Below are positions 1-42,817 of a stretch of DNA of 42,817 bases, in pieces. Below the pieces are notes generated by a model. The model saw only the letters and a program-made list of their open reading frames with translations, did not search any database and had not been told where the DNA came from. The position numbers and the translations under genes are program-made. Each line of letters begins with the position of its first letter. Positions within the stretch are counted from its first letter, which is position 1. Origin of the DNA: Tannerella forsythia (GTDB lineage Bacteria > Bacteroidota > Bacteroidia > Bacteroidales > Tannerellaceae); assembly GCF_003860135.1 (NCBI RefSeq), contig NZ_RQYN01000026.1, positions 1-42,817 of the forward strand, read 5' to 3'.

Positions 1-346
1 TTCCATGAATGCAATTATACAACTTTTTTCCGGATCCTGATTTATGGGTTACCCACACGATTCAACACAGACCCGAAAAAGGCATCGTATTTCGGCGGAG
101 GGCTGTAAGCCTGAATTATAATCGTTAATGGCTCATTGTCAACGGTTATGCATGGTACACGCCGAATCATGTACCCGGCATAACAATTAACAACTGACAA
201 TTGACAATTAAATAATAATGGTAAACGTCGAACCGTGTATCGCGTAATTTGGGATAAATAGAGGTACAACATCGTACGATAGCAGTATCGGAGGCTTCCA
301 CAGCTTCCGTCCGAAATTTTCGTTTCAATAGGTAAGGAAAGCCGTT

Positions 347-362
347 GTTACCGTTAAGCCTT
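347..362. repeat. left arm of 16-bp perfect inverted repeat enclosing the 22-bp array
   Basis: The 16 bases here are the exact reverse complement of 509-524. The midpoint of the pair (435.5) coincides with the centre of a 10-bp palindrome at 431-440. The array therefore sits concentrically inside a larger imperfect palindrome with scattered complementary positions between the arms. Confidence 0.75.
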
Positions 363-407
363 CCGATAACCATCGTTAAGCTAACGGAACACATCCGCTT
401 ACTTAAA

Positions 408-495
408 CCACAACTGTGATCCAATCAGACCACAGCTGTGTTCCAATTGTCCTACAATTGTGATCCAATTGGACGACAGTTGTGAAACAAGTTAA
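408..495. repeat. four tandem 22-bp imperfect repeats (core of a longer degenerate array)
   Basis: Four consecutive 22-base units start at 408, 430, 452 and 474. Each begins with C-N-ACA-N2-TGTG, and the first three continue with a CCAAT segment, so each unit has its own small dyad. More degenerate 22-base units can be followed outward on both sides, roughly 323-542, where the middle of the unit becomes GTTAAGC-like. The units abut with no spacer, so this is not a CRISPR array. Confidence 0.7.
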
Positions 496-508
496 GGATG
501 CCTACCAA

Positions 509-524
509 AAGGCTTAACGGTAAC
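509..524. repeat. right arm of 16-bp perfect inverted repeat enclosing the 22-bp array
   Basis: This is the exact reverse complement of 347-362. The adjoining bases on both sides do not match, so the arm ends sharply. Confidence 0.75.
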
Positions 525-678
525 GATTCGCAGGCTTAATCATCGCCATCAAATTCCTTGAATACTTCGTCCGGACTCCTATACCAAACGCGTGGCTATC
601 AACTTCTATTCATACGTCTTCTGATGGCTCGGCCGGCAAGTTGTCTCCCTGTTTTTATGAAAAGACCGTTTTTTTATG

Positions 679-686
679 TAGATTTG
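679..686 (+). promoter_or_regulatory. Bacteroidetes-type -7 box before the acyl-CoA ligase
   Basis: TAGATTTG matches the Bacteroidetes -7 consensus TAnnTTTG. No clear TTTG -33 element is present at the expected distance. Transcription would begin near 693, leaving a very short leader before the start codon at 709. Confidence 0.4.
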
Positions 687-708
687 TCCGTTTCAAAAGC
701 AAGAAAAA

Positions 709-2526
709 ATGAAAGCAGCGAATTACCATTTTGCAGAAATGATATTCCGTCAGGCCGAGAAGTATAATGATCGGACGGAATTACTTCATCGCGAACCGGA
801 GAGCGGGAAATGGCTCAAAATTTCATGGGCGAAGCTGGCCGATCAGGTCCGTCTGACTTCACAGGCTATGATCGAATACGGCATCGGTGTACAGGAGAAT
901 ATCGGCGTCTACGCGCAGAATATGCCGGAATGTTTCTTTGCTTCGTTCGGCGCCTACGGCATCCGTGCCGCGGAGGTGCCGATGTATCCGACCAACTCGC
1001 CCGATCAGATTGCGTACATCATCCGCGAAGCCGCGATACGTCTCCTCTTCGTGGGCGAGCAGCAGCAATACAACAATGCCTTCAAGGTGCAGCAGGAAAT
1101 GGGCGATACGCTGAAGACACTCGTGATCTTCGACCGCCATGTGGTACGCTATCCGGAAGACCGAACCTCCGTCTATTTCGATGAATTCATCCGCCTCGGT
1201 GACAACGCGCATGCCGAGACCGGCGCGAAAATTCGGCGCAACGAAGCTCTCGACGAAGATACTGCTCTGATTGTCTATACTTCGGGCACAACGGGCGAGC
1301 CGAAAGGCGTCATCCTTACCCATGCCAACCTGCGCGAGACGATGCGCATCCACGACATCCGTCTGCCGATGGTCAACGACCACGATCTGTCGATGTGCTT
1401 TCTTCCGCTCGTGCATATCTTCGAAAAAGGCTGGGCTTGCTTCTGCCTTTACAAAGGCGTGCGGATGGCCATCAACCAGTATCCGAAAGAGATTCAGAAA
1501 ACATTGCCCGAAATACGCCCGACGTTGATGTGCAACGTCCCGCGGTTCTGGGAGAAAGTGTATAGCGGCGTACAGGAAAAGATCGAACGGTCTCCCCGGA
1601 CCATGCAGCGGCTTTTTCGCGACGCCATCGAGACGGGACGGCGCTATACTTTCGAATATCGGAACATCGGTCGGAAGCCGCCGTTGGGGCTTATGTTGAA
1701 ATATCATTTCTACGATCAAACGCTTTTCACGATATTGAAAAAAGCCGTCGGGCTTCAACGCGGCGTGCTCTTCCCCGTTGCCGGAGCACCGCTGGCCGAC
1801 AATATCGCCTCTTTTCTTTTGTCGGTAAACATTCCGATTATCTACGGATACGGCCTCTCCGAAACAAGTGCTACCGTATGTTGCTATCCGATGAAGGAAT
1901 ACATTGTCGGGTCTATCGGAAAAGTCATGCCCGATCTCGATGTGCGCATCGATGAGGCTACAAACGAGATCCTCGTCCGGGGCAAGACCGTCACGGCGGG
2001 ATATTACAAAAAGCCGGAGGAAACGAAGCAGGCTTTTACCGACGACGGGTTTTTCCGTACCGGTGATGCCGGCCGCCTCGAAGGCGATACACTCTATTTC
2101 CTCGAACGGATTAAAGACCTGTTTAAAACGTCGAACGGGAAATACATCGCTCCGCAGGCCATCGAAATGAGTCTGAGCGGCAACACCTACATCGAACAGT
2201 GTGCCGTCATCGCGGACGAACATAAGTTTGTCAGCGCGCTTATCGTACCGGCTTTCCCGGCACTCGAAGCTTACGCCCGCAAGAAAGGTATCGTTTACAG
2301 CGATCATCGCGAACTGATCGGGAAAGAAGAAATCGTCCGGCTCTTCCATTCGAACATCGAAGAGTGCCAGAAGCATTTCGCTTCGTTCGAGAAGATCAAA
2401 CGCTTTACCTTGCTTGCCGAACCCTTTTCGATGGAGAAGGGGGAACTGACGGATACGCTCAAGCTGCGCCGCGGCGTAATCGCCCGTCGCTATGCGGCCC
2501 AGATCGCCGCGATGTATGAAGAGTAA
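709..2526 (+). CDS. long-chain fatty acid--CoA ligase (AMP-forming)
   Basis: This 605-residue adenylate-forming enzyme should activate long-chain fatty acids to acyl-AMP and then acyl-CoA in the cytoplasm or at the inner membrane face. The P-loop-like signature YTSGTTGEPKG lies at about residue 191. The A5 motif reads GYGLSETSA, and a hinge-region motif GDAG..LEGDTLYFLERIKD lies in the C-terminal third, followed by KTSNGKYIAP. The length fits Bacteroidetes FadD-like ligases. The start at 709 follows an A-rich stretch and a promoter-like box at 679-686. A 579-codon open frame on the opposite strand is a shadow of this GC-rich gene. The chain-length preference is inferred from family resemblance only. 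Confidence 0.93.
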   Translation: MKAANYHFAEMIFRQAEKYNDRTELLHREPESGKWLKISWAKLADQVRLTSQAMIEYGIGVQENIGVYAQNMPECFFASFGAYGIRAAEVPMYPTNSPDQIAYIIREAAIRLLFVGEQQQYNNAFKVQQEMGDTLKTLVIFDRHVVRYPEDRTSVYFDEFIRLGDNAHAETGAKIRRNEALDEDTALIVYTSGTTGEPKGVILTHANLRETMRIHDIRLPMVNDHDLSMCFLPLVHIFEKGWACFCLYKGVRMAINQYPKEIQKTLPEIRPTLMCNVPRFWEKVYSGVQEKIERSPRTMQRLFRDAIETGRRYTFEYRNIGRKPPLGLMLKYHFYDQTLFTILKKAVGLQRGVLFPVAGAPLADNIASFLLSVNIPIIYGYGLSETSATVCCYPMKEYIVGSIGKVMPDLDVRIDEATNEILVRGKTVTAGYYKKPEETKQAFTDDGFFRTGDAGRLEGDTLYFLERIKDLFKTSNGKYIAPQAIEMSLSGNTYIEQCAVIADEHKFVSALIVPAFPALEAYARKKGIVYSDHRELIGKEEIVRLFHSNIEECQKHFASFEKIKRFTLLAEPFSMEKGELTDTLKLRRGVIARRYAAQIAAMYEE

Positions 2527-2537
2527 GCGGAAAAGTG

Positions 2538-2545
2538 TACCTTTG
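2538..2545 (+). promoter_or_regulatory. Bacteroidetes-type -7 box before the LysE-family gene
   Basis: TACCTTTG matches TAnnTTTG and lies 12 bases after the acyl-CoA ligase stop. It suggests separate transcription of the downstream exporter, with a leader of roughly 65 bases. A -33 TTTG is not evident. Confidence 0.45.
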
Positions 2546-2617
2546 CAAACGATTGACGGATCTAAATAAAGCAAACAGAAAGCCGGTGTCGACAGCATAC
2601 CGGCAGTGTAAAGAACG

Positions 2618-3238
2618 ATGATTGAGCTTTTCTATACAGGGGCGATTATCGGTATTCTGGTCTCGGCGCCGATGGGGCCTATCGGAATGCTGTGTATTCA
2701 ACGTACCTTGTCGAAAGGACGATGGCACGGGTTTGTCAGCGGGCTGGGCGCGGCATTGTCCGATGTGCTTTACGCGGCTTTTACCGGTTTGTTCATGGGG
2801 CTCGTTGTGAATTTCGTGGAAGCCCATCAACAGCCGCTCCGGATCTTCGGAAGTATTATGTTGGGGGCCTTCGGATATTACATCTTCCGGAGTAATCCGG
2901 TGAAACAGTTGAAGAAAAACCGGGAGTATAAGATGTCGTTCGTTCAAGATTTTGTGTCTGCTTTTCTGCTGACATTTAGCAATGTGCTGATTGTGCTCTT
3001 GTACATCGGACTGTTTGCACGTTTCGCTTTTGTCTTTTCGGCCAGTGTGTGGGATATACCGATCGGCTTGGGAGGCATTGCCGCGGGAGCGATCCTCTGG
3101 TGGTTTTTCGTCACCTATCTCGTCTCCAAGCTGCGGCGTTGGTTCAACATCCGCGGTATCCGTATCCTGAATCAGATTGTGGGAGGCGTGATCCTCGCGC
3201 TCTCAGTCGTCGGGATTGTCTATGCTTTTATTGAATAA
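2618..3238 (+). CDS. LysE/RhtB-family amino-acid exporter-like membrane protein
   Basis: This 206-residue integral membrane protein resembles the LysE family of small efflux transporters. It opens with FYTGAIIGILVSAPMGPIGM, the typical glycine/proline-rich first helix with the family PxGP motif. The remainder forms about five or six hydrophobic helices, including one ending the protein. Family members export amino acids or related small metabolites; the substrate here cannot be read from the sequence. It lies 91 bases after the acyl-CoA ligase on the same strand. It is the last chromosomal gene before the tRNA-Lys islet, whose left repeat begins 5 bases after its stop codon. Confidence 0.85.
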   Translation: MIELFYTGAIIGILVSAPMGPIGMLCIQRTLSKGRWHGFVSGLGAALSDVLYAAFTGLFMGLVVNFVEAHQQPLRIFGSIMLGAFGYYIFRSNPVKQLKKNREYKMSFVQDFVSAFLLTFSNVLIVLLYIGLFARFAFVFSASVWDIPIGLGGIAAGAILWWFFVTYLVSKLRRWFNIRGIRILNQIVGGVILALSVVGIVYAFIE

Positions 3239-3242
3239 GACA

Positions 3243-3336
3243 GCTCCATCTTCCGAGCATTCACCACCGTTATAATATAAAACAGCAAATCCCCGATAAT
3301 GCTCGATTATCAGGGATTCGTTTCGGAGTGATTCGC
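3243..3336. repeat. left attachment repeat of the tRNA-Lys islet (94 bp)
   Basis: These 94 bases recur at 14601-14694 with a single difference (C at 3265, T at 14623). The copy contains the last 8 bases of the tRNA-Lys gene and the terminator hairpin found downstream of the intact tRNA. This is what is expected at the far end of an element inserted into a tRNA 3' end. Confidence 0.92.
3288..3318. terminator. duplicated tRNA-Lys terminator hairpin (left repeat copy)
   Basis: A 13-bp stem with one mismatch (AATCCC-GATAAT pairing with ATTATC-GGGATT) closes a 5-base loop. It is a copy of the hairpin at 14646-14676 carried by the attachment repeat. On the minus strand it lies about 130 bases beyond the stop of the calcium ATPase gene, so it may terminate the ter operon. 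The following T-run is weak. Confidence 0.5.
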
Positions 3337-3445
3337 TTTTATCCAATTAAAAAAATAGCATTGGCATTTATCCCTTAACTATCTTATTTTTTTAGAAGCG
3401 AATAAATATCATTTCTCTGATAATTTTACTGAAAACAAGCCTGAA

Positions 3446-6322
3446 TTATTTTTTAGTAAATCGTACTATTTCTCCAATCCATAAAACGAATGAAGTCGCC
3501 CCTATAATTATACCCCAATCTTTTAGAGAAAGTGGCACAGTGCGGAATACTTTTCCTCCAAATTCAACGATTAGAACTTGACCAACTAAAATCACAATTG
3601 CAACCAGAATAAACCCGATACAGTTTTTTATATTTGAAAAAGCAGATTTCCGTGTAAGAAAAGCTTTTGCGTTAAACATATTCCAGAATTGTAACATGAC
3701 AAAGATGGTAAAGAAACGTGATAAGTCATATGGGCTAACTACTCCATTCTCTGTGAATATAAATAATAGACCCAGTAAAAGTGCAACGAACGAAAAACCA
3801 ACAAATAAGATATTGAATCGCATTGCAGGTGTAATGATAAAAGCGTCATTTTTACGCGGCTTATTATCCATCACTTTCTCATTAGGGGGTAATGAAGCCA
3901 ACGCTCCAGCAGCAAAAGTATCCATAATTAAATTAACCCACAGCATTTGAGTCACAGTAAGAGGCAATTCATAACCAAATATCGATCCAAGCAGCACGAT
4001 AACCAAGGCTGCTACATTAATTGTTAGCTGAAACAGAATAAAACGTTGTATATTCTGATAAAGTGAACGCCCCCACATAACGGCCGAAGCTATACTCTTG
4101 AAGGAATCATCCAGCAAAGTAATATCACTGGCTTCTTTAGCCACAGATGTGCCACTGCCCATTGATAAACCAACTTGTGCATAGTTTAGAGCAGGAGCAT
4201 CATTTGTACCATCTCCTGTTACAGCAACAATCTCACCTGAGCGCTGTAACAACTGTACGAGTCTTTGCTTATCGGTTGGACGTGCACGGCACATTATTTT
4301 TAGATGTTCTACCCGTTTAAGAGCTTCTTCATCTGACAGTCTCTCAAACTCTGTTCCGGTAATGATGTTATGAAGTTTATCGCTTTCATTCCATATTCCG
4401 ATTTGACGACCAATTTCTCTCGCGGTTCCCGGTGTGTCTCCGGTAACAATCTTAACCTGAATGCCTGCATTTAAACATTCATTTACTGCCAGAGGAACAT
4501 CTTCACGAACAGGGTCAGAGATCGCTGTAAGCCCCAAATATGTAAGATTTACATTGACTAAATTCCCATTTTCGAAGCGAGGCATATCATCTTCAATAAT
4601 TTCATAAGCGAATCCAAGTATTCGCATGGCTTGATTCTGGTATTGTAATAATAACTCTTCGATTTCCTTTTCTGAATCGGAGACAGATTTCTTACCTGAT
4701 TTAAATAGTACATTATCTGATTTTGAAAGTACAATTTCAGGTGCTCCTTTTACGTATAGCACTTTCCTATTTAATAAAGGAGAGTTAATCAGTGTTGCCA
4801 TATATTTACGTTCGGTACTAAAGGTTAGCTGGTCAATAATCTCGGCACTTTCTCGTATACCCAAATAATCGACTTGCTGGTTATATAGCCATAATAATAA
4901 TGCTGCTTCCGTAGGATTACCTATAGATTTAATTTTTTGTGGTTGGGAAGAATCAAGATAGGCAGTTGAATTGACAGATATACTTTCTTTTATCAGATTA
5001 CTTAACTCGCTATTTGATAAAAGTTGATTGTCAAGGGCAAAGAATTGTGTTTCATAAACCTGCATCTGATTTTGAGTAAGCGTTCCTGTCTTATCAGTAC
5101 AAATAACAGTAGTAGCTCCCATTGTCTCACAAGCATGCATTTTTCTAACTAAGTTATTGTTCTGAAGCATTCGGCGCATACTTAAAGCCAAACTTAGCGT
5201 TACACTCATTGGTAACCCTTCAGGAACAGCCACTACTATTAAAGTTACAGCTACCATGAAGTATTGTAGAATACGCCCAGCAACATCTAAACTAATCCAC
5301 GATTCTGTATGCAACGGATTTATTCCGAAAGCAAACCCCATAACAGATAAAACAATGAAGACGCCTCCTCCCAGCCCTATCCATTGTAACCAACTTCTTC
5401 CATCAATACACTGGGGAACTTCTTTAGTCTTTCCACATAATTCAAAAGCGTCATAAATAATAGGAACCCAAACTTTAACAAGTACTACCATTGCGGAAAC
5501 AAAAATAATTCCAATTGAGCCAAGTTGTGCCATTGTAAAAGTGGTCGTTCCTAAAAATATATCTTTAATAAACAAAGCAAAAAAGGTAAGAATGGCAAGA
5601 ATAAATCCAACTACACCTATAAATTTAGCCAGCTTGTCAAGTTGTTGGTTAAGAGGTGTCTCTTCTCTTTTCATTTCTGTTGATTGTTCAGCAACTTTTC
5701 CATATTCAGTTGAATCTCCAACTCTCTTTATCTCTAAAATTCCATGTCCATCCATCACTTTTGTTCCACGCATCGCCCAATTAGATGGATAGGTAGCTTC
5801 CGATTGGAAATCGGAAGGATTGGTTGTTTTATCAATCATTGGTTCACCGGTCAAACATGATTCATCTACTTGTAAGGAAACAGCTTCTAACAGCTCTCCA
5901 TCCGCAGGTACTTCTTCACCTGTTCCAAGAATTACAATGTCGCCAACCACGATGTCTTTTTTGGGTACTTCACAGACAAGCTCATTCCGAATTACTTTTA
6001 CCAAAGCATCATCATTAACTTGATTTAATACGTCGAATTTCTTGTTGGCATCTAATTCAAACCAGAAAGCAACACCTGTTGCCAAAAATATTGCACAAAA
6101 AATACCGATAGTTTCAGCAAATTCCCAATGTACAAAGGAAATTCCTAATGATAGAAATGCTGCTATTAACAATATCCGAATGATGGGGTCTTCAAATTTT
6201 TCCGCAAAGAGCCTCCACAAAGGTTCTTTCTCTGGTGGGGTTAATACATTAGTACCATGTTTTTCCCTGCTTTCAAGTACTTTTTCATTGGTTAAGCCTG
6301 TGAAATGATGTTTTCGTTCCAT
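3446..6322 (-). CDS. calcium-translocating P-type ATPase, PMCA type
   Basis: This 958-residue P-type ATPase should pump Ca2+ out of the cytosol using ATP. Visible motifs are LTGEP in the actuator domain, VPEGLP in membrane helix 4, and the phosphorylation motif ICTDKTGTLTQNQ with Asp near residue 410. The hinge GDGTNDAP lies near residue 700, and a C-terminal bundle of about six membrane helices follows. The N-terminal cation-ATPase segment begins at MERKHHFTGL, so I start at 6322 rather than 12 codons upstream. It is the last gene of the ter operon, 13 bases after the kinase-like gene. Its presence beside Ca2+-binding TerD proteins suggests that the operon handles cytosolic calcium. The ion assignment rests on family resemblance. 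Confidence 0.9.
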   Translation of the reverse strand: MERKHHFTGLTNEKVLESREKHGTNVLTPPEKEPLWRLFAEKFEDPIIRILLIAAFLSLGISFVHWEFAETIGIFCAIFLATGVAFWFELDANKKFDVLNQVNDDALVKVIRNELVCEVPKKDIVVGDIVILGTGEEVPADGELLEAVSLQVDESCLTGEPMIDKTTNPSDFQSEATYPSNWAMRGTKVMDGHGILEIKRVGDSTEYGKVAEQSTEMKREETPLNQQLDKLAKFIGVVGFILAILTFFALFIKDIFLGTTTFTMAQLGSIGIIFVSAMVVLVKVWVPIIYDAFELCGKTKEVPQCIDGRSWLQWIGLGGGVFIVLSVMGFAFGINPLHTESWISLDVAGRILQYFMVAVTLIVVAVPEGLPMSVTLSLALSMRRMLQNNNLVRKMHACETMGATTVICTDKTGTLTQNQMQVYETQFFALDNQLLSNSELSNLIKESISVNSTAYLDSSQPQKIKSIGNPTEAALLLWLYNQQVDYLGIRESAEIIDQLTFSTERKYMATLINSPLLNRKVLYVKGAPEIVLSKSDNVLFKSGKKSVSDSEKEIEELLLQYQNQAMRILGFAYEIIEDDMPRFENGNLVNVNLTYLGLTAISDPVREDVPLAVNECLNAGIQVKIVTGDTPGTAREIGRQIGIWNESDKLHNIITGTEFERLSDEEALKRVEHLKIMCRARPTDKQRLVQLLQRSGEIVAVTGDGTNDAPALNYAQVGLSMGSGTSVAKEASDITLLDDSFKSIASAVMWGRSLYQNIQRFILFQLTINVAALVIVLLGSIFGYELPLTVTQMLWVNLIMDTFAAGALASLPPNEKVMDNKPRKNDAFIITPAMRFNILFVGFSFVALLLGLLFIFTENGVVSPYDLSRFFTIFVMLQFWNMFNAKAFLTRKSAFSNIKNCIGFILVAIVILVGQVLIVEFGGKVFRTVPLSLKDWGIIIGATSFVLWIGEIVRFTKK

Positions 6323-6335
6323 GATGATGTTTATT

Positions 6336-7856
6336 TTAGTTATTTGTAAGTGATACAATAGCGACTCTCCCGCCTTCTTCTTTTAAAAGCAACAGTCTCT
6401 TTCCGTTGGTGATTTCCACCATTGAGCCCACTGGAATCAATCTGTCCTCCGTCAAATCCTTTAATGAAGATAACTTCTCGTTGACAAAGAACCATTTGTT
6501 ATTGAAATAAGAGAAATATCCAACCCTTGCTTTTTGTACATCAGTTAGCTTTTCATTTCTAATTACATTTCGATTGGAATGCCATTGATGCAAAGTAGAA
6601 TTATTGTAAACAACCAATCGTTGATTATCCGGTTTCCAAACACTTGGTTTGAACTGATAGAAAAAATCCAACACCGGGATTGATTGATTATATTTTGTTC
6701 CGCAAAACGGACAATGGGTATCTTTTGTGTTATTATAAATAAACCATTTTTGCCCGCATCTCGGATTACTACATTGGAGTTTCAAATCATTGGTTTTAAT
6801 CAGTGCATGCTCCCAAGCATCTGCAGTAGGTCTTTCGATCGGGTTATGTAAACCTTTAATAAATGCTTGGTCAAATAGTGCCTTTAAATATGGCCCTGTG
6901 ATGGTATATGGGGTTTTCTTCAAATCAGTCCAGGGATAAAATTTTGTGAGGTTATCACCATATTCTCGTTTGAAATTCCGATTGCTTGCATCTGTTGGAT
7001 GCTCAATAAACAAAGCTTTTGAGCCCATCAATAAATCTTCTTCTTCTTCAGACTCTACAGCTCCAAAATAATTACCACCACGGAGAGGATGCCGATAAAG
7101 TAAATACATGTATATTAGTACAGCTAAAGCATGCAAGTCTGTTAAGCGATTCGGTAATTTTCTGTTTAGGTCATTTTTGTCTAAATGTTTTGTCGCTAAC
7201 ACTTCAGGAGCTATAAAATCAGCAGTTCCTATAACATCAGGAGGAAATAGACCTGGCACAACAAGTCCATCAATATCAATAATAGCAGCTGTTTTACTTA
7301 TCGGGTCAATTAATACATTTTTATAGGATAAATCAGAATGAGCCAAGCCTGCTGCATGTAATCTTTTTACTCCTCTAGCTATGTTTACACATATCTGAAA
7401 ATAACTTAGCCAATTCCCCAATTCGGATTCATCCAATTTCGACTTGGATTGAATGACCCTGAATTTTGCACTCGCAAACCATTTTCCTTCTTTTTCTTTT
7501 CCTTTTAATAGATCATTGTTTGCATATCCTTTTTGGAAAAAAAAATTTCGGCTATAACACGGAACAATGATTCCCACTTTTTTATCTGCTTCTACTACAT
7601 CTGTAGGCCAAGTGTATAGGTTTTTGTAGTAGCTCCCGCCTTCTTTATTGAAGAAACTGTCAAAATACTGGGTCACAATTTTTTTTAATCGTTCTCTGGA
7701 ATTAAAATCCTGTGAGTCTCTATAGAAGGCAACCACATAAGACTTATCCGGACTAAAAAAAACATCTTTCATTCCTCCCCGCATAGGTTCCCCATTATCT
7801 ACATATTGATACGTTTTACCCGGATTAATGATTGACGAAACAGTTCTTGTGTTCAT
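6336..7856 (-). CDS. Ser/Thr protein kinase-like protein with C-terminal zinc ribbon (TerY-associated)
   Basis: This 506-residue protein has a eukaryotic-type kinase fold. The catalytic loop reads HSDLSYKN near residue 170, followed by a metal-binding segment IIDIDG and an activation-segment APEV. I cannot point confidently to a canonical VAIK lysine; the matching strand seems to read VVAFYR. At about residues 360-390 a four-cysteine zinc ribbon is present, two CxxC-type pairs in CSNPRCG and CPFCG. The C-terminal ~120 residues look like a small beta-rich domain. TerY-type VWA proteins, a PP2C phosphatase and such a kinase form a known conserved triad in Ter systems, and all three are adjacent here. 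It probably phosphorylates partners in this operon; the substrates are unknown. Confidence 0.82.
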   Translation of the reverse strand: MNTRTVSSIINPGKTYQYVDNGEPMRGGMKDVFFSPDKSYVVAFYRDSQDFNSRERLKKIVTQYFDSFFNKEGGSYYKNLYTWPTDVVEADKKVGIIVPCYSRNFFFQKGYANNDLLKGKEKEGKWFASAKFRVIQSKSKLDESELGNWLSYFQICVNIARGVKRLHAAGLAHSDLSYKNVLIDPISKTAAIIDIDGLVVPGLFPPDVIGTADFIAPEVLATKHLDKNDLNRKLPNRLTDLHALAVLIYMYLLYRHPLRGGNYFGAVESEEEEDLLMGSKALFIEHPTDASNRNFKREYGDNLTKFYPWTDLKKTPYTITGPYLKALFDQAFIKGLHNPIERPTADAWEHALIKTNDLKLQCSNPRCGQKWFIYNNTKDTHCPFCGTKYNQSIPVLDFFYQFKPSVWKPDNQRLVVYNNSTLHQWHSNRNVIRNEKLTDVQKARVGYFSYFNNKWFFVNEKLSSLKDLTEDRLIPVGSMVEITNGKRLLLLKEEGGRVAIVSLTNN

Positions 7857-7873
7857 ATTCGTTCTTTGATAAA

Positions 7874-9352
7874 TTAAAAAATGACAGCTAAGGTTCTATC
7901 ATCATGATTTCCCGGACTCCAAAAGTTCATCCATTGTAATAACTGACCCTCTATTCCTTTATTATCAGGATTAAACTCAACCTTTACACACTCTTCATTG
8001 TCCCCACTTAAATCTCTTAAAAAATCCATCCACTTTTCGTGTTTCTCAAGGTTTGCTTCCACAACAAACTTAGGATCATAAATTCCGTCAGTCATCAAAA
8101 ACAGATAGGAAAAATCTGGAATAAGATGAAAGTTGAACCGAGAAGCCATTGGGTACTCACTGGAATGAAAAATTTCAGATTGAGTAATGAATCGTGTCCC
8201 TCCTCCAAATTCACCAACATCTAGCCAGTTAAGCAGGGATACCTCTGTTTGGTTCTTATTCATTACTGCAATTGGGCAGTCTCCAACACTAAAAGTAAGA
8301 ATAAGGTATCCTAACTCATACCTTTTATACAAAGCGAATATTAGAGTTGAGTGAAAATAATCCAATGGATTTTTAGCCTTAGGATTATTAAATAGTTCAG
8401 GGTTATTCTGATGGGTTTTTATTGCTGCTTCCCGAATTTTACTATGTGCAAATGTGGTTGCTTTGTATAAAATATGTTTTGATAAAACTTCCGATTCTCT
8501 CCATATCGTTTCGTCTTTAGTTTGGATAAACTCCTTTATTTTGTGTTCAAATTCTTTATCAAGATTGAGGTCTTCTGTTTGCTCAAAATGGTCAATCACG
8601 GCATGGCAAGCAATTTTTGATCCTTGCCTAGATAAAGTACAACTACCAGCGCCATCGGCAACAGCAACTATTGACCAGCCAGTATTTTTATAGTATTTGA
8701 AAGCAAAATCGTCATCGCGGAAGGAACCGATATTCTTATGAGAGCGGCCTCTCTTGGAAGCAACAACAATATGCTTTTCTCCTAATTGACTGAAATTATA
8801 GTCATCATCTTTTTTCCAAAAAATAGCACTTTCATCGCTCGGAATATCTTTCCAAAGTGTTTTAGGGTCAGGATTAATGATAAGGGGAATTACTTTTTCG
8901 TGTAAAGGTTCATTTTCGCTTTCTCCTTTTATTTTAAATAATAGCCTGATTTTAACATCACCGCTTTGCATGGGAATTCCTGTAATTGTTTGGTCTTTCT
9001 TATCGTAAGTCAACCCTAATTTAGAGAATCCATCAACATCGAATTCAGACAAGTCTGTTAACTTTAATTGCTCAAAATCAATTCTTGCCTGATATGGTTT
9101 ATTGACAGTTGCGTTCGGAATGCTAATTTGTTGTGCAATAATGTCTTCTATCCTATTTCTTAATTTCCATTTATCCATTAGCATATTCTGAATATCAACA
9201 ATTTGTCTTACAGCAGCAATATTTGAGTCGCTTTCTATAAACTCATTTAATAAATTGATCCTATCTTGCTGTATAAAAACCCCTTTTGTCTTAAAAAGAG
9301 ATTGAATGTATGATTTTGCTATTTCCATCTTATCCTTGTGTTCTATTGACAT
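7874..9352 (-). CDS. PP2C-family protein phosphatase with N-terminal Ig-like domain
   Basis: The C-terminal ~270 residues carry PP2C metal-site motifs: an RDDDF segment, VADGAGS, a late FLMTDGIYD and a terminal NHDDRTLAVI. Upstream, about residues 50-180, a segment ending in TITGIPMQSGDVKIRL resembles He_PIG/cadherin-like Ig folds. The phosphatase is therefore fused to an adhesion-type beta-sandwich. The open frame extends to 9499, but that part overlaps the zinc domain of the upstream VWA gene in another frame and is not protein-like. I prefer the Met at 9352; 9376 is possible. The gene overlaps its upstream neighbour by 23 bases and precedes the kinase gene by 17, implying translational coupling. 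It should reverse phosphorylation set by the kinase. Confidence 0.82.
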   Translation of the reverse strand: MSIEHKDKMEIAKSYIQSLFKTKGVFIQQDRINLLNEFIESDSNIAAVRQIVDIQNMLMDKWKLRNRIEDIIAQQISIPNATVNKPYQARIDFEQLKLTDLSEFDVDGFSKLGLTYDKKDQTITGIPMQSGDVKIRLLFKIKGESENEPLHEKVIPLIINPDPKTLWKDIPSDESAIFWKKDDDYNFSQLGEKHIVVASKRGRSHKNIGSFRDDDFAFKYYKNTGWSIVAVADGAGSCTLSRQGSKIACHAVIDHFEQTEDLNLDKEFEHKIKEFIQTKDETIWRESEVLSKHILYKATTFAHSKIREAAIKTHQNNPELFNNPKAKNPLDYFHSTLIFALYKRYELGYLILTFSVGDCPIAVMNKNQTEVSLLNWLDVGEFGGGTRFITQSEIFHSSEYPMASRFNFHLIPDFSYLFLMTDGIYDPKFVVEANLEKHEKWMDFLRDLSGDNEECVKVEFNPDNKGIEGQLLQWMNFWSPGNHDDRTLAVIF

Positions 9353-10370
9353 TAATGCCACCTTCACCGAGTCCATAAGTTCCTTGGCTTGCACACCAAG
9401 GGCAAGTACTGATTTTTTCGCTACCAATACAATGAATTTTTCCACAGCCACATACTGCAAAGGCGAATTGATTTCCACACCAAGGACAAGTCGGTGCACC
9501 GATTAATTTGTCGGTATTTATTTTATAATTGGGTACAGATTCCTCTGAAAGTTCAAAGTATGAATTATCGACTTGAAAAGCTCCGACTAACCTGTAATTA
9601 AACCCTATATCTCCCGAATCATGTACAAAAACATTTTTCCTGTATTTCATAAGATAAGGACGCTTTGTATTTTGACATTTTGCAGCTAATATTACAAAGT
9701 TTTCATCTACTCTTGGTTTTGAGATTTCTTTTGTCAAGTCAATTCTGGAAATAGTTTCTCCATCTAATTGGGCTAGTTCAAATCCTAATGTATTATTCTC
9801 AACGCTTGCGCTACTGGTTTTAATCGAATCGGTAACCCATTTGAAAAACTGCTTGTATGCAGAAGCGTCGGTATTTCTGAATTGAAGCACATTGTCAGTT
9901 AATTTACCAAGTAAATGGTTGTCTGTTTCATCTCCAAATGAAACAGCGATTAAATTTGCCGTCCTCTGCCAGTTACTTTTCCATTCTGCTATTGCTGGCT
10001 TAGTTTCATCGGTAGGCACACCATCTGTAAACAAGAAAACAATAGGTTTCCAATCACCTTTTTGTTCAATGGTTGTTTTGATTGTATTTTTCCGTAGTTC
10101 ATACATTAGATGCCCTAAACCATTGCTCAAAGAAGTACCACTTCCAATCGGAAATTTTGGAGGGTAGAAATTAACAATCTCTTGCAAAGGAATAAGTGTT
10201 TTTGACCGACCTGCAAATACAATAATGGAAACCCATACTGTTTCTATGGCATTGGCGTCTGTTTTCAATGCTTGAATAATGGTTTCTAAGCCTTCTTCCA
10301 CCTGCTGAACAGGTACTCCCACCATTGATTCGGAAACATCAATTAAAAAATATATTGGTAATCGTCTCAT
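9330..10370 (-). CDS. VWA-domain protein with TerY-C zinc-binding domain
   Basis: This 346-residue protein begins with a von Willebrand A domain, MRRLPIYFLIDVSESM, whose DVSES is the MIDAS DxSxS motif. A linker follows, then a cysteine-rich C-terminal domain at about residues 290-325 (CPWCGNQF, CGCGKIHC, CPWC). This matches the TerY-C metal-binding module. It is the third of three adjacent VWA genes and the only one with the zinc module. VWA domains bind partners through a metal ion; in Ter systems TerY is thought to scaffold the phosphatase and kinase. The gene follows the second VWA gene by 27 bases and overlaps the phosphatase gene. Confidence 0.85.
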   Translation of the reverse strand: MRRLPIYFLIDVSESMVGVPVQQVEEGLETIIQALKTDANAIETVWVSIIVFAGRSKTLIPLQEIVNFYPPKFPIGSGTSLSNGLGHLMYELRKNTIKTTIEQKGDWKPIVFLFTDGVPTDETKPAIAEWKSNWQRTANLIAVSFGDETDNHLLGKLTDNVLQFRNTDASAYKQFFKWVTDSIKTSSASVENNTLGFELAQLDGETISRIDLTKEISKPRVDENFVILAAKCQNTKRPYLMKYRKNVFVHDSGDIGFNYRLVGAFQVDNSYFELSEESVPNYKINTDKLIGAPTCPWCGNQFAFAVCGCGKIHCIGSEKISTCPWCASQGTYGLGEGGINVNRTQG

Positions 10371-10397
10371 AATATTTACACATTAAAAATCGGAGAT

Positions 10398-11033
10398 CTA
10401 TATGACTAAATGTACTTCTGATGGAGCTGGAGGGAGTGCTACCATATCTGTTACTCCCATACTCTTATTTCCTTGCTCGATTGTATCCGAGACCCATCTG
10501 AAAAACTGTTTTAAGGTATTACTGTCAGAAGTCTCTAAATGCACTACAGAATCACATAACTCGTTCAATTTGGAATCATCAGCCCAATCACCCGCAGCAC
10601 ACCCAATTATCGCTCCAAAATTCAACATTTTTATCCTTGGAATCATTTCTGAGTATAATTGTAAATCCGAGGGTTTTCCATCTGTGAAGATGAATAATAA
10701 TGGGCGCCAATCACCTTTTTGTGTAGGAGTTCCTTTTCTCACATCCATAGAGACTTTCTGGCATAATAACTCAAGAGCTTTCCCTGTGAAAGTTGGACCA
10801 CTTGGAGGGCAAACAATTTCAGGCAATTGCAGTGAGGGCAACTCTGTTAATGGTAAGATTTCTTTTATCTCTTTATCAAATGTAATAATGCTTACCCAAA
10901 GCGTTTCCGATGCTTGCGCATCGGAACGCAATGAATTTATCATGCCACTTAGTGCATTATTAAGGGCTTGAATAGGTTCTCCATTCATTGACCCGGATGT
11001 ATCCAACAGAAAATAAACCGGCAATCTCCTCAT
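10398..11033 (-). CDS. TerY-like von Willebrand A protein (second copy)
   Basis: This 211-residue single-domain VWA protein opens with MRRLPVYFLLDTSGSMNGEP, which carries an intact MIDAS DxSxS. The later segments FTDGKPSD and a terminal PPAPSEVHLVI match its neighbour. The start codon shares one base with the stop of the preceding VWA gene (TAATG), typical of translational coupling. Its near-identical layout to the next gene upstream indicates tandem duplication followed by divergence. It is probably a cytosolic scaffold for TerD, kinase and phosphatase partners. No signal peptide or membrane segment is seen. Confidence 0.87.
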   Translation of the reverse strand: MRRLPVYFLLDTSGSMNGEPIQALNNALSGMINSLRSDAQASETLWVSIITFDKEIKEILPLTELPSLQLPEIVCPPSGPTFTGKALELLCQKVSMDVRKGTPTQKGDWRPLLFIFTDGKPSDLQLYSEMIPRIKMLNFGAIIGCAAGDWADDSKLNELCDSVVHLETSDSNTLKQFFRWVSDTIEQGNKSMGVTDMVALPPAPSEVHLVI

Positions 11034-11671
11034 TATACGACGATATTTAATTCCGAAGGAGGAGGGGGCAGTTCATTCAATCCAGCTACTTCTTTGCCAC
11101 AATCTTCTATTTTTGTTGATGAAACACCAATGGAAGCAGTAACCCAAGCAAAAAATTTGGAAATACTTTGGCTGTCGGCTGTATCCAAGCTGACTACATT
11201 GTCTGTAATCTGTTTTAAAATATTTGTATCCGCTCCACTACCAGCAGCACAAGCAACAATGAATGCTATTTTCCGCTTTTTTAATTCAGTCAAGCCATTT
11301 TGCCAATCATCGGTTGGATTCCCATCAGTCATTATAAAAACTAATGGCTTCCAATCACCTTTTGTTTCTGAGGTTGTTTTAGCAACTTCATTGTCGATAC
11401 AATTACTGACGAGTTTCAAGGCTTCACCCAAAGCCGTTGTTCCACTTGCCTTTATATCCACCATCTGAAATGATCCTAAATCAGTTAAAGGAATAATTTG
11501 CTTCGCGGAACTGTCGAAGGTGATAATACTTAAGAAAGCTGTTTCTTGCGCTTGCGGGTTTTGCCGTAGTGAACTTATCATGACTTGTACTCCGTTTTTT
11601 ACAGCTTCAATCGGTTCACCACACATGGAACCAGATGTATCTAATAATAAATATACAGGAAGTCTTCTCAT
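11033..11671 (-). CDS. TerY-like von Willebrand A protein (first copy)
   Basis: This 212-residue single-domain VWA protein begins MRRLPVYLLLDTSGSMCGEP, with an intact MIDAS DxSxS, a central SGTTALGEAL loop supplying the MIDAS threonine, and a later MTDGNPTD. It resembles TerY of Ter systems. The C-terminus, ELPPPPSELNIVV, matches the second copy, and the two genes overlap by one base. It lies 10 bases after a TerD gene. Its role is inferred from the family: metal-dependent protein binding within the Ter complex in the cytosol. Confidence 0.88.
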   Translation of the reverse strand: MRRLPVYLLLDTSGSMCGEPIEAVKNGVQVMISSLRQNPQAQETAFLSIITFDSSAKQIIPLTDLGSFQMVDIKASGTTALGEALKLVSNCIDNEVAKTTSETKGDWKPLVFIMTDGNPTDDWQNGLTELKKRKIAFIVACAAGSGADTNILKQITDNVVSLDTADSQSISKFFAWVTASIGVSSTKIEDCGKEVAGLNELPPPPSELNIVV

Positions 11672-11681
11672 GGTTTCTGAA

Positions 11682-12353
11682 TTACTGGTAAATATATTTT
11701 TTCAGGATTTCGACAAAACTGTCTGTCTGGTATGGTTCTCCAATAGCTCTGAATTTCCAACCGCCATCTTTCCGATATGCTTCAGCAAAAACCATCGAGC
11801 ACATACCGTCCATTGTATAATCACCTGATAAATTATACCTTGTAATCTCTTTTCCTCTCGCATCAACCGCCCTGATAAAAGCGTTTTCAACCATCCCGAA
11901 ATGTTGATTTTTCTGTTTTCCTTGATAAATAGAAACGACAAATAGAATCTTCTGAAACTTTTCATCTAATGAATCTAATTTAACAATGATTTGCTCATCA
12001 TCCCCATCACCGGCTCCAGTTCTATTGTCTCCTGTTAACCAAATATGACCCGAAGGGTGTTTCATTGAGTTAAAATAAATAACATCTCCTTGATATAAAA
12101 TAACCTGTCTTCCACCAACATAAACTGTCCGTCCAAGATTAGCTACTTTTCCATTGCGATCTAATAAGAATGCAATAGCATCAAGATCATACTCATCTTC
12201 TCTCTCTCCAAAAAGTTTTCCTAATAATCCGCTTCCTTTTTTACGGACATCCCAACCTAATCCAATTGTAACAGAAGATAAGTTGTACACGTCTTCCCCT
12301 TTATCATTTTTGCGCAGATCTATGGTCTGACCTTTTTGTAAATTAATTGCCAT
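11682..12353 (-). CDS. TerD-family calcium-binding stress protein (second terD gene)
   Basis: This 223-residue protein starts with MAINLQKGQTIDL and has the TerD-fold hallmarks: an IGLGWDV strand, YDLDAIAFLL, and the acidic metal-binding cluster TGAGDGDDEQI. It ends with FAEAYRKDGGWKFRAIGEPY. TerD proteins bind Ca2+ and are tied to tellurite tolerance and other envelope or phage stresses. An extra loop (KKGSGLLGKLFGEREDE) precedes the DLDA motif, so it is longer than the other TerD in this operon. It lies 6 bases after that gene and 10 before the first VWA gene. Tellurite resistance itself is not shown by the sequence. Confidence 0.9.
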   Translation of the reverse strand: MAINLQKGQTIDLRKNDKGEDVYNLSSVTIGLGWDVRKKGSGLLGKLFGEREDEYDLDAIAFLLDRNGKVANLGRTVYVGGRQVILYQGDVIYFNSMKHPSGHIWLTGDNRTGAGDGDDEQIIVKLDSLDEKFQKILFVVSIYQGKQKNQHFGMVENAFIRAVDARGKEITRYNLSGDYTMDGMCSMVFAEAYRKDGGWKFRAIGEPYQTDSFVEILKKYIYQ

Positions 12354-12359
12354 ATCTTC

Positions 12360-12935
12360 TCATTTTATGATTTTTCCTTTATAATATTTCGATAGAAAGA
12401 ATGCCAAGTCTTCTTTATAACCAATTCCGGATGCTTCAAATTTCCATTTACCCTCTTTTTTATAAAGCCTTCCGAATTCAACAGCTGTCTCAATTGAGAA
12501 ATCTTCTCCTAATTCATATTTTGCTATTTCTTTACCAGTTGAATCGTCAACTATCCGGATGTATGAATTGCGAACTTGTCCATAATTTTGTTTTCTTTGT
12601 ATCGCTTCATGGATAGTTACTACAAATAAAATTTCATTGATGCGATGGTCAATTTTTGACAAATCAATCTCAATGGTTTCATCATCTCCATCTTCACTAT
12701 TACCTCCTGTAGGATCATCTCCTGTGTGATGCAAAGCCCCATCTGGAGAATCAGTATTTCCATAAAAGACAAAATAAGGTTCCGACGGTATTTGTCTGTT
12801 TGTGTCAATCATGAATGCAGAAGCATCCAAATCAAAATCAAAACCGGTCCCTTCGTTTGGATTCCACCCTAATCCTACACTCATCCTTGTTAGGCCAATA
12901 TCTATTTTTTGGCCCTTTTGTAAGTTAATTGCCAT
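12360..12935 (-). CDS. TerD-family calcium-binding stress protein (first gene of the operon)
   Basis: This 191-residue TerD protein has MAINLQKGQKIDI, a VGLGWNPN strand, FDLDASAFMI, and the acidic Ca2+ cluster SEDGDDETIEI. I use the Met at 12935 because it aligns with the start of its neighbour; a Met 10 codons upstream (12965) is also in frame. It is the promoter-proximal gene. The left inverted repeat of the putative invertible promoter starts 42 bases upstream. In the orientation read here, no consensus promoter on the minus strand lies between the repeat and this gene. The operon therefore looks silent unless the segment inverts or a non-consensus promoter is used. Confidence 0.9.
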   Translation of the reverse strand: MAINLQKGQKIDIGLTRMSVGLGWNPNEGTGFDFDLDASAFMIDTNRQIPSEPYFVFYGNTDSPDGALHHTGDDPTGGNSEDGDDETIEIDLSKIDHRINEILFVVTIHEAIQRKQNYGQVRNSYIRIVDDSTGKEIAKYELGEDFSIETAVEFGRLYKKEGKWKFEASGIGYKEDLAFFLSKYYKGKIIK

Positions 12936-12976
12936 AACACTTTGATTTAAATTATTAATAAACATTTTTTATACCT

Positions 12977-12999
12977 CCTCTTCTTTAGAGGTGGTACTT
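12977..12999. repeat. left 23-bp inverted repeat of the putative invertible promoter
   Basis: This is the exact reverse complement of 13324-13346. Within it, CCTCT and AGAGG form a dyad around a 5-base spacer. With flanking bases the arms extend to 9 bp with one mismatch, as expected for a tyrosine-recombinase core site. Confidence 0.88.
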
Positions 13000-13295
13000 A
13001 AATAGGCTTTGTAGTATTGTGTTGTTTGTTAGTGTTCTGTGGTTCCCTTTTGACTTTTGAGGAAGGATTTTAAAACAGATTTGTAAAACAATAACAAGGA
13101 AGTATTTTTATATTATTTGTAATTAAACTGAGAATCAATCGGTATTTATTTATTGCATCGATTTTAAATATATTTTTTTCGAACATTTGCATAAACACGT
13201 TGAAAAACAGCTTCTTGATTGAGAAAAAAGCAAAAGTCGCATCTCTTGTAAAAAAAAATATAATTGTCGACAATCTATTATTGAAAATTCTTTTC

Positions 13296-13303
13296 TATCT
13301 TTG
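13296..13303 (+). promoter_or_regulatory. Bacteroidetes -7 box inside the invertible segment
   Basis: TATCTTTG matches TAnnTTTG exactly and lies 20 bases inside the right inverted repeat. A -33 element is weak; TTG occurs at 13281-13283 and 13264-13266, neither at ideal spacing. In the present orientation it would transcribe antisense into the recombinase gene. Confidence 0.65.
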
Positions 13304-13323
13304 TAGAGAATTTACTTTCGATA

Positions 13324-13346
13324 AAGTACCACCTCTAAAGAAGAGG
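13324..13346. repeat. right 23-bp inverted repeat of the putative invertible promoter
   Basis: This is the exact reverse complement of 12977-12999. It ends 18 bases before the stop codon of the minus-strand recombinase gene. It has the same internal CCTCT / AGAGG dyad. Confidence 0.88.
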
Positions 13347-13364
13347 TAGTCATTCTTTTAATTA

Positions 13365-14555
13365 CTATAATGCTATGACTTGAGCATTTGCGTTATCTAT
13401 AATAGACTGATCGATAGAAGCCAAATAGATACGTGTTGTTTTTTCGTTCTCGTGTCCCATCCCTTCACTGATAACTTGCACAGAGATTCCTTTTCGAAAT
13501 GCTATTGTAGCCCATGAATGCCTTGCTACATAAGAACTCAACGGTTTTTCTAGCTCTATCATTTCAGATAATCGTTTCAAGCGTTTATTGTATGTGCGCA
13601 AGTGACTGATATAATTATGGTTCTTTCTATTGTATATAGGAAGTATGTAGTTGTCTATAGTTAGGAGCCTATATCTTTCTATGATTTCTTCAATACATTT
13701 CTCAATCTTAATAGACAAAACTTGTTTGGTCTTGCTCCGAGAATAAATGATATAGCCATTTTTAAGGTTACTTTGTCTGAGATTGGCCATGTCTATAAAA
13801 GACATACCTCTTGTATAAAAACTAAACATGAAAATGTCTCGTGCTATTTCTAAATTGACTTGCTTAGAAAGCTCAAGTTTGCACAGCTTCAAAATTACAG
13901 ATTCATTCACCGCTTTTTTGGATGTTTTATCGACACCTGTATAAACATCTCTGAATGGATTATTTGAAACTGCCAACCCCTTGCGTATAGCCTGATTATA
14001 TATTGATCTTAATGATCTCATATAACAAGAAACAGTATTTCTACACACATTATTATTTACCAAATAAGCCTCATACTTGTTGATTAGCACGTTGTCCATC
14101 TTTTTAATCCAAATGTCTTCTCCACGTCTAAATCGAGAAAAGCTCCGATATGCTGTCTCACATATTGATGCCGTTTTAATTCGATTTTCAGATTTTAGCC
14201 TTTTAATCCGGTTTTTTATAAAAGAAAAAAAATAGCCATTGAAAGAATTATTTACATAATGTTCTACTAATTCCTCTATTGTATACTCTCCTCTCTTTTC
14301 TAATATAGATATTAGCTCATTAATCTGTCTCCTCTCTCTTTCTAAACCGTCTTTAACGGTCCTTAAGTAAACGCCTCTCTCACTAGATGATTTATCTGCT
14401 ACCACAGATTCTAAATGAGTATCCCACTCGCAAGGAAATAGACGAAAATGTGTCGTAATCAGTTTGGTTTTACGATTATGAATTAATTGGAAATAAAGTA
14501 CGCCTTCCTTGTCTTTAATAGTCGATTTTCTGAATTTTATTTTTATCGAAGTCAT
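13365..14555 (-). CDS. tyrosine recombinase (integrase and/or promoter invertase)
   Basis: This 396-residue protein is a Bacteroidetes-type tyrosine recombinase. An N-terminal arm-binding-like domain (about 1-100) and an SAM-like core-binding domain (about 110-210) precede the catalytic domain. Catalytic features are TRGMSFIDM (Arg near residue 249), SRSKTKQ, YVARHSW (Arg near 342, with Tyr where many relatives have His), GMGHENEKTTRIY and the nucleophile Tyr near 377. It is next to the tRNA repeat, which favours integrase. It is also next to the 23-bp inverted repeats, which favours invertase, and the RGMSFIDM type occurs in both groups of Bacteroidetes recombinases. It is the only recombinase in the islet, so one enzyme may do both jobs or only one. 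Confidence 0.93.
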   Translation of the reverse strand: MTSIKIKFRKSTIKDKEGVLYFQLIHNRKTKLITTHFRLFPCEWDTHLESVVADKSSSERGVYLRTVKDGLERERRQINELISILEKRGEYTIEELVEHYVNNSFNGYFFSFIKNRIKRLKSENRIKTASICETAYRSFSRFRRGEDIWIKKMDNVLINKYEAYLVNNNVCRNTVSCYMRSLRSIYNQAIRKGLAVSNNPFRDVYTGVDKTSKKAVNESVILKLCKLELSKQVNLEIARDIFMFSFYTRGMSFIDMANLRQSNLKNGYIIYSRSKTKQVLSIKIEKCIEEIIERYRLLTIDNYILPIYNRKNHNYISHLRTYNKRLKRLSEMIELEKPLSSYVARHSWATIAFRKGISVQVISEGMGHENEKTTRIYLASIDQSIIDNANAQVIAL

Positions 14556-14600
14556 TTCTTTTACTCTTTCTTGAAATGTGTTTTTTCAGAATTATTCAAT

Positions 14601-14694
14601 GCTCCATCTTCCGAGCATTCACTACCGTTATAATATAAAACAGCAAATCCCCGATAATGCTCGATTATCAGGGATTCGTTTCGGAGTGATTCGC
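14601..14694. repeat. right attachment repeat of the islet, overlapping tRNA-Lys 3' end
   Basis: This copy differs from 3243-3336 at one base (14623). Its last 8 bases (14687-14694) are the discriminator base and the 3' strand of the tRNA acceptor stem, so insertion leaves an intact tRNA gene on this side. The recombinase gene starts 45 bases inward. Confidence 0.92.
14646..14676 (-). terminator. hairpin terminator of tRNA-Lys
   Basis: A 13-bp stem with one mismatch and a 5-base loop lies 10 bases beyond the tRNA 3' end on the minus strand. It is followed by a loose T-rich tract (TGCTGTTTTAT). It lies inside the attachment repeat and so is duplicated at 3288-3318. Confidence 0.6.
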
Positions 14695-14759
14695 CTGGGG
14701 CTCGAACCCAGGACCCCATCCTTAAAAGGGATGTGCTCTACCTGCTGAGCTAGCGAATC
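14687..14759 (-). tRNA. tRNA-Lys (anticodon TTT)
   Basis: The 73-base minus-strand sequence folds as a complete cloverleaf. It has a 7-bp acceptor stem GATTCGC/GCGAATC with discriminator A, a D stem GCTC/GAGC, an anticodon stem CATCC/GGATG around loop CTTTTAA giving anticodon TTT, and a T stem CTGGG/CCCAG with loop TTCGAGC. CCA is not encoded. The 3' end is the integration site of the islet. Confidence 0.97.
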
Positions 14760-14858
14760 TACCTTGAAGTACTTTTTTAATGCGAGTGCAAAGGTAATGC
14801 TTTTTTTTAGAAAAACAACTAATGCCGCAATTTTTCCAGATTTCTTTTTTCATTTTCA

Positions 14859-14866
14859 TATCTTTG
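14859..14866 (+). promoter_or_regulatory. Bacteroidetes-type -7 box before the PBP4-type gene
   Basis: TATCTTTG matches TAnnTTTG. Transcription would begin near 14873, 14 bases before the chosen start codon at 14887. This argues against the longer open frame that starts at 14764. Confidence 0.6.
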
Positions 14867-14886
14867 CCTCTAAATATGTATATAAA

Positions 14887-16380
14887 ATGAGAAAAATCAT
14901 GATTCATCAGCGGATGATTATTTGGGTCGCATGTCTTTGCTTCGGTACACAGACGCTCTTCTCCCAGTCCGTTCCTGCTCCACTGAAACGTTTCTTAGAC
15001 AAACCGATGGTTCGAGGAGCATCCGTCGCATTGATGGTGAAAGAAGTAAACAAAGGGACTGTTGTATACGAGTATGAAAGTGAACGTCAGCTGATACCTG
15101 CCTCAGTCATGAAAACCGTCACGGCCGCCACGGCTCTCGAGATACTGGGTGAAGACTTCCGTTTCGAGACGTCTGTTTCGTACGATGGAGAGATTCGTGA
15201 CAGCATCCTGCGCGGCAACTTATACCTCTGCGGAAGTGGAGACCCTACGCTCAACTCGTCCGAGCTTGATACCCCGAAAGACAGTATCCTTAGACTCTGG
15301 TCGGCAGCCATCCGCAAGGCCGGCATCCGCGAAGTTACGGGAGCGCTGATTGTGGACGAAAGTATTTTCGATACCGAAGGCGTATCGATGAAATGGATGC
15401 GTGAAGACCTTGGAAGCGAATACGGACAGGGCAGCTATGGGCTGAACATCTTCGACAATCGGTTCCGTCTGTACCTTGAAAGCGGTGTAGCCGGCACAAC
15501 GCCGACGATTAAATACTGTGAACCGGACATGCCGTCTCTCACGTTTCACAACTACGTCAAAGCTGTTCCGGCACCTGCCGACAGTTGCTTTATCACAGGA
15601 TTTCCTTTCTCCGACGAACGTTATCTTTACGGTGCGATCCCCGCGCGCCGCTCCCATTTCAAGCTGACGGCCGACATTCCCGATCCGGCGCTTTTTGCGG
15701 CCCGCTACGTCCATGCTTTTTTTCAGCGCGAAGGTATCCGTATCCAAGGCGCTCCTTCATGTCATCGCATTCTCTCGCGGATGGGGCAGTGGAAAGAGAC
15801 GACTCGCAAGACTTTGATCACGACTTATTCGCCTCCCCTCAAGGACCTCGCCCGCATATTTTGTTTCGTCAGCCATAACCTGTATGCCGACGCCGTGTTC
15901 AAAACGCTCGGGTTGCGTTACGCTCCTTCCTCGAAAGAGGCGATCTCTTCTTTCGGAAGAGGAGCACAGGTCGTTACGCAGTATTGGAAGCAGAAAGGGA
16001 TCGATTCCTCTTCGCTCTGGATGTTCGACGGGAGCGGTCTGGCCATTACCAACAAAGTAACGGCCGAATTCCTGTGCGACGTATATACTTACATGGCCTT
16101 GCGCTCGAAAGCATCGGAGGCTTTCGTGCATTCGTTGCCGCGAGCAGGGATAGACGGCACATTACGAAATATGATGAAGGGAAGCTCGTTGCAGGGAAAA
16201 GCACGACTGAAAAGCGGTAGCATGAGCCGTGTCCTGTGTTATGGCGGATATATGGACCACAACGGTAAGCGCTATGCCGTTGTGATATTAGTCAATAACT
16301 TCACGGGAAAAAGCCGCCGGATGAGAGCCTCTATCGAGGAGTTACTGCTCTCGCTTTTCAAAAAAACAACACCGGTCTAA
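14887..16380 (+). CDS. dacB: D-alanyl-D-alanine carboxypeptidase/endopeptidase (PBP4 type)
   Basis: This 497-residue class C penicillin-binding protein should cleave peptidoglycan peptides in the periplasm. A signal peptide (hydrophobic MIIWVACLCFG, cleavage near FSQS) follows the start. Catalytic motifs are SVMK with Ser near residue 73, SHN in the middle, and KSG at about 442-444, in the order and spacing of DacB. I start at 14887, or possibly 14899, because the -7 box at 14859-14866 excludes the 41 upstream codons, which are low-complexity. It reads away from tRNA-Lys and is an ordinary chromosomal flank of the islet. Confidence 0.93.
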   Translation: MRKIMIHQRMIIWVACLCFGTQTLFSQSVPAPLKRFLDKPMVRGASVALMVKEVNKGTVVYEYESERQLIPASVMKTVTAATALEILGEDFRFETSVSYDGEIRDSILRGNLYLCGSGDPTLNSSELDTPKDSILRLWSAAIRKAGIREVTGALIVDESIFDTEGVSMKWMREDLGSEYGQGSYGLNIFDNRFRLYLESGVAGTTPTIKYCEPDMPSLTFHNYVKAVPAPADSCFITGFPFSDERYLYGAIPARRSHFKLTADIPDPALFAARYVHAFFQREGIRIQGAPSCHRILSRMGQWKETTRKTLITTYSPPLKDLARIFCFVSHNLYADAVFKTLGLRYAPSSKEAISSFGRGAQVVTQYWKQKGIDSSSLWMFDGSGLAITNKVTAEFLCDVYTYMALRSKASEAFVHSLPRAGIDGTLRNMMKGSSLQGKARLKSGSMSRVLCYGGYMDHNGKRYAVVILVNNFTGKSRRMRASIEELLLSLFKKTTPV

Positions 16381-16391
16381 ATTAAAATCAC

Positions 16392-16399
16392 TACATTTG
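16392..16399 (+). promoter_or_regulatory. Bacteroidetes-type -7 box before the GNAT-like gene
   Basis: TACATTTG matches TAnnTTTG and lies 11 bases after the dacB stop. The leader to the start codon at 16442 would be about 35 bases. It may drive the GNAT-like, parE, coaD and S41 genes, which follow with gaps of no more than 10 bases or with overlaps. Confidence 0.5.
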
Positions 16400-16441
16400 T
16401 CGCTTAAAAAAAACGGAAGAACGTTTACAGCAGGTGCGAAT

Positions 16442-17572
16442 ATGAGTGTATCAATTAAAGAAGTAGCGACAAAAAAAGATCTGAAGAACTTCGTCAAGTT
16501 CAATATCGATTTATACAAAGGCAACCCATATCATGTTCCCGGACTGATCGAGGAAGAAATGATTACTTTATCGAAAGAGAAGAATCCTGCTTTTGAAAAC
16601 AGCGAAGCAATTTATTTTTTAGCGTATAAGGATAATAAAATCGTGGGGCGGATTGCCGGGATCATTGTTCATGCGAGCAACAAGACATGGGGACAGAAAC
16701 ATGCACGCTTCGGATTTGTCGACTTTATCGACGATCCGGAAGTCGTCGATGCGCTGTTTCATGCCGTAGAAGGATGGGCCAAAGCCAAAGGCATGGAGGC
16801 AATTCACGGACCGATGGGCTTTACGGATATGGATCACGAAGGGATGCTGATCGAAGGGTTCGACCAGCTCGGTACGATGGCGACGATCTATAACTTTCCG
16901 TATTATCCCCAACACATGGAGCGGATGGGCTACGTGAAAGATCAGGACTGGCACGAGTTTAAAATTTATATCCCCGACGCGATCCCCGAAAAACATCTGC
17001 GCATCGCCGAAATCGTGAAAAAGAAATACGGCCTCAAAGTATTAAAATTCAAGAGGAGGAAAGACATTCAGCCGTATGCGCGCAAAGTCTTCGAAACGTT
17101 GAACGCGTCGTTTGCTCCGCTTTACGGGTTTTCTGAGTTGACCTCGAAACAGATCGATTACTACGCCAAAATATATATCCCGATGTTGCGTCTTAATCTG
17201 GTCACATTGATCGTACGCGAAGAAGACGATACGGTAGTCGGGTTCGGCATCTCGCTCCCCAGTCTTTCGCATGCCTTGCAAAAAGCCAAAGGACGACTGT
17301 TCCCGTTCGGTTTCATTCCGCTGCTCAAAGCGATGCACTCGAAAACAAAAATTGTCGATCTGTATTTGATGGGTATCCTGCCCGAATATCAGAACAAAGG
17401 AGTCAATGCTCTGCTTTTTTGCGACCTCATCCCCGAATACATTAAACTGGGAGCGGAGTACGCGGAGAGCAACATCGAGTTGGAGACGAATACGGCCGTA
17501 CAGGCACAGTGGGATTATTTCAAACGCGAGCATCATAAAACACGAAGGGCTTTCATCAAAAAACTGAGTTGA
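16442..17572 (+). CDS. GNAT-superfamily acetyltransferase-like protein
   Basis: This 376-residue cytoplasmic protein is of a type widespread in Bacteroidetes, usually annotated as an N-acetyltransferase. The first half contains DNKIVGRIAGI and FGFVDFIDDPEVV, typical of a GNAT fold. The second half contains VVGFGISLP and LMGILPEYQNKGVNALLF, an acetyl-CoA-binding-like beta4-alpha3 segment, so two GNAT-like lobes are likely. The substrate is unknown. The open frame extends to 16397, but the promoter box at 16392-16399 makes the Met at 16442 the sensible start. It lies 3 bases before parE. Confidence 0.82.
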   Translation: MSVSIKEVATKKDLKNFVKFNIDLYKGNPYHVPGLIEEEMITLSKEKNPAFENSEAIYFLAYKDNKIVGRIAGIIVHASNKTWGQKHARFGFVDFIDDPEVVDALFHAVEGWAKAKGMEAIHGPMGFTDMDHEGMLIEGFDQLGTMATIYNFPYYPQHMERMGYVKDQDWHEFKIYIPDAIPEKHLRIAEIVKKKYGLKVLKFKRRKDIQPYARKVFETLNASFAPLYGFSELTSKQIDYYAKIYIPMLRLNLVTLIVREEDDTVVGFGISLPSLSHALQKAKGRLFPFGFIPLLKAMHSKTKIVDLYLMGILPEYQNKGVNALLFCDLIPEYIKLGAEYAESNIELETNTAVQAQWDYFKREHHKTRRAFIKKLS

Positions 17573-17575
17573 TTC

Positions 17576-19441
17576 ATGAACGAATACACGAACCTTTCAC
17601 AAATAGTAACCTACGACGACAAAGATATTGTTACGCTCGAAGGGCTTGATGCCGTTCGCAAGCGTCCCGGTATGTATATCGGCAATACGCACGGCGGCGA
17701 GGACCGGCACGACGGCATTTACGTTCTTCTGAAAGAAGTCATCGATAACTCGATCGACGAGTTCCGTATGAAGGCCGGTACCCGGATCGATATTACCATC
17801 GACGAAGGAAACGTGTCGGTACGTGACTACGGGCGTGGTATTCCGCAAGGAAATCTGGCTAAAACGGTCTCGACGCTTCATACCAGCGGTAAATTCGGGT
17901 CCGAAGCGTTCAAAAAGTCTATCGGTCTGAACGGTGTCGGCATCAAGGCGGTGAACGCGCTGTCTACCGATTTTACGGTCGTATCGTATCGTGATCAGGT
18001 GGAGAAAAGGGTCGAGTTTCGGTGCGGAAAACTTGTTCACGACCGTGAGGCCATTGAAACGAAGGAAAAAAACGGAACACTCATCCGATTCACCCCGGAC
18101 CCGTCGATTTTCGAAAATTACGCATACCGTCACGAGTTTGTAGAGACACTGATTCGCAACTATTGCTACCTGAACTCAGGACTGTCCATTTATTATAATG
18201 GTGAAAAATATATTTCGGAAAAAGGTCTTGAAGACCTGCTCAACGAAAACATCACCGACGAGATTCTTTACCCCATCGTCCACCTCAAGGCGAATGATAT
18301 AGAAATTGCTTTTACGCATGTCAACCAGTCGCGCGACGATTATTACTCGTTCGTAAACGGACAATATACTTCGCAGGGAGGCACGCACCAGGCCGCATTC
18401 AAAGAATCGTTTGCACGCACGGTGAAGGAATTTTACAATAAGAACCTCGAAGTGGCCGATATCCGTAGCGGGCTTGTCGCCGCCATCTATATCGGTGTGG
18501 AGGAACCGGAGTTCGAATCGCAAACAAAGATCAAGCTGGGTTCGCGAAACATGAGTCCGAAAGGCGATCTGTCGGTTGCCAAATTTATCGGCGATTTTAT
18601 CAAGAAAGAGGTCGACAATTACCTTCACAAGAATCCGGAAACAGCCGACGCGCTCTATAAGAAGATACAGGAATCCGAGAAAGAGCGGAAAGCCATCGCC
18701 GGAGTGGCCAAGTTAGCGCGCGAGCGAGCCAAGAAGGTGAACCTTCACAATCGTAAACTGCGTGATTGTCGTATTCACCTTAACGACGGGAAGAGCGAGA
18801 ACAAAACCGAGAGTAGCATCTTCATCACCGAGGGGGACTCGGCCAGCGGCTCGATCACGAAAAGTCGTGACCCGAACTTACAGGCCGTATTCAGTCTGCG
18901 CGGTAAGCCGCTGAACTGTTTCGGTCTGACCAAAAAAGTCGTATATGAGAACGAAGAATTCAACCTGCTGCAAGCCGCCTTGAACATCGAAGACGGGCTG
19001 GACGGATTGCGCTATAACCGGGTCATCATCGCCACCGACGCCGATGTGGACGGTATGCATATCCGGTTGCTGTTGATCACGTTCTTTCTTCAGTTCTTCC
19101 CCGACTTAGTGAAGCAAAAACATGTATTTATCCTCCAGACACCGCTTTTCCGGGTACGTAACAAGCAGAAAACGATTTATTGCTACAACGAGGAAGAGAA
19201 AAACGCGGCAATCAATGAGCTGGGAAAGAATCCGGAGATTACGCGATTCAAAGGGCTGGGGGAAATTTCTCCCGACGAGTTCAAGCATTTTATCGGGAAA
19301 GAGATGCGCTTAGATCCGGTGTCTATTAAAAAGGAAGACTCGATCAAGGAGATGCTTGAGTTCTATATGGGAAAGAATACGATGGAGAGACAAAATTTTA
19401 TTATCGACAACTTGGTGGTAGAGGAAGATCTCACCACCTGA
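17576..19441 (+). CDS. parE: DNA topoisomerase IV subunit B
   Basis: This 621-residue protein is the ATPase subunit of a type IIA topoisomerase, which decatenates and relaxes DNA with ParC. The GHKL ATPase domain shows [10 protein letters not shown] (near residue 58), RDYGRGIP and [13 protein letters not shown]. The transducer domain follows. The TOPRIM domain has EGDSASGS (near residue 418) and [13 protein letters not shown]. The protein lacks the extra insertions of GyrB and its length fits Bacteroidetes ParE. The partner subunit gene is not in the window. It is 10 bases from coaD. Confidence 0.95.
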
Positions 19442-19451
19442 ATACAGGCAC

Positions 19452-19931
19452 ATGGAAAAAAGAAGAGCTATTTTCCCGGGCACATTCGATCCTTTTACCG
19501 TCGGCCATCAGTCGTTGGTCGATCGCGCATTGACATTAGTCGACGAAATCGTCATTTCTATCGGAGTGAACCTGACCAAAAAAACTTATTTCTCCTTAGA
19601 GGAGCGAGTGGCATCCATCGAACAACTTTATCGAAACGAGCCTCGCGTGCAAGTCATGCTGTATGATTCGTTGACCGTCGATTTTGCGAAACGCATTGAT
19701 GCCCGATTTATTCTGCGCGGTATTCGCACCATGAGCGATTTTGAATACGAAAAGCATATGGCGGACGTCAACCGGGAACTCACCGGCATCGAAACGTTCA
19801 TTCTTTTTACCGAACCCGAATATACGCATATCAGTTCCAGCATCGTGCGCGAACTGTTACAATACGGCAAAGATATTTCCCGTTTTGTTCCTCAAGAAGT
19901 GCAACATACATTAAAACAACGAAAATCATGA
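19452..19931 (+). CDS. coaD: phosphopantetheine adenylyltransferase
   Basis: This 159-residue enzyme transfers AMP from ATP to 4'-phosphopantetheine to make dephospho-CoA, the penultimate step of coenzyme A synthesis. The nucleotidyltransferase signature [18 protein letters not shown] includes the TxGH motif. The C-terminal ISSSIVREL is the family ISSTxxR-like motif. The length is exactly typical. It shares a 4-base overlap (ATGA) with the downstream protease gene. Confidence 0.97.
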
Positions 19932-21526
19932 ACAGAATTTTATCGATCTTTATAGTCTGCACATTGCTTTATTCATCGGCTCACGCGCAGCAGCGAACCG
20001 ATATGGAAGCCCGAAAACTCTCCATGGCATTGTATGCCATCAGTAACTTATACGTAGATAAGACGGATGAGAAGAAGCTGGTAGAAGACGCAATCGTCGG
20101 GATGCTCGAAAAGTTAGACCCTCACTCCGACTATTCCGATCCGGAAGAGACGAAGGAGTTGACGGAGCCGTTAGACAGTAATTTCGACGGCATCGGTATC
20201 CAGTTCAATATGCTTACCGACACGCTCTACGTGATTCAGGTCATCTCCGGAGGTCCTTCGGAGAAAGTGGGACTGATGGCCGGCGACCGGATCATCATGG
20301 TAGACGATTCGCTGATTGCCGGTGTCAAGATGAAAACGAGCGACATCATGAAACGGCTGAAAGGCCCAAAAGGCACCGAAGTGCGCGTAAAAGTAAAGCG
20401 TGGGATCTCCACCGAGTTACTCGAATTTAAAATTATCCGTGGCAAAATACCCGTTTACAGTTTAGACGCTGCCTATATGGCCGATGCAACGACCGGTTAC
20501 ATCCGCCTGAACCGTTTTGCCGCTTCTTCGCACGAAGAGTTTAACAAGGCATTGGTCAAACTCCGCCAACAGGGTATGAAGCACCTGATTCTGGATTTGC
20601 AGGGCAACGGCGGAGGCTATCTCCATGTGGCATGTGCTTTGGCCGACGAATTCCTCGGAAAAGACAGGCTGATCGTTTATACCAAAGGGAACCGACAGCC
20701 ACGCGAGGAAGCCGACGCCACCGAAAAAGGCGGATTCGAGAACGGACGATTGGTCATTATGGTCGACGAGGCTTCAGCCTCGGCGAGTGAGATCGTGTCC
20801 GGAGCTGTGCAGGACTGGGACAGAGGTGTCATTCTCGGACGACGCACATTCGGGAAAGGGCTTGTACAAAAACCGATCCCGATGCCCGACGGTTCGATGA
20901 TCCGCCTCACCGTCGCACGTTATTACACGCCTTCGGGACGGTATATTCAGAAGCCCTATAAGAATGGTCAGGCCAAAGAATATAATCGCGACCTGATCGA
21001 ACGGTATAACCGCGGTGAGTTGATGAATGCCGACAGCATCCATTTTCCGGATTCGCTGAAGTTCAGCACCCTGCTGAACAAACGTACGGTCTACGGCGGT
21101 GGCGGAATCATGCCCGATATCTTTATTCCTTTCGATTCGACACGTTACACAGACTATCACCGGAAAGTGGCCGGAATGGGAATCGTGAACCGTGTAGCGA
21201 TGAACTACCTCGACAAGAATCGCAAGGAGTTGGGTAAAAAATATCCGGCATTCAAGACATACAAGGCGAAGTTCGAGGTGACGGACGAAATACTCCAAGA
21301 ACTTCAGAAGCTCGCGACTGACGAGAAGATCGAATTCAACGAAGAACAATACAATCGATCCAAGCCACTGATCTCGCTTCAGCTCAAAGCACTTATCGCA
21401 CGCGACTTATTTGATATGAACGAATATTTTCAAACCATTAACGACGATAACGAAAGCCTGAAAGAAGCCCTGCGCATCATCAATGACGAAGCAGCCTATC
21501 GCAAGGTACTCCGAAAAAGTCGATGA
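19928..21526 (+). CDS. S41-family C-terminal processing peptidase
   Basis: This 532-residue exported serine protease is of the CtpA/Prc type. A signal peptide ([20 protein letters not shown]) is followed by an N-terminal helical domain. A PDZ domain lies at about residues 80-165 ([18 protein letters not shown]). The S41 catalytic core has the nucleophile Ser in [14 protein letters not shown] and the general-base Lys in [10 protein letters not shown]. It probably trims or degrades periplasmic proteins. It is translationally coupled to coaD, an order common in Bacteroidales. The C-terminal ~170 residues are charged and helical. Confidence 0.94.
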
Positions 21527-21558
21527 CGCAGAAAAAACGTGTCGGGCAATAAAAGATA

Positions 21559-22815
21559 ATGTGTATGGAATCTTGGAATGCTTTTGTCAATTTGTTGAAT
21601 GAGATGTCGCCCTATCTGTTGCTGGGCTTCCTCTTTGCCGGACTGCTGCATGTGTATGTGCCGCAGGGGATTTACACGCGTTACCTTTCGCATAACGATT
21701 TCCGGTCGGTATTGTGGGCCGCCCTATTCGGCATCCCGTTACCTCTGTGTTCGTGCGGAGTGATTCCTACCGCTATGTCGTTACGCAACGAAGGGGCGAG
21801 CAAGGGGGCAACCACTTCCTTTCTCATCGCTACGCCACAAACGGGAGTCGACTCGATCATGGCCACTTATTCGCTTTTGGGGCTTCCGTTTGCGATTATC
21901 CGTCCGTTCGTGGCACTGGTAACTGCCATGGTAGGTGGGGTAGCGGTAAACCGCTTTGCTGCCGGAGATGAAGAAAAGTCGAGCGAATCATGCGCTTCCG
22001 CCTGCGGATGTGTAGGCTCTGACGACTCCTCTCGCCCGAGACGACAAAACCGTCTGATCGAAGCGCTGCGCTACGGATATGTGGAGATGCTTCAAGACAT
22101 CGGCAAATGGTTAGTAATCGGATTGGTGATTGCGGGGTTGATTACCGTTTTCGTACCAACGACCTTCTTCGAGCAGTACGCCGACACCCCGATAAAGAAC
22201 ATGCTGCTCGTACTGCTCTTCTCTGTCCCCATGTATCTTTGTGCCACGGGATCTATCCCTATTGCCGCGGCATTGATGTTGAAAGGGATGTCGCCCGGTG
22301 CGGCACTTGTCCTGCTGATGGCCGGACCGGCAACGAACATGGCGGCTATTCTCGTTATACGTAAAGTGATGGGGGTAAAAACACTTGTTACGTATCTTGC
22401 AGCCATTATTACCGGTGCAGTCGGATTCGGATTGGCAATCGATTATCTATTGCCTGCCGAATGGTTTGCGGCGCCGATTACTGCGACGGCTGCGGCCTGT
22501 TGCCAGCCGGATACGCCCTGGTTCAAAACATCGTGCAGTATCTTGCTTGTACTGCTGCTCATCTATGCTTTTTTCTTGAAATACAAACAAGAACCTATAC
22601 AAACAAACGATATGACAGCAAAATATAAAATCACCGGCATGAGTTGTAACCATTGCAAGGAAAGTGTGGAGAAGGGCCTTGGCAAATTGGCAGGCGTTAC
22701 TTCCGTAAGCGTTGATCTGAACAGCGGGACGGCCTTTGTCGAAGGTACCGCTACGGAAGCCGAAGTCAAAGCCGTGATCGACGATCTTGGCTTCGGGTAC
22801 GGCGGAAAAGCCTAA
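21559..22815 (+). CDS. SO_0444-family Cu/Zn efflux permease with C-terminal HMA domain
   Basis: This 418-residue membrane protein consists of a DUF318-type permease with about eight hydrophobic helices and a fused heavy-metal-associated domain. The permease carries the conserved PLCSCGVIPTA motif. A histidine-free, cysteine-bearing loop (SCASACGCVG) joins its halves. The HMA domain, from about residue 350, has the metal-binding GMSCNHC. The family is linked to export of Cu/Zn or other soft metals. ATG codons at 21559 and 21565 are both possible starts. It lies 32 bases after the protease gene and ends before a non-coding gap. Confidence 0.9.
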   Translation: MCMESWNAFVNLLNEMSPYLLLGFLFAGLLHVYVPQGIYTRYLSHNDFRSVLWAALFGIPLPLCSCGVIPTAMSLRNEGASKGATTSFLIATPQTGVDSIMATYSLLGLPFAIIRPFVALVTAMVGGVAVNRFAAGDEEKSSESCASACGCVGSDDSSRPRRQNRLIEALRYGYVEMLQDIGKWLVIGLVIAGLITVFVPTTFFEQYADTPIKNMLLVLLFSVPMYLCATGSIPIAAALMLKGMSPGAALVLLMAGPATNMAAILVIRKVMGVKTLVTYLAAIITGAVGFGLAIDYLLPAEWFAAPITATAAACCQPDTPWFKTSCSILLVLLLIYAFFLKYKQEPIQTNDMTAKYKITGMSCNHCKESVEKGLGKLAGVTSVSVDLNSGTAFVEGTATEAEVKAVIDDLGFGYGGKA

Positions 22816-22995
22816 AAGCAAAGCGAAATTTCCCACGAGAGGATTAATTTGTTCGTTACACGAGCGAATCGAGGGGAGAAATTGAAGCATGATGACAGAG
22901 AAGCATCGGTCAGGAAAACGAAGATCACCCCTCGTGAGCTACGGATATTGCTTGCAATAACGATCTTCACGACACGTTGTATAGAATAAGTTTTG

Positions 22996-23003
22996 TATCT
23001 TTG
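22996..23003 (+). promoter_or_regulatory. Bacteroidetes-type promoter before the Gfo/Idh dehydrogenase
   Basis: TATCTTTG followed by C matches TAnnTTTG, and a GTTG at 22976-22979 may serve as a loose -33 element. Transcription would start near 23010. The 210 bases between the efflux gene and this dehydrogenase (22816-23026) hold nothing else I can support. Confidence 0.55.
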
Positions 23004-23074
23004 CAACGCTTTTTGAGTCACCCCGCATGATGGGAGTGACGTGGACTTGTTGTATGAAGGAGTCAACAAACGAA

Positions 23075-24112
23075 ATGATCAAACCGGTTCGTTTTGCCGT
23101 GGTCGGTTGCGGACATATCGGCAAACGCCATGCGGAAATGATTTCGCGTGAAGAGGGCGCCGAACTGGTCGCGCTCTGCGATATCCGACCTGAACTCGTA
23201 TTGGGTATCGAGGCATATAAAGTACCTTTCTTCCGCAGTTTGGACGCTTTATTAGAAAGTGGTATTCCGTTCGACGTGTTAAACATCTGCGTGCCGAACG
23301 GCCTGCATGCCTCGATGGCGATTCGGTCGATGGAGGCTGGCTATCATGTCGTCATCGAAAAGCCGATGGCTCTCTCTGTGGCCGATGCCGAGAAGGTCGT
23401 CTATACTGGTTTGAAGCACCATCGGCAAGTCTTCTGTGTGATGCAAAACCGCTATTCTCCGCCTTCGGTATGGATCAAAGAGATGATCGAGTCGGGACGT
23501 TTGGGGCAGATTTACATGGTTCAGCTCAACTGTTACTGGAATCGCGATGAACGCTATTACAAAGCCGGCGGCTGGCACGGAACGGCCGATTTGGACGGCG
23601 GCACGCTCTTTACGCAGTTCTCGCATTTTATCGACGTGATGTACTGGCTTTTCGGCGACATTACCGACATACAGGCGCGATTCGACGATTTCAACCACCA
23701 CGATACAACCGCCTTCGAAGACTCGGGTGTCGTTCACTTCCGTTTTACGAACGGAGGAGGCATGGGGTCATTGAACTACTCGACCGCCGTTTGGAATAAA
23801 AACCTCGAAAGCAGCATGCTGATTGTGGCGGAAAACGGAAGTGTGAAAATCGGGGGACAATACATGAACGAAGTCGAATATTGCCATATCCGAGACTACG
23901 AGATGCCGACTCTTCCACCTACGAATCCGGGCAACGACTACGGCGCTTACAAAGGCTCGGCACAGAACCATCACCTCGTAATCCGCAACGTGGTGAATGT
24001 CCTTTCCGGGAACACTTCCGATACGATAACGACGAACGTACTTGAAGGCATGAAAGTCGTCGATATCATCGAGCGGATTTATGCGTTGAAGAAAGATCCG
24101 GACAAAAAATGA
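23075..24112 (+). CDS. Gfo/Idh/MocA-family NAD(P)-dependent sugar dehydrogenase
   Basis: This 345-residue oxidoreductase has an N-terminal Rossmann fold, RFAVVGCGHIGKRH, and the family motif EKPMALSVADAEK at about residue 100. A C-terminal alpha/beta domain contains GGWHGTADLDGGTLFTQFSH, which holds the usual catalytic region. Members oxidise or reduce sugars or nucleotide sugars. In several surface-glycan clusters they make 3-keto or acetamido-uronic intermediates (WlbA/WbpB). With wecC/wecB downstream, a role in nucleotide-sugar synthesis is plausible but unproven. Starts at 23027 and 23054 are also in frame; 23075 places the Rossmann motif nearest the N-terminus and has AAGGAG 12 bases upstream. 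Confidence 0.87.
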   Translation: MIKPVRFAVVGCGHIGKRHAEMISREEGAELVALCDIRPELVLGIEAYKVPFFRSLDALLESGIPFDVLNICVPNGLHASMAIRSMEAGYHVVIEKPMALSVADAEKVVYTGLKHHRQVFCVMQNRYSPPSVWIKEMIESGRLGQIYMVQLNCYWNRDERYYKAGGWHGTADLDGGTLFTQFSHFIDVMYWLFGDITDIQARFDDFNHHDTTAFEDSGVVHFRFTNGGGMGSLNYSTAVWNKNLESSMLIVAENGSVKIGGQYMNEVEYCHIRDYEMPTLPPTNPGNDYGAYKGSAQNHHLVIRNVVNVLSGNTSDTITTNVLEGMKVVDIIERIYALKKDPDKK

Positions 24113-24139
24113 TTAAATAACAAATTAAGATCAATAATT

Positions 24140-25114
24140 ATGGCAACCGTCGTATCATCCAAAAACACCAAGACAGAGATTCTCGAAGCATACGAAAGTC
24201 TTCTGGAAGAAGTGCAGAAAGCCAAGGCCAATCATCCTAAATTAGAACAGGAAGAGAAGCAAAATAAAGAGATAAGTGATCGCGTTTCGGACTTGTCGAA
24301 AGACCATATCGGAAAAAGCATCGAAAACTTAAAAATAAGTTTGAATGGTTCATTAAACGGATTATTGGAAGAACTTTCTATGGAATACAAGAAATTATCC
24401 GATATAAAGATGGCCATTGAAGTTGAGAAAAAAAAGCTCGAAGACTTATACTCACTCACCGCCAATACCGATTCATTGGCGACCATGCTTCTTGTGCAGA
24501 AAGAGAAAAAAGAGGCATTCGAAAAAGAAATGGCTGAAGCGAGACTTTTATGGGAGACAGAGAAGCAAAAACACAAAACGACACAGGAGGAGCATCTCAA
24601 CGAGGTAGCCAAGCAACGTCAGCGTGAAGAAGAAGAGTATGCATACAATCTGAAAACTGCAAGACAAAAAGATACAGATGAGTATAAAGTCAAAGTACAG
24701 CAGCTCGAAAGAGAGCTCCAAGAGCGGAAGGCAAAGTTCGAGCAGGAAATGATGGAACGTGAAACCAACCTGAAAACTGCAGAAACAGAATTGGTGGAGT
24801 TACGCAAATATCATGCTGAATATCCTCAGTTGTTAGAAAAAGCATTGATTGATAAGGAAGCGGAAATCACAAAGAACCTTCAAACAGAGCACGAATTCAA
24901 AAACAAACTTTCCGAGCAGCAGAATGTGGCAGAGATTCGTCTGAAGGACCAGCAAATAAATTCTCTACAGGAAAAAATAAAAGAACTGCAAGCACAGGTA
25001 AAAGAGTATGCCGATAAGGCTCTTCGTGCTGAAGCCAGTGTAAAAGATATTGCATTGAAGGCGATTCAGAACGCTTCAACACCTCGCTACGTAAAAGAAA
25101 AAGAAGGAGAATAA
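24140..25114 (+). CDS. long coiled-coil protein of unknown function
   Basis: I do not recognise this 324-residue protein. It is almost wholly alpha-helical and charged, rich in Glu, Lys and Gln. Heptad-like hydrophobic spacing runs from about residue 30 to 300, including LEDLYSL, LERELQERKAKFEQEM and INSLQEKIKELQAQVKEY. No signal peptide or membrane segment is seen, so a cytoplasmic fibrous or scaffolding protein is likely. It lies 27 bases after the Gfo/Idh gene and 7 before the flippase gene, on the same strand, so it is probably cotranscribed with the glycan genes. Confidence 0.75.
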   Translation: MATVVSSKNTKTEILEAYESLLEEVQKAKANHPKLEQEEKQNKEISDRVSDLSKDHIGKSIENLKISLNGSLNGLLEELSMEYKKLSDIKMAIEVEKKKLEDLYSLTANTDSLATMLLVQKEKKEAFEKEMAEARLLWETEKQKHKTTQEEHLNEVAKQRQREEEEYAYNLKTARQKDTDEYKVKVQQLERELQERKAKFEQEMMERETNLKTAETELVELRKYHAEYPQLLEKALIDKEAEITKNLQTEHEFKNKLSEQQNVAEIRLKDQQINSLQEKIKELQAQVKEYADKALRAEASVKDIALKAIQNASTPRYVKEKEGE

Positions 25115-25121
25115 CTCCCTA

Positions 25122-26588
25122 ATGCCAGAAGCTACACTGAAAGAAAAAACAGCCAAAGGTTTGTTCTGGGGCGGAATCAGCAATTTCGTCCAGCAAGTGA
25201 TCGGAATGGCTTTTGGTATAGCGATCGCCCGGATCCTTTCGCCCGACGATTACGGGCTGGTGGCGATGCTGGCTATCTTCACTGCCGTAGCGAATACCGT
25301 TATGGACAGTGGCTTTACCACAGCGCTGGTCAATCGAAAAACCATCGAACATAAGGACTACAATGCGGTCTTCTGGTTCAATGTATTCGTAGCCTTCGGG
25401 ATATACGTTCTTCTTTTCTTTGCCGCGCCGTGGATCGCTCGATTTTATAACCAACCGGTGCTGGTTTCCCTTTCGCGTGTCTTGTTTCTGACGTTTATTA
25501 TTTCGGCGACAGGTGTAGCGCATAACGCTTTGCTGCTAAAAAAAATCATGGCCAAGCAGCGGGGAATCATCGATATGGCCGCTGTTTTCGGATCGGGGGC
25601 TATCGGGTTAATTCTGGCGTTAAACGGACTGGCCTTTTGGGGGCTGGTCATTCAGCAACTTTCTCAGGTCTTGATCATCGTCGTGCTTCGCTGGCGATTA
25701 TCGCCATGGAGGCCGACATTTGAATTTGACCGGGCTCCGCTCAGAGAGATGTTCGGGTTTGGAGTGAAGGTCTTTGTTACGGGAGTTTTTTCACAGATCA
25801 CATATAATCTGATGACGGTCATCTTAGGGAAAGCGTACCACGAAACGATGACGGGTTATTACTCTCAAGGCAACAAATGGGCCATCATGGGAGGAAATAT
25901 GATTGTTTCGACGCTTAATAACATTGCTCAGCCGGTATTGGTAGAAGCTCAGTCGGACAGGCAGCGTCAGCTAAACGTTTTCCGCAAGATGCTTCGTTTC
26001 GGAGCTTTTATTACTTTTCCGGCGTTGTTGGGATTAGCTTTCGCCGGAAAGGAATTTATTCTTATCGCACTGGGCCCGACGTGGAGACCCAGCATTCCTT
26101 TTCTGCAGATTTTTTGCATTTGGGGACTGAACAGTTATTTGATCGCTTTGTACATGTCGCTCGCTTTTTCGCACGGAAAGTCATATCTCTATATGAACAT
26201 TATGACGATACTTTTTGCCGCCCAGCTGCTGTCGTTGCTGGTGTGTTATTATTTGTCGGGGAATATTTTCGTCATGGTATCGACTTATGTGGGGGTATTT
26301 TGTTGCAGTACGTTTTTTTGGCATCTGTACACGCATAAACTTATCGGTCTGCGAATAAGTGACGTGGTGAAAGACATTTTTCCGTATGCCGCCGTAACCG
26401 CCCTGGCTATCGGAGGGGCTTGGTTTATTTCATTACAAGTAGAGCAGGTACATTTGCGCTTTGCGATTAAAATTTTATCGATGGCTATGATCTACTCCGT
26501 CATATTGAAATATACAAACTCCATCATATTTAAAGAAAGTATCAACTATCTCAAACGAATAAGTTATGTCCGGAAAAGCGAAAATTAA
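25122..26588 (+). CDS. Wzx-type polysaccharide/O-glycan flippase
   Basis: This 488-residue membrane protein with about 12-14 hydrophobic helices belongs to the polysaccharide transport (PST/MOP) family. It opens with KTAKGLFWGGISNFVQQ and ARILSPDDYGLVAML, the characteristic N-terminal segment of Wzx/WzxC-like flippases. It would move undecaprenyl-linked oligosaccharide from the cytosolic to the periplasmic face of the inner membrane. It is the first clear gene of the glycan locus, and its 3' end overlaps the DUF268 gene by 23 bases. The glycan itself cannot be read from the sequence. Confidence 0.9.
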   Translation: MPEATLKEKTAKGLFWGGISNFVQQVIGMAFGIAIARILSPDDYGLVAMLAIFTAVANTVMDSGFTTALVNRKTIEHKDYNAVFWFNVFVAFGIYVLLFFAAPWIARFYNQPVLVSLSRVLFLTFIISATGVAHNALLLKKIMAKQRGIIDMAAVFGSGAIGLILALNGLAFWGLVIQQLSQVLIIVVLRWRLSPWRPTFEFDRAPLREMFGFGVKVFVTGVFSQITYNLMTVILGKAYHETMTGYYSQGNKWAIMGGNMIVSTLNNIAQPVLVEAQSDRQRQLNVFRKMLRFGAFITFPALLGLAFAGKEFILIALGPTWRPSIPFLQIFCIWGLNSYLIALYMSLAFSHGKSYLYMNIMTILFAAQLLSLLVCYYLSGNIFVMVSTYVGVFCCSTFFWHLYTHKLIGLRISDVVKDIFPYAAVTALAIGGAWFISLQVEQVHLRFAIKILSMAMIYSVILKYTNSIIFKESINYLKRISYVRKSEN

Positions 26589-27363
26589 AGAGTGGCTGAT
26601 CACGTGGACAGGAATCAATCCGGGAGCTATTATAGCTCGCATCCCTACTCCATCGAGAATGTCTTCATTCAGAAAAGACCTGAAAAAATTTAAATCTCAG
26701 TATAAAGAAGGAGATGAATTTTTCCCAATCACCAAATTGTACCCTCTGTTTTTCGATAAAAAAACTTCTGCGGGGAGTGCCTATGGCGGTTATTTCTGGC
26801 AGGATTTATATGTGGCTCAACGCATTTTCAAGAATAATCCGGAACGACATATTGACGTAGGTAGCCGTATCGACGGGTTTGTTGCGCATGTGGCAACATT
26901 CAGACCCATCGAAGTGATCGATGTAAGACCGCTTAAAAGTGTCATCCCCAACGTTCAATTCACCCGGTTGGATATCACGAATTGTGACAAGGAGGAAATA
27001 ACCGATTCTATCTCATGTCTTCATGCTATGGAGCATTTCGGATTAGGACGTTACGGCGATACGATTTGTTACAATGGGCACGTGATTGGACTGAGAAATA
27101 TCACCCGTATGCTTAAAAGCAAGGGGCGGTTATATCTATCCGTCCCAATAGGTGTTCAACGTGTGGAGTTTCATGCACATCGTGTTTTTTCACTTTCTTA
27201 TTTGCTCCGAATGTGTTCGGAGTATTATGAAATCGAGCGCTTTTCATGTTTCGATGATCATGGAATCTTTCACGCTAATGTGCCACTGACCGACGAAGTG
27301 ATCCAAAGCAACTGTGGATGCAAGGAAATGGGTATCGGTATATTAGAATTGATCAAAAAATAA
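26566..27363 (+). CDS. DUF268-family protein, SAM-methyltransferase-like
   Basis: This 265-residue protein resembles DUF268, a family found in surface-glycan clusters. The segment HIDVGSRIDGFVAHVA looks like a methyltransferase motif I. The segment ending SISCLHAMEHFGLGRYGD resembles the post-II region of class I methyltransferases, followed by a conserved GRLYLSVPIG strand. A sugar O-methyltransferase role is plausible but not established for the family. The gene overlaps the flippase gene by 23 bases, so it is likely coupled. It is followed by a 275-base non-coding gap. Confidence 0.75.
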   Translation: MSGKAKIKEWLITWTGINPGAIIARIPTPSRMSSFRKDLKKFKSQYKEGDEFFPITKLYPLFFDKKTSAGSAYGGYFWQDLYVAQRIFKNNPERHIDVGSRIDGFVAHVATFRPIEVIDVRPLKSVIPNVQFTRLDITNCDKEEITDSISCLHAMEHFGLGRYGDTICYNGHVIGLRNITRMLKSKGRLYLSVPIGVQRVEFHAHRVFSLSYLLRMCSEYYEIERFSCFDDHGIFHANVPLTDEVIQSNCGCKEMGIGILELIKK

Positions 27364-27638
27364 ATCCGGGATGTATTTGCGGCCCACTATGCTTACCGTA
27401 ACGAGACGCAACGAAGCATAAAAATGCTCTTCGTCACCCTGACAAAGTCTATCAACACAGTCACTCGGGCAACGTTACCGCGACGAACGACGGCGATAAA
27501 TCCCAACGATCGTCGTCATCGTAACATCGGACTGATACGTCACTGAGTCGGGACTCGTCACCGTAACGATGCTTGGCAGCCATATTTTCCGAACATGCAC
27601 AGTAATTTTCATTATATAACCCATAAAAAATAAAACAC
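27364..27638. other. hairpin-rich intergenic stretch within the glycan locus
   Basis: No gene is supported here. The stretch holds several short dyads. Near 27411-27435 there is an imperfect hairpin with ACGAAGCAT opposite ATGCT..TTCGT. Near 27546-27557 there is GAGTC-GG-GACTC. CGTCAC/CGTAACG-like motifs also recur through the stretch. It may be a decayed repeat element or a structured leader for the downstream gene. Confidence 0.4.
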
Positions 27639-28391
27639 ATGAACTACCTGAAAACAGCCAGCCGCACCACCGAAGTGGATGCCGTATCCGATCAAATCAT
27701 TGCCTTGTATCATGCTCGCCCCGAGTTGACCCAAGACCCGTTTCTCGTTGCCACGATGGATACGATGAAACTACAGTCCGAACAAATTACCGAAGCCATC
27801 AAACGCCTGAAAGTACTGAATGAGCTGGACGACCGCGACGGGGTACGTGACCGTTGCGTACGCGCCTTGGGACACGTACTCAACGGCTACGCCAACATGC
27901 CGACCGAATTCGCACGACAGCATGCGCCGGCACTCAAACGCGTGTTCGACAACTATACGATGTCCATCGTCTCTGAAAATTACGACGCCGAAACATCGCT
28001 CATCGAATCCTTGCTGCGCGACTTGTCCGACGCATCGCTCGAACCGCACATCGCGGCCTTGCCCGGAGTCTTCGACGCCATCAAGGCACTGCGCGAAGCA
28101 CAGCAGGACTTCGCAACTACTCAGGTGGAATATCTCCGCGAACTGGCACAGCAGAAAAACCTGCCCAGCGCCAGCAGCATCAAAGTGGCACTCTTGCGAA
28201 CCATCAACTCAAAACTGATCAAATACCTCGACATCATGAAAGAAGTCGACGCCGCGAAATACGAAGCCTTCGCCACCGAAGTAGAGAAGGCCGTCAACGA
28301 ACAAAACGAACTTGTCTCGCTGCGTCATACGCTGGGCGAAAAAAAGAAGGGCACAACACCCACTCCTCCTGCCGATTCACCCATACCGTAG
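27639..28391 (+). CDS. DUF6261-like hypothetical helical protein
   Basis: This 250-residue, probably cytoplasmic protein is predicted to be all alpha-helical. It resembles the Bacteroidetes family DUF6261 in length and in its opening pattern, but I hold the family name only tentatively. The centre (LGHVLNGYANMPTEFARQHA) and C-terminal half are regular amphipathic helices. The tail is proline/threonine-rich (TTPTPPADSPIP). It has no link to glycan synthesis that I can see, and non-coding DNA precedes it, so it may be an insertion into the locus. Confidence 0.65.
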   Translation: MNYLKTASRTTEVDAVSDQIIALYHARPELTQDPFLVATMDTMKLQSEQITEAIKRLKVLNELDDRDGVRDRCVRALGHVLNGYANMPTEFARQHAPALKRVFDNYTMSIVSENYDAETSLIESLLRDLSDASLEPHIAALPGVFDAIKALREAQQDFATTQVEYLRELAQQKNLPSASSIKVALLRTINSKLIKYLDIMKEVDAAKYEAFATEVEKAVNEQNELVSLRHTLGEKKKGTTPTPPADSPIP

Positions 28392-28459
28392 AAAAAAAAC
28401 GTGAAAAAGCGAGAGAGGAGCCGTCGCCCCAAACAGGTATAAAGACACGGCAATAAGAA

Positions 28460-29596
28460 ATGCATCTGTTATTTATCTACGAAGACGACGGGTCTGTCAT
28501 GCGTTCGGTCCCACGCGTCCATTTTCTGGATGAGTTGAAGCGCGCCGGACATACCCTTACCGTCTTCAACCCACTCGCATATTCCGATGTGGAGCAATTC
28601 AACGAAGCACTTGCAAAAGCTGCCGGCGCAGTATCGGCCGACCTGATGGTCAGTCTTCACGGAGACGAGCTGGTGAAACCCGATACCGTCGGACGGTTCA
28701 AACAGCGAGGTATACCTACCCTGCTGCTTTGCTCCGATAACCTGCAAGCGCCCTTTATGCAACGGCAAATAGCTCCTCTCTTCGATTTGGTCTGGCTCAC
28801 CTCGTTCGAAACCATGCCCTTGTTTAAAAGCTGGGGCTGTACATGTATCTTTCTGCCTTACGCTGCCAATCCGCACGTTTTTCGTCCCCGCTTCACGGCC
28901 GAAATCCCCACCGTAGGCTTTATTGGTACACCCTACGGAACACGGGTGATGAAAATCAACGATCTGCTGAAAGGCGGCGTACCGTGCAGTCTCTATTCAG
29001 ACCATTTACTGAATGCTCCCCCATCCGGTCAAGCCATCCGAACGCCGAGCCAAAACAAGCCCCTCGTCCGAATCGACCGGGGCGATTTGGATTTGATGAA
29101 ATTCCCGATCGGCCGACGAATTCTCTGGAGCAAGGTAAAAAAGAAATTCACTTCCCGTCCGCAACTGCTCGAATCGGACCATTTACACATTCATCCGTCC
29201 GTCTCTTTCGAAGAGATGAATCGCCTCTACTCCGACTTCGCTCTTTCGCTCGGCATTACCGAAGTGTGGGATACCTATCTGCTGCGTACACCGGTACACA
29301 AAATCCACCTGCGCACCTTCGAGATACCCATGTGCGGCGGCCTGCAATTCGCGCCTTATATCGACGAATTGGCCGGATATTTTGAGGACGGAAAGGAAAT
29401 CGTACTCTACCGTACAAAAGAAGAATATATCGATAAAGCTAAATTTTATTTACATAGCAATAAAAGCAATGAAAGAATGAACATGAAGATAAACGCGCGA
29501 AAAAGAGCCGAACAAGAGCATACATGGATCAACCGGTTTAACGACGTGTTTAAAGCCATGTCACTGCATCATACAAGACATCATACAAGGTCATGA
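28460..29596 (+). CDS. CgeB-like glycosyltransferase (GT-B fold)
   Basis: This 378-residue protein resembles CgeB/DUF3880-type glycosyltransferases. The N-terminal Rossmann half contains FIYEDDGSVMRSVPR and DLMVSLHGDEL. A middle segment has TVGFIGTPYGTR, and the C-terminal half has LRTFEIPMCGGLQFAPYIDEL, the usual donor-binding region. The terminal helix is lysine/arginine rich. Donor and acceptor are unknown. It overlaps the FkbM methyltransferase gene by 4 bases, so the two are likely translated together as part of the glycan operon. Confidence 0.85.
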   Translation: MHLLFIYEDDGSVMRSVPRVHFLDELKRAGHTLTVFNPLAYSDVEQFNEALAKAAGAVSADLMVSLHGDELVKPDTVGRFKQRGIPTLLLCSDNLQAPFMQRQIAPLFDLVWLTSFETMPLFKSWGCTCIFLPYAANPHVFRPRFTAEIPTVGFIGTPYGTRVMKINDLLKGGVPCSLYSDHLLNAPPSGQAIRTPSQNKPLVRIDRGDLDLMKFPIGRRILWSKVKKKFTSRPQLLESDHLHIHPSVSFEEMNRLYSDFALSLGITEVWDTYLLRTPVHKIHLRTFEIPMCGGLQFAPYIDELAGYFEDGKEIVLYRTKEEYIDKAKFYLHSNKSNERMNMKINARKRAEQEHTWINRFNDVFKAMSLHHTRHHTRS

Positions 29597-30543
29597 AGCT
29601 GCTATCAAATACTTGGAACGGATATACCCGCCTAAAATGGACAAAAGCAGAAACTGCCAGCTATTTTCTGCGCCGGATTTCTGAAAAAACAAAGATTGCA
29701 TATCCTTTCTTTGAGAAACGTCTTCGTAAAGCCAAGCATCAATCGGTCATGAGATATTTTGACCCGGTAGAAAAATGCTTTAATTTCAACGGTGCGAAAA
29801 TCCCCGACATCTCTCACGATCCTGAGAAATTGGATGTATTACGTCACGTGTTTGAAGATGTATTATTGTTCTCCTGCCATTATGGCGAAAACTATCACAA
29901 ACATCTCGTCGAGAAGCTTGATAAAAGCATGGTCGAAGGCCCATACGGATATACTGACGGAGTCTTCGATGTTACCGTAAAACCGGGCGATATCGTGATC
30001 GATGCCGGCGCATGGTTGGGCGATTTCAGCGCTTATGCAGCCTCGAAAGGAGCTACAAGTTATGCCTTCGAACCAACCGATAGCACCTACAACTGGCTTT
30101 GCGAAACAGCGCGCCTGAACAGTCCGTATATCATTCCCGTTAAATCCGGATTAGGCGATAAAAAAGAAGAGTTGAAAATCAATATTTGCGATCAGAATTC
30201 GGGATCTAATTCGTTGGTGAGTGAAAATTTCGACACCCAAAGACAAGCCGTATACACCGATCGCTACGAAACCGTTCAAATCACAACCTTGGACGCCTTT
30301 GTCGAAGCAAACGGTATCACGAAAATCGATTATATCAAATCCGATATTGAAGGTTTCGAACGTAATTTGCTCAGAGGAGCACAACAAACCTTGAAGAAAC
30401 TGGCGCCCAAACTCGCAATTTGTACCTATCATTTCCCGGACGACCCGCAAGTGCTCGAATCCCTGATATTGGAAGCCAATCCCCATTACACGGTCGTACA
30501 TCTCAGGCACAAACTGTTTGCTATGGTCATAAAAAATAAATGA
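29593..30543 (+). CDS. FkbM-family SAM-dependent methyltransferase
   Basis: This 316-residue enzyme resembles FkbM methyltransferases, which O-methylate sugars or polyketides. The SAM-binding motif I is DIVIDAGAWLGDFSAYA near residue 135. It is followed by YAFEPTDSTYNWL (motif II acidic residue) and a later IDYIKSDIEGFERNLLRGA, the characteristic FkbM DxEG segment. It starts within the stop of the preceding glycosyltransferase gene and overlaps the next by 4 bases. This fits a role in methylating a sugar of the glycan assembled here. Confidence 0.9.
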   Translation: MKLLSNTWNGYTRLKWTKAETASYFLRRISEKTKIAYPFFEKRLRKAKHQSVMRYFDPVEKCFNFNGAKIPDISHDPEKLDVLRHVFEDVLLFSCHYGENYHKHLVEKLDKSMVEGPYGYTDGVFDVTVKPGDIVIDAGAWLGDFSAYAASKGATSYAFEPTDSTYNWLCETARLNSPYIIPVKSGLGDKKEELKINICDQNSGSNSLVSENFDTQRQAVYTDRYETVQITTLDAFVEANGITKIDYIKSDIEGFERNLLRGAQQTLKKLAPKLAICTYHFPDDPQVLESLILEANPHYTVVHLRHKLFAMVIKNK

Positions 30544-31601
30544 AAATCTTCTGGAAATTAAAGCAGAGTTTTACTCATGCGTTCAATTTAAACACATTGG
30601 TGAAAACCCATTTAGCCGTTCAGCAATACAGACAATACGCTTTACAAGGCGATGAGACTGGTGTAGATGCAAACAGTGCGGTAATCGTTTCGTTGACTAC
30701 GTATAACAAACGTATCTTCGATGTCTACCTGACCATTGAAAGCCTGTTACGGCAAACCGTCAAACCAGCCCGGCTGTTACTTTGGTTATCCGAAGAGGAA
30801 TTCATGACAGCCGATCTTCCGCTCGTATTGAAAAAACAGCAGCAACGCGGGTTGGAAATTCGATTCTGTAAAGATATTCGGTCGTTCAAAAAACTGGTTC
30901 CTGCATTGAATGAAGCCCCTGACCAGACCATCATCACAGTGGATGATGATTATATTTACCCATTCGATTTCATAGAACGCCTTGTAAATACCAGTCGGAA
31001 AAATTTACATTGTGTATGTTACTATACTGGTAGCCGGATTGGATTTACTCCACAAGGAAATCTCAAACCCTACGTGCAGTGGGAGCATACCGATCAGGAA
31101 TACAATGCCTCATTGCTTAACTTTGCTACCGGAGCAGGCGGGGTTTTATATCCGCCTCATTGCTTTTATCGTGACATATTGAACGAAAAACGGTTTATGC
31201 TTTATACTCCCAGTGCCGACGATGTATGGTTTAAGGCTATGACGCTACTCAACGGAACGAAATATGTGAAAGTACCGTTAGAATGTGCTTTTTCTGAAAA
31301 GTTTATCTCATTAAACAATGCGCAAGACATTGCTTTGTATCATCGTAATGTAGGTCAAGGGCAAAACGACCTGCAAATAAAAGCCGTTTTTGATCGGTAT
31401 CATCTGGTAAAGCGCTTACAAAATATGGATGTAAATGAACTATCTAAGGATGAAGAGTTAAATATAGTTAATAGGGGGGGGTGCTTATATGAAAGAATAT
31501 ACCACCACTACCAATCCGATAATTATAGATATCGGAAAGCTCAAACGAAAATCCTCGGTCATCCCAATGCAGAGTATAACGCTATATATTCTGCCATATG
31601 A
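30540..31601 (+). CDS. GT-A-type glycosyltransferase with a G8 tract
   Basis: This 353-residue protein has AVIVSLTTYNKRIFDVYLTI near its N-terminus and TVDDDYIYP further on. The latter is a DxD-type metal/nucleotide-sugar motif, so a GT-A fold is likely. Residues about 184-235 (TGAGGVLYPPHCF, SADDVWFKAM) resemble the acceptor-side region of capsular transferases. Near residue 312 the gene contains eight consecutive G (31474-31481) encoding part of NRGGCLY. A slip there would replace the last ~40 residues. It overlaps both neighbours by 4 bases. Donor and linkage are unknown. Confidence 0.8.
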   Translation: MKIFWKLKQSFTHAFNLNTLVKTHLAVQQYRQYALQGDETGVDANSAVIVSLTTYNKRIFDVYLTIESLLRQTVKPARLLLWLSEEEFMTADLPLVLKKQQQRGLEIRFCKDIRSFKKLVPALNEAPDQTIITVDDDYIYPFDFIERLVNTSRKNLHCVCYYTGSRIGFTPQGNLKPYVQWEHTDQEYNASLLNFATGAGGVLYPPHCFYRDILNEKRFMLYTPSADDVWFKAMTLLNGTKYVKVPLECAFSEKFISLNNAQDIALYHRNVGQGQNDLQIKAVFDRYHLVKRLQNMDVNELSKDEELNIVNRGGCLYERIYHHYQSDNYRYRKAQTKILGHPNAEYNAIYSAI

Positions 31602-32794
31602 ACGTAGGAATTGTATCGACATGGTTCGAACGAGGCGCGGCATACGTTTCGCGACAATATATGAAAGCCATACAGACCGATCCGGATAACGAAGTCTTTG
31701 TCTATGCCCGTAGCGGAGAATCGTACGGTAAAAATCAGTCCGACTGGGATAAAGAGTTTGTTACATGGGGAAAGATCTCCAAGAAATATTACAGTGGAGA
31801 CATCGGGCTGATGGTTAAAAAAGATTTTACGCGGTGGCTGACGAAGAATCGTATCGATATCGTCCTCTTTAATGAGCAAAACTGGTGGCCCCCTGTCGTA
31901 TGGTGTAAGGAACTCGGTATTAAGACAGGAACATACGTCGACTATTACAAAGAAGATACCGTCCCTTTCTTTGCAATGTACGATTATATATTTTGCAATA
32001 CTCGCCGCCATTACCTGCTGTTTAAAGATATACCGCAAACCTATTTCATCCCTTGGGGAACGGAAACGGACGTATTCAACGTAAAACGTCAAAAGAACGA
32101 TCACCTCACTTTCTTTCACTCCGCGGGAATGAATCCGAAAAGGAAAGGGACAGATACCGTCATTGATGCATTTTTGAAACTGCCGAAAGGACATCAAGCG
32201 AAACTGCTTATTCATACACAACGCAAATTAGAGACATGTCTCGAACATTTCGATCCGTCCATTTATCATCATCCTGACATTGAAATTAGAACAGCAACCA
32301 TTCCCGCACCGGGACTTTACGGCTTAGGAGACGTCTACGTATATCCGTCTATCTTAGATGGGTTAGGACTGACCGTTGTCGAAGCCCTTTCTTGCGGACT
32401 GCCTTGTATCGTATCGAATCATGCCCCTATGAATGAATTCATACAAGACGGAGTAAACGGAAAATTAGTCGATATTGAATACCTCTACTCCAGAAGTGAC
32501 GGATATTTTTGGCCACAATGTAAGGTCTCTACAGATTCGCTCGTAGAGCAGATGATGTACTATATAAAACATTTCTCAGACTTGGATATATTTCAGGAAC
32601 AGGCACGTTTAAGCGCGGTTAAAGATTATGATTGGGGAGACCGCTCGGAGATGATTTGCACAATACTCAAAAAAGTGAAAGCAAAACCATTCGATAAAGC
32701 ATTGGCAAATAGAATAAAGCAATACGAGCGGAAGAAAAACGGTAAGTACAATCTGGTGCCTTATCTGTTTTATTTCTTCAAGAAGTTGATGTAA
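31598..32794 (+). CDS. glycosyltransferase family 4-like protein (GT-B fold)
   Basis: This 398-residue retaining-type glycosyltransferase has the N-terminal VGIVSTWFERGAAYVSRQY. The C-terminal donor-binding region contains VYPSILDGLGLTVVEALSC, with the family E-x7-E-like pattern, followed by GLPCIVSNHAPMNEFI. It is 4-base-overlapped with the preceding gene. Only 32 bases separate its stop from the duplicated, truncated start of wecC. In the ancestral arrangement this gene probably ran directly into wecC. Confidence 0.87.
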   Translation: MNVGIVSTWFERGAAYVSRQYMKAIQTDPDNEVFVYARSGESYGKNQSDWDKEFVTWGKISKKYYSGDIGLMVKKDFTRWLTKNRIDIVLFNEQNWWPPVVWCKELGIKTGTYVDYYKEDTVPFFAMYDYIFCNTRRHYLLFKDIPQTYFIPWGTETDVFNVKRQKNDHLTFFHSAGMNPKRKGTDTVIDAFLKLPKGHQAKLLIHTQRKLETCLEHFDPSIYHHPDIEIRTATIPAPGLYGLGDVYVYPSILDGLGLTVVEALSCGLPCIVSNHAPMNEFIQDGVNGKLVDIEYLYSRSDGYFWPQCKVSTDSLVEQMMYYIKHFSDLDIFQEQARLSAVKDYDWGDRSEMICTILKKVKAKPFDKALANRIKQYERKKNGKYNLVPYLFYFFKKLM

Positions 32795-32826
32795 AAAGAA
32801 CTATTCATGCAACATAGTAACTAACA

Positions 32827-32889
32827 ATGAACAAAATTATTTGCATCGGTTTAGGATATATTGGTTTCCCGACGGCGGCGATGCGGTGA
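32827..32889 (+). pseudogene. truncated wecC start (19-codon remnant)
   Basis: The first 58 bases match 34348-34405, the start of the intact wecC, at 57 of 58 positions (difference at 32880). The reading frame continues for two codons of unrelated sequence and then stops (TGA at 32887-32889). It marks the left edge of the inserted fic segment and retains the wecC start codon in its original operon position. Confidence 0.9.
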
Positions 32890-32918
32890 CTTGGCATGAT
32901 AGGATAACAAGAAAAAAG

Positions 32919-33000
32919 GTAAAATAAGAAATATCATTATTTTCGTTTTTCGGCAAAAAGTAAAATAAGAAGCATCGTTATTTTCGTTTTTCGGCAAAAA
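32919..33000. repeat. two tandem 41-bp repeats upstream of fic
   Basis: The unit at 32919-32959 is repeated at 32960-33000 with a few differences. Each contains an AAAATAA ... TTATTTT dyad and a TTTTCGTTTTTCGG segment. They end 20 bases before the fic start and could be operator sites or the fic promoter region. No TAnnTTTG box is seen. Confidence 0.75.
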
Positions 33001-33020
33001 AGTAAGAAAAAGCAATTTCA

Positions 33021-34142
33021 ATGGAGAATTTCAAATCAGGAACCTATATCAATCAAGGGTATTACAAAAGTTTTCAGCCCGAGCCGATTAATAGAGTGTG
33101 GAAATTATCAGACATGAATGTCTTTCAATTGCTCAGCCAGGCTGACCGCCATTTGGGGCGCCTTGATATGTATTCCGAATATGTGAACATCGACTTCTTT
33201 GTTCGTATGCATGTCGCCAAGGAAGCAACGCAATCGACTAAGATAGAGGGGACACAGACGAACATCGAAGAGGCTTTTCTAAGAAGGGAAGAAATCAAGA
33301 CCGAGCGGAGAGACGATTGGGAAGAAACTCGTAACTACATTTCGGCGATGAATGAAGGGATAAATCTCTTGCATACATTACCATTCTCGTCACGTCTGAT
33401 ACGGCAAATCCATAAAATTCTACTGCAAGGGGTACGTGGTGAGCATAAACTTCCTGGTGAATACCGAAGCAGTCAAAACTGGATTGGTGGAGCATCTTTG
33501 GCCGATGCTGTTTTTGTGCCTCCCATACATACCAGTTTGCCAGAATTGATGTCTGATTTGGAAAAATTTGCTAACGATAGTCTCAATCCCTTGCCCGATT
33601 TATTGAAAATTGCAATCATGCATTATCAATTTGAGACCATCCATCCGTTTTTAGACGGAAATGGCCGTGTGGGACGTTTAATGATTACCCTCTATTTAGT
33701 TAGCAGAGGCATCCTGAAGCAACCAATTTTGTATTTATCCGATTTCTTTGAGAAGCATCGGACACTCTATTACGATAACTTAATGCGAGTACGCACACAT
33801 AACGACCTCAATCAATGGCTGAAATTTTTCTTGAGAGGTGTTATCGAGACTGCCCAGAAAGGAGTAGAAACGTTCGACAAAATTCTACAGCTCCAAAAAC
33901 ATACTGAGTTGAAGATAAAAGAACTGGGTGTAAAAGGCAAAGATGCCAACAAAGTTGTTGAATTCCTCTATCAAACGCCGGTTATTGACGCTCAAAAAAC
34001 AGCGGAAGTTACAGGAAAATCGCTAAAAAGTGCTTATGGGATTATTTCTAAAATGGAAGAAATGAGGGTGTTAAAAGAAATTACCGGTGCTTCGCGTGGT
34101 AAGCTGTATATTTTTGAAGATTACTTGAATTTATTCCATTAA
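33021..34142 (+). CDS. Fic-domain protein (class II, predicted AMPylase)
   Basis: This 373-residue protein has the Fic catalytic motif HPFLDGNGRVGR starting at about His208. An N-terminal inhibitory-helix motif STKIEG lies at about residues 72-77 (S/T-x3-E-G/N). The order makes it a class II Fic, in which the inhibitory glutamate restrains ATP binding. The C-terminal ~80 residues (VVEFLYQTPVIDAQKTAEV) form a winged-helix-like domain. Fic enzymes usually transfer AMP to a protein hydroxyl. The gene has no place in glycan synthesis. It sits between the truncated and full copies of the wecC start, so it is inserted cargo. No transposase or recombinase accompanies it. Confidence 0.92.
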   Translation: MENFKSGTYINQGYYKSFQPEPINRVWKLSDMNVFQLLSQADRHLGRLDMYSEYVNIDFFVRMHVAKEATQSTKIEGTQTNIEEAFLRREEIKTERRDDWEETRNYISAMNEGINLLHTLPFSSRLIRQIHKILLQGVRGEHKLPGEYRSSQNWIGGASLADAVFVPPIHTSLPELMSDLEKFANDSLNPLPDLLKIAIMHYQFETIHPFLDGNGRVGRLMITLYLVSRGILKQPILYLSDFFEKHRTLYYDNLMRVRTHNDLNQWLKFFLRGVIETAQKGVETFDKILQLQKHTELKIKELGVKGKDANKVVEFLYQTPVIDAQKTAEVTGKSLKSAYGIISKMEEMRVLKEITGASRGKLYIFEDYLNLFH

Positions 34143-34347
34143 TAACTTGCACCCTTTCTCTAAAAACATTCAGAAACAACAACACATAGACTTCTGCCTA
34201 TACGGTATAGACGTGGTTTTCAAAACCCAGAGTACTAGAGACGAGGACTATTTACTGTTATCTGCCCTATTCAAGACCGTTATCGGCAGGATCACAATGA
34301 AATGATTGTAAGTAATCTTCATAATAGATAAAGAACAGACAAAAACT

Positions 34348-34405
34348 ATGAACAAAATTATTTGCATCGGTTTAGGATATATTGGTTTCCCGACGGCGGC
34401 AATGC
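34348..34405. repeat. second copy of the 58-bp direct repeat (true wecC start)
   Basis: This matches 32827-32884 at 57 of 58 bases. Together with that copy it brackets the fic segment 32885-34347 (1,463 bp). The repeats begin exactly at the start codon; the sequences upstream of the two copies differ. Confidence 0.92.
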
Positions 34406-35553
34406 TGGCCGGAAAGGGGCTCACGGTCGTCGGTGTCGATATCAATGAACGGGTGGTCAAATCGGTTAATAAAGGCGAGACGCATATCGTAGAGCCGGGA
34501 TTGGCGGAAGTGGTTGAGCAGGTCGTGCGAAGCGGACATTTGCGTGCAACTACGCAGGCCGAAGAAGGTGATGTATACCTGATTGTCGTTCCGACACCTT
34601 TCAGAGGCAATCATGAGCCGGATATTTCGTATGTTGAAACAGCTATACGTTCGGTTATTCCTTTGTTGAAGAAAGGCAGTCTGCTGATTATCGAATCGAC
34701 CTCGCCGGTAGGGACAACCGATAAAATGAAGCATCTCCTTTACTCCGAACGTCCGGAATTGGAAGGAGCCATTTACATGGCCTATTGTCCGGAAAGAGTA
34801 CTGCCCGGCAATCTCCTCTATGAACTGGAATATAACGACCGGGTGATCGGAGGAATTGATGAGGCTTCGACGCAAAAGGCCATGGAGTTTTATGCACTCT
34901 TCGTGAAAGGAGATCTGCATCAGACGAATGCCAAGACGGCTGAGATGTGTAAGCTGACGGAGAACTCGTCGCGCGATGTACAGATCGCTTTTGCCAACGA
35001 ACTGTCTCTGATTTGTGACAAGGCCGGAATTAATGTTTGGGAGCTGATCGAGTTGGCCAATAAGCATCCGCGGGTGAATATCTTGCAGCCGGGTTGTGGT
35101 GTCGGCGGACATTGTATCGCAGTCGATCCGTACTTTCTGACTTCGGAATTCCCGGTAGAGTCGCAGTTAATCGCCAAATCGCGAGAACTCAATAACTATA
35201 AAGCTTTCTGGTGTGCGGAAAAAATCAAAAACGCCATGCTGGAATATGAGATGAAACGTTCGCGGAAACCTGTCGTAGCCATTATGGGACTGGCCTTTAA
35301 ACCGAATATTGACGATCTGCGGGAAAGCCCGGCTAAATACATCACGCAAAAAGTATTGCAATCGGAGCCGGAGAATCTATTAGTCGTAGAACCCAACATT
35401 GAGGAGCATCCCGTTTTCAAACTGACCAACTATCAAACAGCGTATGAGAAGGCCGATATTGTCGCTTTCTTGGTGGCTCACAATGAATTTAAAACATTGC
35501 CTTGGGAGGAAGAGAAAGTGATCTTAGACTTCTGCGGGATATTCAAAAAGTAA
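34348..35553 (+). CDS. wecC: UDP-N-acetyl-D-mannosamine dehydrogenase
   Basis: This 401-residue enzyme oxidises UDP-ManNAc to UDP-ManNAcA with two NAD+. The N-terminal Rossmann motif is GLGYIGFPTAAML. The central TENSSRDVQIAFANEL and the catalytic GCGVGGHCIAVDPYF (Cys near residue 256) fit WecC rather than UDP-glucose dehydrogenase. The C-terminal MGLAFKPNIDDLRESPA is the second nucleotide-binding region. The gene is 1 base from wecB, which makes its substrate. Its own start region is duplicated 1.5 kb upstream by the fic insertion. Its original promoter or translational coupling is therefore lost, and it must now be expressed across or from the inserted segment. Confidence 0.94.
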   Translation: MNKIICIGLGYIGFPTAAMLAGKGLTVVGVDINERVVKSVNKGETHIVEPGLAEVVEQVVRSGHLRATTQAEEGDVYLIVVPTPFRGNHEPDISYVETAIRSVIPLLKKGSLLIIESTSPVGTTDKMKHLLYSERPELEGAIYMAYCPERVLPGNLLYELEYNDRVIGGIDEASTQKAMEFYALFVKGDLHQTNAKTAEMCKLTENSSRDVQIAFANELSLICDKAGINVWELIELANKHPRVNILQPGCGVGGHCIAVDPYFLTSEFPVESQLIAKSRELNNYKAFWCAEKIKNAMLEYEMKRSRKPVVAIMGLAFKPNIDDLRESPAKYITQKVLQSEPENLLVVEPNIEEHPVFKLTNYQTAYEKADIVAFLVAHNEFKTLPWEEEKVILDFCGIFKK

Positions 35554-35554
35554 A

Positions 35555-36715
35555 ATGATGAAAAGAATAATGTTAGTCTTTGGGACACGTCCCGAGGCGA
35601 TAAAGATGGCTCCGCTCGTGCAGGAGTTCCGAAAACACCCCGATCAATATGAAACGTTGGTCTGCGTAACGGGCCAACATCGGGAGATGCTGGATCAGGT
35701 GCTAAACATCTTCGGGATTGTTCCGGACTACGACCTAAACATCATGAAGCCGGGGCAGGATTTGTACGATGTCACCGCCCGAATCCTTTCCGGTATGCGC
35801 GACGTGTTGTCCGAGGCCAAGCCTGAAATCGTATTGGTACATGGCGATACGACTACTTCGATGGCTGTGGCTTTAGCTGCTTTCTATCGTCAGATACCGG
35901 TAGGGCATGTGGAGGCCGGACTTCGGACACATAATATTTACAGTCCATGGCCGGAAGAGATGAATCGACAGATTACGGGACGGATTGCAACGCATCATTT
36001 TTCTCCTACGCCGTTGAGCCGGGAGAATCTGCTGCGCGAAGGTATCGACAAGAGCCGTATCCTCGTCACCGGCAATACCGTAATCGACGCGCTGTATGCC
36101 GTTGTCAATAAGATCAAAAACGACGTTCCTTTACAATTATCACTCGGGAAAGAGCTGAAGGCCGCGGGCTATGATACAGACCGATTGGGAGTGGAAGAGG
36201 GACGTCACCTTGTGCTTATCACCGGCCATCGACGTGAAAACTTTGGTGATGGGTTCCTACATATCTGCCAGGCGATTAAAACGTTGAGCGAGAAATATCC
36301 GAATGTGGACTTTGTCTATCCGATGCATCTGAACCCCAATGTACGAAAACCCATCCAAGCGATTTTCGGAGAGAATCGTCAATCCAACTTATTCTTTATC
36401 GAGCCGCTGGAATACCTTTCGTTCGTGTATCTGATGGAGAAAAGCCATATCGTCTTGACTGACAGCGGAGGTATACAGGAAGAAGCTCCCGGACTGGGTA
36501 AACCGGTACTCGTTATGCGCGATACGACAGAGCGTCCTGAAGCGCTGGAAGCCGGAACAGTCAAGCTGGTCGGCACGGATTACGATAAGATTGTCTCGGA
36601 AGTATCGTCATTGTTAGATGATACCGAATGTTACAAACGAATGAGTCAGGCGGTCAATCCGTATGGCGACGGAAAGGCTTGTGAACGGATTGTTGAATAT
36701 ATCGGAGCTTTATGA
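35555..36715 (+). CDS. wecB: UDP-N-acetylglucosamine 2-epimerase (non-hydrolysing)
   Basis: This 386-residue enzyme interconverts UDP-GlcNAc and UDP-ManNAc, feeding WecC. Motifs include FGTRPEAIKMAPL at the N-terminus, HVEAGLRTHNIYSPWPEE in the middle, and SGGIQEEAPGLGKPVLVMR in the C-terminal UDP-binding lobe. The start may be the first or second ATG of ATGATG. It lies 1 base after wecC and overlaps the next glycosyltransferase gene by 4 bases. The pair commits the locus to a glycan containing ManNAc or ManNAcA residues. Confidence 0.95.
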   Translation: MMKRIMLVFGTRPEAIKMAPLVQEFRKHPDQYETLVCVTGQHREMLDQVLNIFGIVPDYDLNIMKPGQDLYDVTARILSGMRDVLSEAKPEIVLVHGDTTTSMAVALAAFYRQIPVGHVEAGLRTHNIYSPWPEEMNRQITGRIATHHFSPTPLSRENLLREGIDKSRILVTGNTVIDALYAVVNKIKNDVPLQLSLGKELKAAGYDTDRLGVEEGRHLVLITGHRRENFGDGFLHICQAIKTLSEKYPNVDFVYPMHLNPNVRKPIQAIFGENRQSNLFFIEPLEYLSFVYLMEKSHIVLTDSGGIQEEAPGLGKPVLVMRDTTERPEALEAGTVKLVGTDYDKIVSEVSSLLDDTECYKRMSQAVNPYGDGKACERIVEYIGAL

Positions 36716-37917
36716 AAGTTCTTTATGCAAATCCGATGATTGCTGCGTATACGCATCCTGTACTCGAACGAATCGTTTCGAGAGGGTGTGAATTGGTCAT
36801 GTTGTTACCGCAGAATGATGACAAGACAGTCGGAGCGGGGGTAAAACGTGCAGAGGCAAAAAAAACGTCTTATCGGATTTGTTATAGTCGTTCAAAGACC
36901 AAATGGTATGGTAAGCCTGCTTTGATTGATCTGAAATGCATTTTATCAGAGGAGAAGCCGGATATTCTGATGATCGGATGGCCTTATTTTTTGCATTTGT
37001 TTTTTGATCGGAGCATTCTCAAATTGATAAAAAAAAATAAAATCCGCCTGATTATACAAGAGATCCCTTTTCAAACCCCTCCTTTCGGAAAGTTGGGCTA
37101 TTTCAAGAAGCATCCGGTATACAATGAAAACATGGAACTACAAAGTCAGGGATTATCGTTTTATCTCCGTGCCATGTTAACGATGTGGATACGGCGGTAT
37201 ATCTATAAAAAGGCAGATGCAACGGTCAACTATGCTTCTTGTGCATACGATATTCTTCCTTCTTACGGAGTAAAAAGAGAAGACATTTTTGTTCGCTATA
37301 ACACATCGGATACGGATACATTATTTGAGCAGCGTAAAGAAGTGCTATCAACCCCTCCAATACTTAAAATATGTCCGCGTATTCTTCATATCGGACGATT
37401 GGTGAAATGGAAGAAGGTCGATTTACTGGTTGAGGCTTTTCAGAAAATATCCGATAAATATCCGGATGCCGAACTGGTCATTATCGGCGATGGCCCTGAA
37501 AGAGAAACACTGGAACAACAAGTTTCGAAACTCGGATTAAAAGACAGAACTGTTTTTACGGGAGCGATTTATGATCCTCTGGCATTAGGGCAATATATGC
37601 ACGAATCGAGTGTATATGTGTTAGCGGGTATGGGAGGCCTTTCAATTAATGATGCGATGTGCTTTTCTTTGCCCGTAATTTGCTCCGTTTGTGACGGAAC
37701 AGAGAAAGACCTGATAACGGATGGTGTAAATGGGTACATCTTTCAAGAAGGTAACGTTGATAGCCTCGCTTATAAAATTGACTTGGTCCTATCAGATAAA
37801 GAAAAAGCAAAAACTATGGGAGAGGCTTCGTATCGGGTGATCAAAGAAAAAATTAATTTAGGTACGGTAAGCCAACGTTATCTAGATGCTTTTAGCTATG
37901 TGATGGATAAAACTTGA
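36712..37917 (+). CDS. glycosyltransferase family 4-like protein (GT-B fold)
   Basis: This 401-residue protein has a C-terminal Glycos_transf_1 lobe: RILHIGRLVKWKKVDLLVEA, ELVIIGDGPERETLEQQV and VLAGMGGLSINDAM. The last has the family glycine-rich region, followed by a less typical acidic motif. The N-terminal half is lysine-rich and includes a hydrophobic WPYFLHLFF stretch, perhaps membrane-associated. The gene is AT-rich for the locus; one counted row (36961) is 37% GC, suggesting separate acquisition. It overlaps wecB by 4 bases. Sugar specificity is unknown. Confidence 0.86.
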   Translation: MKVLYANPMIAAYTHPVLERIVSRGCELVMLLPQNDDKTVGAGVKRAEAKKTSYRICYSRSKTKWYGKPALIDLKCILSEEKPDILMIGWPYFLHLFFDRSILKLIKKNKIRLIIQEIPFQTPPFGKLGYFKKHPVYNENMELQSQGLSFYLRAMLTMWIRRYIYKKADATVNYASCAYDILPSYGVKREDIFVRYNTSDTDTLFEQRKEVLSTPPILKICPRILHIGRLVKWKKVDLLVEAFQKISDKYPDAELVIIGDGPERETLEQQVSKLGLKDRTVFTGAIYDPLALGQYMHESSVYVLAGMGGLSINDAMCFSLPVICSVCDGTEKDLITDGVNGYIFQEGNVDSLAYKIDLVLSDKEKAKTMGEASYRVIKEKINLGTVSQRYLDAFSYVMDKT

Positions 37918-37980
37918 CTGATAGCCTTCTAAAAATAGGTCTTGATTGAGCGTAAAATACGGAAATGTTTTTTAAATAAA

Positions 37981-39228
37981 ATGAATATTCTTCTGCTTAG
38001 CACGTTTGAGTTACAAGGAGGCGCCGCGATCGCTTGCAAGCGTTTGCAGCAAGCATTGGAGAAGCAGGGTGTATCAGTTAAGATGCTGGTACGTGATAAG
38101 CAGACGGACGACGAACACGTATACAGTATCTATGAGAAGGAGCCCAAGTGGCTTGGCAAGCTTCGATTCTTATGGGAGCGTTTTGTTATCTGGTTACATA
38201 ACGGTTTCTCTCGTGAGAACTTATTTGCCGTATCGATTGCCAATACAGGATACCGTATCGACCGGCACCCTCTTGTGAAATGGGCGGATATTATTCATCT
38301 GCATTGGACCAATCAGGGGTTTCTATCCTTGGGTAGCATAGCCAAACTATCTTCATTAGACAAACCGATTGTTTGGACGATGCATGACATGTGGCCTTTT
38401 ACGGGAATATGTCATCATGCTCGACATTGCAATCATTTCATGAGCAGGTGCTCCGAATGTTTCTTTCTACAAAAAAAGAAACATGATCTGTCTGAAAAAA
38501 AATTCATAGAAAAAAGAGAGCTTATTTTTTCGAATAGCAACATAAGATTGATTGCATGTAGCCACTGGTTGTTGAAAAAAGCTCAAAGTAGTAACCTCTC
38601 AATAAATCATTGTATTTTATCCATTCCTAATCCGATTAATATTTCTATATTTAAATCAAACAATAAAATTGACAGTCGAAGAAGACTTGGTCTGCCCCAA
38701 GATAAAAAGATGTTGCTTTTTGGTGCTGCAAATCTCACAGATCAACGAAAAGGCTTATCTTATTTAGTAGATGCGATTATAAAATTGAATCTACTAAAGG
38801 ACGTTTGCTTAGTTGTATTTGGACAAGCAAAAGAAGAGTTTATAAGTCTCATTCAAATCCCTGTATATTCGATGGGGTATTTGAGCCAAGCCGATGATAT
38901 TGTTTGTTTATATAATGCAGTAAATGTGTTTATAACCCCTTCTCTAGAGGAAAATCTCCCGAACACGATCATGGAAGCCATGGCATGCGGGACTCCTTGC
39001 GTCGGGTTCGATGTGGGAGGTATTCCCGAAATGATCGATCATCGGAAGAATGGGTATGTAGCGGAATATAAGAACGCAGACGATTTGGCCAATGGCATCC
39101 GCTGGATTTTGGAAGAAGCCGATCCGGAAACGCTTTCGAAGAATGCACGTAAGAAGGTAGAGCAAAGCTATAGCGAAGAGGTCGTTGCCAAACAACACAT
39201 AGCATTATATCATAGCTTGTTGTCATAA
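37981..39228 (+). CDS. glycosyltransferase family 4-like protein, mosaic composition
   Basis: This 415-residue GT-B protein starts MNILLLSTFELQGGAAIACK, and the C-terminal region has TPSLEENLPNTIMEAMACG, the family donor-site E-x7-E motif. The middle contains a cysteine/histidine cluster, GICHHARHCNHFMSRCSECF, that may bind zinc. Composition changes sharply inside the gene: counted rows give about 47% GC at 38041, 32-33% at 38521, 38641 and 38881, and 48% at 39001. The pattern suggests intragenic recombination. I use the Met at 37981; an upstream in-frame Met at 37942 adds residues not typical of the family. The next gene starts 3 bases after its stop. Confidence 0.86.
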   Translation: MNILLLSTFELQGGAAIACKRLQQALEKQGVSVKMLVRDKQTDDEHVYSIYEKEPKWLGKLRFLWERFVIWLHNGFSRENLFAVSIANTGYRIDRHPLVKWADIIHLHWTNQGFLSLGSIAKLSSLDKPIVWTMHDMWPFTGICHHARHCNHFMSRCSECFFLQKKKHDLSEKKFIEKRELIFSNSNIRLIACSHWLLKKAQSSNLSINHCILSIPNPINISIFKSNNKIDSRRRLGLPQDKKMLLFGAANLTDQRKGLSYLVDAIIKLNLLKDVCLVVFGQAKEEFISLIQIPVYSMGYLSQADDIVCLYNAVNVFITPSLEENLPNTIMEAMACGTPCVGFDVGGIPEMIDHRKNGYVAEYKNADDLANGIRWILEEADPETLSKNARKKVEQSYSEEVVAKQHIALYHSLLS

Positions 39229-39231
39229 TAT

Positions 39232-40002
39232 ATGCCTCCTCTCTTTTCCATCATCACTGTCACTTACAATGCCGAGAGAGTGTTGGAGCGGACGTTGCGA
39301 AGTGTTTGCGATCAGTCGTACAGGAATATCGAATATATTCTGGTCGACGGGGTATCCACCGATGGAACCATCGGTCTTGTTGCACCGTATCGCGATCGTC
39401 TGACCGCGCAAAACAAGCGATTCGAACTTGTTTCGGAGCCGGACAAGGGGCTTTATGACGCGATGAACAAAGGACTGCGGATGGCGACAGGCGATTACGT
39501 ATGGTTTCTCAATGCGGGCGATACGTTGCAGTCGCCCGATACCGTCGCCCGTCTGGCAGAAGTCGCGCAGCGGCATCATCTGCCGGATATCCTTTACGGG
39601 GAGACGGACGTGGTGGATGAAGAAGGGAAATATCTGGCGGCTCGTCGGTTGAGAGCGCCGGAGCATTTGACATGGAAGAGTTTCCGTATGGGCATGCTCG
39701 TCTGTCATCAGGCCTTCGTGATGAAGCGGGAGGCGGCGCCGGAGTACGATCTGCAATACCGCTTTTCTGCCGATTTTGATTGGTGCATCCGTTGCATGAA
39801 ACAATCCGCGGCGATTGTCCATTCGCATCTGCGTCTCGTCCATTATCTCGCGGAGGGGATGACGACCCGCAACCGCAAGGCGTCGTTGAAAGAGCGCTAC
39901 CGGATCATGTGCAACTATTACGGCACGTTCCCGACACAAATACGACACCTTTGGTTTGCCTTTCGTTTCTACCGGGCGAAGCTTTTCGGGAACAATTATT
40001 AG
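39232..40002 (+). CDS. glycosyltransferase family 2 protein (GT-A fold)
   Basis: This 256-residue inverting-type glycosyltransferase resembles WcaA-like GT2 enzymes of colanic-acid and O-antigen clusters. The N-terminus is LFSIITVTYNAERVLERTLR, followed by YILVDGVSTDGT, with the donor Asp, and EPDKGLYDAMNKGLRMATG. AGDTL is near the DxD position, and SADFDWCIRCMKQ supplies the catalytic ED-like region. It is cytosolic and membrane-associated through its substrate. It lies 3 bases after the previous glycosyltransferase gene and 45 bases before the YfhO gene. Confidence 0.9.
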   Translation: MPPLFSIITVTYNAERVLERTLRSVCDQSYRNIEYILVDGVSTDGTIGLVAPYRDRLTAQNKRFELVSEPDKGLYDAMNKGLRMATGDYVWFLNAGDTLQSPDTVARLAEVAQRHHLPDILYGETDVVDEEGKYLAARRLRAPEHLTWKSFRMGMLVCHQAFVMKREAAPEYDLQYRFSADFDWCIRCMKQSAAIVHSHLRLVHYLAEGMTTRNRKASLKERYRIMCNYYGTFPTQIRHLWFAFRFYRAKLFGNNY

Positions 40003-40047
40003 CGAATCGATATTATTATAATGTAAGAATTGAAAAGATAGAACATC

Positions 40048-42510
40048 ATGAGCGATACATTGAAAAAAAGTTTGCCGCATATCGTGGCGGTATTATTGTT
40101 TTTAGGGCTGTCCGTCATTTACTTCGCGCCGGAAGTATTCGACAATAAAGGGCTGATGCAGGGCGATGTGACGAGTGCTCAAGGTTGGGGAAAAGACCTG
40201 GCCGATCATTATAAGGAAACGGGAGAGCACGCTTTCTGGTCGAACCGTATGTTTGGGGGAATGCCGCACAACTACGCGTATAGCGCTCCGATCTTTAACA
40301 TATTCAGCTCTGTGAGCCGCGTGTTCTCGCTCTATTTTCTTTCCGGAAACGCCTTTGTGGTTTTCCTCTCTCTCATCGGTTTTTACATTTTTATGATCGC
40401 CTTGGGGTGCAGGCACTGGTTAAGTATCATCGGAGCGATCGCCTATGCGTTCGCGTCGTTCAACCTGATCAGCATCCATGCCGGTCATGTCAATAAATGC
40501 CTTGTAATGGCTACGATGGCGCCGGTTATCGGAGGAATTATTCTCTGCTACCGCAAGAAATATCTCTGGGGAAGCATCGTCACGCTTGTTTTTACGGGGT
40601 TGAACGTACTGTGGAGCCATCAGCAGATCAGCTACTATCTGTTGATTATGATTCTCGTGCTGGCTGTGGTTTATTTGATCTATGCCATCCGTGAACATAC
40701 GTTGCCCGATTATCTGAAATCATCCGCTGTCCTACTGGTCGTTGGTTTGCTGGCTATCGCTCCGGCTTTAGGTTCGTTGATGAACTCGGCCGATTACGTC
40801 AAAGAGACGATGCGGGGCGGCGCTGTTCTGAAAGCCAATCCCGACGGAAAGAAAGAGAGCTCCGGGCTGGACATCGACTACGCGTTCAACTGGAGCTACG
40901 GCAAAGGAGAAACGATGACGCTGCTGATACCAAACTTCTACGGAGCCAGCTCGCATTACGATATCGGCACGGATTCGGAGTGTTACCATTTCTTCAGTCG
41001 TAACGGACAAGCCGCACAAGGCAAGCAATTCTGTCAGTACGCTCCGGCTTATTGGGGCGACCAACCTTTTACGGCCGGACCGGTTTATGTGGGAGCTATC
41101 ATCTGTTTCCTGTTTGTGCTGGGACTGCTTATCGTGAAAGGTCCCGAACGATGGTGGCTGCTTGCCGTGACCCTGATTTCGTTCGTTCTCTCGTGGGGGA
41201 AAAACGCGGGGATCAATGAGTTTCTGTTCCACCATCTGCCGCTGTACAACAAGTTCCGTACTCCCTCGATGGCACTCGTCATCGCAGAGGTATCGATGGT
41301 TGCGCTGGCCGTACTTGCCGTCAAAACGTTTCTTGAATACAAAGACGACCGGAAGAAACTGCTTCGTCCGTTATATATCTCGGCCGGCATTACGGGAGGA
41401 CTGTGTCTGCTGTACGCGTTGTTCGGCGGCAGTGTGATGAGCTTCACGAGTCAGGCCGACACGCAGAATTTCGGTCAGTATCCCGACCTGCTGATGGCCT
41501 TGGTTTCCGACCGTCAGAGCCTCCTGTCGGCCGACGCTTGGCGTTCGTTTGTGTTTATCGCGCTGGCAGCCGCGGCATTGTGGCTGTATATAAAAATATC
41601 GTACAAAATGGGGTATCTGCTGGCCATCTTCGGCGTGCTGATCTTTATCGATGCGTGGACCGTCGACAAGCGTTTCCTGAATCACGACAGCTTCGTGCCG
41701 AAGAAGAAATCGCGCGAGATCGTGGCGACGGAAGCCGACAAACTCATTTTGCAGGACAAAGACCCGAACTATCGGGTGTTGAACTTGACGAAAAGCACGT
41801 TCAACGAATCGGAGACGTCGTACTTCCATAAATCCATCGGCGGATACAGCCCGGCCAAACTGCGTCGTTATCAGGATATAATCGATTATCATTTTTCGCA
41901 ACAGGGCATTAACCCGAATGTGCTGAATATGCTCAATACGCGTTATATCATCGTTCCGACTCAGCAAGGGCCTCAGGTGCAGAAGAACGACCGGGCGTTA
42001 GGTAATGCGTGGTTCGTGAACGAGATTCAGTGGGTGAACTCGCCCGATGAAGAAATCGTTGCCTTAAACGACTTCGATCCGTCGCAGAAAGCGGTGATCG
42101 ACATGGTCTGGAAAGATAAACTGACCGATTGGGAGCAGTTACAACATGCGACGGACAGCACGGCTTCGATCCGTCTGACTGACTACGTCGATCCGGGTCA
42201 TCTGCTCTACGAGAGCAACAGCACGCAGCCTCGTTTGGCCGTCTTCTCCGAAGTATTCTACAAAACGTGGCGCGCGTATATCGACGGACAGGAAGTAACG
42301 CCGGTGCGGGTAAATTATATCCTGCGAGGCTTGAAAGTACCCGCAGGTCAGCACAAGATTGAGTTCAAGTGTATTGACGAAGTATATCTTCGCAGTGCGA
42401 AAATCTCCATGATCGGCTCCATTGTGGTGGGAATCGTCCTGATCGGACTGCTCGGTTTTGCGCTTTGGGATGCCATCCGAAAGAAAAAGCCGGCCATCGC
42501 CGAGACTTAA
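40048..42510 (+). CDS. YfhO-family multi-pass membrane protein
   Basis: This 820-residue protein has about 12 or more hydrophobic helices and a large, non-membrane C-terminal part from roughly residue 545 to 780, then a final helix. The N-terminal GWGKDLADHYKETGE and the LFGGSVMSF region after helix 10 are typical of Bacteroidetes YfhO proteins. They are GT-C-like enzymes suspected of transferring lipid-linked sugars to surface polymers. Acceptor and donor are unknown. It ends the window's last operon and is followed by a strong terminator at 42541-42579. Confidence 0.88.
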   Translation: MSDTLKKSLPHIVAVLLFLGLSVIYFAPEVFDNKGLMQGDVTSAQGWGKDLADHYKETGEHAFWSNRMFGGMPHNYAYSAPIFNIFSSVSRVFSLYFLSGNAFVVFLSLIGFYIFMIALGCRHWLSIIGAIAYAFASFNLISIHAGHVNKCLVMATMAPVIGGIILCYRKKYLWGSIVTLVFTGLNVLWSHQQISYYLLIMILVLAVVYLIYAIREHTLPDYLKSSAVLLVVGLLAIAPALGSLMNSADYVKETMRGGAVLKANPDGKKESSGLDIDYAFNWSYGKGETMTLLIPNFYGASSHYDIGTDSECYHFFSRNGQAAQGKQFCQYAPAYWGDQPFTAGPVYVGAIICFLFVLGLLIVKGPERWWLLAVTLISFVLSWGKNAGINEFLFHHLPLYNKFRTPSMALVIAEVSMVALAVLAVKTFLEYKDDRKKLLRPLYISAGITGGLCLLYALFGGSVMSFTSQADTQNFGQYPDLLMALVSDRQSLLSADAWRSFVFIALAAAALWLYIKISYKMGYLLAIFGVLIFIDAWTVDKRFLNHDSFVPKKKSREIVATEADKLILQDKDPNYRVLNLTKSTFNESETSYFHKSIGGYSPAKLRRYQDIIDYHFSQQGINPNVLNMLNTRYIIVPTQQGPQVQKNDRALGNAWFVNEIQWVNSPDEEIVALNDFDPSQKAVIDMVWKDKLTDWEQLQHATDSTASIRLTDYVDPGHLLYESNSTQPRLAVFSEVFYKTWRAYIDGQEVTPVRVNYILRGLKVPAGQHKIEFKCIDEVYLRSAKISMIGSIVVGIVLIGLLGFALWDAIRKKKPAIAET

Positions 42511-42540
42511 CGCGCAATAGAACGAAATCTTTTCTAAGTC

Positions 42541-42579
42541 AAAATGAGGCTGTCTCAAAAGCAAAGACAGCCTCATTTT
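42541..42579 (+). terminator. strong intrinsic terminator after YfhO
   Basis: A perfect 15-bp stem (42541-42555 with 42565-42579) closes a 9-base loop, and the stem end runs into seven T. The stem core reads GAGGCTGTCT/AGACAGCCTC. It is symmetrical enough to act in either direction, since an A-run precedes it. Confidence 0.9.
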
Positions 42580-42630
42580 TTTATGTTCACCCCGCACGAA
42601 CATCCTCTAACCGGCACAAGTCCGTAACAT

Positions 42631-42672
42631 GTCACCGAAAAGGTCACTCATGTCACCAAAAAGGTTACTCAT
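42631..42672. repeat. two tandem 21-bp repeats
   Basis: The unit at 42631-42651 (GTCACC ... CACTCAT) is repeated at 42652-42672 with two differences (G to A, C to T). The function is unknown. Confidence 0.7.
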
Positions 42673-42783
42673 TTTAAACCCAAATTCCGCATTGAGTTAT
42701 TTTTTTAATATAAAGCCAATTTCAAACATACTTATAATATGCTGAAATATATGTTTTTAAACAATGTTTTTTTGAAAAAATCT

Positions 42784-42800
42784 CTAACGCTACGCGTTAG
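42784..42800. repeat. 17-base hairpin at the window edge
   Basis: CTAACGC and GCGTTAG form a 7-bp perfect dyad around a 3-base loop, followed by an A-rich stretch. It could be a terminator read on the minus strand or an operator; the window ends too soon to tell. Confidence 0.5.
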
Positions 42801-42817
42801 AAAAATATATGTATTAT

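Follow-up and report, generated by a model that had tools for sequence, protein, structure and literature searches.

Does an operon of TerD, TerY, PP2C phosphatase and kinase genes in Tannerella forsythia stand under the control of an invertible promoter? The question arises from a pair of inverted repeats in the 42,817-nt stretch of DNA analysed here (“the window”), which the initial annotation interpreted as a phase switch captured in its OFF state. We consider it very likely that the locus is a local promoter switch for the ter operon, worked by a tyrosine recombinase. The neighbouring recombinase probably flips the segment and would thereby switch the entire stress or defence operon between ON and OFF. 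For this organism, we infer inversion, orientation-dependent transcription and the function of the operon from sequence.

The segment, its recombinase and the ter operon

The positions of the features are given in Table 1. The two repeats are complementary at 23 of 23 positions with 324 bp between them, as originally reported, and are the sole perfect pair among the five inverted-repeat pairs reported for the whole window (at least 18 nt, at most 1.2 kb). An internal dyad, CCTCT-TCTTT-AGAGG, can be read from the repeat sequence, again in agreement with the initial annotation. The sites have palindromic arms and asymmetric centres, and the centres lie in inverted order, which is how sites that a tyrosine recombinase inverts should be arranged. 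The exact 23-bp repeat had no matches in IMG/VR.

When both strands were scanned, the sole TAnnTTTG sequence in the segment was TATCTTTG, and its minus strand has none. Between 12936 and 14600, the minus strand contains one TAnnTTTG only, starting at 13897 within the recombinase gene. Apart from that box, none faces terD in the sequenced orientation over this upstream region. The earlier claims of a single full box pointing away from ter, and of no minus-strand box before terD, are therefore borne out. Only the -7 box is clear; we saw no convincing -33 element. The right recombination site (13331-13347) is terminator-like on the plus strand (one found; shuffle mean 0.1), and might end OFF-state transcripts.

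Table 1 Features of the switch, its cargo and the surrounding islet
Feature	Position	Strand	Remark
Left 94-bp direct repeat bounding islet	3243..3336		98.9% identical to 14601-14694
P-type Ca2+ ATPase	3446..6358	-	
Protein kinase	6336..7856	-	
PP2C phosphatase	7874..9499	-	Overlap with terY
TerY (VWA + TerY_C)	9330..10370	-	
VWA-domain protein	10398..11033	-	
VWA-domain protein	11033..11671	-	
TerD, operon gene 2	11682..12353	-	
TerD, operon gene 1	12360..12965	-	Conserved start at 12935 (start codon checked)
Left 23-bp inverted repeat (recombination site nearer the cargo)	12977..12999		Kept in sister species G025
Invertible segment interior, 324 bp	13000..13323		About 89% identity to G025 over 270 nt
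Promoter box TATCTTTG	13296..13303	+	Toward recombinase 3′ end (OFF for ter); same aligned place in relatives
Right 23-bp inverted repeat (recombination site nearer the recombinase)	13324..13346		
Tyrosine recombinase, 396 aa, presumed invertase	13365..14555	-	Pfam Arm_5, SAM_5, Phage_integrase
Right 94-bp direct repeat	14601..14694		Overlaps tRNA-Lys 3′ end
tRNA-Lys (ttt), islet insertion site	14686..14759	-	ARAGORN

The stop codon of the recombinase gene is 18 bp from the right repeat, the distance given originally. The protein matches the Pfam Phage_integrase family with an E-value of 9.5e-13, and residues R249, K275, R345, H346, H368 and Y377, which we take to be the catalytic motif residues of a tyrosine recombinase, are invariant in seven relatives. 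Its dN/dS ratio is 0.15 in comparison with the sister species G025. These residues and this ratio show an intact recombinase that purifying selection maintains. Searches with NCBIfam gave only generic Xer/integrase-type matches, far under the cut-off, and the similar solved structures comprise four distinct sequences (XerC-like, XerA, an integrase and IntI4) that cover the catalytic half only.

Two patterns recur within the 14 long segments that we compared. T[AT]AAAC[AG]AA occurs 13 times in six segments (shuffle mean 0.9) and AAACA[CT]G.TGA six times in six segments (shuffle mean 0.0); these enrichments are descriptive, since the patterns were derived from the same segments on which they were counted. 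These candidate accessory motifs may serve the Arm_5 domain as arm-type sites.

Beyond the segment are eight closely packed ORFs on one strand (3446-12965), the number given in the initial annotation, co-directional with the recombinase and in line behind the switch. Their order is TerD, TerD, VWA, VWA, TerY, PP2C, kinase and Ca2+ ATPase, and this single run thus combines TerD, VWA/TerY, PP2C and kinase genes, as expected of a Ter/TerY/PP2C/kinase operon. Six operon genes have dN/dS ratios of 0.05-0.20 between the window and G025, the kinase being left out. The PP2C gene evolves much faster than its neighbours in the same comparison (dN/dS 0.76; 43 non-synonymous versus 15 synonymous changes). 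Its true start is probably internal, because the ORF overlaps terY. With PADLOC-DB 2.0.0, the operon received no ter-system label; the kinase had weak kinase-domain matches only (best PD-T4-6, E-value 9.5e-06) and the other eight proteins scanned had no match. The operon is thus not a known anti-phage system by these defence models.

Repeats and segment orientation among relatives

The locus of the sister species of Tannerella (G025, NZ_JAUMYS010000001.1; locus L082) keeps the layout, with 96.4% identity over window positions 3317-15316. One recombination site is unchanged and the other has one mismatch, so the sites are near-perfect while the segment interior diverges. The orientation of the segment is the same in both species, and the one assembly examined for the window's organism shows a single orientation.

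Three more divergent loci combine a recombinase, a segment of about 315-325 bp between repeats of its own, and TerD genes. In another Tannerella genome (G022, locus L025), the recombinase is 69% identical to that of the window, and the repeats are a perfect 24-bp pair of different sequence, 325 bp apart. The segment carries TATCTTTG in the same direction as in the window, and is followed by TerD (56% identical) and then TerY (70%). L089, from Bacteroidia MS502-39, has four TerD-type genes and a VWA gene up to the contig end. L095, from Dysgonamonadaceae, has two TerD-type genes up to the contig end, and no TAnnTTTG near either end of its segment.

We found inverted repeats (score at least 14) 3′ of the recombinase gene in 73 of 100 partly redundant loci with at least 450 bp of flank, compared to 0/60 control windows located 2.2-3.3 kb farther away and 0/94 mononucleotide-shuffled flanks. 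Inverted repeats beside relatives of this recombinase are therefore more frequent than chance. No pair was detected at the other 27 loci. Among the closest 23 loci (L082-L104, recombinase 52-94% identical), 14 have a repeat pair and some others have a short flank; L088 (66% identical) has the flank and no pair. Two close recombinase relatives are possibly decayed or single-site forms: L026 (5720-6674), with one site-like dyad only at the 3′ end, and L041, where no repeat was found at the 3′ end.

Relatives with the segment in the opposite orientation, which the initial annotation had recommended looking for, do exist. L083 and L085 are two modules of one genome, with recombinases 73% identical to the window's, and their segments are 96% identical and mutually reversed. 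More distantly (recombinases 40-42% identical to the window's), Leyella stercorea DSM 18206 (L153) has the same 165-nt interior as L. stercorea An906 (L157) and a Prevotellaceae metagenome genome (L161), identical and reversed relative to both, next to a collinear recombinase-side flank of 8336 bp at 99.99%. The first gene behind the segment in DSM 18206 appears to belong to the rRNA adenine dimethylase family.

L089 is a less firm case. A TAnnTTTG box faces terD there, and the best match of its interior is reversed relative to nine of 13 OFF-type segments, forward but weak relative to the other four, and forward relative to L085 and L036, which are reversed as well. This segment is most likely in the ON orientation, as far as alignments can indicate. 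With L085, L089 and L036 reversed, 16 long segments can be aligned by eye so that the box and the internal motifs coincide.

In 70 distinct segments, the box points toward the recombinase in 47 (including L098, though its interior aligns reversed) and toward the cargo in 10, and 13 are undecided. OFF is therefore the commoner captured state. Because box-based calls misread some long segments, we used alignments for L036/L098, which a chance box labels OFF although its interior aligns reversed.

Ter operons lacking a recombinase offer a comparison. TerY_C is rare in the order (8/393 genomes including the window's, seven of them over the cut-off) and occurs in 9/41 Tannerella genomes, with a recombinase beside the operon in three (window, G025 and G022). 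We read upstream of terD in five recombinase-less operons (G023, G028, G031, G007 and G001), leaving out a sixth, G029. In these small numbers, four of the five have a fixed TAnnTTTG facing terD within 320 nt, and G001 has neither recombinase nor facing box. At switch loci, in equally small numbers, such a box is found in none of four OFF loci (window, G025, G022 and L095) and in the one ON locus (L089).

The islet at tRNA-Lys and exchange of cargo

The operon, switch and recombinase are the only contents of an islet (3337-14600) bounded by the 94-bp direct repeats, with no second recombinase between them. A direct repeat of the tRNA 3′ end thus bounds an integrase gene and its cargo, as in islands at tRNA sites. 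This arrangement suggests that the same enzyme could integrate the island. G025 has a 15/16 match to its own tRNA end on the far side, and in G026 the two islet flanks are on different contigs. Of 82 loci scanned, most have no tRNA nearby, and a co-directional tRNA at most 250 bp upstream of the recombinase was found in L082, L089, L090 and L150. In L095 and L136 the tRNA is farther off, with an apparent ribosomal protein S20 gene, identified by eye, in between. An exact match of at least 13 nt revealed no second tRNA-end copy in six loci; the far side is cut off in L082, L089, L090 and L095. Elsewhere in the window, an unexplained 62-bp direct repeat (97% identical) occurs at 32823-32884 and 34344-34405.

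Within the close recombinase clade, 11 of 14 distinct loci with readable cargo resemble operons for intracellular signalling or conflict, a class name that is our own reading, aided by a study of such systems (PMC7159879). Ter cargo occurs in the window/L082, L025, L089 and L095. FHA, PP2C and kinase genes are found in L084 (by Pfam) and L094 (by similar start), and SrfB/SrfC in L036 (by Pfam) and L096 (by similar start). The second gene of L085 encodes a DO-GTPase, L086 has a HerA-like ATPase, and L101 has a tubulin-like protein that is under the Pfam cut-off. The cargo of L083, L087 and L092 has no clear class.

More distant relatives have shorter segments, and of the 44 first genes behind these, 13 match ResIII, 10 SNF2, five DUF3575 and four NusG-like. 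Up to 10 of these first genes have matches to PADLOC defence-helicase models, as single-gene matches rather than complete systems. In L106-L162, segments of about 115-230 bp precede restriction, DrmD-like helicase, SrfB and NusG-like genes. The gene content suggests that many Bacteroidales may have phase-variable defence loci.

A single origin of ter cargo was rejected: the five loci with ter cargo formed one clade in 0% of 200 bootstraps when 34 recombinases were placed in a tree, the tested group having been named after the relatives had been seen. Well-supported branches force at least three changes of ter cargo, with an AU p-value of 5e-32 against one ter clade. On this tree, cargo is exchanged within the recombinase clade. 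In L092 (6208-6669; the same locus as L027), the protein encoded behind a segment of this family starts with MIINLIKEQWIEIGLSK, which by eye resembles the start of TerD, and its only Pfam match is DUF6565. This N-terminus is a possible scar of cargo exchange.

A single recombinase might have two jobs, inserting a minimal island at the tRNA 3′ end and flipping the island's promoter, with cargo swapped between islands. We regard this dual role as rather unlikely. If it were true, the island would amount to a self-contained conflict operon that is both mobile and phase-variable.

Alternative explanations and significance of the proposed switch

The recombinase could serve solely to integrate a genomic island at tRNA-Lys, with the repeats a relic or fixed, and no longer flipping. 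The islet boundaries fit this idea, given that no other recombinase is present between the 94-bp repeats at tRNA-Lys, and L089, L090 and L150 likewise have a close co-directional tRNA ahead of the recombinase. By contrast, near-identical segments occur in both orientations among relatives, the sites remain near-perfect although the interior diverges, and a nearby tRNA is missing from most of the scanned loci, so we find a pure integrase very improbable. An active switch might instead serve mainly to control the recombinase through antisense RNA, with ter expressed by read-through from the recombinase in either orientation. Such a role would suit the prevalence of boxes directed to the recombinase 3′ end (47/70) and the co-directionality of recombinase and ter. 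Against it, the right site resembles a terminator when read toward the recombinase, which would blunt antisense transcription, and a facing box that four of five recombinase-less ter operons possess is absent from the four OFF loci; this reading is, if anything, more improbable still.

It is also conceivable that the segment flips through the action of a recombinase encoded elsewhere in the genome. Master invertases of B. fragilis act at a distance (PMC4747536). Here, the repeats lie directly behind homologous recombinase genes at 73 of 100 loci, the adjacent recombinase is conserved, and the exact sites have no further copy in this genome assembly. A distant enzyme is accordingly the least probable of these explanations, and hardly to be expected.

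We thus favour the local promoter switch. The tyrosine recombinase has intact motifs, inverted repeats surround the box, and both orientations exist among relatives, all of which are features of this class of switch. The recombinase would exchange strands at the two 23-bp sites and, because their asymmetric centres are in inverted order, recombination would invert the 324-bp segment. As sequenced, in the OFF state, the only box reads to the recombinase 3′ end, and no TAnnTTTG in front of ter faces it. Inversion would carry the box to 13020-13027 of the minus strand, some 85 nt upstream of the conserved start of TerD, where it would drive the eight-gene operon. The cells of a population would then be partly ter-ON and partly ter-OFF, which could amount to bet-hedging where a stress or defence response is costly.

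Promoter inversion by tyrosine recombinases is of a known kind. The initial annotation named surface loci as its familiar setting; they are not the sole setting of this recombinase family, whose cargo is often intracellular or of a defence type. The B. fragilis Tsr19/BF2766 and IVp-I locus likewise has an invertible promoter immediately downstream of a tyrosine recombinase gene, and OFF is prevalent in the wild type, just as OFF is commoner here. Unlike here, the IVp-I cargo is an exopolysaccharide operon and Tsr19 also inverts a distant promoter (PMC4747536). In Bacteroidales, inversion also sets the expression of antibiotic-resistance genes, a different cargo (PMC8748976). Invertons of a defined gut community adjoin tyrosine-type invertase genes that are so oriented that the inverton cannot regulate them, as in our locus, and the main text contains neither “tellur” nor “defense” (PMC11892184).

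The NTP-dependent conflict systems described in PMC7159879 contain DO-GTPase, PP2C, kinase and vWA domains like those of this operon and its sister cargo. TerD is named there as a likely nucleotide-derivative sensor, and “invert” is absent from the main text (PMC7159879). Our literature search, which covered mostly non-subscription papers and, among the matches listed, titles and the starts of abstracts, found no ter operon as the cargo of an invertible promoter, in keeping with the earlier suggestion that this case may be new.

With such a switch, Ter/TerY/PP2C/kinase operons, the role of which remains under debate, would be subject to on/off phase variation. Such variation implies that the operon has a cost in one condition and a benefit in another, and the orientation that is selected would be a handle for finding the condition in which the operon pays. 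The locus also draws attention to a clade of recombinases in which most of the readable cargo consists of intracellular signalling or conflict systems, not surface coats.
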